A program made the translations under genes and the position numbers. Positions 1-43,904 of a stretch of 43,904 nucleotides of DNA are shown here, in pieces. The notes under the pieces were generated by a model. That model did no database searches and was not told where the DNA came from. It was given only the letters and a program-made list of their open reading frames with translations. Origin of the DNA: Crocinitomicaceae bacterium (GTDB lineage Bacteria > Bacteroidota > Bacteroidia > Flavobacteriales_D > Crocinitomicaceae); NCBI GenBank assembly GCA_023254905.1, contig JALRKF010000023.1, positions 1 to 43,904 on the forward strand, read 5' to 3'. The number at the start of each line of letters is the position of its first letter. Within the stretch, counting starts at the first letter, position 1.

Positions 1-741
1 TTAATTGATGCATTCAATTATATCCGTCTTGGCAAAGCAAATGTAATTATATCCGGAGGATCGGAGGCAGCTGTGAATGAAATGGGAGTAGGTGGGTTCA
101 ATGCATTAAAAGCACTATCGACAAGAAACGACTCACCCCAGACAGCTTCACGTCCATTTGACGCAGAACGCGACGGTTTCGTCCTAGGAGAGGGGGCGGG
201 AGCCCTAATTTTGGAGGAGTATGAGCACGCGGTTAAACGTGGCGCCAAAATCTATGCTGAAGTGATTGGTGGAGGAATGTCAGGAGATGCTTATCATATG
301 ACTGCTCCGCATCCGGACGGACTAGGAGCGAAGAATACAATGAAGTATGCCATAGAGGATGCAAATATAGATCCTTCGCAAATAGATTATGTAAATGTTC
401 ACGGGACTTCTACTCCATTGGGAGATGTTGCAGAGGTAAAAGCTATCCAAGAAGTATTCGGGGATAGTGCATACAGCTTAAATATAAGCTCAACAAAATC
501 AATGACCGGACATTTACTTGGGGCAGCCGGCGCAATTGAGGCTATTGCCTGCGTCATGTCAGTTAAAAACGATATCGTGCCGCCAACGATAAACCATTTC
601 ACAGACGATCCAGAATTGGATAATAATTTGAACTTCACTTTCAACGGAGCTCAAAAACGCACTGTTAATTTTGCGCTTTCTAACACTTTTGGATTTGGGG
701 GACACAATACAAGTGTCATTGTCAAAAAATACGCTGGCTAG
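1..741 (+). CDS. fabF: 3-oxoacyl-[ACP] synthase II (FabF), C-terminal part
   Basis: Condensing enzyme that extends acyl-ACP with malonyl-ACP in cytoplasmic type II fatty-acid synthesis. The reading frame is open from base 1, so the 5' part, including the catalytic cysteine, lies outside the window. About 246 codons are present. Visible family features are the GGSEAA stretch near residue 20, SRPFD and RDGFVLGEGAG near residues 50-65, the active-site histidine in VHGTSTPLGD, and the second active-site histidine in the TGHLLGAAGA motif. The C-terminal FGFGGHN stretch is typical of KAS II. The stop codon TAG shares its G with the GTG start of rnc, so the two genes are translationally adjacent. 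The fabF-rnc order is common in Bacteroidota and Firmicutes. Identification is secure, only completeness is lacking. Confidence 0.96.
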   Translation, partial: LIDAFNYIRLGKANVIISGGSEAAVNEMGVGGFNALKALSTRNDSPQTASRPFDAERDGFVLGEGAGALILEEYEHAVKRGAKIYAEVIGGGMSGDAYHMTAPHPDGLGAKNTMKYAIEDANIDPSQIDYVNVHGTSTPLGDVAEVKAIQEVFGDSAYSLNISSTKSMTGHLLGAAGAIEAIACVMSVKNDIVPPTINHFTDDPELDNNLNFTFNGAQKRTVNFALSNTFGFGGHNTSVIVKKYAG

Positions 742-1460
742 TGCTAGTGCTATTTCCTTTTTTTCGAAAAAAACTTGCTAAAGAAGATCAACGTATAGAA
801 GACTTCATGTGGGAGAGGTTTGGTTACAAACCAAAACGGTTTGAACTCTTTCATAGAGCCCTTACCCACAAATCAATAGCAAATCAAGATGACCGTATTT
901 CTAATGAAAGATTGGAATTCTTAGGCGACTCAGTATTGGATACTGTAATTGCGGAAATGCTTTACAATAAGTTCCCGGAGGAGGATGAAGGATATTTAAC
1001 GAAGGTCAAGTCTAAACTTGTGAATAGAAGCACACTGAGCTCAATTGGCCACGAAATGAAAATAGGTTCAGTACTTAATTATGATAAGGGCAGATCTATT
1101 CGAATGGAAACCATTGAGGGGAATGCTTTTGAAGCAATTATAGGGGCGATTTATCTCGATAGTGATCTCGCTACCGTTCAAAAAAGTGTAAAGGACCATA
1201 TCTTTATAAAATACATTGATGTTAATCAAGTTCTTGAGGAGGAAATCGATTTTAAGTCGAGACTATATATTTGGAGTCAAAAAAATAGACTTGGTATTAC
1301 GTTCGAAGTTTTTTCTGAAGAAAATAAGGGTGGTACTTGGGAGTATAAAATTCGGGTAATCGTTAACGAAACCGAATACGGTATTGGAACAGGTTCATCT
1401 AAAAAGAGAGCAGAGCAGTCTGCGGCTAGAGAAACACTTATGCTATTAGGAGAGATCTAA
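741..1460 (+). CDS. rnc: Ribonuclease III
   Basis: Double-strand-specific endoribonuclease that processes rRNA precursors and structured RNAs. The 239-residue protein has the RNase III signature ERLEFLGDSVLD at about residues 53-64, carrying metal-binding acidic residues, and a second acidic cluster in the EGNAFEAIIGAIYLDSD stretch around residues 120-140. A C-terminal double-stranded-RNA-binding domain follows (about residues 165-236), ending in the typical SSKKRAEQSAA helix. The start is GTG at 741, sharing one base with the fabF stop; a second in-frame GTG lies at 747 and could be used instead. The 3' end overlaps the tail of the opposite-strand gene by 4 bp. Confidence 0.95.
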   Translation: MLVLFPFFRKKLAKEDQRIEDFMWERFGYKPKRFELFHRALTHKSIANQDDRISNERLEFLGDSVLDTVIAEMLYNKFPEEDEGYLTKVKSKLVNRSTLSSIGHEMKIGSVLNYDKGRSIRMETIEGNAFEAIIGAIYLDSDLATVQKSVKDHIFIKYIDVNQVLEEEIDFKSRLYIWSQKNRLGITFEVFSEENKGGTWEYKIRVIVNETEYGIGTGSSKKRAEQSAARETLMLLGEI

Positions 1461-2062
1461 TCATCGCGAAGAAAATTATATATCTCACCCATCATTCTTT
1501 TACTCTCTGAATTAATCTGATTGCAATAAAAACGGGAGTATCCTCCGTCGAGAACCACTCTGCCTTTACCATAATAACCGGATAGAATTAACGGCTGATC
1601 CTCAATCCAAGCCTCAACCAACAATCTGTGATCTAGAGGAAATGCAACCGATGTTTTACCTGAAGGAAATTGATTCAATTCTTCAAGATTAAAATTTCCC
1701 TCTTTTGAGGTCTCAGCTACTTCTTTTGAATAATAACCAAATACCTTTTTCTGGAACATCCTATCAGTTAATTGATTAGCCTCAGTTTGTAACGGCCAGT
1801 TTTCAGCTCCAATGTATAATCCTCCACCGTTCAACACGAAATTTTCCAGGCTATCAATCTCTTCTAAAGAATATCCCTTTCCTGCACTACTAAATACAAA
1901 AAGCACCTTCCCTTTATCCAGGGTTTTTATACTTGTCAAGAGCGAATAGGTTAAAGTATCGAAAAGGCAAATGTTACTGCTGTTTCCATGAAATAAAATC
2001 ATCGGCTGCCCAAGACAATCCCAAGATATAAATAACGCTAATGTGATTAAATATTTCCGCAA
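1457..2062 (-). CDS. Secreted hypothetical protein, glutamine-amidotransferase-like fold
   Basis: The 201-residue product has a hydrophobic N-terminus (MRKYLITLALFISW, cleavage probably after CLGQ), so it is probably exported. The middle shows the pattern of a GATase1-like/DUF4350-type domain: a hydrophobic strand ending in FSSAG, then 'SLENFVLNGGGLYIGAENW', then a late 'GKGRVVLDGGYSRFY' strand-turn. No catalytic Cys-His-Glu triad is evident, so a binding or structural role is as likely as an enzymatic one. The start is a TTG codon immediately preceded by an in-frame TGA; no ATG occurs before the signal peptide, so TTG at 2062 is the only start that keeps it. It is monocistronic, convergent with rnc and divergent from yraN. 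Function unknown. Confidence 0.75.
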   Translation of the reverse strand: MRKYLITLALFISWDCLGQPMILFHGNSSNICLFDTLTYSLLTSIKTLDKGKVLFVFSSAGKGYSLEEIDSLENFVLNGGGLYIGAENWPLQTEANQLTDRMFQKKVFGYYSKEVAETSKEGNFNLEELNQFPSGKTSVAFPLDHRLLVEAWIEDQPLILSGYYGKGRVVLDGGYSRFYCNQINSESKRMMGEIYNFLRDD

Positions 2063-2135
2063 TCAATAAACTGTACAGAATACTATTTTAAAAGTTCATG
2101 TTATTTAGTAAATTAATTATGCAGAAGATAAAGTA

Positions 2136-2501
2136 ATGATTGGAGAATTAGCGAAATGGGGAGAGGACAGAGCATGTCAAGAATTAATAAACAAGGGGCA
2201 TTCTATTTTAAGTCGTAATTTTCGTAACCGTGCAGGGGAAATAGATATTATATCTAAAATACATGAATTAATTGTTATCACAGAGGTCAAAACAAGGACA
2301 TCAAGATTTCTGTCATCTCCAACAAAAACAATAAGTTTAAGAAAACAAAGAACAATTATAAATGTTGCAAATAACTATCTCAGAGAGAAAAATATTGATT
2401 TGGAGGTGCGATTTGATATTGTTACCATTATTAAGAATAGTGTTGTATGTGAGATAGAACATTTAGAAGGAGCGTTTTATCCAAATTCGTATTCTGGATA
2501 A
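2136..2501 (+). CDS. YraN family protein (UPF0102, endonuclease-like)
   Basis: A 121-residue protein with the UPF0102 pattern: GxxGE.A near the N-terminus (MIGELAKWGEDRACQELINKG), then RNFRNRAGEIDIISK with the nuclease-fold acidic pair, and VITEVKTRTS carrying the E-x-K motif of the PD-(D/E)xK restriction-endonuclease superfamily. Family members are assumed to be Holliday-junction-resolvase-like nucleases, but their cellular role is poorly known. The ATG at 2136 has no clear Shine-Dalgarno sequence. The gene lies 24 bp upstream of the pseudouridine synthase gene, which has its own promoter element, so co-transcription is possible but not required. Confidence 0.88.
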   Translation: MIGELAKWGEDRACQELINKGHSILSRNFRNRAGEIDIISKIHELIVITEVKTRTSRFLSSPTKTISLRKQRTIINVANNYLREKNIDLEVRFDIVTIIKNSVVCEIEHLEGAFYPNSYSG

Positions 2502-2506
2502 TAACC

Positions 2507-2514
2507 TATCTTTG
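2507..2514 (+). promoter_or_regulatory. Bacteroidota -7 promoter element (TATCTTTG)
   Basis: TATCTTTG matches the Bacteroidota sigma-A -7 consensus TAnnTTTG and sits 11 nt before the ATG of the pseudouridine synthase gene. No TTG is seen at the expected -33 position, so support comes from the -7 element and its position alone. Confidence 0.5.
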
Positions 2515-2525
2515 CTCAAGAAATT

Positions 2526-3407
2526 ATGCTCGAGATGAACACAAGAAGAAATAAAAATCAAAAAACAAAAGGATCTAAAAAGAACTCCTCCACGTCCCCT
2601 AAAAAGATCAAATCTTTGTCTAATAAGGAGAAAGGAAAAGGGAAATATATTGATCACAAAACCCGATTAAAAAAGGGTGATCCACTTCCCAGTTTTAATG
2701 ACGAAGTAAGACTAAATAAATATCTTTCCAATGCCGGTATTTGCTCAAGAAGAGAAGCAGATGAACTTATCAAAATGGGCATAGTAACTGTCAATGGAAT
2801 TGTTGTAATGGAGATGGGTTATAAAGTAAAACCCGGTGACGTTGTAAAATACGATGGTGAGACAATCAACGCGGAAACAAAGCGATATGTCTTGTTGAAC
2901 AAACCAAAAGGTTTCATAACCACAATGGATGATCCTATGGGAAGAAAAACGGTGATGTCTCTTGTTAATAAGGCATGTAGAGAACGCATATATCCTGTGG
3001 GCAGGCTGGATAAAGAAACGACAGGTTTGCTTCTTTTTACGAATGATGGTGATCTAGCCAAAAAATTAACTCACCCGAGGCATAAAGCTTCAAAAATGTA
3101 TCACGTAACACTTGATAAGAAGGTGAATAAAGAACACCTTTTTGTTCTATTGAATGGGATACTTCTTGAAGACGGTACAACCAAGTTTGATGCTGCAGAG
3201 TATGTTGAAGGGGGAGAGGGAAAAGAAGTGGGGGTTGAATTACATTCAGGAAAAAACCGTATTGTAAGAAGATCGTTTGAATCATTTGGCTACAAGGTGA
3301 ATAAATTAGATCGAGTAAAATTCGCTGGATTAACAAAAAAAGATCTTCCAAGAGGAATGCATCGCCATTTGACAGAGCAGGAGGTTGCGTTCTTAAAAAT
3401 GAAGTAA
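2526..3407 (+). CDS. rRNA pseudouridine synthase, RsuA/RluB family
   Basis: Isomerises specific uridines of ribosomal RNA to pseudouridine. The 293-residue protein begins with a very basic, lysine/serine-rich tail of about 55 residues, presumably disordered and RNA-binding. An S4 RNA-binding domain follows (about 59-105, RLNKYLSNAGICSRREADE). The catalytic domain runs from about 115 to 290, with the family motif GRLDKETTGLLLFTNDG, whose aspartate is the catalytic residue, and the later SGKNRIVRRSFESFGY motif. The family includes RluB, RluE, RluF and RsuA; sequence alone does not decide which rRNA site is the target. An alternative ATG lies at codon 4. Its stop overlaps the start of the next gene by one base (TAATG). 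Confidence 0.9.
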   Translation: MLEMNTRRNKNQKTKGSKKNSSTSPKKIKSLSNKEKGKGKYIDHKTRLKKGDPLPSFNDEVRLNKYLSNAGICSRREADELIKMGIVTVNGIVVMEMGYKVKPGDVVKYDGETINAETKRYVLLNKPKGFITTMDDPMGRKTVMSLVNKACRERIYPVGRLDKETTGLLLFTNDGDLAKKLTHPRHKASKMYHVTLDKKVNKEHLFVLLNGILLEDGTTKFDAAEYVEGGEGKEVGVELHSGKNRIVRRSFESFGYKVNKLDRVKFAGLTKKDLPRGMHRHLTEQEVAFLKMK

Positions 3408-4273
3408 TGAAAGTAAGAGCTATATTTTTCACATTAATCATTCCGATAGTTGTATCTGGACAAATACATAAGAAGAAATTATCCAATGGGGCAGGAACTA
3501 TGTTTGGATATATTGGATATATGATGTCGGCATATGGAGAAAGCAATATCAATTTTGTTGGTGATGGATATGATTTCACATTGAGTGATGTAAGAGCTAC
3601 AGATGAGGTTTCATACGAGTCATTTCCGGATGAGGTACGGCCTTCAATTGTACTTCCTGAGATTACTATAAAGGCAGGATATTATTTTCGAAATTATTGG
3701 GCTTTCGCTTTAGGTTATGACCGTATGCGCTATGTTATGGATGATAGAAATGATGTCCGCATCAATGGAGCGATTGATCCTTTACTTGTCAGTAATTCGC
3801 CCTGGTACGGGATATACAATGGGGACCCGACAGTGACAGACCGATCTACCTTTCACTATGAAAATGACGAACTTAATTTCATAAAAGCAGAGATTATTCG
3901 AACTGATATGGTTTATCATGTTGGTTACAATAATGAGTTCGTGATTACTTCTAATGTCGGGATTGGCTTAGGAGGAATTATTTCAAGAACAGATTTCAAT
4001 TACGAGGGCATACATAATAGAGGGACTGTCTCGTTCTCCGGTTTCGGAGCTATGTTAACTGCAGGGTTAAGATTTGAGTTTTTTAGGCATCTTTTCCTTC
4101 AATCGAATGTGCATGGTGGTTTTCACAAACAGTTTAATGTGCAGGCACGACATGTGGAAACGTCAGGTGCTTCAATGAATCACTTTTATGGGGTTGGATC
4201 CTTTGATCTTTCCATAGGTTATCTTGTTTACATCCGTCCGATAAATGCATGTGATGGATGCCCTATTTGGTAA
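3407..4273 (+). CDS. Outer-membrane beta-barrel family protein
   Basis: A 288-residue exported protein with a signal peptide (MKVRAIFFTLIIPIVVSGQ). The mature part is rich in alternating aromatic/glycine strands such as 'AGYYFRNYWAFALGYDRMRY', 'VTSNVGIGLGGIISRTDFNY' and 'FSGFGAMLTAGLRFEFF', as expected for a small outer-membrane beta-barrel. No ligand or enzyme motif is recognised. The C-terminus contains two cysteines (CDGC) close to the stop. The ATG shares its A with the last base of the upstream stop, suggesting translational coupling to the pseudouridine synthase gene. A bidirectional hairpin terminator follows directly. The barrel assignment is inferred from composition and strand pattern, not from a named family. 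Confidence 0.7.
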   Translation: MKVRAIFFTLIIPIVVSGQIHKKKLSNGAGTMFGYIGYMMSAYGESNINFVGDGYDFTLSDVRATDEVSYESFPDEVRPSIVLPEITIKAGYYFRNYWAFALGYDRMRYVMDDRNDVRINGAIDPLLVSNSPWYGIYNGDPTVTDRSTFHYENDELNFIKAEIIRTDMVYHVGYNNEFVITSNVGIGLGGIISRTDFNYEGIHNRGTVSFSGFGAMLTAGLRFEFFRHLFLQSNVHGGFHKQFNVQARHVETSGASMNHFYGVGSFDLSIGYLVYIRPINACDGCPIW

Positions 4274-4275
4274 TA

Positions 4276-4293
4276 AAGAGGCCGAAGCCTCTT
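4276..4293. terminator. Bidirectional hairpin between convergent genes
   Basis: A 7-bp stem AAGAGGC/GCCTCTT (4276-4282 and 4287-4293) lies between two convergent stop codons, 3 nt from each. Read on the minus strand the loop is a stabilising C(UUCG)G tetraloop. U-tracts are weak on both sides, so termination efficiency is uncertain. Confidence 0.65.
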
Positions 4294-4296
4294 AGT

Positions 4297-6720
4297 CTAA
4301 TTATTTCCTCCAGCTAGTCGGAAGTCTATTTTATAATAGAAAATAGGCAAAAATCCTAATTGGTACTGCGGTGCAATTGGTTCAGCAGATGGGTTTGCAA
4401 GGTTTGGTGCGTAGGTAAGACTTAATAAGTTTTGTGTATTTAAAACATTTACAAGATCAAGCCCTATTTCGTGTGTGACTGAGGTCGCATTGAACTTCCA
4501 GTTAATCTTCGCATCGATGCGGTAATAATCTGTAAATTGTAGCTCATTAAAATCATCGTCAAGCCAGACAAGTTCTTGTTGCTGTTGGGAAGCTGCGATA
4601 TTTACCCTTCCGTATCTTTTTCCTCCTGCAAAGGTGGATTTAAATCCAAGTGAGATACTTTGTTTTGGTGATAATTTAAACTCTTTACCTGCGAGGAAAT
4701 TCGCAATATAGGTCCCGTTGTAAGATGTGTTCCTTAGGACACCATCGCTTCCTGTATATTTTGAGTCAAATATCGTTGCTGATAGCAGAAAGAAGAATGA
4801 CTTATCAAAGAATTTTTGAAGCGTCACTTCAAGGCCATAATTATACCCCGTACCAGTATTTTGGAGATCATCAGGGAAAATTCTCGAGAATCCACTGCCC
4901 ATGTTTATCATGGAGAAAGAAGATGGAGCAACGGTTACAGGAACATTATATAGAAACTGATAATAAGCTTCAGTCTTCAAATTTAAACTTCCTTTGAAAG
5001 CTTTCTCATATCCTATGCCAGAATGTAAACTTCTTGAGAAGTCCATATCATTGTTATTGTAAACTTTATTTCCCTCTGAATCTGTTTGATGGAAGAAATA
5101 CGTATACATAGGCTGGGCTTGGCTGTGCATTCCTGCTCCCGCAGAAAAAGAGGAAGATTCATCTATCGAATACTTCCATCCGAATCGAGGTTCAATAATG
5201 CTAAGTGCATTCCCCTGACTAAAATACTGACTGTGAATTCCAGCTGTAAAAGCCATCTTATCGGAACGCCATTTCCATTGAACAAATGGTTGTACTAACA
5301 TTGCTTGACCCTCGTAATTCCATCTTTGCTCCCACACATCAGGAACCAATAAATTTGGAAGTACAGAATCTATCATATTGTACAGAAATCCATCGATATT
5401 GACTCCAGCTTTGATTAAATGTTGTGGATTGATTTTATGATTGATACTATAGAATCCTGAGGCTTTCGGGATCCGATAATCATATCCCATCATAGCGTAG
5501 GATGTATCTACACTTATCATATTATCCGCATCAAGAGAACGAATTAAATAATCATGATTTGAGCGTTGTATTTCCTGAGAGAAAGCAACCGATGAGTTAA
5601 CGAATGTCTTTTCATTAAGTGGTTTCTTGTAATTCAAGCCCGTTACGAACATAGATGTTCTGAAATACTGATCTCGGTCCGTTTCACCATACAGGTCTTC
5701 AGTATATTCAGTTTGGTCAGAAACCATTATATCGATCTTACTCGCCCCGCCAATACCGTAGAAGGATAGAGCACCACCATTTTTAAGCCTCCAGTTGAAC
5801 TTAAAGGCCCCATCACCGTAAACCGGGATAGCATCTGTTCCCAGTTGAATTCCGATTTCCTGGAATAAGCTGAGGGTAGAATATCTTCCCATAACTAAAT
5901 AGCTTGATTTACCATCTTTTGATAATGGACCTTCAGCCATTACTTCCGTTCCTAGTAATCCGAACTGTCCCGTAAACTCATGTCTGTTATTGTTTCCATT
6001 TCTTAGTTTAAGATCAAACACTCCTGAGGTTGAATTACCATATTCGGCTGGGAAAGCGCTCATTAAGAAATCAGAATTTGCCAGAATTTTATTGTTCAGA
6101 ATTGAAACAGGACCACCGCTACTTCCAGAAATTGCAAAATGGTTAGGGTTGGGGATGTCGATACCTTCTACCTTCCAAACGACGCCAAGCGGTGAGTTTC
6201 CACGAATCACGATATCATTTCTTGAATCATCAGAGCCACCGACACCTGCAAAGTTAGATGCCATACGTGCTGGGTCAAATCTCGAACCAGGATAACGATC
6301 GGTTTCAGATACACTAAACTTCTGTGCTGATAAAAGGGCTAGTTCATTAATTACTTCATTTTTTTTCCGGCCAACAACAACTACTTCTTCCTGCTCAACT
6401 AGAGACTCTACCATTGGAATATCTAAAACAGTTTCCTTACCCGAATTAATTTCGATAGTAATCGATTTGTTATCATACAAATTATAAGTTGACAACAACT
6501 GATGCTTACCAATTGGTACAGCAAGTATTTCAAATTCTCCATCAATATTCGTAAGAGCTCGGTATTTATTTAGGGTATCATTGGTGAAGATCTCTACCTT
6601 AACTCGATAAAGTGGGAATTGTGATTCACTATCGAAGACCTTACCACGGACGTTTTGAGTGGGTTGCTGCCCCAATGCAGTACCTAGAAATAAACAGAAG
6701 AAAAGAAATAGTGATTTCAT
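4297..6720 (-). CDS. TonB-dependent receptor with carboxypeptidase-like regulatory domain
   Basis: Outer-membrane active transporter driven by TonB-ExbBD; the substrate cannot be read from sequence. The 807-residue protein has a signal peptide (cleavage near ALGQ), an N-terminal beta-sandwich CarboxypepD_reg-like domain (about 22-110, VRGKVFDSESQFPLYRVKVE with NIDGEFEILAVPIG), a plug domain (about 130-250, with IVIRGNSPLGVVWKVEGIDIP and AEYGNSTSGVFDLKLRNG), and a C-terminal beta-barrel with the usual alternating strands to the end. There is no SusD homologue next to it, so it is not a SusCD pair. Transcription probably starts at the TATGTTTG element upstream. The solute-binding lipoprotein gene lies 106 bp upstream on the same strand, but a shared transcript is not required. 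Confidence 0.88.
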   Translation of the reverse strand: MKSLFLFFCLFLGTALGQQPTQNVRGKVFDSESQFPLYRVKVEIFTNDTLNKYRALTNIDGEFEILAVPIGKHQLLSTYNLYDNKSITIEINSGKETVLDIPMVESLVEQEEVVVVGRKKNEVINELALLSAQKFSVSETDRYPGSRFDPARMASNFAGVGGSDDSRNDIVIRGNSPLGVVWKVEGIDIPNPNHFAISGSSGGPVSILNNKILANSDFLMSAFPAEYGNSTSGVFDLKLRNGNNNRHEFTGQFGLLGTEVMAEGPLSKDGKSSYLVMGRYSTLSLFQEIGIQLGTDAIPVYGDGAFKFNWRLKNGGALSFYGIGGASKIDIMVSDQTEYTEDLYGETDRDQYFRTSMFVTGLNYKKPLNEKTFVNSSVAFSQEIQRSNHDYLIRSLDADNMISVDTSYAMMGYDYRIPKASGFYSINHKINPQHLIKAGVNIDGFLYNMIDSVLPNLLVPDVWEQRWNYEGQAMLVQPFVQWKWRSDKMAFTAGIHSQYFSQGNALSIIEPRFGWKYSIDESSSFSAGAGMHSQAQPMYTYFFHQTDSEGNKVYNNNDMDFSRSLHSGIGYEKAFKGSLNLKTEAYYQFLYNVPVTVAPSSFSMINMGSGFSRIFPDDLQNTGTGYNYGLEVTLQKFFDKSFFFLLSATIFDSKYTGSDGVLRNTSYNGTYIANFLAGKEFKLSPKQSISLGFKSTFAGGKRYGRVNIAASQQQQELVWLDDDFNELQFTDYYRIDAKINWKFNATSVTHEIGLDLVNVLNTQNLLSLTYAPNLANPSAEPIAPQYQLGFLPIFYYKIDFRLAGGNN

Positions 6721-6739
6721 AATGGTTAAGTATTTGACA

Positions 6740-6747
6740 CAAACATA
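6740..6747 (-). promoter_or_regulatory. Bacteroidota -7 promoter element (TATGTTTG)
   Basis: On the minus strand TATGTTTG fits TAnnTTTG and lies 19 nt before the ATG of the TonB receptor gene. No TTG is visible at the -33 position. Confidence 0.45.
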
Positions 6748-6826
6748 ATATTATTTAAACCTTACTTGCTATTGAATTACGCAATTGAGTTACAGAAAAC
6801 TTGTGAAGTTCACAAAAACAAAACAT

Positions 6827-8575
6827 CTAGGGGTTTTGAGAACTATAAGCTTTCTGATATTCTTTAGCGGTCCAATTTTTCTTATATACCTGAGCGAAGT
6901 CAAGTAAATTCATTGCGTTGAAATGGAAGTTTCGAACATTGGAATACATTATTTGAATATCCCCAGCATACCACAGTGGAATAATAGGTGGATCTTTCAT
7001 TAATTCAGCCTCTGCTTTAGAAAATAATTCCATTTGCATTGAAAGTTTGTGTGCATGTCTTGCTTCCTCGTATAGTTGATCAAATTTTTCATTTCGATAC
7101 CGAGACTTATTTATAGAAGACCGATCTTCAATATTCTCAGGAACTAATTTCCCATAAAAGTTCATAAGAAAAGATTCAGGGCTTGGATAATCAGCGCTCC
7201 AGGCAAGCCTAAAAATATCGCCTTGACCTAATTCTTCGTCTTCTATCAATTGATTGAATGATGACCCATCAATATTTACATTAATACCTAAAACCATAAA
7301 TATCTGTTGCGCGAATTCGTCTGCTATCGAAGAATGCACGTCATCAATATCGTAACGAAGGTTAACCGAGCCAAATCCTTTTCCATCAGGATATCCTGCA
7401 TCCGAAAGTAATTTTTTAGCTTTTTCTGGATTATAAGAATAACCAGATTTTTTAACCAGGTTAAAGTCATATCCTTTCAAAACTTTTCCAATCGGTGGTG
7501 TGATGCCTGTACTATCTCCAAGGTCGTAGTATTGATTCCTTAATATTTCGCGTCCAATAGATTCTTTGTTGAATGCATAGTTGAATGCTTGTCTAACTCT
7601 TGGATCTTTGAATCGAGGGTCCTTCATATTAAAGAAGTAAAAATGTGTTTCTAGCAAAGGATTATTTGCCAACTCAAATACGGGGGGTTTTGAATTAAAA
7701 TCCTGCATACGACCTTCTAGCATAGAGGTGATTCGACTTGTGGGTAATCCAATTATAAGGTCTGTTTGCTTCGATTCAAACAAATCTAGCTGTTCATATT
7801 TCATGTGTTGGAAGATGAAAACAAGACTGTCCAAATAGGGCAATGCATTCCCTTCTTTATCTTTCAGGTAGTAGTCATTGTTTCGTAACATTACTAATCT
7901 TGGGACATCGTTAGTGTTATATTCGTGATAAATGAAAGGCCCTGTACCTATTACATCCGTATCTAGTTTTGCTTCGATTAATTTAGCCGGTAGGATGCTC
8001 GCACTAACGTTTGCAAGCTTGTAGAGAAAGTTATAATCTTCTTGAATAAGTCGAATGGTGATAGTATTCCCCTTTGTTTCTATTCCCTCTATAGATTCAG
8101 CATTACCCTCAAAAAACTCTCTGGCTCCAACAACATTATCTTCGAAAACGTATGAGTATAATGGAAAACTCGAACCTTGCTCATTCATTTGGCAACCAGC
8201 CTCAAAAGAAGCGATAACATCAGTAGCTTTGAGTTTTCTTGATTCTTTTCCGGATAAAAGTTTATGCGGATGGAAGTAGACATCTGATCTGAGGTCAAAA
8301 GTGTAAGTCTTTCCATCGTCACTTATTTCCCATTTCTCTGCAATTTTCGGGATGATCTTCAACGTTGACGGGTCTATTCCTACGAGCCCCTCTGTTATTT
8401 GATTCAGAACAATTGCCGAGTAGTAATCACTAGCGCTTCGAGGCAAGAATGTTGAAGGCTCATTATCCAAAGCAACCCTAATTGATCCACCTGCGTATTC
8501 AAATGTTTTCTTTTCTTTACCCCCACATGAAAGCAAAAAACATAAAATTCCGGTAATGAACAAATAGCGATACAT
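6827..8575 (-). CDS. ABC transporter solute-binding lipoprotein, family 5 (peptide/oligopeptide type)
   Basis: Binding protein of the DppA/OppA class, expected to capture oligopeptides or similar solutes. The 582-residue protein has a lipoprotein signal with a lipobox (LLSCGG, lipidated Cys17). The family-5 fold is shown by 'GGSIRVALDNEPSTFLP' after the linker, 'IAEKWEISDDGKTYTFDLRSDVYFH' near residue 80, the 'DPRVRQAFNYAFNKESI' segment in the middle, and the 'YPSPESFLMNFYG' segment toward the C-terminus. No permease or ATPase genes lie nearby, so it is an orphan binding protein here. In Gram-negative cells it would be anchored to the periplasmic face of a membrane. It is divergent from the T9SS cargo gene. 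Confidence 0.88.
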   Translation of the reverse strand: MYRYLFITGILCFLLSCGGKEKKTFEYAGGSIRVALDNEPSTFLPRSASDYYSAIVLNQITEGLVGIDPSTLKIIPKIAEKWEISDDGKTYTFDLRSDVYFHPHKLLSGKESRKLKATDVIASFEAGCQMNEQGSSFPLYSYVFEDNVVGAREFFEGNAESIEGIETKGNTITIRLIQEDYNFLYKLANVSASILPAKLIEAKLDTDVIGTGPFIYHEYNTNDVPRLVMLRNNDYYLKDKEGNALPYLDSLVFIFQHMKYEQLDLFESKQTDLIIGLPTSRITSMLEGRMQDFNSKPPVFELANNPLLETHFYFFNMKDPRFKDPRVRQAFNYAFNKESIGREILRNQYYDLGDSTGITPPIGKVLKGYDFNLVKKSGYSYNPEKAKKLLSDAGYPDGKGFGSVNLRYDIDDVHSSIADEFAQQIFMVLGINVNIDGSSFNQLIEDEELGQGDIFRLAWSADYPSPESFLMNFYGKLVPENIEDRSSINKSRYRNEKFDQLYEEARHAHKLSMQMELFSKAEAELMKDPPIIPLWYAGDIQIMYSNVRNFHFNAMNLLDFAQVYKKNWTAKEYQKAYSSQNP

Positions 8576-8696
8576 TGATAAGGTTTAATACATACAAGAA
8601 TACTAAAAATAAAGGGAAATAAAATTGGTCAAGGATCTATTTACAAAGACGATTAAATAATTCCTCCGATCTCAATGAATTAAACGAAAAACGTAT

Positions 8697-8704
8697 TATA
8701 TTTG
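8697..8704 (+). promoter_or_regulatory. Bacteroidota -7 promoter element (TATATTTG)
   Basis: TATATTTG matches TAnnTTTG and lies 57 nt upstream of the ATG at 8762, giving a leader of about 50 nt for the secreted protein gene. The 8576-8761 gap holds divergent promoters and nothing else recognised. Confidence 0.5.
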
Positions 8705-8761
8705 TGCGATGTTGAGTGAAAAAAACTGATTCGATCGCGAGATCCCTATTTCAGACCATTG

Positions 8762-9559
8762 ATGAAAAAGATTTTATTCTTACTAACCACCTTTTTTTTC
8801 AGCGCTAGTTTATTCGCCGCTCTGTCAGTAGAGGGAACCTATCAAGGAAAGAACCTTTATGTTCAGAACCCAATGGATGATGAGGGTTTTGGTTACTGTG
8901 CAACTAAAGTAACGATAAATGGTGATGTAATGCCTGGAGGAACAAACATGCGAGCATTCGAAATCGATTTCTCACAGTTTAATATTGAAATTGGAGAACC
9001 AATATTTATAGTAATAGAACATCATGATGGTTGTAAACCAAAAATTATGAATCCTGAAGTTTTGTTACCGCGCTCTACATTTACCGTAGATGAAATCAAA
9101 GTAACTAAAGGTGGAGACCTTTTATGGAAAACTTCGGGTGAACAAGGAAAGCTACCATTTACCATTGAGCAATATCGATGGAACAAATGGGTTCCAGTAG
9201 GAGAGGTACAGGGAAAGGGAGGTGGAACAATTAATTCATATGAATTTAATCTAATACCTCATTCTGGCGAAAATACAGTACGTGTTGTTCAGATTGATCA
9301 TTCAGGTACGAAAAGACCATCGAAAGAGGTTAAGTTTGTTTCAAGCACACCAATTGTTACAAAAACACCAGCAAAGGTGAAGGATGAAATTAAGTTTATG
9401 GCAAATGGAAAACCGTACGAAACGAAATACGAAATTCATGATGCCTATGGGAATATCGTGAAAAAAGGTACTGGTGAAACTGTTAATTGTTCCAACCTTT
9501 TGAAAGGAGTTTATTACATCAGCTTTGACAATGCAAACGAAAAGTTCATTAAGAACTAA
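8762..9559 (+). CDS. Secreted protein with T9SS-type C-terminal sorting domain
   Basis: A 265-residue exported protein. The start is taken as the ATG at 8762, not the TTG one codon upstream. A clear signal peptide (MKKILFLLTTFFFSASLFAA) precedes a beta-rich region of unknown function (about 22-190) that includes cysteines in GYCATKV and DGCKPK. The last 70 residues resemble a type A T9SS sorting domain: 'YEIHDAYGNIVKKGTGE' followed by 'LLKGVYYISF' and a basic end (EKFIKN). Such domains direct export across the outer membrane by the type IX system, of which the SprE/PorW-like protein at 39314-41938 is a likely component. A strong terminator follows immediately. The cargo's function is unknown. 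Confidence 0.8.
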   Translation: MKKILFLLTTFFFSASLFAALSVEGTYQGKNLYVQNPMDDEGFGYCATKVTINGDVMPGGTNMRAFEIDFSQFNIEIGEPIFIVIEHHDGCKPKIMNPEVLLPRSTFTVDEIKVTKGGDLLWKTSGEQGKLPFTIEQYRWNKWVPVGEVQGKGGGTINSYEFNLIPHSGENTVRVVQIDHSGTKRPSKEVKFVSSTPIVTKTPAKVKDEIKFMANGKPYETKYEIHDAYGNIVKKGTGETVNCSNLLKGVYYISFDNANEKFIKN

Positions 9560-9581
9560 GAGCAAAAGTATTTATATTGAG

Positions 9582-9614
9582 ACCCTGTTCCATTGAGCAG
9601 GGTTTTTTATTTTG
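9582..9614 (+). terminator. Intrinsic terminator after the T9SS cargo gene
   Basis: The stem ACCCTGTTC/GAGCAGGGT (9582-9590 and 9595-9603, one G-T pair) closes a CATT loop and is followed by TTTTTTATTTTG. It ends only 5 nt before the ATG of the methylmalonyl-CoA epimerase gene. Confidence 0.85.
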
Positions 9615-9619
9615 TAAAA

Positions 9620-10021
9620 ATGATAAAGAGAATAGAGCATCTTGGAATAGCTGTAAATAGCCTTGAGGAGACCTTAACGTCTTACGAAGCATTGCTTGGA
9701 AAGAGCTATAAAGAAGAGATTGTTGAATCTGAATTTGTAAGAACCGTTTTTATACAGGTTGGAGAATCAAAGATTGAGCTCTTAGAAGCTACAGATGAAA
9801 GATCAGCAATCGCCAAGTTCTTAGAAAAGAATAGACAAGGGTTCCACCACGTTGCCTTTGAAGTGGACAATATAGAAAAGGAACTAGAGAGACTGAAAGG
9901 GGAAGGATTCCAATTAATCCATGAGACCCCTAAGGATGGAGCAGATAATAAACGTATTGCATTTTTACATCCTAAATCAACAGCAGGACTGCTAGTTGAA
10001 CTTTGTCAGGAGAAAGGTTGA
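9620..10021 (+). CDS. mce: Methylmalonyl-CoA epimerase
   Basis: Interconverts (R)- and (S)-methylmalonyl-CoA between propionyl-CoA carboxylase and methylmalonyl-CoA mutase. The start is set at ATG 9620 (133 residues) because the family's first strand begins IKRIEHLGIAV; a longer TTG-started frame would begin inside the terminator hairpin. The vicinal-oxygen-chelate fold is visible as two repeats: IEHLGIAVNSLEET (His7) with KIELLEA (Glu53), and GFHHVAFEVDNIEKE (His76/77) with LLVELCQ (Glu127). These positions are candidate metal ligands. The gene lies directly behind the upstream terminator with no room for a classical promoter between them, so its expression is unclear. It overlaps the 3' end of the convergent HAD gene by 30 bp. 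Confidence 0.93.
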   Translation: MIKRIEHLGIAVNSLEETLTSYEALLGKSYKEEIVESEFVRTVFIQVGESKIELLEATDERSAIAKFLEKNRQGFHHVAFEVDNIEKELERLKGEGFQLIHETPKDGADNKRIAFLHPKSTAGLLVELCQEKG

Positions 10022-10615
10022 TAGAGAATCAATGTTCTCTAGAAGGTGTGTTTGAAAGCCCATTTTTTGAGCGGTTTCTATATGCTGCATTGAGTCGTCA
10101 ATAAAGAGTACTTCTTCGGGCTTGGCTGATATTTCATCTAGAACAAATTGAAAGATTTCGTCATCGGGTTTGCGCATCCCTAATTCCTGCGATAAGAATA
10201 TATGGTTGAACAGTTCATTAGGTGGTGTCAAAGGAAGTTTATCCCAGCGATTGAAGGCTACCTCGATATGGATATCATTTGTATTGCTCAGCAGAAATAT
10301 TTTGTAGCCAAAAGATTTTAATTTTTCCACGGCTAAAATGTTGTCTTGATGGATTGCACCAAGCATTTCATTCCAGGCCTTTACTACCACATTAGGTGAG
10401 AAGCCCTTCCCGATTTTATCCAAAAGTTGATTGATAAAGTACTGTGAACTGATCTTACCAGTTTCGAATTTATTGAAGAGGTCTTGCTGTTCTGCTTGAG
10501 AATAGAGTGCTTCAAAATCTACAATTCCCAGATCTTTGAACGCATTAATTGTCGATTGATAATTAATATCAATGAGTACCCCGCCAAAATCGAACACGAT
10601 GTTTTTAATTGCCAT
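9992..10615 (-). CDS. HAD-superfamily phosphatase, YihX-like
   Basis: Haloacid-dehalogenase-type hydrolase of subfamily IA. The 207-residue protein has motif I FDFGGVLID (nucleophile Asp9, with Gly in place of the second Asp, as in E. coli YihX), motif II LLSNTN, motif III within LGMRKP (Lys), and motif IV FIDDS. Agreement with YihX extends to 'LSQELGMRKP' and 'FIDDSMQHIE'. YihX is an alpha-D-glucose-1-phosphate phosphatase; a sugar-phosphate substrate is therefore plausible but not proven here. The start ATG at 10615 stands about 10 nt behind the terminator hairpin of the upstream YceI gene. The 3' end overlaps the epimerase gene by 30 bp on the opposite strand. Confidence 0.88.
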   Translation of the reverse strand: MAIKNIVFDFGGVLIDINYQSTINAFKDLGIVDFEALYSQAEQQDLFNKFETGKISSQYFINQLLDKIGKGFSPNVVVKAWNEMLGAIHQDNILAVEKLKSFGYKIFLLSNTNDIHIEVAFNRWDKLPLTPPNELFNHIFLSQELGMRKPDDEIFQFVLDEISAKPEEVLFIDDSMQHIETAQKMGFQTHLLENIDSLSTFLLTKFN

Positions 10616-10616
10616 A

Positions 10617-10655
10617 CACGAAAATAAAGAGGGAGGCTAAAAGGCCTCCCTCTTT
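10617..10655 (-). terminator. Intrinsic terminator after the YceI gene
   Basis: A perfect 12-bp stem AAAGAGGGAGGC/GCCTCCCTCTTT (10626-10637 and 10644-10655) with a 6-nt loop is followed on the minus strand by TTTATTTT. It terminates the YceI transcript and sits directly upstream of the HAD start codon. Confidence 0.85.
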
Positions 10656-10673
10656 GTGTAAATATACCCTAAA

Positions 10674-11285
10674 TTATTTTTTTAAAACAAGGTTGAGGTC
10701 GAATTGGAATACTGATTTAGCTCCTGGTTCACCAGTTTTAGGATCTACTTCTGTTATGTAGGGCATTTTGGTGTCAGCAAAATCAACACTAAATTTTCCA
10801 TTGAAAGTAGCACCTTCCTCTGTAGTATTCATAGCAAGAGGGATATCATTCGTTAAGTCTGTCCCAAGAACATTAATGGTAGCGTTCATCTTTCCATCAT
10901 TGTAACTGTTAACAGTCACGTTCGCGGTAGGATATTGTGCAGTAAAGAAGAACGAAGTGTCTTGAAGGTGAGAAATCAAATAATTAATCTTGTCTTCGGG
11001 CATAGGATCTGCCACAGTTATCTTTGTAAGGTCAATAGTAAATGTACCTTCGGAAACTGAGCCACCTATCATTGTTAAAGAACCATCTGTTATTTGGACG
11101 TTCCCCGTGTGAAAATGATTCTCATTTTCTTCACCTTTCCACCATAGACTGGATGCTTCGGCATCCAATGTGTAAACTACGGCATCTGAAGTTTCCTCGC
11201 TAGCTTCAGCAGAGTCAGCACTACTGCTGCAGGATGCAATAAATAAAGCTGTAGCGCCAATTAGCACTAAATTTTTTGTTTTCAT
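10674..11285 (-). CDS. YceI-family lipoprotein
   Basis: Lipocalin-like YceI domain protein, a family that binds isoprenoid or amphiphilic ligands in the periplasm. The start is set at the ATG at 11285 because it gives a proper lipoprotein signal (MKTKNLVLIGATALFIASC, lipidated Cys19); an upstream in-frame start would add 14 residues before the signal and lies close to the promoter. After a Ser/Ala/Glu-rich linker, the domain (about 32-203) shows 'YTLDAEASSLWWKG', 'GTFTIDLTKITVAD', 'PTANVTVNS' and 'FSVDFADTKMPY'. It is monocistronic: a promoter element lies upstream and a strong terminator downstream. The ligand is unknown. Confidence 0.88.
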   Translation of the reverse strand: MKTKNLVLIGATALFIASCSSSADSAEASEETSDAVVYTLDAEASSLWWKGEENENHFHTGNVQITDGSLTMIGGSVSEGTFTIDLTKITVADPMPEDKINYLISHLQDTSFFFTAQYPTANVTVNSYNDGKMNATINVLGTDLTNDIPLAMNTTEEGATFNGKFSVDFADTKMPYITEVDPKTGEPGAKSVFQFDLNLVLKK

Positions 11286-11311
11286 ATTCGTATTTATTTT
11301 TGATAAATATA

Positions 11312-11319
11312 CAAAATTA
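11312..11319 (-). promoter_or_regulatory. Bacteroidota -7 promoter element (TAATTTTG)
   Basis: On the minus strand TAATTTTG fits TAnnTTTG and lies 26 nt before the YceI lipoprotein ATG. No TTG at the -33 position. Confidence 0.4.
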
Positions 11320-11386
11320 TATACCATGGTAGATAAAATTAAATATTTTTTTGCACAAGGTTACTGTTATTGGTTAAATTTAGGTC

Positions 11387-12142
11387 ATGAAGCTATTTCT
11401 AGACGAACTTCGGTTTATTGATACAGAGAAGCCTTTGGATCTCTCTATTGAGTTAAGTGATGATGAGGGCAACCCTCGCGCTTGGTACGTAGAGCCGCCA
11501 ACTTTTGAACCTGTTCGAACAGAGCACTACACGGGCTCGGTGGAGGAGGGAGGCCCTGTGAACTTCAGAGACATCTTTTTCAATCCGCACGGACATAGTA
11601 CGCATACTGAATGCCTCGGGCATATTACATCTGAAATTTTCTCAGTAAATGATCGAATTCGAGAGTACTTTTGCAAAGCACAGGTTCTTACCGTAAAACC
11701 AACTGTGATTTTGAATCAGTCTGACGGCTTACAGGATAAGGTAATTACAGCAGATCAGCTATGTAATGTTTCAGATGCCGTGGATGCACTTATAATTAGA
11801 ACTATCCCGAACGATGTGAATAAGAAAAATTTGAATTATTCTAATACTAATCCTACCTATTTAGACGTCAACGGGGCTTCTATTTTAATTGCAAAAGGAA
11901 TTAAGCATTTACTTGTAGACTTACCCAGTGTTGATAGGGAGTCTGATGGTGGTGCATTGGTTTTCCATCATGCATTCTGGGAGGTTCCAAAAAACCCAAA
12001 CCACGAGAGAACTATCACAGAACTTATTTATGTGTCTGATGACATTGATGATGGCGAATATATATTAGAATTACAGCTAGCAGCGTTCAAAAATGACGCC
12101 GCTCCTTCGAGACCTGTATTATATAAAATAGAAAAGAGCTGA
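11387..12142 (+). CDS. Cyclase-family metal-dependent hydrolase (kynurenine-formamidase-like)
   Basis: A 251-residue cytoplasmic protein of the putative cyclase family, whose best-known members are bacterial arylformamidases. Family features are the early 'KPLDLSIEL' strand, a histidine-rich metal site near residues 68-79, the 'IIRTIPN' and 'PTYLDVNGASILIAKGIKHLLVDLPSVDRESDGG' stretches, and a late 'HHAFWEVP' histidine pair. The metal motif departs from the canonical H-x-G-T-H-x-D-x-P-x-H: here it reads HGHSTHTECLGH, with Ser for Gly, Glu for Asp and Leu for Pro. The substrate is therefore uncertain, and there are no tryptophan-degradation genes nearby to support a kynurenine role. The stop codon lies inside the stem of the following terminator. 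Confidence 0.82.
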   Translation: MKLFLDELRFIDTEKPLDLSIELSDDEGNPRAWYVEPPTFEPVRTEHYTGSVEEGGPVNFRDIFFNPHGHSTHTECLGHITSEIFSVNDRIREYFCKAQVLTVKPTVILNQSDGLQDKVITADQLCNVSDAVDALIIRTIPNDVNKKNLNYSNTNPTYLDVNGASILIAKGIKHLLVDLPSVDRESDGGALVFHHAFWEVPKNPNHERTITELIYVSDDIDDGEYILELQLAAFKNDAAPSRPVLYKIEKS

Positions 12143-12165
12143 ATAAATCAGCTCTTAATTCTTTT
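12134..12165 (+). terminator. Intrinsic terminator after the cyclase-family gene
   Basis: The 9-bp stem AAGAGCTGA/TCAGCTCTT (12134-12142 and 12148-12156), loop ATAAA, is followed by AATTCTTTT. The left arm contains the stop codon of the cyclase-family gene. Confidence 0.75.
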
Positions 12166-12235
12166 AGTAGTAAGTTAAACTGGTAGTGTAGTCGCTAAAC
12201 AACAAAACCTAAAAACAGAGTAAGTTTAAAATAAC

Positions 12236-12367
12236 CAGGAAATTTCTCTCGTTTCATAAAGAAAGCTTAGAACTGTTATACTCTTTAATCAAACTAGAAA
12301 ATGAAACTGCCTCTCCAAGCAGTATGTTCTTTCTTTATTTCAAATCGAAACATGAGAAAATTTCCTG
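12236..12367. repeat. Long imperfect inverted repeat with an inner hairpin, function unknown
   Basis: The gene-free stretch 12143-12482 holds the terminator above and this element. The arm 12236-12273 pairs with 12326-12367: on comparison with the reverse complement, blocks CAGGAAATTT, CTC, GTTTC, ATAAAGAAA and GAAC match, interrupted by small gaps. Inside lies a smaller hairpin ACTGC/GCAGT (12306-12310 and 12319-12323). No open reading frame of note and no recognised RNA family were seen. It could be a MITE-like remnant, a structured non-coding RNA, or the 3' region of the LytTR regulator transcript. The rest of the gap shows nothing recognisable. Confidence 0.55.
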
Positions 12368-12482
12368 ATTAATTCTCCTTATTTCCTAACTCAATGATAA
12401 TTATTCTGAGCGAGTTTCGGTTGGCAAATGAATATTAGAGAATATTGAATGAATAAACCGCGTATTTTGGTTATTTTTTAAT

Positions 12483-13226
12483 TTATAAGTTCTCTAAGGT
12501 TTGAAAGAAAACTTCTCTTTTAGCAGAAGACAAAGGTACTTCAGAACCATCTTTCATAACTACAGCACCTCCATTTTTCTTATCGTATCTTTCCACATAA
12601 TTAATATTGATTAAATGGGATTGCTGTACTCGTAAAAAGTGATGACCGCTTAATAGTGTTTCATATTCTTTGAGTGTTTTCGAAACTAGTATTTTTTTAT
12701 TCTGCGAAAGAAAGAACGAAGTATAATTTCTGTCTGCTTCACAACGAATAATATCATCTAAATCAACCACATGAACACTCTCTTGAGTTTTTAGAACGAG
12801 TCTTCTTTTTTCGTGGGGGTTAATGTTTTTTTGAAGAGCTTCAAATTGTGAACTTTCACCCTCCTCTTGAATGATATCAATCGCTTTTTTTAGAGCGTCC
12901 TTTAACTCTGTTGGATCCACAGGCTTAAGCAGGTAATCAAGAGCAGAAAACTTAATAGCCTTTATAGCAAATTCTTCATGCGCTGTGATAAAAATAACAG
13001 CAAAGTTTTTGTCTTTAATGGATCGAAGAACATCGAAACCTGTGCCATCAGGCATTTGAATATCAAGGAACACAATATCCGGATTATGTTCCTTAATTGC
13101 TTTGATACCACTTTCAACATTTTCTCCGTCTGGGATTGTTTGTAAATCAAAATCAAACGAATCTATCATATTAGCGATTAGCTGTCTTGTTCTGTTTTCA
13201 TCATCTATGATTAAAACTTTATACAT
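12483..13226 (-). CDS. LytTR-family response regulator
   Basis: Two-component DNA-binding regulator (247 residues). The receiver domain (about 1-115) has Asp8/Asp9, the phosphoacceptor Asp55 in IVFLDIQMPD, Thr81 and Lys101 in YLLKPVDP. The C-terminal LytTR domain (about 145-245) shows 'IIRCEADRNYTSFFL', 'FLRVQQSHLININYV' and 'GSEVPLSSAKREVFF', the pattern of AlgR/AgrA/LytR regulators that bind direct repeats. It is separated by 2 nt from the upstream histidine kinase gene, so the two form an operon and almost certainly a signalling pair. No hairpin terminator is visible downstream; the neighbouring 12143-12482 region holds the inverted-repeat element. Confidence 0.94.
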   Translation of the reverse strand: MYKVLIIDDENRTRQLIANMIDSFDFDLQTIPDGENVESGIKAIKEHNPDIVFLDIQMPDGTGFDVLRSIKDKNFAVIFITAHEEFAIKAIKFSALDYLLKPVDPTELKDALKKAIDIIQEEGESSQFEALQKNINPHEKRRLVLKTQESVHVVDLDDIIRCEADRNYTSFFLSQNKKILVSKTLKEYETLLSGHHFLRVQQSHLININYVERYDKKNGGAVVMKDGSEVPLSSAKREVFFQTLENL

Positions 13227-13228
13227 AA

Positions 13229-15430
13229 TCAGGAATTAAGGTTTGAATCAACGCGGAAAGGTAACGAAATTAAAACTTTTGTGCCAGTTTCCAGGGATTT
13301 ATTATAGTCCTCGATCTTCATGAATCCATCTGTACCATATTTCTTGTTCAGGTTATCGATACGGTCCTTTGTTATAGTCATAGCCATACTTTTATGTGCA
13401 GAGCTTTTCTTGAAATTTTTTGAAGCCTTCCTTCCAACACCATTGTCCTCAATGCGAATAATAAGCATGTTGGATTGTTTCTCAAATGAAACACGGATAA
13501 CCCCTCCTTCAATAGTGTGTAGCTGTCCATGTTCTATCGCATTTTCGATAAAGGGTTGTGTAATCATAGGTGGTATCACGGCCGAGTTATCTTGCAATAC
13601 CTCTTGACATTCGATGAAATATTCAAAGCGATCTTGGAAGCGAAGTTTTTGCATAGATAAATACTTTTCTAAAATTTCTATCTCTGTGGATATTGGGATA
13701 AATTCTTTCGGAGAGTTCTCCAATATTAATCGCATCAATCTAGAGAAGTTGACTAGAAATTTAGAGGAGTTCACAGTATCATTTTCAAAAATATAGCTTT
13801 GTATTACAGACATGGCATTGAAAACAAAATGAGGGTTCATTTGTGTGCGAAGCAGAGTCTGTCGCATTTCAGCTTCTTGCCGTTGCTGCTTGATTTTAGT
13901 TTGATTCCAACGATAAAAAATGATTACTCCCGCGAGGATAATTATCACAATGAATGCAATGATTATGTACGCTTGTAAATTACTTCTAAGTTGAACATTA
14001 TCGAGCTTAGTTTCTGAAAGTTCTTTTTCTTGACGCAGTCTTTGCATTGAATCAATTTGTGATTGAGATCGATAAGTTTCGCTTAACTCCGTAATTTTGG
14101 CAGCTGCTTGAATTGTTGTGTTACTGTCAAGGTAGTCAACATACAATGTCATGTATTCTAATGCTTTGCGTTCATTTTTCGTTTCTTGATATACATCTGA
14201 TATCACCCGATAAGTGTTGGAAATCTCGTTTTTAGTACCAAATTGCTTTCTTTTTTCAATTGCTCGTTCCAGCCATTTTAATGCCAAATCGTACTTTTTT
14301 TGTTTCAAAAACACATTACCAACATTGTGATAAACCCCTGCACTTGCCCCTCTATTATTGGTTTCTTCATAGAAAACTAACGCCTTATTAAAACTAGATT
14401 TAGCTTCTTCATAATTCTGCTTCTCTTGATGAATCATCCCAAGTATGTTGTGGGTCTCACCCAACCCGTTCAAATCATTTAGTTCGGTAAGGAATTCTAA
14501 AGCTTTGTTTGCATTCGCTGCTGCTTGTGAATACTTATTCGTTTTCAATTGAACAGAGGCTAATTTAGACAGTGCAAGGGCGATTTGCCGTCGATCGTTT
14601 ATTTGCCGAGCATACTTTAACGATTTTTGAAAGTAGGATTGTGCTACAAAAAAATTAGAAATCTCTACCTGTGACTGACCGATTTCTCTCGTGAACTTTG
14701 CCAATAAAAATGGACTACGGACCTCCTCTGCAAGTCTTATGGCAACGAAATTTTTTGCCACACTTAGCTCCACCTGTCCAAAGAATTGGTAAATTCTTGC
14801 TTGTGTATTCCAGGTCTGAGCATGAACTGCTTTATCACCACTTAGGCGACCTGTATTCATTGCTTTTTTTACGTAAAACAAGGCACTATCCTTTTGGAAT
14901 GATCGCATAAAGTTTAATGCGAGATGGACATTTGCTTCACTCGACCACTTAAAGTTCCTTTTTTTCCGTGCAATTTTTGATGCCATTCGCAAATAAAAAT
15001 CTGCCGTTGAATATTCAAGGTTGTCTGAATGATAGTAGCCAAGGTGGCGATATACTTTAAACTTGAAGTCGTCACTTTGAAGTTTATTCAAGAAGGGTTG
15101 ACAAGCAAGAATTTTACTCGAGTATTCCTTTTGATCACCATTAATTTGAGCTATTTCTGCACAGAAAAATAAAGCATTGAATCTTATAGAGTCATCATAA
15201 TTCCGACTTTCCGATAGAATTATATCTTTTATGGAATCAGCTTTGTACAGATTGTTTGTCTTGTAATATTCTCCGAGCGCCATAAGTCTGCTAAATCGTT
15301 TTTTTGGATTTTTTTCAGCGTTCAGGGATTCTATGAGTTGATTTTCACGAGATTCTTGTCCATGACCGTATTTTACAATCAGCAGTGAGAATGTGACAAG
15401 GGTCAGCCAAACAGGAGAATATCTACTCAT
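13229..15430 (-). CDS. TPR-containing LytS-type sensor histidine kinase
   Basis: Membrane sensor kinase partnered with the LytTR regulator 2 nt downstream. The 733-residue protein has an N-terminal export signal ending near YGHGQ, a long periplasmic array of TPR-like helices (about 100-440; for example 'GLGETHNILGMIHQEKQNYEEAKSSFNKAL' split over two helices), a single transmembrane segment near 485-505, a short coiled coil, and the LytS/His_kinase domain with the histidine in TQMNPHFVFNAMS. The ATP-binding domain follows, with an N-box in QPFIENAIEHG and a G-box in IEDNGVGR. The TPR part probably senses a protein or envelope ligand. This architecture is common in Bacteroidota. A near-consensus TATCTTTC element lies about 40 nt upstream. 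Confidence 0.92.
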   Translation of the reverse strand: MSRYSPVWLTLVTFSLLIVKYGHGQESRENQLIESLNAEKNPKKRFSRLMALGEYYKTNNLYKADSIKDIILSESRNYDDSIRFNALFFCAEIAQINGDQKEYSSKILACQPFLNKLQSDDFKFKVYRHLGYYHSDNLEYSTADFYLRMASKIARKKRNFKWSSEANVHLALNFMRSFQKDSALFYVKKAMNTGRLSGDKAVHAQTWNTQARIYQFFGQVELSVAKNFVAIRLAEEVRSPFLLAKFTREIGQSQVEISNFFVAQSYFQKSLKYARQINDRRQIALALSKLASVQLKTNKYSQAAANANKALEFLTELNDLNGLGETHNILGMIHQEKQNYEEAKSSFNKALVFYEETNNRGASAGVYHNVGNVFLKQKKYDLALKWLERAIEKRKQFGTKNEISNTYRVISDVYQETKNERKALEYMTLYVDYLDSNTTIQAAAKITELSETYRSQSQIDSMQRLRQEKELSETKLDNVQLRSNLQAYIIIAFIVIIILAGVIIFYRWNQTKIKQQRQEAEMRQTLLRTQMNPHFVFNAMSVIQSYIFENDTVNSSKFLVNFSRLMRLILENSPKEFIPISTEIEILEKYLSMQKLRFQDRFEYFIECQEVLQDNSAVIPPMITQPFIENAIEHGQLHTIEGGVIRVSFEKQSNMLIIRIEDNGVGRKASKNFKKSSAHKSMAMTITKDRIDNLNKKYGTDGFMKIEDYNKSLETGTKVLISLPFRVDSNLNS

Positions 15431-15505
15431 GAAACATAAAAATAAAGAAATTACGGATTAATCGACACGAAAGATACACTTACAATTAAATAGAAGCCAA
15501 ATGGC

Positions 15506-15513
15506 TATCTTTG
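15506..15513 (+). promoter_or_regulatory. Bacteroidota -7 promoter element of leuS (TATCTTTG)
   Basis: TATCTTTG matches TAnnTTTG and ends 19 nt before the leuS ATG. It is overlapped at its first base by a small palindrome AGCCA-AA-TGGCT (15495-15506). No -33 TTG was found. Confidence 0.5.
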
Positions 15514-15532
15514 CAACCAAAATTCAGCTAAG

Positions 15533-18316
15533 ATGGAATATAACTTTCGTGAAGTCGAAAATAAGTGGAGAAAATTCTGGGCAGAAAGCAAAACATTTGC
15601 TGCTATTGACGAATCAGACAAGCCGAAATACTATGTATTGGATATGTTTCCCTATCCTTCAGGTTCGGGGTTGCATGTAGGACACCCACTTGGTTATATC
15701 GCTTCAGATATATTCTCTCGTTACAAGCGATTGAAGGGATATAATGTATTGCACCCAATGGGGTATGATTCATTTGGGCTTCCGGCTGAACAGTATGCTA
15801 TTCAAACTGGGCAGCACCCAAAGATCACGACAGAGCAGAATATCGCTCGATACAGAGATCAACTGGACAAGATTGGATTTTCATTCGACTGGGATCGTGA
15901 GGTGAGAACATCATCTCCGGAGTATTACAAATGGACGCAGTGGATCTTTAAACAGTTGTTCAATGCATATTACGATTACGATCAAGATAAGGCAGTTGCT
16001 TTAGATGAGTTGATCGCGAAGCTCGAGGTTGAAGGTAACGTAAATATAAATGCATGTACAGATCATGAGGAGACATTTTCTGCAGATCAGTGGAATGCAT
16101 TCAGCGATAAAGAAAAAGAGCAAATCCTTCAGAATTACCGCTTAGCATACCTTGCTGATTCATGGGTGAACTGGTGTCCGGCACTAGGGACAGTTTTGGC
16201 AAATGATGAGGTTGTGAACGGTGTGTCTGAGCGAGGAGGACATCCGGTTGAGCAAAAATTGATGCGCCAATGGTCAATGAGGATCAAAGCGTATGCAGAG
16301 CGATTGCTAACAGGTTTGGAAACTGTTGATTGGACCGACTCTATCAAGGATCAACAACGAAACTGGATCGGGAAATCACAAGGTGCATCCGTTTTCTTCC
16401 AAATTGAGAGTTCTAATGATAAGATTGAAGTATTTACCACACGTCCTGATACCATTTACGGTGTTTCTTTTATGGTGCTGGCACCTGAACACCCGCTAGT
16501 AGCTGAGATCACAACTGATGAATACAAATCAGAAGTTGAAGCGTATGTAAAGCAGGCAGGATTGAAATCTGAACGCGATAGACAAGCTGATGTAAAGAAC
16601 ATTTCCGGACAGTTTACAGGAGCCTATGCGGTGCATCCTTTTAACGGAGAAAAAGTTCAGATCTGGATAGGGGATTATGTTCTCGCATCTTACGGAACAG
16701 GAGCTGTTATGGCCGTTCCTTGTGGAGATCAGAGAGACTGGGATTTTGCAACCCACTTCAATATTCCGATCATCAACATTTTTAAAGATATCGATGTTTC
16801 AGAAGCCGCTTACACGGAGAAAGATGCCGTAATAGCTAACTCAGATTTCCTGAATGACCTACCGGCAAAGAAAGCGATCAAGCTGGCCATTTATGAAATT
16901 GAAAAAAGAGGATTTGGTAAAGGTAAAACGCAGTATCGTTTAAGAGATGCGGTATTTAGCCGCCAAAGATATTGGGGTGAGCCTTTCCCTGTCTATTACA
17001 CGGATGAAATTCCTCAAGTGGTTGGAGATGATCAACTGCCGATCACACTGCCGGAAGTAGATAAGTACTTACCTACCGAGGACGGTGAGCCGCCATTGGC
17101 AAGAGCTGAGAAGTCTGCTTGGAATCAGTTTTTTGGGGATAGAATGGAGTACAATACAATGCCGGGATGGGCTGGTTCCAGTTGGTATTTCTTGCGCTAC
17201 ATGGATCCCAAAAATGACAGCGAGTTCGTAGCAAAAGATAAGGTAGAGTATTGGCAGAATGTTGACCTATACATTGGTGGTTCTGAGCACGCGACAGGTC
17301 ACTTATTGTATTCTCGTTTCTGGACTAAGTTCTTGTACGATATGGATTACATACCATTTGAAGAACCTTTCCAAAAGATGATCAACCAGGGAATGATCCT
17401 TGGGCGCAGTAGCTTTGTTTACCGTGTCAAAGGTGAAAACAAGTACGTTTCATTTGGATTGAAGGAACAATACGACACGACACCATTGCATGTGGACATC
17501 AACCTTGTAGAGAACGATATCCTAGATATTGAGGCATTCAAAAACCTTAAGAATTCAGCAGTGGATAGCAGCAGTATTGCAGAATTTATCCTTGAGGACG
17601 GTAAATACATCTGTGGACATGAAGTAGAAAAGATGTCCAAGTCAAAATGGAATGTTCAAACTCCTGATGACCTTGTAGAGAAGTTCGGAGCCGATACCCT
17701 TCGTATGTACGAAATGTTCTTGGGGCCATTGGAGCAAAGCAAACCTTGGGATACAAGCGGAATCAATGGTGTACACAACTTCCTGCGTAAGTTCTGGCGT
17801 TTGTTCCATGACAGAGAAGGAAATGTGATCATTGATCAAGGTGCTCCTTCAAAGGATGCATTGAAGTCATTGCATAAAACGATTAAGAAGATCGAAGACG
17901 ATCTGGAAAGATTCGCTTTCAACACAGGTGTTTCCAATTTCATGATCTGTGTGAATGAGTTGAACGACCAGAAATGTAACAACAAGGAGATCCTTGAACA
18001 ACTCGTAATTCTTATGTCTCCTTACGCACCTCACATTTGTGAAGAGCTTTGGGTAAAGCTAGGGAATAAAGCGGGCACTTTGAGTTATGCTGAATTCCCT
18101 AAATACAATGAGGAACACTTGAAGGAAGCGAACTATCACTATCCGGTTTCATTTAATGGTAAAATGCGCTTCAAGCTAGAGTTGCCGACTGAACTTACAC
18201 CAAAAGAAATAGAGGCTGAAGTACTTGCTCAGGAGCAGGCACAAAAGTGGCTTGAAGGGAAAGATCCCAAAAAGGTCATCGTCGTTCCAGGTAAGATCGT
18301 AAACATAGTAGTATAA
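15533..18316 (+). CDS. leuS: Leucine--tRNA ligase
   Basis: Charges tRNA-Leu with leucine; cytoplasmic class I synthetase. The 927-residue protein has the HIGH-type motif HVGH (residues 48-51, preceded by FPYPSGSGL), a CP1 editing domain with FFQIES...TTRPDTIYGVSFMVLAPEH and TGAVMAVPCGDQRDWDFA, and the KMSKS motif near residue 700, followed by the anticodon-binding helical bundle and a C-terminal domain. At 927 residues it is longer than the about 860 of the E. coli enzyme; extra stretches are seen around residues 150-185 and just before KMSKS (about 620-695), as is usual in Bacteroidota. Codon use is somewhat more GC-rich than in its neighbours, in line with a highly expressed gene. It starts at ATG 15533 behind its own promoter element. 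Confidence 0.97.
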   Translation: MEYNFREVENKWRKFWAESKTFAAIDESDKPKYYVLDMFPYPSGSGLHVGHPLGYIASDIFSRYKRLKGYNVLHPMGYDSFGLPAEQYAIQTGQHPKITTEQNIARYRDQLDKIGFSFDWDREVRTSSPEYYKWTQWIFKQLFNAYYDYDQDKAVALDELIAKLEVEGNVNINACTDHEETFSADQWNAFSDKEKEQILQNYRLAYLADSWVNWCPALGTVLANDEVVNGVSERGGHPVEQKLMRQWSMRIKAYAERLLTGLETVDWTDSIKDQQRNWIGKSQGASVFFQIESSNDKIEVFTTRPDTIYGVSFMVLAPEHPLVAEITTDEYKSEVEAYVKQAGLKSERDRQADVKNISGQFTGAYAVHPFNGEKVQIWIGDYVLASYGTGAVMAVPCGDQRDWDFATHFNIPIINIFKDIDVSEAAYTEKDAVIANSDFLNDLPAKKAIKLAIYEIEKRGFGKGKTQYRLRDAVFSRQRYWGEPFPVYYTDEIPQVVGDDQLPITLPEVDKYLPTEDGEPPLARAEKSAWNQFFGDRMEYNTMPGWAGSSWYFLRYMDPKNDSEFVAKDKVEYWQNVDLYIGGSEHATGHLLYSRFWTKFLYDMDYIPFEEPFQKMINQGMILGRSSFVYRVKGENKYVSFGLKEQYDTTPLHVDINLVENDILDIEAFKNLKNSAVDSSSIAEFILEDGKYICGHEVEKMSKSKWNVQTPDDLVEKFGADTLRMYEMFLGPLEQSKPWDTSGINGVHNFLRKFWRLFHDREGNVIIDQGAPSKDALKSLHKTIKKIEDDLERFAFNTGVSNFMICVNELNDQKCNNKEILEQLVILMSPYAPHICEELWVKLGNKAGTLSYAEFPKYNEEHLKEANYHYPVSFNGKMRFKLELPTELTPKEIEAEVLAQEQAQKWLEGKDPKKVIVVPGKIVNIVV

Positions 18317-18393
18317 CAAGAAGCATTTGATTAATTTTTGGTTCGCTGTTTGGCATGATGATTGTTATTTGACAGTGAACAAAACCGAATTTT

Positions 18394-19176
18394 ATGAAAA
18401 AGCTATTTTCACTTGTTCTTGTAGGGCTGTTTTTAGTCGGACTAACCAGCGCTGACACAGTTACTTATCCTAGTGTAAAGAATTCATCATTTAAACTTGG
18501 TGAGAAGTTAAGATATCGTATTACGTATGGTTTCATGGATGCCGGTGAAGCAGTTTTAGAGGTGAAATCTACTTCCAAAAAAGGTTCTGGGCGAGATCTT
18601 TATCACATTGTAGGAACAGGAAAGACACTTGGCGGATTCAATGCCTTTTACAAGGTTAGAGATACCTACGAAAGTTATGTAGATAAAAAATCAATAATGC
18701 CATGGTTATTTCTGCGAGACGTCAATGAAGGGGGCTTTACAATCAATCAGAAATATACTTTCAAGCAGGATAAGAAGAAAGTGTACAATGGAGAGAAGTA
18801 CTTCGAAACACCAATAGGAATTCAGGATATGGTATCTTCCTTTTACAAGGCGAGAACTTTAGACATGGAAGGCATGAAGAAAGGAAAGCAGTTTTCTTTC
18901 CAGTGTTTTATGGATGATGAGATCTATGATTTAAAAATCAAGTATGTAGGAGAAGAAGAGATCAAGATCAGAAAAGGGAAATTCAAGTGCCATAAGTTTG
19001 TTCCAGTAGTTCAAACCGGAAGATACTTCGAAAATGAAGAGGATGTGCAGTTCTGGGTAACTGCCGATAGGAATAAGATTCCTGTGCTTGTAAAAGCGAA
19101 GATTCCTGTAGGTTCAGTTAAACTTCACTTGGTGGAGTGGGAGAATCTGAAGAACGACCTTACTAGCAAGCTCTAG
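18394..19176 (+). CDS. DUF3108-domain secreted protein
   Basis: A 260-residue protein with a signal peptide (MKKLFSLVLVGLFLVGLTSA). The rest corresponds to the DUF3108 pattern: 'FKLGEKLRYRITYGFMDAGEAVLEV', 'DLYHIVGTGKTLGGFNAFYKVRDTYESYVD', 'PIGIQDMVSSFYKART', and a late stretch with conserved lysines and 'VQFWVTADRNKIPVLVKAKIPVGSVKLHL'. It is probably periplasmic or outer-membrane associated; the biochemical role of DUF3108 is unknown. It lies 77 bp behind leuS and 46 bp ahead of the next secreted protein gene, so the three could be co-transcribed. ATG 18394 is the natural start, directly at the signal peptide. Confidence 0.87.
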   Translation: MKKLFSLVLVGLFLVGLTSADTVTYPSVKNSSFKLGEKLRYRITYGFMDAGEAVLEVKSTSKKGSGRDLYHIVGTGKTLGGFNAFYKVRDTYESYVDKKSIMPWLFLRDVNEGGFTINQKYTFKQDKKKVYNGEKYFETPIGIQDMVSSFYKARTLDMEGMKKGKQFSFQCFMDDEIYDLKIKYVGEEEIKIRKGKFKCHKFVPVVQTGRYFENEEDVQFWVTADRNKIPVLVKAKIPVGSVKLHLVEWENLKNDLTSKL

Positions 19177-19222
19177 GATATTGTTATCTTGTAACTTTTA
19201 ATTTCAAAATAACCTAAATAAT

Positions 19223-20782
19223 ATGAAACTACTTTTAAGTGCTGTTGCGTTATTAATCGCCACAGCAACTATTGCACAGTCGGTAACCATTGAAAATGTA
19301 AAAGGAACCCGCTTCAACGGAGTCAAAGAAATTATGTCAGAAGACGGAAACGGTGTATCTGGCTATTACACTTATTATATAACGGAAAAAGGCGACAAGG
19401 GAATGCGGACTTTGGAGTTTAGCATTATTGATAAAGGAGTAACCAAAGTGACTAAAACAGAGATCGAACTCCATAGAACAAGTACACTTAATAATACCGT
19501 ATTTAACGGAAAGAACTTTCTTGTGTCCTATGATGACAGGAAAAATAAGCGAATTGTATTCAATGTGCTTGATCTTAATGGAAATATAATCGCAGAAAAT
19601 GCTATTGCGGCTGAAAAAAGACGTGTTGCGAGTAGCGTTGTTTATCCAGGGGCAAATGGTGAAGGATTTTATGTTGTGCGACCTGCTCTGGTTAAAAATA
19701 GAGTGAAAGGATATTACCTCGAGAAAATCGATAATAATTTAGAGGTGAAATGGAGCATTGAGGATGTAACGGAAAAAGGATATATCGGAGTTGCAACTTT
19801 AGTGAACAATGGAAACAGAGTCGTAACATGGCGAGAGCATGGATCGGGGATTAAGAAAATTAAGCCAGAGATCGTATGCTATGATGCAGCATCTGGAAAT
19901 GAAGTTTTTAGAAAGGATGGATTTGATGGCGAGAGCACGATTATGTACAACCAGATCCGAATCGACGATAATAACAATGTTATTTTAGGAGGGCCCTACG
20001 TAGACGGTGAGAAATATAAAGTTGTAAACAACACGGGTGTTTATCTTATGCAGCTTACGCAGGAAGGCGAAGAACAGTTCTATACGAAGATCGTTACGAA
20101 GACAGATATTCAGCCTATTTTGAAGAAGACAAGTAAAGGAGCAGCTCTCGGAAGCAAAGATAAGCTATGGATCGAGGATGTTGTTATTGATGGAGATAAC
20201 ATTGTCGTGATTTCAGAAATGTTCAGAAAGAACTTAAATATGACACCACAAGTAGTTCAAGGCCCACGAGACTTAATTACAGGAAAATGGATAGGCACAT
20301 TGGGCGCTCAAGATGAGAACGGAAAGGTTCAGAAAGTGACTTTCGAGATCATGGATTATATTCTTTTCCACTTCAACAAAGAAGGAAGAATCTTGGAGAT
20401 CATGCCTATCGCAAAAGAGAAGTACAACAAACTAACAGTATACGACCCTTATGTTAACCTATGGGGCATGCAAATGGCGCAAGTAGTTGATGAGGCTGGG
20501 TGGTTTGATTATCAGTTTGCTACATTAGATAAGGATGGAAATAAAATTATGGTTTGTTCTAATAATGCGGAAGCCAGGAAACCACAAGTTTTCACGTATA
20601 GCATAACTCAAGGAGGAACTACCCAGAATGAGATTAACTTGAAGCAAGAATCAAAAATTGATCTCGATGAAGGGAAGGTAAGTTACTTTGGAATTCTTCA
20701 AAATGAAGGGCCAAAGATTGCTGTGGCATACTATCAGCGAAAATTGAAAAGGATCACAATAAATATTGAAGACCTTTATTAA
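19223..20782 (+). CDS. Secreted protein of unknown function, 519 residues
   Basis: The protein has a signal peptide (MKLLLSAVALLIATATIAQ) and is otherwise soluble, with a repeating strand-rich layout suggestive of a beta-propeller-like fold. Recurring segments look like blades: 'RIVFNVLDLNGNIIAENA', 'VKWSIEDVTEKGYIGVATLVNNGNRVV', 'EIVCYDAASGNEVFRKDGFDG', 'NNVILGGPYVDGEKY' and 'ATLDKDGNKIMVCSN'. No catalytic motif or T9SS sorting domain is present at the C-terminus, which ends in ITINIEDLY. No characterised family could be assigned with confidence. It probably shares a transcript with the DUF3108 gene 46 bp upstream and is followed by a strong bidirectional terminator. Confidence 0.75.
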   Translation: MKLLLSAVALLIATATIAQSVTIENVKGTRFNGVKEIMSEDGNGVSGYYTYYITEKGDKGMRTLEFSIIDKGVTKVTKTEIELHRTSTLNNTVFNGKNFLVSYDDRKNKRIVFNVLDLNGNIIAENAIAAEKRRVASSVVYPGANGEGFYVVRPALVKNRVKGYYLEKIDNNLEVKWSIEDVTEKGYIGVATLVNNGNRVVTWREHGSGIKKIKPEIVCYDAASGNEVFRKDGFDGESTIMYNQIRIDDNNNVILGGPYVDGEKYKVVNNTGVYLMQLTQEGEEQFYTKIVTKTDIQPILKKTSKGAALGSKDKLWIEDVVIDGDNIVVISEMFRKNLNMTPQVVQGPRDLITGKWIGTLGAQDENGKVQKVTFEIMDYILFHFNKEGRILEIMPIAKEKYNKLTVYDPYVNLWGMQMAQVVDEAGWFDYQFATLDKDGNKIMVCSNNAEARKPQVFTYSITQGGTTQNEINLKQESKIDLDEGKVSYFGILQNEGPKIAVAYYQRKLKRITINIEDLY

Positions 20783-20790
20783 AGATTTGA

Positions 20791-20827
20791 AATTAAAAAG
20801 GGGCAACATCTATGCCCCTTTTTAATT
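20791..20827. terminator. Bidirectional intrinsic terminator
   Basis: A perfect 15-bp stem (20791-20805 and 20813-20827), with the GC core GGGGCA/TGCCCC and a 7-nt loop, is flanked by A5 on one side and T5 on the other, so it works in both directions between convergent genes. The rest of the 20783-20996 gap shows nothing recognised. Confidence 0.88.
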
Positions 20828-20996
20828 CATTGAATGAAATATTGCCTTTCTTATTTAACCCAATAGAACTTCTAGCTCGCGACTGTAAAGTTTCTGTGAC
20901 ATCTTAATATAAGACTCAATAAAGAGGGTCATTTTTTAACAATGCATATCTGTCAAATCGGCTAGTGAAAATAGTGTCATCCCTAAATATTGGGGA

Positions 20997-21401
20997 CTAC
21001 ACTTTTTGCTCAATTAACGAATAAACTGTTTCAACCAAGTCCGATTGCTTCCAAGGCTTTGCCATAATTTTTACTGTATCTTTTTCAGGAAGCTCATTCA
21101 CGATATTAGCAACAGCATACCCCGTTAGAAGTAAACAGCTTATATTTGGGTATTCATTATCAAGTTTCTTTATAATCTCGTGCCCCTTAATTTTGTTCGG
21201 CATCATCTCATCCGTTATTACCAATGGTAACAACTGGCCCTCATCAACGGAATTTCGGATAAATTCAAGAGCTTCTTCTCCATCTGTGAAGCATTCAATT
21301 GTAAAATCTTTCGTAAGAAGTCTTTCTAGTTGTATTCGCAAAGCGAAAAGAATTATTCTTTCGTCATCGATACAAACAATTATCTTTTGTTGTTTTTCCA
21401 T
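20997..21401 (-). CDS. Stand-alone receiver-domain response regulator
   Basis: A 134-residue protein made of one CheY-like receiver domain with no output domain. It has the acidic pair Asp12/Asp13, phosphoacceptor Asp64 in VITDEMMPN, Thr93 in LLLTGYA and Lys115 in MAKPWK. The MAKPWK end is common in receivers of hybrid or phosphorelay systems. It is encoded 7 nt downstream of the membrane histidine kinase gene, which is the likely phosphodonor. Without an output domain it presumably acts through protein-protein contact or as a relay step; the final target is unknown. Confidence 0.9.
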   Translation of the reverse strand: MEKQQKIIVCIDDERIILFALRIQLERLLTKDFTIECFTDGEEALEFIRNSVDEGQLLPLVITDEMMPNKIKGHEIIKKLDNEYPNISCLLLTGYAVANIVNELPEKDTVKIMAKPWKQSDLVETVYSLIEQKV

Positions 21402-21408
21402 TATCTGC

Positions 21409-22983
21409 TTATTTTCTTCCGATTTTATTTTTCAATTTAACAATGAAGGTAGCCCCACCCCATTCGTTTTTCTTATGGGTCACATTTCCATCGTATTGTT
21501 CGGTAATCCTTGTTACAATGCCAAGTCCAATGCCCGTTCCGGTCCCCTTATTAGTTGTAAAGAATGGTTTGTATATTTGATCCTTTAAATCGTCAGATAC
21601 GCCAGGGCCATCATCTTTAAACTCTACAGTAATATCATGACCTATTAGTGTGGCAGAGATTTCGAGGTTTCCCCTGAAATTAATTGCTTGACAGGCATTA
21701 ATAATCAAGTTTGTCCAAACCTGGTTTATTAGTTCAGGATTTCCTACAATAGTAATATTTTCAGGGACATTAAACGTCAAATTTACTCCACGATCCAGAA
21801 GTACCTGATAAACTTGCAGAATAGATTTGATACTTTCACTCAGATTTATTGTAGTTTGAGAATCGATAGCAAAACTTGAATCCTGAAGAAATTTTTTCAT
21901 AGATTTTACTACGGCGGAAGCATTGTTTATTGCATGAAGCGAGGTCATATTTAGTTTTACGGGCAAAAGGGTGCAATAAAGGAAGTTTACTACCAAATCT
22001 GATTTTTCCTCTTCCATGTTGATAAGGAAAGCCGGAAATTCAAAAATCTCAATTTCAACAAGATAGTCCAATAAGTTGGGGCTCAATGTATTATTTATAT
22101 TCTTAATGGACTCTTCCAGATTATTTCTGATCTGTTTACGCTCCTTGTAAGTTAGATTCAAATTACGTATCTCATGATTTTGGATGAATTTAACGATAGG
22201 TAAGATTTCTTCATTTTTCAATTTTATTAAAAGATTTTCGAGGATTAAATTAGAGTTCTCAATTTGATCCCGATTTATCTCTCCAATAGCTTTAATAGCT
22301 CCAAGTGGGGTGTTCATTTCATGCGCAACATTTGCAGATAGTGATCCAAGTGCAGCCATTTTCTCTGATCTAAGCAGATCCTCTTTAACAGAGTTCATTA
22401 TTTCAATACTTCTCCGGTTGTTTTTAACGAAATATTGTGTTAGAATAAATATTGCTGAGGAAACACAAATTATATTAATCGCTGTTAATTTGGCGAAAAC
22501 AGAACGAGATATTTCGAGAGTAGACAATTCGAAAAAGTAGTCATCGAAGTAACACGAAAACATAGTTAATAGAACATAAGCAATGAGCCACAATCTTCCC
22601 GCTTTTGTTCCTGAATAACTAAGACTTGCGGCTAAGGCAAGAAGTGCCCAAAGCATTATTACACCAGAATTTAGGAACCCTCCTAAAACCCATTGCGTAG
22701 CAAAGGGTAAAACAAGGCTGATACTTGTTTGAATGAATTGTACCCAATGAAATATTTTCAAATAATGAAAAGTGGTTAAGTTGATCACAGTGATTACCAC
22801 ATAACCGAAGGGTATTATTGAAGCAAGGTTTTGTCCTATAACGAGACAAATAATCCCCCAAAGTATTCCCCCATGAGCCATCAAAATGCCACCATACACA
22901 ACAAATCGCTTGTTATTTATGGTCAATTGATCATCCTCTGGTAAGATCCCGATTTGACCGATAGCTTGAGTCAAGTAGTTCAT
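21409..22983 (-). CDS. Integral-membrane sensor histidine kinase (six predicted helices)
   Basis: The 524-residue protein has an N-terminal membrane domain of about six helices (roughly residues 28-185), with only short loops, so signal sensing probably happens in or near the membrane. The HisKA-type helix carries the phosphohistidine in NVAHEMNTPLGAIKA near residue 221. An unusually long helical insertion of about 150 residues, including poorly conserved 'NNTLSPNLLDYLVEIEIF', separates it from the ATP-binding domain, which shows QVWTNLIINACQAI (N-box), FKDDGPGVSDD (G1) and GTGTGIGLGIV (G2). It forms an operon with the receiver-only gene 7 nt downstream. The membrane domain resembles those found in some Bacteroidota adenylate-cyclase-type sensors, but the stimulus is unknown. 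Confidence 0.88.
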   Translation of the reverse strand: MNYLTQAIGQIGILPEDDQLTINNKRFVVYGGILMAHGGILWGIICLVIGQNLASIIPFGYVVITVINLTTFHYLKIFHWVQFIQTSISLVLPFATQWVLGGFLNSGVIMLWALLALAASLSYSGTKAGRLWLIAYVLLTMFSCYFDDYFFELSTLEISRSVFAKLTAINIICVSSAIFILTQYFVKNNRRSIEIMNSVKEDLLRSEKMAALGSLSANVAHEMNTPLGAIKAIGEINRDQIENSNLILENLLIKLKNEEILPIVKFIQNHEIRNLNLTYKERKQIRNNLEESIKNINNTLSPNLLDYLVEIEIFEFPAFLINMEEEKSDLVVNFLYCTLLPVKLNMTSLHAINNASAVVKSMKKFLQDSSFAIDSQTTINLSESIKSILQVYQVLLDRGVNLTFNVPENITIVGNPELINQVWTNLIINACQAINFRGNLEISATLIGHDITVEFKDDGPGVSDDLKDQIYKPFFTTNKGTGTGIGLGIVTRITEQYDGNVTHKKNEWGGATFIVKLKNKIGRK

Positions 22984-23119
22984 AGAACAGAGTAGTATTA
23001 TTTTTATTCTTTCTTAAAGGTATTACGTCAAAATAATTGTTTTCCACTAACCCTTAATCATGGTAGAAAGATACAATCTTTAGGTCACATAATGTTGAGA
23101 AAAAGAAATATATGAGTCT

Positions 23120-24916
23120 CTAATCGTTTAATTTAAGTACAGCAAGAAATGCCTCTTGAGGAATTTCTACTTTTCCTACTTGACGCATACGTTTCTTTCC
23201 TGCTTTCTGCTTCTCTAACAATTTACGTTTACGAGTAATATCTCCTCCATAACATTTTGCGGTTACATCTTTACGCAGCGCTTTTATAGTTTCACGAGCA
23301 ATAACTTTGGCTCCAATAGCGGCTTGGATTGGAATTTCGAATTGTTGTCTTGGAATAAGCTCCTTAAGTTTCAAACAAATTCTTTTTCCAAGGTCAAAAG
23401 CATTACTTCGATGAACAAGGGCGGATAAAGCATCTACTTGGTCTCCATTAAGTAATAAGTCCATTTTGATGAGATCAGATTTTTTATATCCGATTGGGTG
23501 ATAATCAAAAGAGGCGTAACCTCTAGAAACCGTTTTTAAGCGGTCATAGAAGTCAAAAACAATCTCTCCCATTGGCATTTCGAATGAAAGCTCCACACGG
23601 TCTTGTGTTAGGTATACCTGATTTGTTAATTCTCCTCTTTTCTCAATACATAAATTCATTATTTGCCCAACATACTCTGATTTTGTGATTACCTGGGCTT
23701 TTATGTAGGGCTCTTCAATCATTTCCATTGCCGCAGGATCAGGAAGCTCAGAAGGATTGTTAACGATAATTGCGTCATCAGGCTTCTTCTTCATGTAGGC
23801 TTTATAAGATACGTTGGGAACCGTTGTAATGACAGTCATATTGAATTCACGTTCCAGACGCTCTTGGATAATCTCCATGTGCAACATTCCAAGGAATCCA
23901 CACCGGAAGCCAAATCCTAGGGCTGCTGAAGACTCCGGCTCAAATACGAGTGATGAGTCGTTAAGTTGCAGCTTTTCCATAGAATATCTCAGCTCCTCAT
24001 AGTCTTCCGTATCCACAGGGTAAATACCAGAAAAGACCATAGGCTTTACGTCCTCAAAACCTTGAATTGCTTTTTCACACGGATTATTTTCTAGGGTGAT
24101 AGTGTCTCCAACTTTTACTTCGGCAGCCTTTTTAATTCCGGAAATAATATAGCCCACATCACCTGCTCGAATCTCATTTTTGGAAACCATATTCATTTTG
24201 AGAATTCCAATTTCTTCTGCCCCATAGCTACGCCCAGTATTAAAGAACTTGACCTTATCACCTTTACGAATTATACCATTTTTAACTCTAAAGTAAGCAA
24301 TGATTCCTCTGAAGGAATTAAAAACTGAATCGAATATCATCGCTTCAAGTGGTGCTTTTTCATCTCCCTTTGGAGCTGGGATCCTATGAATAACAGCTTC
24401 TAAGATTTCATCTACACCCAGGCCTGTTTTGCCTGACGCCGGAATAACCTCACTTGGGTCACAACCAATCAAATCAACAATTTGATCCGTTACCTCTTCG
24501 GGCATTGCACCAGGAAGATCCATTTTATTCAAAATGGGAATAATTTCCAAATCGTGCTCCAAAGCGAGATATAAGTTAGAGATAGTTTGCGCCTCAATTC
24601 CCTGCGATGCATCAACAATAAGCAATGCACCCTCACACGCAGCAATTGATCTTGAAACTTCATACGAGAAGTCAACGTGACCTGGAGTATCTATAAGGTT
24701 AAGAATATATTCCTCTCCCTTATGAGTATAGTTCATCTGAATTGCATGACTCTTGATGGTTATACCCCTCTCGCGTTCGAGGTCCATGTCATCAAGTGCT
24801 TGGTTCTGCATCTCCCGTTCTGAGATAGTTCCGGTAGTTTGAAGCAATCTATCAGCCAAAGTACTTTTACCATGATCGATATGGGCAATGATGCAAAAAT
24901 TACGGATGTTTTTCAT
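23120..24916 (-). CDS. lepA: Elongation factor 4 (LepA)
   Basis: Ribosome-associated GTPase that back-translocates or remodels stalled ribosomes. The 598-residue protein has the standard length and motifs: G1 AHIDHGKST (about residues 10-18), switch region [11 protein letters not shown]3 DTPGHVDF, G4 NKMDLPGA, then the EF-G-like domains. The LepA-specific C-terminal domain ends in '[23 protein letters not shown]', with the characteristic basic run and terminal [14 protein letters not shown]. It starts at ATG 24916, about 40 nt behind a promoter element. Confidence 0.97.
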
Positions 24917-24956
24917 AGAATGGAATACCTTTTTAAATGCTTCCTTTTTAGCGCTC

Positions 24957-24964
24957 CAAAGGTA
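24957..24964 (-). promoter_or_regulatory. Bacteroidota -7 promoter element of lepA (TACCTTTG)
   Basis: On the minus strand TACCTTTG fits TAnnTTTG and lies 40 nt before the lepA ATG. No TTG is visible at -33. Confidence 0.5.
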
Positions 24965-25007
24965 ATCTAATTTTGTGAAAGCATAATTGTAGCCCTATAT
25001 TAAATAT

Positions 25008-25037
25008 GAGAGGGAAAGACTGGCATCTTTCCCTCTC
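25008..25037 (+). other. Perfect 12-bp hairpin with a leader-like downstream sequence
   Basis: Within the gene-free stretch 24917-25260, GAGAGGGAAAGA (25008-25019) pairs perfectly with TCTTTCCCTCTC (25026-25037) around a CTGGCA loop. No T-tract follows on either strand, so it does not look like a normal terminator. On the plus strand it is followed by AAAACC, a TAC triplet run and an 11-codon ORF (M-K-T-N-F-Y-L-I-A-F-Q) beginning at about 25060. It could be a structured leader, a small RNA, or the 5' remnant of a secreted-protein gene. Apart from the lepA promoter and the terminator at 25206-25237, nothing else was recognised in this gap. Confidence 0.55.
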
Positions 25038-25205
25038 AAAACCTAAACTACTACTACTTATGAAAACTAACTTCTACTTGATTGCTTTCCAATAACCGTG
25101 CCAAAGTAATTGCAATGGGTTATTTACCGGCCTAATCCTGTATTGTTATATACCAAACGTAGAGCAGGGATAAAAATTATATCCACCCTGATTTTTTAAC
25201 ATTTA

Positions 25206-25237
25206 TTAATTAAAAAAGGGGGCAATTGCCCCCTTTT
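25206..25237 (-). terminator. Intrinsic terminator after the T9SS cargo gene
   Basis: The 10-bp stem AAAAGGGGGC/GCCCCCTTTT (25214-25223 and 25228-25237) with an AATT centre is followed on the minus strand by a run of T residues and TTAATTAAT. It lies 23 bp behind the stop of the gene at 25261-26118. Confidence 0.87.
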
Positions 25238-25260
25238 ACAATATCAAGAAGTAAACGCAT

Positions 25261-26118
25261 TTACTTTATATAGATTTTTTTACTTTTTGATCCGGACTCA
25301 AAATTAGCAACCAGCATGTAAATACCAGAATTAACTCCTTCGTAGGATACTTCAGTGTTTACATCATCGATCCCAACAGTAGAAAGAACTCTTCCGCTCA
25401 TGTCTACGATACTGATCTCTCCTCCAAATAGATCTGGAGTAACGTTTACAACTGCTTTGTCAAGGAATGTTTTGAAGTGTACTTTGCTATCTAGCGCGAC
25501 ATCTTCGATTCCTACAGTTTGACCAGCATTGATCGTAAGATCTGCGATAGTATTATAAGCATAATCTTTGATCGTGATTTGAGAACCATCAGGAAGAACG
25601 TCCATACGTATCCATCCATAGTGCGTACTTCCACTTACTTGAAACTTTACTCCCAGGTGAACGTCGTTACCAGAGAAACTTCCGAAGCTTCCCGAGTATC
25701 CAGGAAGTCCTTGTACGGCATAATTACCAGCGAGTAATCCACCACCACTACCCCAATCATTTCCGGCGTCAATAGGGCTTCCAGCAGACACAGGCGTTAC
25801 ATAAAAGGAACTTCCACTTGTTGAGGTAGATAATGATCCAGCCACCGAATTACCTGATCCAGCACCAACAGCCGCATACGAACCCGTAATCATAAAGCCG
25901 TAGTATGAAGTGGAGATGGTAGTAACAACGAAACCATAATCATTCACTAGATCTCCATCAAGATCCATATCATATTGACCTGTGGTATTGTCGATTACAA
26001 CGTCAGGATTGACATCTGTGTATTGAATTTGGCCATTAACAGCACCAGCCGCCAGGAAAGCACCAGCTGCAGTTGAATACTTTAATAAAATATCTTTCTT
26101 TTTCGTAGTATTTTTCAT
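25261..26118 (-). CDS. Secreted protein with T9SS type A sorting domain
   Basis: A 285-residue exported protein. The N-terminus has a basic stretch and the hydrophobic segment KYSTAAGAFLAAGAVNG, and the mature part begins at QIQYTDVNPD. The central region (about 35-190) is rich in Gly, Ser and Tyr, with 'DMDLDGDLVNDYGF', which looks like a calcium-binding acidic loop, and 'HYGWIRMDVLPDGSQITIKDYAYNT'. The last 80 residues form a T9SS sorting domain: 'GEISIVDMSGRVLSTVGI', 'GVNSGIYMLVANF' and a basic end (KSKKIYIK). Proteins with this layout recur in Bacteroidota, but no function is known. It is downstream of the phosphatase-sulfotransferase gene with a 50-bp gap and may be co-transcribed with it; a strong terminator closes the unit. 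Confidence 0.85.
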   Translation of the reverse strand: MKNTTKKKDILLKYSTAAGAFLAAGAVNGQIQYTDVNPDVVIDNTTGQYDMDLDGDLVNDYGFVVTTISTSYYGFMITGSYAAVGAGSGNSVAGSLSTSTSGSSFYVTPVSAGSPIDAGNDWGSGGGLLAGNYAVQGLPGYSGSFGSFSGNDVHLGVKFQVSGSTHYGWIRMDVLPDGSQITIKDYAYNTIADLTINAGQTVGIEDVALDSKVHFKTFLDKAVVNVTPDLFGGEISIVDMSGRVLSTVGIDDVNTEVSYEGVNSGIYMLVANFESGSKSKKIYIK

Positions 26119-26168
26119 ACGCTCTTTTTTTGCACTTTAAATATATATTATTCTGTTCAAAATTCCAA

Positions 26169-28787
26169 TTAAACTCTATTTCTGTATAACGTTGGATCAA
26201 CAACGGCCGCCATTTTCTCAACGTTTAAGTCAATACCCAAGAAGGCGGCTATTCGCTCTGCCTCCTCCAACGGATTTTCAATAACATTTGAATACTGCAC
26301 CTTCAAAACCTGGACCTTTGGTTGAGAGTCTGACCAACCCTCTACTTTATTCAATTGATTTTTATAGGCCGTGAATAGAGACATTGGAAGTGCATCCTTT
26401 CGCGTGTCTTTACCTAACATTTTCTGCTGCGACGTTATTACTTCTCCGAGATCTCTTTCCATTAAAACTACCTTGTATCCGAATTTTTCTGGTAGAAAGT
26501 GAAGTAGCGGAGCTACAATTTTTACAGTCTGACCTTGAGCTTCATCAAGCCAAGCTTGGTCCAGGTGCAGTGATTTGACCTTTTCATACTCCATGTATCC
26601 TTTTGGATTGTTGACATCTGCCTTTCGATTACTATCTGTCAACATTGGGGCACCTCCCTCGGCTAGCATCTGCATCATCATTGATGTACCCGAACGAGGG
26701 AGACCGGAAACAACAAAGATACTACCAACAATATTCTCTTCGATGAATTTTTCATGATTAACAGCTTTTGATGGCTGATTCAGTTTGTCCTTGTAAATAT
26801 GGACCAACCACTTATGCGCTTTTCTCATCCCAGGGGATAGTTTTGCTGCCACTTCAAAGGCATTCGCTGCATTCTCAAAATCTTCCAATCTTGCAAGAGT
26901 CTCACCGAGGTGATAATGGGCGCGCACATGATTAAAATTAAGTTCTATTGTAATCAAGAACTCATCCATTGCCTCCTCTAGCATATTCCTTCGCAGAAAT
27001 GAAAACCCTAGACCGTAATGCGCTCCGGCATTAAGTTCATCAATTGCAAGAGCTTTAACATAATATTGTTCGGCATCGTCGAATCTACCTCTACTCAAAT
27101 TGGTCTTTGCGATATTCAAGCAGACATTTAAATTGGCGGGATTTTTATCAAGAACTTTTTCAAGAATTGGTATGGCTCTATCGATTTTATTTTGAGCGAG
27201 TAACAATAATCCCTCAATGTATTCCAGATACATCGGTTCCTCTAGCTCTTTATCCTTGAATGGGTCATTTGGATCCTTTTCTAACCTCTCTTTTTTTAGC
27301 GTTTCAAATTCTTTCTTTTCAGCAACTTTTAAATCTTTAATTAACGCTTCGCACTTACTGAATTGGCCTGTTTTCAGATAGGCGCCCGCCAATCGCTTTC
27401 CGTATCTGGGAATCAAGCTATTAACAAAAATTTCTTCGAGAATACTGATTCCTTTTTCAATACTATTGCCCTGCATCATACTTCTAGCGAGATAATATTT
27501 GCTCTCACGGACAGCCTTATCGACCTTTTCTTGTGCATCAACTCCTTCCATGGGTTCTATATATCCCAGCTCTACTAGCTGTTTCATAGCTTCTTGTGCT
27601 GCCCATGGGTCCTCCAATTTTTCTTGCTTGTGCATCCCTGAATTTCCGTTTACGATTTCCCAACTTTCGATGGTATTCGGTTCGATCGGTTCAGAAAATG
27701 CCGAAGTCAAAACTTTACCATCCATATCCTCTCCCACAGGTAAACCATAAAGCGTCAGGAGAGTTGGGGTAAGATCAAGAATACTCGCGCCACTAATAGT
27801 GCCACCTTTTCTAATTCCAGGACCATTCATTACAATAATTCCATAAGGACTGTGTTCAACAGCGGGTCCGGATGGTTCTTTAGGGATTGACTTTGGCCTT
27901 AAATGATCTGAGTGAAATCCATGATCTGAGATCAGAATAACGGTTGTTTCATCGTCGATGAGGTTTAGGGTTCTTTCTAACATCATGTCATGAAAACGAT
28001 ATCCAGCTTCTACTACACCTTTATATTTCTCGAAATCACTCTCAGAAATGAACTCTCTACGTGGAGGATGAAAGCGCATAGCGAGATGACAAAAGTGATC
28101 TATAGCATCATGATACACAGCCATGAAATCCCATTCAGTCTCTCTCTGTAAATATGTCGAGGCCGCATGTACTGAGGCTGCATGTGCAATTATTTTAGCT
28201 ATTCCTTGCGCCCTTTTTTCTTGCGTATGTCCTTCTCCTTCAAAGAGTTTTGGCATGAAAGGAATCAACATTTGTGATGTTAGCTCACTAGGATGTACTC
28301 GAAAATCTTTTAAAATTTCTTCATAGCTTTCTGGATGAATAGTACCATCAGGCATATCCCAGTTTTCATCGGAACTTTTATTTGCAACTTGAAAAAGATT
28401 AGAAACCATGACGCCATCGATCGGCTCAGCGGGATTACTTGGCCACCAGGAAACAACATTGCTTTTCATATTGTTTTGGTTGAGTATATTCCAAACTGCT
28501 TTTACTTTTCGACTTGTTACAGTGACGGGTCTTAATGCTTTCATGTCAGGCGTTGGTTCTATGAAGCCTTGGATCCCATGTTTTTCAGCACGCATTCCAG
28601 TCGCCATACTTGTCCAGAGCATTGGAGAAAGTGGGGGATCAAGTGTTTTAACTCTTCCGTAAACACCTCCCTCCATTAACTTCTGAAGGGTTGGCATTTT
28701 ACCTTCTTGTATCAAAGGCATGATCACTTTCCAGTCAGCGGCATCCCAACCGATTACTAATACTTTATTTGTCAGCTTCTTTCCCAT
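26169..28787 (-). CDS. Alkaline-phosphatase-superfamily / TPR / sulfotransferase fusion protein
   Basis: An 872-residue three-part protein. Residues 1-370 form an alkaline-phosphatase-superfamily domain of the phosphodiesterase/nucleotide-pyrophosphatase type: metal ligand Asp15 in VIGWDAADW, the nucleophile region SPMLWTS (54-60), Asp230 and His234, Asp288-His289 in ISDHGFH, and His312. Residues 430-680 contain TPR repeats. Residues 689-872 form a PAPS-type sulfotransferase domain with the 5'-phosphosulfate-binding loop GLPRSGTS (695-702). There is no signal peptide, so it is predicted to be cytoplasmic, which fits PAPS use. The start is set at ATG 28787; the longer upstream frame adds a lysine/arginine-only leader overlapping the small ORF. 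Substrates for both catalytic domains are unknown. A GT39-like glycosyltransferase gene is upstream, hinting at surface-glycan chemistry (inference). Confidence 0.85.
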   Translation of the reverse strand: MGKKLTNKVLVIGWDAADWKVIMPLIQEGKMPTLQKLMEGGVYGRVKTLDPPLSPMLWTSMATGMRAEKHGIQGFIEPTPDMKALRPVTVTSRKVKAVWNILNQNNMKSNVVSWWPSNPAEPIDGVMVSNLFQVANKSSDENWDMPDGTIHPESYEEILKDFRVHPSELTSQMLIPFMPKLFEGEGHTQEKRAQGIAKIIAHAASVHAASTYLQRETEWDFMAVYHDAIDHFCHLAMRFHPPRREFISESDFEKYKGVVEAGYRFHDMMLERTLNLIDDETTVILISDHGFHSDHLRPKSIPKEPSGPAVEHSPYGIIVMNGPGIRKGGTISGASILDLTPTLLTLYGLPVGEDMDGKVLTSAFSEPIEPNTIESWEIVNGNSGMHKQEKLEDPWAAQEAMKQLVELGYIEPMEGVDAQEKVDKAVRESKYYLARSMMQGNSIEKGISILEEIFVNSLIPRYGKRLAGAYLKTGQFSKCEALIKDLKVAEKKEFETLKKERLEKDPNDPFKDKELEEPMYLEYIEGLLLLAQNKIDRAIPILEKVLDKNPANLNVCLNIAKTNLSRGRFDDAEQYYVKALAIDELNAGAHYGLGFSFLRRNMLEEAMDEFLITIELNFNHVRAHYHLGETLARLEDFENAANAFEVAAKLSPGMRKAHKWLVHIYKDKLNQPSKAVNHEKFIEENIVGSIFVVSGLPRSGTSMMMQMLAEGGAPMLTDSNRKADVNNPKGYMEYEKVKSLHLDQAWLDEAQGQTVKIVAPLLHFLPEKFGYKVVLMERDLGEVITSQQKMLGKDTRKDALPMSLFTAYKNQLNKVEGWSDSQPKVQVLKVQYSNVIENPLEEAERIAAFLGIDLNVEKMAAVVDPTLYRNRV

Positions 28788-28920
28788 CTTCCTCTTTATT
28801 CTTTTTCTCCTTTTTCGCTTTCTCTTTTGCTTCACGCCACAGTTTGATACCAATATCTCCCAATGCTAAAACACCCAAAGATCCATCTGGTGGCATTTGT
28901 ATTATTTTGTGCTTTTTCAT
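28765..28920 (-). CDS. Small 51-residue protein overlapping the phosphatase-sulfotransferase gene
   Basis: A short ORF with an ATG at 28920 and a stop at 28765, overlapping the start of the fusion gene by 23 bp in another frame. The product begins MKKHKIIQMPPDGSLGVLAL, continues with a glycine-rich hydrophobic segment (GDIGIKLW), and ends in a highly charged lysine/glutamate helix. The layout, a compact hydrophobic motif plus a charged amphipathic tail, looks designed rather than random. The 23-bp overlap suggests translational coupling, so it may be a partner subunit of the fusion enzyme. No known family was recognised. It is below usual annotation cut-offs and could be missed. Confidence 0.6.
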   Translation of the reverse strand: MKKHKIIQMPPDGSLGVLALGDIGIKLWREAKEKAKKEKKNKEEDGKEADK

Positions 28921-28962
28921 GCTTCAAATTATAGGGATACTAAGATAACCATTTTGCCTCGC

Positions 28963-30357
28963 TTACTGCGCCGCATAGATTTTAAAAGCCTTCTCTTCGC
29001 AGAGAATAGGAAAATTCAATTTGGTTGAAGTACCAAAGCCTTCATGAAGGATGATAATTTTTGATAATCCGAGCGAAATCAAAGAATCAGTATACTGCTG
29101 ATTTTCAATATTACCGTTATAACCAATCCAACCTTTACGGTGAGCGAAGTACATAGGTGTAGGAACTTCCTCACTATTGATAAATACAAGATCATTCTTT
29201 TCTCCAAGCTCGTTCAATATGGATTCAAGATCCTGAGTTGATATTAAGCGTGACGGAATCTTGAAGTCTTGAATGCTATTTCCTACACACTCAACAGCTA
29301 CAATTAGTATGAATGAAACACGTAAGTATTGCTGTTTGATCTCTGATAGAAAATACCCTGCTAATAGAGCCATAACTGGCACAAATGGAATGACGTAATA
29401 GCTGTGATGAGCAAAGGTAAAGCCTGCTTTAAAAATGATGATTAGGAAGGTGAAAAATGTAAGCAATAGAACGAACAGTGTCTTCTTGTCAGATTGTCTT
29501 ATCGCAGTAAAAATTCCGAGAATGAACAATCCAAATCCAACGAATTTTAACGCTGAATCATAGAATCGGGAAAGAGTCAAGGGTAGATGTTCAATTATTT
29601 CAGAAATCCCTTGTGACATGCTTTTTCCCATGAAAAAGTGCCAGAAATCATAAGTCTTTACGAGATGGGGAACCCAAACAAAATACCACCACATGGCTGG
29701 AAGCAGTGCTAGTATCATTGCTAATCCAAGAAAGAGACTCTTTTTAGTAGGAGGTCGTTCAACAATTACAATGAGTAATAATGTTGGAAGCAGATATCCA
29801 CTTGGAAGTTTCGCTAGTACCCCAATTGTTACTAGGGTTGAAGCAATTACGAGTTGAATCAGGCTTCCTTTTTCTTTGAGATAATTGGATGCGAAGTAGA
29901 TACCTCCTAAAAGAAATGACATAGAAAATGTATCTGGCATGATCTTTCTGGAGAAGACAAACCAAGCTGAGAAGGTAAGAATGAGTGCGCTCCAAAAGGC
30001 TCTTTCATGATTCCAATAGCGCCTAACAAGCAGAAAAAAGAAGTAAATTCCGAAGGAAGAAAAGACAAGGTTGATCAGTCTTCCAGACCAATGCTGATAT
30101 CCGAAAAGTTGATTAGTACCGTAAATGAGGTAATTGAATATTGGGAATTCCATTCCAGTGATTCCTGTTTTCTCTCCTGCGAAGTCTATCCTTGGATAGA
30201 AAATATTCGCATCTACTTCTGAGAAGTTACGTGCAACCATTGTTACTGTGGTTTGACGCCAATTATGTCCGGCCTCAAGTGGTGGATTTGTGATTCCAAC
30301 TAGTCTGATAACGAACGCGAACACGATCCAAAAACGTATATCTTTTAACAGGTGCAC
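28963..30357 (-). CDS. GT39-like (PMT/ArnT-type) membrane glycosyltransferase
   Basis: A 464-residue polytopic inner-membrane protein of the GT-C fold that uses polyprenyl-phosphate-linked sugars. The N-terminus has the first helix followed by the periplasmic loop 'PPLEAGHNWRQTTVTMVARNF', with the acidic residue (Glu28) and the HxWRQ pattern typical of bacterial dolichyl-phosphate-mannose-type transferases in Bacteroidota. About ten further helices follow, with a soluble C-terminal domain after about residue 365. The sugar and acceptor cannot be told from sequence; protein O-glycosylation or lipid/glycan decoration are possible. The start is GTG at 30357, only 13 nt behind the T-tract of the sucB terminator, and no ATG is available. 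It lies 42 bp upstream of the small ORF, so the three genes probably form one unit. Confidence 0.82.
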   Translation of the reverse strand: MHLLKDIRFWIVFAFVIRLVGITNPPLEAGHNWRQTTVTMVARNFSEVDANIFYPRIDFAGEKTGITGMEFPIFNYLIYGTNQLFGYQHWSGRLINLVFSSFGIYFFFLLVRRYWNHERAFWSALILTFSAWFVFSRKIMPDTFSMSFLLGGIYFASNYLKEKGSLIQLVIASTLVTIGVLAKLPSGYLLPTLLLIVIVERPPTKKSLFLGLAMILALLPAMWWYFVWVPHLVKTYDFWHFFMGKSMSQGISEIIEHLPLTLSRFYDSALKFVGFGLFILGIFTAIRQSDKKTLFVLLLTFFTFLIIIFKAGFTFAHHSYYVIPFVPVMALLAGYFLSEIKQQYLRVSFILIVAVECVGNSIQDFKIPSRLISTQDLESILNELGEKNDLVFINSEEVPTPMYFAHRKGWIGYNGNIENQQYTDSLISLGLSKIIILHEGFGTSTKLNFPILCEEKAFKIYAAQ

Positions 30358-30369
30358 AGCGGGAAGTTA

Positions 30370-30404
30370 AAACAAAAAACGCGAATCCAAATGAATTCGC
30401 GTTT
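30370..30404 (-). terminator. Intrinsic terminator after sucB
   Basis: The 10-bp stem AAACGCGAAT/ATTCGCGTTT (30377-30386 and 30395-30404) with an 8-nt loop is followed on the minus strand by TTTTTTGTTTT. It ends 13 nt before the GTG start of the glycosyltransferase gene. Confidence 0.87.
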
Positions 30405-30422
30405 CGTGTATTTTTATCTAAA

Positions 30423-31691
30423 CTAAAGCCCCAATAATACTTCAATGGGATCTTTCGATCCAAAAAGCATTCTCTCAGGATTTTCTAACATTTCTTTCAC
30501 TTTAACAAGGAAACTAACAGATTCCTTACCGTCAATGATTCGGTGGTCATACGATAATGCAACGTACATTATCGGTCTGACTACAACCTTTCCATCAATT
30601 GCTACAGGTCTTTCAACAATATTGTGCATTCCGAGAATAGCAGATTGTGGAGGGTTAATGATCGGTGTAGATAACATTGATCCGAATACACCACCATTGG
30701 TAATCGTGAAAGTTCCACCTGCCATCTCATCTGGAGTGATCTTTCCATCTCTCGCTCTAATCGCAAGTCTCTTGATTTCACGCTCGATCTCTGCTAATGA
30801 TAACTGCTCAGCATTGCGTACAACAGGTACCATTAGACCTTTTGGTGAAGAAACTGCGATACCGATATCTGCATAATCATGCAAGACCATTTCTTTTCCG
30901 TCTATCTGAGCATTAACAGCTGGAAAAAGATTTAATGCTTCAGTACATGCTTTCGTAAAGAAGGACATGAACCCTAGGTTCACTTCATGGTGATCAGCAA
31001 ATGCTTTTTTGTATTTCGTTCGTAGGTCCATGATTGGCTTCATATCAACTTCATTGAAAGTCGTCAACATTGCTGTGTCGTTTTTGACAGATACAAGTCG
31101 TTCTGCAATTTTACGACGCATCATAGACATTTTCTCGCGGTTCTGCTCACGAGTACCTCCCCATCCTTGTGCATCAGTAGTAGAGAATCCTCCTGCCATC
31201 GCACTAATAACATCTTGCTTGGTTATTCTTCCTCCTTTACCAGTACCTTTTATTTGTGATGACGAAACATTGTTTTCTGCCATTATTTTTGCCGCAGCCG
31301 GTGATGGAGTTCCAGCAGCATAGGATACTGCCTCTTTCACTGGATTAGGACTTGGAATTGGAGCCTCTTTCTTGACAGGTTCAGTTGCCGGAACAGGTGC
31401 CTCTTCAATTTTTTCAGATTCATCTCTAGAAACAAAGTCTGCAGGAGGTTCAGCAGATGTATCAATAATGCAAACAACTGCACCTACTGCAACAGCATCG
31501 CCCTCTTCTGCTTTTAATGTAATTGTGCCACTTGCTTCCGCTGGAAGTTCTAGTGTTGCTTTATCTGAATCAACTTCTGCGATGGCCTGATCCTTTTCTA
31601 CAAAATCGCCATCTGAAACAAGCCATTGAGCAATCTCAACTTCTGAGATTGATTCTCCCGGGCTCGGTACTTTCATTTCTAATACAGACAT
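30423..31691 (-). CDS. sucB: Dihydrolipoyllysine-residue succinyltransferase, E2 of the 2-oxoglutarate dehydrogenase complex
   Basis: Core subunit of the 2-oxoglutarate dehydrogenase complex; transfers succinyl from the lipoyl arm to CoA. The 422-residue protein has one N-terminal lipoyl domain (about 2-76) with the lipoylated Lys44 in [10 protein letters not shown], a Pro/Ala/Glu-rich linker, a peripheral-subunit-binding domain (about 128-165, [12 protein letters not shown]...[11 protein letters not shown]), and the catalytic domain (about 190-420) with His383 and Asp387 in YDHRIIDG near the C-terminus. It follows sucA with a 26-bp gap, so the two form an operon ended by a strong terminator. 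The E3 gene is not in this window. Confidence 0.96.
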
Positions 31692-31717
31692 CTTTCTCTG
31701 TTTATAGTGTAATTAAT

Positions 31718-34441
31718 TTATGCTTTTACTTGAGCGTATGAAAATAATTCATCGAATAATCTTTCTAATCTTCGTTTGTGAAGGTCATGAGAGCCTTCAG
31801 CAGCGGCTGCCGAGGCGAGTCGACAAACACCAATCAGGTTTTTGTCTCTCAGTGCCATTGCCATATATGTCCATGCACCCATGTTCGCCGGTTCCTCCTG
31901 TGCCCAGATAATATTCGTTGCGTTTTTGTATTTCGCTAGCACTTCATTGATCTGTTTCTCAGGAAGTGGATAAAGTTGTTCTACGCGAACAAATGCCATA
32001 TTGTCAACTCCCAATTCCTCTGCTTTCTCTGTAGCTTCGTAATAGAATTTGCCAGTACATAGCACCACTGTGTCTACATTCTCAACTGTTGCTTTAGGGT
32101 CATCCAATACTTCCTGGAATCTACCTTCTGCCATTTCATTAAGCGAGGAGACCGCCTTTTGATGGCGTAATATCATCTTTGGAGAGAATACGACCAAAGG
32201 CTTTCTAAACTCCCGTTTTAATTGTCTTCTCAACAAGTGAAAATGATTTGCAGGCGTTGAAGTATTACAAACCTGAATGTTAAGGTCGGCACACTGCTGA
32301 AGGAAGCGCTCCATACGACCGCTTGAGTGCTCAGCACCTTGTCCTTCATAACCGTGAGGTAATAACATCACAAGTCCACTTTGTGTAGCCCACTTATCCT
32401 CACCAGCAGTGATGAATTGATCAACCATTATCTGCGCTCCGTTGTAGAAGTCACCGAATTGTGCTTCCCAAATAGTTAAGCCATTCGGAGTAGCCAATGA
32501 ATAACCGTACTCATAACCAAGCACCCCGTACTCCGATAAGAATGAATTGTAGATCGAGAAGTTAGCCTGACCTTTCTCAAGCATATTCAATGTGATCACC
32601 TCTTCCTCTGTATCTTCTGCCTTTACAACAGCGTGACGGTGAGAAAAGGTACCACGCTCAACATCCTGTCCGGTAAGACGGATTGAGTGACCCTCAACCA
32701 ATAATGTTGCGTAGGCAAGCATTTCAGCAGCTCCCCAATCTAGACGATTTTCCTCGATAGAATTTAGTCGATCTTTGAATATTTTAGCAATCTTTCTAAA
32801 ATATTTTTTCCCTTCAGGAAGCGTTGACAATTTACGACCAAGCTCTAATAATTTCTTCTTTGAAATTCCAGTAGGAGGCGATTGACTGAAATCCTTTTCG
32901 TTCGCATGACGAAACCCATCCCAATCAGAGCTTAAAAAATCGTAAACGAGAGCCTTTTCATTTTTACGCGATTCGTTAAATTCTTCTTCTAAGTAATCAT
33001 TGTAATCTTCAATGATTTTCTTCGATTCAGCCTGGTTAATGATTCCCTCCGCCTCTAGTTGTTTGAAATAAATATCTCTTGGATTCGGATGTTTTGATAT
33101 CAGATTGTAAAGGTTAGGTTGGGTGAACTTTGGCTCGTCACCTTCATTGTGCCCATATTTGCGATATCCCAAGAGGTCGATAAAAACATCGCTGTTGAAG
33201 TGCTGACGGTATTCCATCGCAATCTGCATAACCTGAATAACAGCCTCAACGTCATCTCCATTTACATGAAAAACAGGGGACAAAGTTGTTTTCGCCACAT
33301 CCGTGCAATAAGTTGATGATCTCCCATCTAGGTAGTTTGTGGTAAAGCCGACTTGATTATTTGTGACAATATGAATTGTCCCACCTGTTTTAAAACCATC
33401 CAGTTGGGCCATCTGCACCGTTTCATAAACGACACCCTGACCTGCAATTGCAGCATCACCATGAATAAGTACGGGACATACTTTGCCAATATCATTATTA
33501 TAAATGTTATCAACTTTTGCCCGAGCTATTCCTTCAACTACTGGGTTGACAGCCTCTAGGTGGGATGGATTTGGTGAAAGCGTTAGTGTCAATTGTTTAC
33601 CATTCTCAGCCGTAACCACTGAAGTAAACCCTTGGTGATATTTCACATCGCCATCGAAACGAAAGTCTTGATCGAATTCTTTTCCTTCGAATTCAGAGAA
33701 GATATCTCTTGGACGTTTTTCAAAGATATTAGTTAATGTATTGAGCCGGCCCCGGTGTGCCATTCCAACGACGAATTGCTCAACTCCATTCTCAGATCCC
33801 TTTTGGATTAAAGCGTCTAAACCAGGGACAAGAACTTCAAGTCCTTCTACGGAAAAACGCTTTTGTCCAACAAATTTCTTGCCTAGGAAAGATTCAAAAC
33901 CTGCTGTAATTGCCAATTTACGATAGATTTCTTTTTTATCGCGATCACTAAGCTGCGGTCTGTTCTTTAATTCGATTGCATTTTTGAACCATTCTACTCT
34001 ATCTGGTTCACGCATGTACATGAACTCGATACCTATTGATTGACAATAAGTTTCCTCGAGGTAATCGATGATAACTCTTAATGTTGTGGCTCCAATGCTA
34101 ATTTCCTCTCCAGCCTGAAAAACTGTATCTAAGTCTTCCTCACCTAAACCAAAATTCTCAATAGCTAAGGTGGGGGCATACTTGCGGCGTTCTCGAACGG
34201 GATTGGTTTTTGTGAAGAGATGTCCCCTTGACCTATATCCATTAATGAGATCGAGCACTTTAAACTCTTTCTGAAAATTTTCAGGAATTTCTTCCTCATC
34301 GAAATTGGTTCTTGCAAACTCAAATCCCTCGAAGAATTTTTGCCAGCCAATGTCTACACTCTCCGGCTTTTGGAGATATTGCTTGTATAAATGGTCAATC
34401 GCGTTCAAATCCGCATTGCCTACGAAGGATACTTTGTCCAT
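31718..34441 (-). CDS. sucA: 2-oxoglutarate dehydrogenase E1 component
   Basis: Thiamine-diphosphate enzyme that decarboxylates 2-oxoglutarate in the TCA cycle. The start is set at ATG 34441 (907 residues, MDKVSFVGNADLNAIDHLY), as in other E1 proteins; an upstream in-frame ATG at 34456 would add five residues and leave almost no leader behind the promoter. Motifs: N-terminal E2/E3-binding segment 'DHLYKQYLQKPESVDIGWQKFF', 'VVGMAHRGRLNTL', TPP-binding 'GDAAIAGQGVVYE', 'IVTNNQVGFTTN', and the pyrimidine-binding part with 'GLTIWEAQFGDFYNGAQ' and 'LPHGYEGQGAEHSSGR'. It shares an operon with sucB, 26 bp downstream. Confidence 0.97.
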   Translation of the reverse strand: MDKVSFVGNADLNAIDHLYKQYLQKPESVDIGWQKFFEGFEFARTNFDEEEIPENFQKEFKVLDLINGYRSRGHLFTKTNPVRERRKYAPTLAIENFGLGEEDLDTVFQAGEEISIGATTLRVIIDYLEETYCQSIGIEFMYMREPDRVEWFKNAIELKNRPQLSDRDKKEIYRKLAITAGFESFLGKKFVGQKRFSVEGLEVLVPGLDALIQKGSENGVEQFVVGMAHRGRLNTLTNIFEKRPRDIFSEFEGKEFDQDFRFDGDVKYHQGFTSVVTAENGKQLTLTLSPNPSHLEAVNPVVEGIARAKVDNIYNNDIGKVCPVLIHGDAAIAGQGVVYETVQMAQLDGFKTGGTIHIVTNNQVGFTTNYLDGRSSTYCTDVAKTTLSPVFHVNGDDVEAVIQVMQIAMEYRQHFNSDVFIDLLGYRKYGHNEGDEPKFTQPNLYNLISKHPNPRDIYFKQLEAEGIINQAESKKIIEDYNDYLEEEFNESRKNEKALVYDFLSSDWDGFRHANEKDFSQSPPTGISKKKLLELGRKLSTLPEGKKYFRKIAKIFKDRLNSIEENRLDWGAAEMLAYATLLVEGHSIRLTGQDVERGTFSHRHAVVKAEDTEEEVITLNMLEKGQANFSIYNSFLSEYGVLGYEYGYSLATPNGLTIWEAQFGDFYNGAQIMVDQFITAGEDKWATQSGLVMLLPHGYEGQGAEHSSGRMERFLQQCADLNIQVCNTSTPANHFHLLRRQLKREFRKPLVVFSPKMILRHQKAVSSLNEMAEGRFQEVLDDPKATVENVDTVVLCTGKFYYEATEKAEELGVDNMAFVRVEQLYPLPEKQINEVLAKYKNATNIIWAQEEPANMGAWTYMAMALRDKNLIGVCRLASAAAAEGSHDLHKRRLERLFDELFSYAQVKA

Positions 34442-34467
34442 GGTATTTCTGCACAATTCTGGATAAA

Positions 34468-34475
34468 CAAAGTTA
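34468..34475 (-). promoter_or_regulatory. Bacteroidota -7 promoter element of sucA (TAACTTTG)
   Basis: On the minus strand TAACTTTG fits TAnnTTTG and lies 26 nt before the sucA ATG at 34441. This position supports the shorter sucA start. No -33 TTG was found. Confidence 0.5.
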
Positions 34476-34536
34476 GAGAAAGTACTTCACTTAACATGTC
34501 GGTAACAAGCTAAATTTGAAATATTTTGTTAGAATT

Positions 34537-34887
34537 TTAAAATTTTGTTCTGAAGTAGACCTTAAAGGCTTCACGCCGTATGATCAAGGCTGAAAGTTCT
34601 TCAATTGGATTTTCCTCGGTAATTGCTTGTAGGAACTTACTTTGCGGGATATCAATCTGGTAATTTATTTGAAGCAGTTGCCTTTCTCCGAGACGCATTA
34701 CTCTGTCGAGTGCATCTGTAACAATCGAGAAAATAGCTTCGTAATCGAGCTCTTTTTCTAGTAAAATATTGTCTACTGTTAAACCTTGAACAGAAAAATC
34801 CTTGTGGATTTGCTGTTGGGTTTGTAATACAAACTCAGGTATTCTGAATTGTTCCAGAACCTGTTTCCTCGAGAGTATAAACTCCAT
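34537..34887 (-). CDS. Small hypothetical protein coupled to metG
   Basis: A 116-residue soluble protein, mostly helical by composition, with no signal peptide, membrane segment or recognised motif. A middle segment 'VTDALDRVMRLGERQLLQINYQIDIPQ' looks amphipathic. Its ATG shares one base with the metG stop (TAATG), implying translational coupling and possibly a function tied to translation or tRNA metabolism, but this is only context. The downstream sucA gene has its own promoter. Function unknown. Confidence 0.7.
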   Translation of the reverse strand: MEFILSRKQVLEQFRIPEFVLQTQQQIHKDFSVQGLTVDNILLEKELDYEAIFSIVTDALDRVMRLGERQLLQINYQIDIPQSKFLQAITEENPIEELSALIIRREAFKVYFRTKF

Positions 34888-36941
34888 TATCGTACTCCTG
34901 AACCAGGTTCAAATTCCTTTTCCGGAGAAACAAAGGCAAGTTCACCCTCCGCATTTTCTGCCATTAGGATCATTCCCTGTGATTCAATACCTCTGATCTT
35001 TCGCGGAGCAAGATTCAACAGTACAGTAACAGTTTTACCGATCACTTCTTCAGTTGAATAGTGTTGAGCGATTCCGGAAACGATGGTACGCGTATCTATA
35101 CCTGTGTCCACCGTTAATTTCAAAAGTTTATCTGCTTTCTCAACTTTTTCAGCAGTAAGGATTTTTCCTAGGCGGACATCCATTTTCATGAAATCATCAA
35201 AAGATGTTTCCTCTTTTTGCGGTTCAAATTTCATGTTTTCTTTGGCTTTTTCTTCAAGTAACTTAACCTCGGCTTCAACAAGTTCATCGTCCACTTTTGT
35301 GAATAGGATCTCTGGCTTGTTTATTCGATGACCTGCGTTCAATAGATCATTGGAACCAGCGTTATTCCAATTATTATTCGAAATGTTCAAGAACGCCTCC
35401 AATTTGCTTGCTATGTTTGGAAGGAACGGTTGCAATACGATGCTCAAATTAGCAGTGATCTGCAATGCAATATTCATGATTGTTTTGACTCGCTCTGGAT
35501 CTGTTTTGATCAATTTCCAAGGCTCCGTATCTGCTAGATATTTATTTCCTAGTCTCGCAAGATTCATTGCTTCGGCCTGAGCTTCTCGAAGTTTGTATTG
35601 ATATGTCAATTTTGCGATCCTTCTTGGAATGCTCGCCATCTCTTCAAGTACATGTTTGTCCTCGTCGTTCAGCTCATTTACCTGAGGCACAAGGCCATCA
35701 TAATATTTATGCGTAAGCACTAAAGCTCTGTTCACGAAGTTCCCGAGAATGTCTGCCAACTCACTGTTAATTCGAGTTTGAAATTCTTTCCAAGTGAACT
35801 CACTGTCTTTCGTTTCAGGAGCAATGGAAGTTAATACATATTTCAACTCATCGATACGGTTCGGATACCTTTCTATGTATTCGTGTAACCAGACAGCCCA
35901 GTTTCTTGAAGTAGAGAATTTCCCGCCTTCGAGATTAAGGAATTCATATGCAGGGACGTTTTCAGGCAGAATAAGTCCTCCATGAGCCTTCAGGAGTATC
36001 GGGAAAATGATAGCGTGGAAAACGATGTTATCTTTACCAATAAAATGCACCAATTTGCGGTCTCTAGTCCAGTAATCCTCCCAGTTTTTACCGTTATCCT
36101 GTGCCCATTGTTTTGTTGCAGAAATATATCCGATCGGTGCGTCTAACCATACGTAAAGGACCTTCCCATCTGCACCCTCAACCGGTACTTTTACACCCCA
36201 GTCGAGATCGCGCGTCATCGCCCGCGGACGCAATCCGTTATCGATCCATGACATACATTGACCAATCACCTGGTTTCTCCATTTTGATGCATCGTGCTGT
36301 AACTCTCCGTTTAACTCACCTTTCTGGATCCAGTCTTTCAACCATCCTTCGTGGTCCTGCATTGGTAGGTACCAGTGATATGTTTCTTTCAGAATTGGCT
36401 TCTTTCCGCTTAAGGTTGAGAGTGGGTTGATCAAGTCGGCTGGACTCAATGATGTTCCACAGCTTTCACACTGATCTCCATATGCGTTTTCACTCTTACA
36501 ATTAGGACAAGTTCCTGCGATGTATCTGTCAGCCAAAAACTGTTTGAACTCTTCATCATAGAACTGCTCACTTGTTTCTTTGGTGAACAGTCCTTCGTTA
36601 TTAAGCCTCTTAAAAAAGTCCTTAGCGGTTTCATGGTGCAATTCAGCTGAAGTCCTGTGAAAGATGTCAAATGAGATATTAAAGTCATTAAAGGCTTTAC
36701 CGATAACACTATTGTATTTATCTACAATTTCCTGTGGAGATATACCTTCTTTTTTGGCACGCAATGTGATTGCAGCGCCGTGTTCATCAGATCCACAAAT
36801 GAAAGCGACATCGTGATCATTCATCCGAAGAAAACGAACAAAAATATCTGCCGGGAGATACACCCCTGCAACGTGACCAAGATGGAGTGGACCGTTGGCA
36901 TATGGCAGTGCCGCAGTTACTGTGAATTTTTCTTTTGGCAT
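34887..36941 (-). CDS. metG: Methionine--tRNA ligase
   Basis: Charges tRNA-Met for initiation and elongation. The 684-residue protein is set to start at ATG 36941, two codons inside a TTG-started frame. Motifs: HIGH-type HLGH (residues 20-23), a zinc knuckle with cysteines in [17 protein letters not shown], and KFSTS as the KMSKS-type motif in [10 protein letters not shown]. The C-terminal anticodon-binding bundle is followed by an appended tRNA-binding domain (about 580-684, [21 protein letters not shown], ending near [12 protein letters not shown]), present in the longer form of bacterial MetRS. A promoter element stands 20 nt upstream. The last base of its stop overlaps the start of the small downstream gene. 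Confidence 0.96.
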
Positions 36942-36960
36942 CAACAATGTATTTAGACCG

Positions 36961-36968
36961 CAAAGATA
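36961..36968 (-). promoter_or_regulatory. Bacteroidota -7 promoter element of metG (TATCTTTG)
   Basis: On the minus strand TATCTTTG fits TAnnTTTG and lies 19 nt before the metG ATG, in the 35-bp gap behind the upstream dehydrogenase-like gene. No TTG is seen at the -33 position. Confidence 0.5.
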
Positions 36969-36976
36969 AATAAAAG

Positions 36977-38323
36977 TCAGACCTTCGTCAGGCTATATTT
37001 TTTCTCAATGAATTTGATGTCAAACTCTTCCAATTCGTTCAGAATAGGATTGTATAATTCAGGTTTGATTGGAAGGGTCACACCTCTTTCTTTCACTTCA
37101 CCTTTGAGGATCATTTTGGCACAGATCGCAGCAGGTAATCCAACAGTATTCGACATTGATGTATACAGCTGATCTTCTCCAATGTTTACCATGTGTGATT
37201 CAACGCGATATTGTTCACCATTAAGCTCATATTCAAACTCATGAACCATCACAAGCATGTCTTTATCACCGTGATCCAGGGATAACTTACGCACCAATAT
37301 TTCCTGAAGTAGCTGAGCGGGTGTAGCTTTTTCCAAATCGAAAATAGGCTCTCGATTAAAGATGCCAAGCCACTCAAACTTGTCGAATAGATGAAGTCTA
37401 TCCTCTCCGAGGAAGTCTTTGAATTTGTCTTCTACCGTTTTGCTCTTATCGTAGGGCAAGAATGCATTGATAAATGAGCGAGGGGTTAAGCCTTTTGAAA
37501 TTTGCATTTCATAACGGTCATCGGTAATACCTAACTCAATGAACACATTCCATGCTTGACAGAATCCAGGTCTTCTTAAAGTACCCCTGAAGATTGTTGG
37601 AATATCCTCAATTCCGTAAATAGATCTGTACGATAAAGAATCTCGATTTGCATATCCAACAAAATCTCCATAGCCATCTATTTGGATATGATCCAACCGA
37701 TTGAATAATCTGTTGTATGGAATATATTTGTATTCGTTATTTCGAATGAAGCATGCTGACCCACCTTGTCCTGCTAGAACTACATTTCGCGGGTTCCAAG
37801 TAAACTTGTAGTTCCAAGGATTATTATCACTTTCAGGCGCAATTAAACCTCCACAAAAGGATTTAAAGCTGGTAAGCTTACCTCCCTTTTCCTTTACGGC
37901 ATCAATAATTTTCATCGCACTCATATGGTCAATACCCGGATCTACACCAATCTCATTCATAATAACAATTCCAGCATCTTTCGCTTCTCGATCCAGATCC
38001 TTCATCTCGGCAGAAATATAAGATGGTGTTATAAGGTCCGTTTTTAAATCTATACAATCTCGAGCTACTTCAGGATGAAAGCGAGCAGGCAACATAGATA
38101 TTACCAGGTCCGATTTTTTTATTTCTGGTCTTCTTTCTTCTGCATCCAAAGCGTTAAAAGCCATAGGTATTCCGTTCACATGTCCGTCGATCTTGCTTTT
38201 TACAAGGTCGATATCACGGTCAACAACTCGAATTTGCCAATTGTAATGAACAGACTTTTCAAGTAAGTATTTGATAAGTGAGGAAGAGGAAAGCCCTGCT
38301 CCGAGGACAAGAATTCTTTTCAT
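36977..38323 (-). CDS. Saccharopine-dehydrogenase-like oxidoreductase
   Basis: A 448-residue cytoplasmic NAD(P)-dependent enzyme of the saccharopine dehydrogenase/reductase family. The N-terminal Rossmann fold shows the dinucleotide loop [12 protein letters not shown] at about residues 5-16. The middle has '[17 protein letters not shown]', '[15 protein letters not shown]' and '[21 protein letters not shown]', the pattern of the C-terminal substrate-binding domain, and the end returns to the Rossmann part with '[19 protein letters not shown]'. In known members it interconverts saccharopine and aminoadipate semialdehyde in lysine metabolism; no other lysine-pathway genes are nearby, so the exact substrate is open. 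The gene has the best-formed promoter of the window and is divergent from yebC. Confidence 0.88.
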
Positions 38324-38340
38324 AGTTCGTTGTTGTAGAT

Positions 38341-38370
38341 CAAAAGTAGGGAATGAAATAAACGCATCAA
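38341..38370 (-). promoter_or_regulatory. Complete Bacteroidota promoter (TTG-N19-TACTTTTG)
   Basis: On the minus strand TTG (38368-38370) precedes TACTTTTG (38341-38348) by exactly 19 nt, the consensus arrangement. It lies 17 nt before the ATG of the saccharopine-dehydrogenase-like gene. A small inverted repeat AACGC-N6-GCGTT (38361-38376) overlaps the -33 element and could be an operator. Confidence 0.65.
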
Positions 38371-38475
38371 AGCGTTAAATAAAATTATTATACACGAACA
38401 AACTGTTAAAAATTCAAATTCTTGAAATGCTATTTAATAATCCTCTAATTCTGCGCTGAATGCTCATTTCTTTGG

Positions 38476-38505
38476 TTGTTCCAAAGGAAGAAAAAGTTAT
38501 TTTTG
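38476..38505 (+). promoter_or_regulatory. Complete Bacteroidota promoter of yebC (TTG-N19-TATTTTTG)
   Basis: TTG (38476-38478) precedes TATTTTTG (38498-38505) by 19 nt, the consensus spacing, and lies 24 nt before the yebC ATG. Confidence 0.65.
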
Positions 38506-38529
38506 TGGAAAAGCACACGTTAAGTATTT

Positions 38530-39240
38530 ATGGGTAGAGCATTTGAATATCGCAGAGCAGCGAAAGAAAAAAGATGGGATAAAATGTCAAAACTTTTTCC
38601 GCGATTAGGAAAAGCAATAACCATTGCAGCCAAGGAGGGTGGTCCTGATCCTGACATGAATGCCACTTTACGCACAGCTATTAAGAATGCCAAGGCACAA
38701 AACATGCCGAAGGATAATATTGAAGCGGCTATTAAAAGAGCTTCAGCAAAGGATGCAGAGGAATTCACGGAGATTATTTATGAGGGTAAAGGGCCGCATG
38801 GTGTTTTAGTATATGTAGAATGTGCAACGGATAATCCTACAAGAACGATTGCTAATGTGAAATCTTACTTCAATAAAGCTGGAGGTGGGGTTGTTCCCAA
38901 TGGCTCATTTGAGTATATGTTTAATAGAAAGGCTGTTTTTGAGATTGAGAAAACAGAAGACATGGATATCGAGGAAATGGAGCTTGAGTTGATTGATTTC
39001 GGATTAGAAGAAATAGAGGAGAATGAGGGAATCATTTATGTGTTTGGGGATTATAAATCATTTGGCTCATTATCAAATGCACTGGATAGAATGGAGTTGG
39101 ACGTGAAAAAATCGGATCTACAACGGATTCCTACGCAACCTGTACAATTCAGTGAAGAACAGATTGAAGAGATTGAAAAAATGCTAGACAAGATTGAGGA
39201 TGATGATGATATTCAGAATGTTTTCACCAATATCGCTTAG
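38530..39240 (+). CDS. YebC/PmpR-family protein
   Basis: A 236-residue cytoplasmic protein of the YebC/TACO1 family, variously described as transcriptional regulators or as translation factors that relieve ribosome stalling. The N-terminus '[44 protein letters not shown]' is split by a short linker but otherwise follows the family, with '[18 protein letters not shown]', '[23 protein letters not shown]' and '[18 protein letters not shown]' also conserved. The acidic C-terminus ([12 protein letters not shown]) is typical. Promoter well formed. It precedes sprE by 73 bp. Confidence 0.93.
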
Positions 39241-39313
39241 TTTTTAAGGGATCTGAATAATAAAATAGAAAAAACGGAGTTATTTGACTACTAAAAATTG
39301 ATCGCATTAACTG

Positions 39314-41938
39314 ATGATTAAGAGGAACATTAAACATTTTATTGCAGCCATTCTAAGCATTGTATTGATAGCTTGCTCGACTGAAAAGAATACACTCGTC
39401 AGTCGGTCTTACCATGGAATGACAGCACGTTATAATGGTTACTTCAACGCGACAGAACTTATTCGGCAATCAATGGATTCCTACACCGATTCTCGGGCAG
39501 AGGATTATTACAGTGTACTCGAAATAAACGTTATTCCAAATGAGGAAGAGGTTGTAGCAATGTATCCTGCCATCGATACAGCTATTGCAAAATGTAAGAA
39601 AGTAATCCAGAAGCATAGCATGCCCAGTAATGACCGCCCCCACCTTAAAAAGGAGGAGCATAATAAATGGATTGATGAGAACTGGACAATGATAGGAATT
39701 GCATCCTATTTGAGAAGAGACTACGAGGGAGCGATGAAAAGCTTTAAGTATGTTCGAAAATTCTATAAAAATGATCCGTCCTTGTACATAGGAGAGCTTT
39801 GGATGGCGAAAACGAACATAGCTAAAGGCAGGCTCCCAGAGGCAAAGTTTAATCTTGAAAACTTGGATAAGGCGATGGATGCTCAAGAGAATTCTGCGAC
39901 GAAGAAAAAATCAAAGTTAAAGTCTAAAAAAAGCGCTGAAGAACCTGCAAAATTCCCTAAAAAAATACTCGCTGATTTTGAGAGAACGAAAGCCGAATTA
40001 GCACTTATTAAAGGAAACAAAAAGGAGGCGATCAAGTTTCTCGAAGAGTCTTTGAAATACAAACAGGATAATGGGCAAAGAGCCAGAACTCACTTTGTTC
40101 TCGGACAGCTGTATGAAGAGCAAAGTGAAAACGGAAATGCGGTAAAACATTATGCAAAGGTCATAAAGGGAAACGCTAAGTATGAGATGGTGTTGAATGC
40201 CAAGATAAAAAAAGCTTTTCTTGGAAGTAGAAATGAACAAAAGAAAGACTTATTTCAATTGATCAAAGATGCCAAAAATGCCGAGTACCGAGATCAGATT
40301 TACTATGCTTTGGCAGGGATTGAGCTTAAAGAAAAGAACGAGGCAAAGGCAATTGAGTACCTCACTCTATCAGCCTTCTATTCAAATAAAAACACAAGGC
40401 AAAAGGGGATGGCTTATGAGAAGTTAGGAGATCTTCGATTTGCTAAAAGAGATTATGTTCGTGCACAGAAATATTACGATTCGTGTGCGAATGTGATACC
40501 AGAATCATATCCGAATGCTGAGGCGATTAGAAATAAAGCGGAAAACCTTGCAAACCTCGTAGTTGCTGTGGAAACAGCAATGTATGAAGATAGTGTGCAA
40601 CGCATCGCAGCTATGCCAACACAACAGCGACATGCGTACTTAGAAAAATTGATTAAAAAGATAAAGGAGGAAGAACAAAAGCGAAAGGAGAGAGAAGCAA
40701 TCCGTTTACGTGAGCTTCAAGAAAACCAAACAAGTTTTACAGATGATGCAGCTGGATCTAAATTCTACTGGAATAACGAGAAAATGGTTCGAGACGGTAA
40801 ACAAGAGTTTAAAAGGTTGTGGAGTGAGCGTCTTGATGAGGATGACTGGAGGAGATCCGAGAAAATGCCAACCATAAGTATGGTAGAGGATTCAGAGGAT
40901 AACGACTCTATAATAGCCCAGCGAGAAGATACACTCAGTGTGGAAATGCTGGAAGCAAACTTACCATTAACAGAAGAGAAACTTAAAATAAGCAACGAAA
41001 GGTTGCTCGAGGCTTATTACAATGCAGGTGTGATTTACAACAAAGAGCTTAATGAGGAAAATACAGCTTCCGATTACCTTGAAAAAGTCATAGAACATCG
41101 AGTAGAAGATAAGCACAAACTGTTATCTGCTTTCGAATTGTACAAGATTTATGAAATCAAAAATACTGGGCGTTCAGAGCGTTATAAAAGGTACATCCTG
41201 GATAACTATCCCGCAAGCGATTTTGCATTATATCTGAATGACCCTGATTATTTTAAGAAAAAGAGGGAGATGGATGCTCTTGCCGAGCAGGAATATATTA
41301 CTCTACTTGAAAGATACAATCGAGGAATCTACTATCCTGTGATTTCAAGATCGGACAAAGTCATCCTCAATGAACCCGATAATAAGTTTAGAGCAAAATA
41401 TATATTGCTAAAAGCTTTAGCAAAAGGACAGGTCACGGAAAACAAGAAAGAGTTAATACCAATTTTACAAGTGATAATCTCGGAATACCCAGAATCCCTA
41501 GAAGCGGAAAGAGCCCAAGAAATGATCAATATAATAAACAATGGCTATTCTGTTAGCGAGGAGTACGACTTTGATAAAAAGTCGACCTTTAATTACGACA
41601 ATAATGCTAAATTGAAGGTCATTTTAGTACTTGAAAAGGATGTAAGCTCAAATTCGGCTAAGGCAAGAATTGTAGACTTTAACCGTGAATTCTTTAGTAG
41701 ACAGCGAATTAATGTATCTTCGTCGGCATATTCGAGTGAGCAGAGTATTGTGATGATGAGTGATTTTGATAACGAATCAGCGGCGTCTGAATATATCCGT
41801 GTATTCAAACAAACCCGCAAGCATCTTTTGGACCTTCAGGAGGGAAACATTATGATGGTCACAGATGATAATTTGAAGGTAGTTATTCAGCAACGTAAGT
41901 TGAGAGAATACGAGACCTTTTATGAGGAATATTATTAA
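39314..41938 (+). CDS. sprE: SprE/PorW-like T9SS-associated TPR lipoprotein
   Basis: An 874-residue lipoprotein (lipobox LIAC, lipidated Cys21) needed in relatives for type IX secretion and gliding. SprE of Flavobacterium johnsoniae and PorW of Porphyromonas gingivalis are the characterised members. After the lipobox comes the family start 'SRSYHGMTARYNGYFNATELIRQSM', then many TPR-like helical repeats (about 100-400 and 560-740), a lysine/glutamate-rich charged segment near 440-500, and a C-terminal domain (about 770-874) with 'LKVILVLEKDVSSNSAKARIVDFNREFF'. The outer-membrane link to the translocon is inferred from the family. It is followed by a bactofilin gene 12 bp downstream, a known arrangement in Bacteroidota. 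Confidence 0.85.
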   Translation: MIKRNIKHFIAAILSIVLIACSTEKNTLVSRSYHGMTARYNGYFNATELIRQSMDSYTDSRAEDYYSVLEINVIPNEEEVVAMYPAIDTAIAKCKKVIQKHSMPSNDRPHLKKEEHNKWIDENWTMIGIASYLRRDYEGAMKSFKYVRKFYKNDPSLYIGELWMAKTNIAKGRLPEAKFNLENLDKAMDAQENSATKKKSKLKSKKSAEEPAKFPKKILADFERTKAELALIKGNKKEAIKFLEESLKYKQDNGQRARTHFVLGQLYEEQSENGNAVKHYAKVIKGNAKYEMVLNAKIKKAFLGSRNEQKKDLFQLIKDAKNAEYRDQIYYALAGIELKEKNEAKAIEYLTLSAFYSNKNTRQKGMAYEKLGDLRFAKRDYVRAQKYYDSCANVIPESYPNAEAIRNKAENLANLVVAVETAMYEDSVQRIAAMPTQQRHAYLEKLIKKIKEEEQKRKEREAIRLRELQENQTSFTDDAAGSKFYWNNEKMVRDGKQEFKRLWSERLDEDDWRRSEKMPTISMVEDSEDNDSIIAQREDTLSVEMLEANLPLTEEKLKISNERLLEAYYNAGVIYNKELNEENTASDYLEKVIEHRVEDKHKLLSAFELYKIYEIKNTGRSERYKRYILDNYPASDFALYLNDPDYFKKKREMDALAEQEYITLLERYNRGIYYPVISRSDKVILNEPDNKFRAKYILLKALAKGQVTENKKELIPILQVIISEYPESLEAERAQEMINIINNGYSVSEEYDFDKKSTFNYDNNAKLKVILVLEKDVSSNSAKARIVDFNREFFSRQRINVSSSAYSSEQSIVMMSDFDNESAASEYIRVFKQTRKHLLDLQEGNIMMVTDDNLKVVIQQRKLREYETFYEEYY

Positions 41939-41950
41939 TAAGGAATAAAA

Positions 41951-42355
41951 ATGAGAGGAAAGACACCAACAGAAAGCCCAGACAGATTAAATGTAATTGT
42001 GGAAGGGTCAAAAGTTATTGGAGATATTATTACTGAGTCAAATTTGCGCATTGATGGTGAGGTTTCAGGGAATGTTACATCAGCTTCGAAAGTAGTTATT
42101 GGAGTAAATGGAAAGGTCAAAGGAAACCTTTCTTGTAAAAATGCAGATATTGAAGGTTATGTTGATGGTATCATCAAAACAGAGAGCCTACTTTCGTTAA
42201 GAGCAAATGCCAACGTTACCGGTGAGATCTCTACTTCGAAAATACAGATTGATGAAGGCGCTAAATTTTCCGGTAATTGTAAGATGAATAATATGACTAA
42301 AATCAGCTCAACAGCTGATGTCGAAATGGAGAAAAAGCAGGGGGTAGCATATTAG
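41951..42355 (+). CDS. Bactofilin (polymer-forming cytoskeletal protein)
   Basis: A 134-residue bactofilin, which assembles nucleotide-free filaments at the membrane and helps position cell-shape or envelope machinery. The beta-helix core (about 12-115) is built from short repeats: 'LNVIVEGSKVIGDIITESNLRIDGEVSGNVTSASKV', split over turns, then 'GKVKGNLSCKNADIEGYVDG' and 'NANVTGEISTSKIQIDEGAKFSGNC'. N- and C-terminal tails are short and polar. An AGGA stretch stands 9 nt ahead of the ATG. The gene follows sprE by 12 bp and is followed by the AtpZ-like/MlaE-like ORF after 13 bp, so it sits in an envelope-related operon. Confidence 0.93.
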   Translation: MRGKTPTESPDRLNVIVEGSKVIGDIITESNLRIDGEVSGNVTSASKVVIGVNGKVKGNLSCKNADIEGYVDGIIKTESLLSLRANANVTGEISTSKIQIDEGAKFSGNCKMNNMTKISSTADVEMEKKQGVAY

Positions 42356-42368
42356 AACAGTTTAAGAT

Positions 42369-42821
42369 TTGAAACCCTCTGGTAAGTTTTTGATTTTAAC
42401 GGGGATAGCTATGCAAATGGGCATAACTATTTTTGCAGGAGCATACTTTGGTAAATATCTTGATGAGCACTACCCGAGTTCAAAGAAATGGTTTACCATG
42501 CTTTTTTATCCCTTTGCTATCGCTATAGCAATGTATACCGGTATTTTCGGTGGATGGATGGCGGCAATGTTCGGAAACTATGCACCTACAGCAGACTTCA
42601 TTGCTGGGATTCAAGAAGACTTCGTGGGGTTTCACGTCACCTATGCCTTCATTAAATCGTTGGTGTTTGCTGTTATCATTGCTACCCTACCCGCCTATCA
42701 CGGCTATTACCTAAAAGGTGGAGCATTAGAGGTCGGAAAAGCAGCTACTGTATCATTTATCTGGACGAGTGTTGTTATAATCATTGTCAACTATGTGCTC
42801 ACTCAATTACTCTTAGGCTAA
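42369..42821 (+). CDS. Chimeric ORF: AtpZ-like N-terminus joined to MlaE-permease C-terminus
   Basis: A 150-residue membrane protein whose two halves belong to different families. Residues 1 to about 50 follow the AtpZ/AtpI pattern found next to ATP synthase genes: 'LILTGIAMQMGITIFAGAYFG', then KYLDEH, then KKWFTMLF. From about residue 57 the sequence follows the last 95 residues of an MlaE-type lipid-transport permease: GIFGGW, a 'YAFIKSLVFAVIIATLPAYHGYYLKGGALEVGKAATVSF' stretch in segments, and the terminal NYVLTQLLL. A normal MlaE is about 250 residues, so its first 150 are missing. The ORF starts at TTG 42369 and ends in TAATG overlapping the ATPase gene. It is either a real fusion or a junction artefact. 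Confidence 0.7.
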   Translation: MKPSGKFLILTGIAMQMGITIFAGAYFGKYLDEHYPSSKKWFTMLFYPFAIAIAMYTGIFGGWMAAMFGNYAPTADFIAGIQEDFVGFHVTYAFIKSLVFAVIIATLPAYHGYYLKGGALEVGKAATVSFIWTSVVIIIVNYVLTQLLLG

Positions 42822-43597
42822 TGATACAAGTAGAGCACATATCAAAGGCATTCGGAGAAGCCACCGTACTCAATGACATCAGTACCACTTTTGAGCGCGG
42901 TAAAACAAACCTCATAATAGGTCAGAGTGGATCGGGTAAAACAGTCTTTCTAAAATCGTTGATTGGCCTGCATGAGACCGATAAGGGTCGAATTGCATTC
43001 GATGGAGTCTATCTTGACACTTTAGAGCGCGATGAGCAGCGTGAACTTCGAAAAGCAATGGGGATGGTCTTTCAGGGAAGCGCATTATTCGACTCTATGA
43101 CGGTAGCCGAAAATGTTTGTTTTCCACTTCAAATGTTCACCTCCTATTCTTCTAAAGAAAAGAGCGAACAGGTAGACCGTGTATTAGAGCGCGTTAATCT
43201 TGTTGATGCACATCAGAAATTCCCTTCTGAACTCTCTGGAGGTATGAAGAAACGTGTGGCCATTGCGCGTGCCATTGTTATGAATCCCAAGTTTCTTTTT
43301 TGCGACGAACCTAACTCGGGGCTTGATCCCAAAACCGCTATTCTCATCGACGACCTGATTCAGGAGATCACAAGAGAATACAATATCACTACCCTTATCA
43401 ACACCCATGATATGAACTCCGTCATGCAAATTGGTGAAAAGATCGTCTTTCTAAAAGAAGGTAACGTGGCTTGGGAGGGCAGTAAAGAAGAAATCTTTGT
43501 TACCGACAATCAGGCGATCAGCGATTTCGTTTATGCCTCTGATTTGTATCAGAATGTACGCAAAGTTTACATCGAGAAAGCCAAAAGCAAGGCCTAG
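42821..43597 (+). CDS. mlaF: ABC transporter ATP-binding protein, MlaF type
   Basis: ATPase expected to power an Mla-type phospholipid transporter between the membranes. The 258-residue protein has Walker A GQSGSGKT (residues 34-41), the Q-loop in GMVFQGSALFDSMTV, the signature LSGGM (138-142), Walker B FLFCDEP (158-164) and the switch histidine in NTHDM. The short loop after the Q-loop and 'GLDPKTAILIDDLIQEITREYN' are as in MlaF. It follows the MlaE-like C-terminus with a one-base overlap, the normal mlaE-mlaF coupling, so this pair belongs together. The substrate-binding MlaD partner is not visible. GC content is somewhat higher than in sprE. Confidence 0.9.
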   Translation: MIQVEHISKAFGEATVLNDISTTFERGKTNLIIGQSGSGKTVFLKSLIGLHETDKGRIAFDGVYLDTLERDEQRELRKAMGMVFQGSALFDSMTVAENVCFPLQMFTSYSSKEKSEQVDRVLERVNLVDAHQKFPSELSGGMKKRVAIARAIVMNPKFLFCDEPNSGLDPKTAILIDDLIQEITREYNITTLINTHDMNSVMQIGEKIVFLKEGNVAWEGSKEEIFVTDNQAISDFVYASDLYQNVRKVYIEKAKSKA

Positions 43598-43904
43598 TCT
43601 TTCACCTCTAACACTACATTTTTTTGTTGCAGTCGTGTTTTAAGCCAAGCCTCTAGACGCGTAGAAAGTTCTGATTTTCGTGACGTATCCAATTCCCCGA
43701 GCCATTGCACTTCAAATACCTGCAAGGTGTCTTGACGTGAAAAATCGGTTTGAATCTTTGCACCATAACTCATTTGTATACCACCCGCATTGATTGATAA
43801 TGATACGTTTGATAATGTAATACCTCCAGTACCTTGGAAAGTAAATGGTGAATTAATAACACTTACGGCACCTTGTTGTATAGTCACATGATTCGTACCG
43901 ACTA
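43594..43904 (-). CDS. Hypothetical protein, 5' end outside the window
   Basis: The frame is open to the window edge, so only about the last 102 codons are present; the GTG at 43887 is not taken as the start because the frame continues upstream of it. The visible part is beta-rich ('VTIQQGAVSVINSPFTFQGTGGITLSNVSLSINAGGIQM') and ends in a charged helix region 'KSELSTRLEAWLKTRLQQKNVV'. No family recognised. The 3' end overlaps the ATPase gene tail by 4 bp on the opposite strand. Confidence 0.6.
   Translation of the reverse strand, partial: VGTNHVTIQQGAVSVINSPFTFQGTGGITLSNVSLSINAGGIQMSYGAKIQTDFSRQDTLQVFEVQWLGELDTSRKSELSTRLEAWLKTRLQQKNVVLEVKD

Follow-up and report, generated by a model that had tools for sequence, protein, structure and literature searches.

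To our knowledge, protein sulfation is hardly documented in bacteria, and RaxX is the case that we know of. Modification of a client protein before its export is the logic of two described systems, the accessory Sec system of Streptococcus (Asp2 and GspB) and the RaxX-RaxST-RaxAB system of Xanthomonas. In accessory Sec, with GspB, its glycosyltransferases and Asp1-3, a dedicated surface protein is modified in the cytosol, as we propose for the locus described here; Asp2 is reported to modify GspB during transport only, and glycine mutations in the core of the GspB signal peptide to re-route the protein (PMC5578698). Compared by description, accessory Sec differs from our locus in being Gram-positive, in relying on glycosylation and O-acetylation, and in having neither a sulfotransferase (ST), an alkaline-phosphatase-superfamily (AP) domain nor the T9SS. 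In the Xanthomonas system a PAPS sulfotransferase is reported to be encoded with its secreted client, as here (PMC6637879). By description it differs in its 60-residue precursor peptide, its predicted type I export and its stand-alone ST. O-GlcNAc transferase and SPINDLY are protein-modifying enzymes in which a TPR superhelix is joined to the modifying domain, a likeness that Foldseek detects for the TPR part of the protein described below, with a glycosyltransferase in place of an ST and without an AP domain.

Here we describe a locus of a Crocinitomicaceae bacterium in which an AP domain, a TPR solenoid and a PAPS sulfotransferase form one protein, encoded between a microprotein gene and the gene of a T9SS cargo with an unusual signal peptide. 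We found no description of the AP-TPR-ST architecture or of the module in the open-access literature, and the module is apparently undescribed; its domain families are each known, and it is their combination, the microprotein and the signal-peptide tag that appear to be new.

The AP-TPR-ST fusion and its neighbors

The features considered here lie on the minus strand of the window (the whole stretch of DNA analyzed, 43,904 nucleotides):

25261..26118, minus: secreted cargo, 285 aa, with a T9SS type-A C-terminal sorting domain (TIGR04183)
25264..25437, minus: T9SS C-terminal domain of the cargo, residues 228-285 (TIGR04183, Foldseek)
26032..26118, minus: signal peptide of the cargo with the tag (..KKKDILLKYSTAAGAFLAAGAVNG, then Q) (profile; cleavage site by inspection)
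26169..28787, minus: AP-TPR-ST fusion, 872 aa (ORF call, Pfam, AlphaFold2 model)
26172..26732, minus: ST domain, residues 686-872 (Pfam and AlphaFold2)
26682..26705, minus: phosphosulfate-binding loop GLPRSGTS, residues 695-702, intact (sequence alignment)
26733..27608, minus: helical TPR solenoid, residues about 394-685 (Pfam, AlphaFold2, Foldseek)
27657..28787, minus: AP-superfamily domain, residues 1-377 (Pfam and alignment of AP domains)
28765..28920, minus: microprotein, 51 aa, motif PPDGSLGVLALGDIGIKLWR (ORF and motif)

The fusion is read in a single frame from an ATG at 28787 to a stop at 26171-26169, with no internal stops; its strand had not been given in an earlier sequence-only reading of this DNA. 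Pfam finds PF01663 (Phosphodiest) at residues 9-292 (E 4e-25, 89.6 bits against a cut-off of 23), TPR repeats at residues about 525-660, PF13469 (Sulfotransfer_3; E 2.8e-12, 47.8 bits against 27) and PF00685 (Sulfotransfer_1) at residues 692-864 (E 5.1e-9, 36.3 bits against 22). An AlphaFold2 model built from a 64-sequence alignment (mean pLDDT 86.6) shows a helical solenoid between two alpha/beta domains, the AP domain and the ST. Foldseek matches the N-terminal domain to phosphonate monoester hydrolase, to NPP/ENPP enzymes (including Xac NPP and ENPP1) and to sulfatases, and the solenoid to the TPRs of O-GlcNAc transferase, SPINDLY and MamA; by sequence the solved relatives are merely marginal, with a best E of 0.084 for the AP segment and 0.051 for the ST segment. 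The ORF, the Pfam domains and the model bear out the one-frame, three-part fusion that the sequence-only reading had proposed, and the metal site (D15, D230, H234, D288, H289, H312) and the loop G695-LPRSGT-S702 are exactly where it had placed them. With its profile matches and its GLPRSGTS loop the fusion classes as a PAPS sulfotransferase by sequence, and its AP domain, with a profile match, predicted metal ligands and a nucleophile, belongs to the type I phosphodiesterase/AP superfamily (PF01663).

The microprotein ORF and the fusion share 23 bp, at the 3' end of the former and the start of the latter, and 42 bp upstream of the microprotein lies a PMT_2 glycosyltransferase gene. A microprotein of this kind (about 50-95 aa), with the motif P-x-x-G-S-L-G-L-L-A-L-G-x-x-G-x-x-x-W-R, accompanies 85 of 103 AP copies, lying just upstream of the AP domain or fused to it; both loop-bearing copies that lack it are cut by contig ends. 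It matches no family in Pfam at E <= 0.05 and none in NCBIfam at E <= 0.1. In three class-level loci (L296, L297, L299) it is visibly fused in frame to the N-terminus of the AP domain, which argues that the two work together.

Distribution of the enzyme

A scan of a public genome collection returned 18 relatives, all titled Bacteroidota and most near full length, with 42 to 70 % identity in the best segment (L035-L052), plus one TPR-only match (L053). At the order level there were 68 AP matches above 160 bits in 55 of 399 genomes, two of which (both in genome G407) look like the two ends of one gene, and at the class level matches at E <= 1e-20 occur in 36 of 395 genomes; two weak matches in G732 (84 and 83 bits, with 28 and 25 % identity) probably represent ordinary AP proteins. 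A phylum-wide sample of 296 genomes, in which three candidates per genome were scored and TPR matches compete with AP matches for those places, gave full-length matches in G000 and G064 only. A comparison with plasmid records gave nothing at E <= 1e-20. As only part of the first-look candidates was scored (three per genome in the phylum sample, up to four in the order- and class-level AP scans), the copy counts are minimum values; the same holds for the further order-level search behind the cargo linkage given below, with up to seven candidates scored per genome. Since many rows are close relatives and many genomes are incomplete, counts are not independent events and absences are uncertain.

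The module is spread over many families of Bacteroidia. The sequence-only reading had raised the possibility that the fusion is a local assembly error, with the domains always separate genes in close relatives; full-length relatives in many Bacteroidia genomes rule out that origin. The separate arrangement does exist, in that many order-level relatives have lost the loop of the fused ST and have a separate ST gene in the locus.

An intact sulfotransferase accompanies the module

We compared STs across 66 AP copies in 60 loci (order level plus L006, L049 and L051). Twelve copies retain the fused PAPS loop, and no other ST is present in their loci; among the 54 copies without a fused loop, 50 have a separate ST above 150 bits in the locus. 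The loop is found in 44 of the 45 separate STs, the last (L180) being cut by a contig end. Three of the four loopless copies without a local ST (L144, L156, L191) begin close to a contig end, at a distance of 190 to 526 bp, and the fourth (L166) belongs to genome G490, in which the AP gene, the tagged cargo and the ST lie on three contigs. Two partial copies (L182, L203) have the loop and no separate ST in the stretch examined. At the class level all 28 loci L272-L299 carry the fused loop, with two variants (GLPRAGTS and GMPRSGTS), and in L300-L302 the ST part is missing from the AP protein, while a gene at most 4 kb away codes for an ST of 174-178 bits. The ST subfamily is present above 200 bits in 18 of 18 carriers of the enzyme and in 0 of 18 non-carriers. 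A live ST, as judged from its loop and profile, is conserved with the module though its place is not.

A linked T9SS cargo family

The next gene, 50 bp downstream of the fusion, encodes a protein that resembles T9SS type-A cargos in having a signal peptide and a TIGR04183 C-terminal domain (29.4 bits against a cut-off of 23; Pfam PF18962 gives 24.5 bits, below its cut-off of 27). Foldseek aligns this domain with solved T9SS C-terminal domains, and no whole-model match reaches E 0.001; the AlphaFold2 model (pLDDT 84.7 overall) is mostly beta in body and C-terminal domain, with low confidence for the signal peptide. The cargo departs from the type-A norm in its Ala/Gly-rich, tagged signal peptide, which we see only in enzyme-holding genomes.

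Of the 68 order-level AP matches, 64 have a cargo match of at least 100 bits no more than 6 kb away. Three of the other four are explained by contig ends or split genes: one of the G407 matches (G407:C101) is a gene end, the contig of G692 ends 120 bp past the AP gene, and in G686 the AP gene is apparently divided between two contigs, the cargo lying next to the other part (L226). That leaves G490 as a real exception. A cargo-family match within 6 kb is also found in 24 of 32 class-level loci and is missing from eight. In the first 20 carrier genomes searched, the cargo family was found above 130 bits in 19, with partial matches in G303 and G309; the exception, G064, has a cargo-like neighbor with a different signal peptide that the cargo model does not match. 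The idea of the sequence-only reading that the TPRs hold a protein partner is supported by this genetically linked family, which the solenoid would bind.

A signal-peptide tag that follows the enzyme

The signal peptides of linked cargos are rich in Ala and Gly and have in common a KLxxY-type tag, whose core is K-L-x-x-Y-[ST]-A-x-A and whose broader form is of the type [K/R]-L-x-x-[Y/F]-[S/T]-A-x-A. A profile trained on 24 cargos from the order-level and first-scan loci, used at a threshold of at least 10 bits, recovers 74 of 77 order-level linked cargos (training rows included) against 0 of 1067 other ORFs, and 35 of 40 class-level cargos, none of which had served for training, with 0 of 293 other ORFs recovered from those loci. 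A loose regular expression is less specific (109 of 118 linked cargos, 2 of 20 unlinked homologues and 10 of 101 other signal-peptide-like ORFs), so the evidence for the tag rests on the profile. In genomes without a detected enzyme, 0 of 41 cargo-body homologues reach 10 bits and one scores 9.5. These 41 proteins comprise a first set of 20 of the 30 matches of at least 100 bits, mostly not matching in the signal region, and a second set with the remaining 10 and ten regions with weaker matches; the cargo model includes the signal region, so that detection leans to tagged proteins, yet untagged ones were recovered. In a search of 36 chosen genomes, 17 of 18 carriers proved to encode tagged proteins, compared with 0 of 18 non-carriers. 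Each of the 27 matches at E <= 0.05 is a cargo gene, and one more match (E 0.052) lies in a 26-aa frame.

The signal peptides also differ in composition. The median best 12-mer hydrophobicity (Kyte-Doolittle) is 1.60 in linked cargos (n = 118) versus 2.27 in unlinked homologues (n = 20), the A/G content is 0.50 versus 0.08 in the same sets, and Tyr14 and Ala18 are present in 0.93 and 0.92 of 61 linked cargos versus none of 20 unlinked ones. The tag is more than a neighborhood effect. Among 18 cargo homologues examined that lie away from an AP gene in carriers, 10 score at least 10 bits (in G490, G332, G750, G827, G905 and G944) and eight score below; G490, G750, G827 and G944 have tagged cargos far from the enzyme or on other contigs; and two cargos inside loci are untagged (L152, L155). 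The tag is thus seen only in enzyme-holding genomes and not on every homologue there.

The linked cargos have no universal acceptor residue. A conserved client tyrosine of the kind associated with RaxST is not found, since neither Tyr14 nor Tyr33 is universal. Tyr14 is replaced by Phe in L156 and L159-L161, which weakens it as an acceptor. Sulfation of Tyr33 (in Q-x-YTDxNPD), an idea first prompted by the resemblance to RaxX, was rejected as a general rule: this tyrosine is missing in L165, L171-L173, L175, L177-L181 and L164, a clade of linked cargos among them, and is present in 0.45 of the 20 unlinked homologues.

PAPS supply and the AP active site

A cytosolic PAPS setting, which the sequence-only reading had suggested, is supported by what we find. 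By inspection the fusion has no signal peptide; the source genome encodes cysD-cysN-cysC-cysQ in one run on another contig; and in five genomes an APS kinase gene lies near the AP gene. In three of these (G363, G453, G827) it adjoins the enzyme gene, and in the other two (G990, G1037) it is no more than 1 kb away; in G1037 it is followed by a PF01507 gene that resembles CysD. All 18 carriers have an APS kinase (in G365 the matches are broken by stops), compared with 9 of 18 non-carriers. CysQ, the usual PAP phosphatase, is encoded right after the APS kinase (TIGR01331, 278.6 bits against a cut-off of 228.8); the broader family PF00459, which also covers non-CysQ members, is present in all 36 genomes tested.

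D15, S54, D230, H234, D288, H289 and H312 are identical in 98 of 98 aligned AP domains, including those in which the fused ST is degenerate, and no catalytic residue is lost in the fusion. Ser54, presumably the nucleophile by analogy with NPP enzymes, was missing from the earlier residue list. The fold and the metal-ligand set are shared with the AP superfamily (phosphonate monoester hydrolases, NPP/ENPP, sulfatases, iPGM), to whose solved members similarity is marginal (best E 0.084, as above) and from whose sulfatases the Ser54 context differs. The nucleophile stands in S54-P-M-L-W, without the (C/S)-x-P-x-R signature of type I (formylglycine) sulfatases, and PF00884 gives 19.9 bits against a cut-off of 25; we therefore rejected a class-I sulfatase reading of the domain.

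A proposed role and its alternatives

The cargo gene, the microprotein and the tag, none of which figured in the sequence-only reading, change the likely function of the locus. A functional pairing of enzyme and cargo is well supported. The invariance of the AP residues and the retention of a live ST argue that catalysis matters; taken together, the cytosolic enzyme, the signal-peptide mark of its clients, the PAPS genes and the conservation of the ST favor modification of the client before export. The enzyme thus probably modifies the linked exported surface proteins before they leave the cell, the modification being most likely the addition of sulfate, and our best reading of the module is a cytosolic, client-dedicated modification system. 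The precursors of one T9SS-secreted family would bear the weakly hydrophobic, Ala/Gly-rich tagged signal peptide; the fusion and its microprotein partner would bind the tagged precursor in the cytosol through the TPR solenoid; the ST would add PAPS-derived sulfate to it, at a residue or glycan, ahead of Sec and T9SS export; and the AP domain would carry out a second reaction, a metal-dependent phosphoester or phosphotransfer step, on that client or its adduct. Sulfation of the cargo itself, which we infer, is the simplest version. This scheme, with tagged precursors bound and sulfated before export and the AP domain doing the second step, we would put at about even chances. More tentatively, and short of an even chance, the tag may define a new class of signal peptide that marks precursors for cytosolic sulfation by AP-TPR-ST and the microprotein, with export waiting for the modification. 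If true, Bacteroidia would possess a widespread protein-sulfation pathway coupled to secretion. The module offers a testable client, a testable signal-peptide tag and a new microprotein, and an enzyme-client pair in hand is a route to how cytosolic modification couples to Sec and T9SS export.

A somewhat unlikely alternative keeps the chemistry and moves the acceptor: the ST would sulfate, and the enzyme also phospho-process, a glycan, lipid or small acceptor later joined to or bound by the tagged protein, with the cargo as a co-worker. T9SS cargos are reported to be joined to surface glycans, the cargo lacks a universal acceptor residue, and a PMT_2 gene stands 42 bp from the microprotein. 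BLAST, however, finds no relative of the PMT_2 protein at E <= 1e-6 among the other loci compared, and such an acceptor leaves unexplained why the enzyme is tracked by a signal peptide, which is expected to be removed at export. A quite unlikely account is that AP-TPR-ST serves chiefly to target or chaperone tagged precursors, like the Asp proteins of accessory Sec, with catalysis secondary. The position of the tag in the signal peptide, the weak hydrophobic core (1.60 linked versus 2.27 unlinked) and the degenerate fused ST kept as a domain in many relatives would suit such a role, but all 98 aligned AP domains share the catalytic residues and the module keeps a live ST.

We consider it very unlikely that the fusion is an ST whose built-in phosphatase or phosphodiesterase clears PAP, as the sequence-only reading had suggested. 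The AP fold can act on nucleotides (Foldseek: Xac NPP, ENPP1) and is physically fused to a PAP-producing enzyme. Yet CysQ, encoded right after cysDNC in the same genome, makes PAP clearing by the AP domain less likely, the AP site is equally invariant where the fused ST is degenerate or the ST is a separate protein, and cargo and tag are left unexplained; the proposal is weakened accordingly. Co-regulation alone, with cargo and enzyme in one operon without functional contact, is the least probable account: it would fit their being compact neighbors, whereas carriers retain tagged cargos at a distance from the enzyme, tagged homologues were not seen in enzyme-free genomes, and in G490 the three genes are present on three separate contigs.

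Fate of the fused sulfotransferase domain

Mapped on an AP tree, from which the partial copies L050, L145, L182, L183 and L203 and the duplicates L040 and L044 were left out, the fused-loop state needs two changes. A quick tree suggests two origins of the separate STs, and a single clade is not rejected (AU test, p 0.29). In many relatives the degenerate fused ST persists as a recognizable domain, and its presence alongside a live separate copy offers a clear natural case of an enzyme domain becoming a pseudoenzyme.

Gene neighborhoods of the fusion and its relatives

Two genes recur in order-level loci, L174:5547-6570 among them: a DUF983-like gene (22.4 bits, slightly below the cut-off of 22.6) is found in 30 loci, and a Crp/Fnr-type regulator, identified by Pfam from L046 only, is found in 24. 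Their recurrence probably reflects shared gene order. Ten order-level loci also carry ORFs related to a large T9SS protein, whose CotH kinase domain was identified by Pfam, run on L037 only. Long versions of the T9SS-sorted cargo, in which the tagged N-terminal module is fused to other parts, reach 521-660 aa, with SprB repeats present in that of L158.

L037:10432-13440, large T9SS protein with CotH kinase domain
L158:3941-5503, long cargo
L199:4007-5971, long cargo
L292:7843-9822, long cargo

In the window, a glycosyltransferase gene lies 42 bp upstream of the 51-aa microprotein ORF and is possibly in one operon with it; no BLAST relative was found in the other loci compared.

28963-30357, (-), PMT_2-type glycosyltransferase

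The class-level copy in genome G064 is preceded, all on one common strand, by genes for a T9SS protein (400 aa, DxDxDxxxD motif, signal peptide of another kind), a small protein resembling Spermine_synth and one with a phage tail-collar domain.

L224:11202-13525, genome G064

Short clusters in two genomes, G1037 and G990 (L301), combine an APS kinase, a separate sulfotransferase and an AP protein without the fused domain, with a CysD-like gene in G1037, and may represent a split form of the module.

L302:2789-6711, short cluster of G1037

A gene of a different sulfotransferase family, Sulfotransfer_2, lies near the AP-TPR-ST gene at L281:5281-5901.
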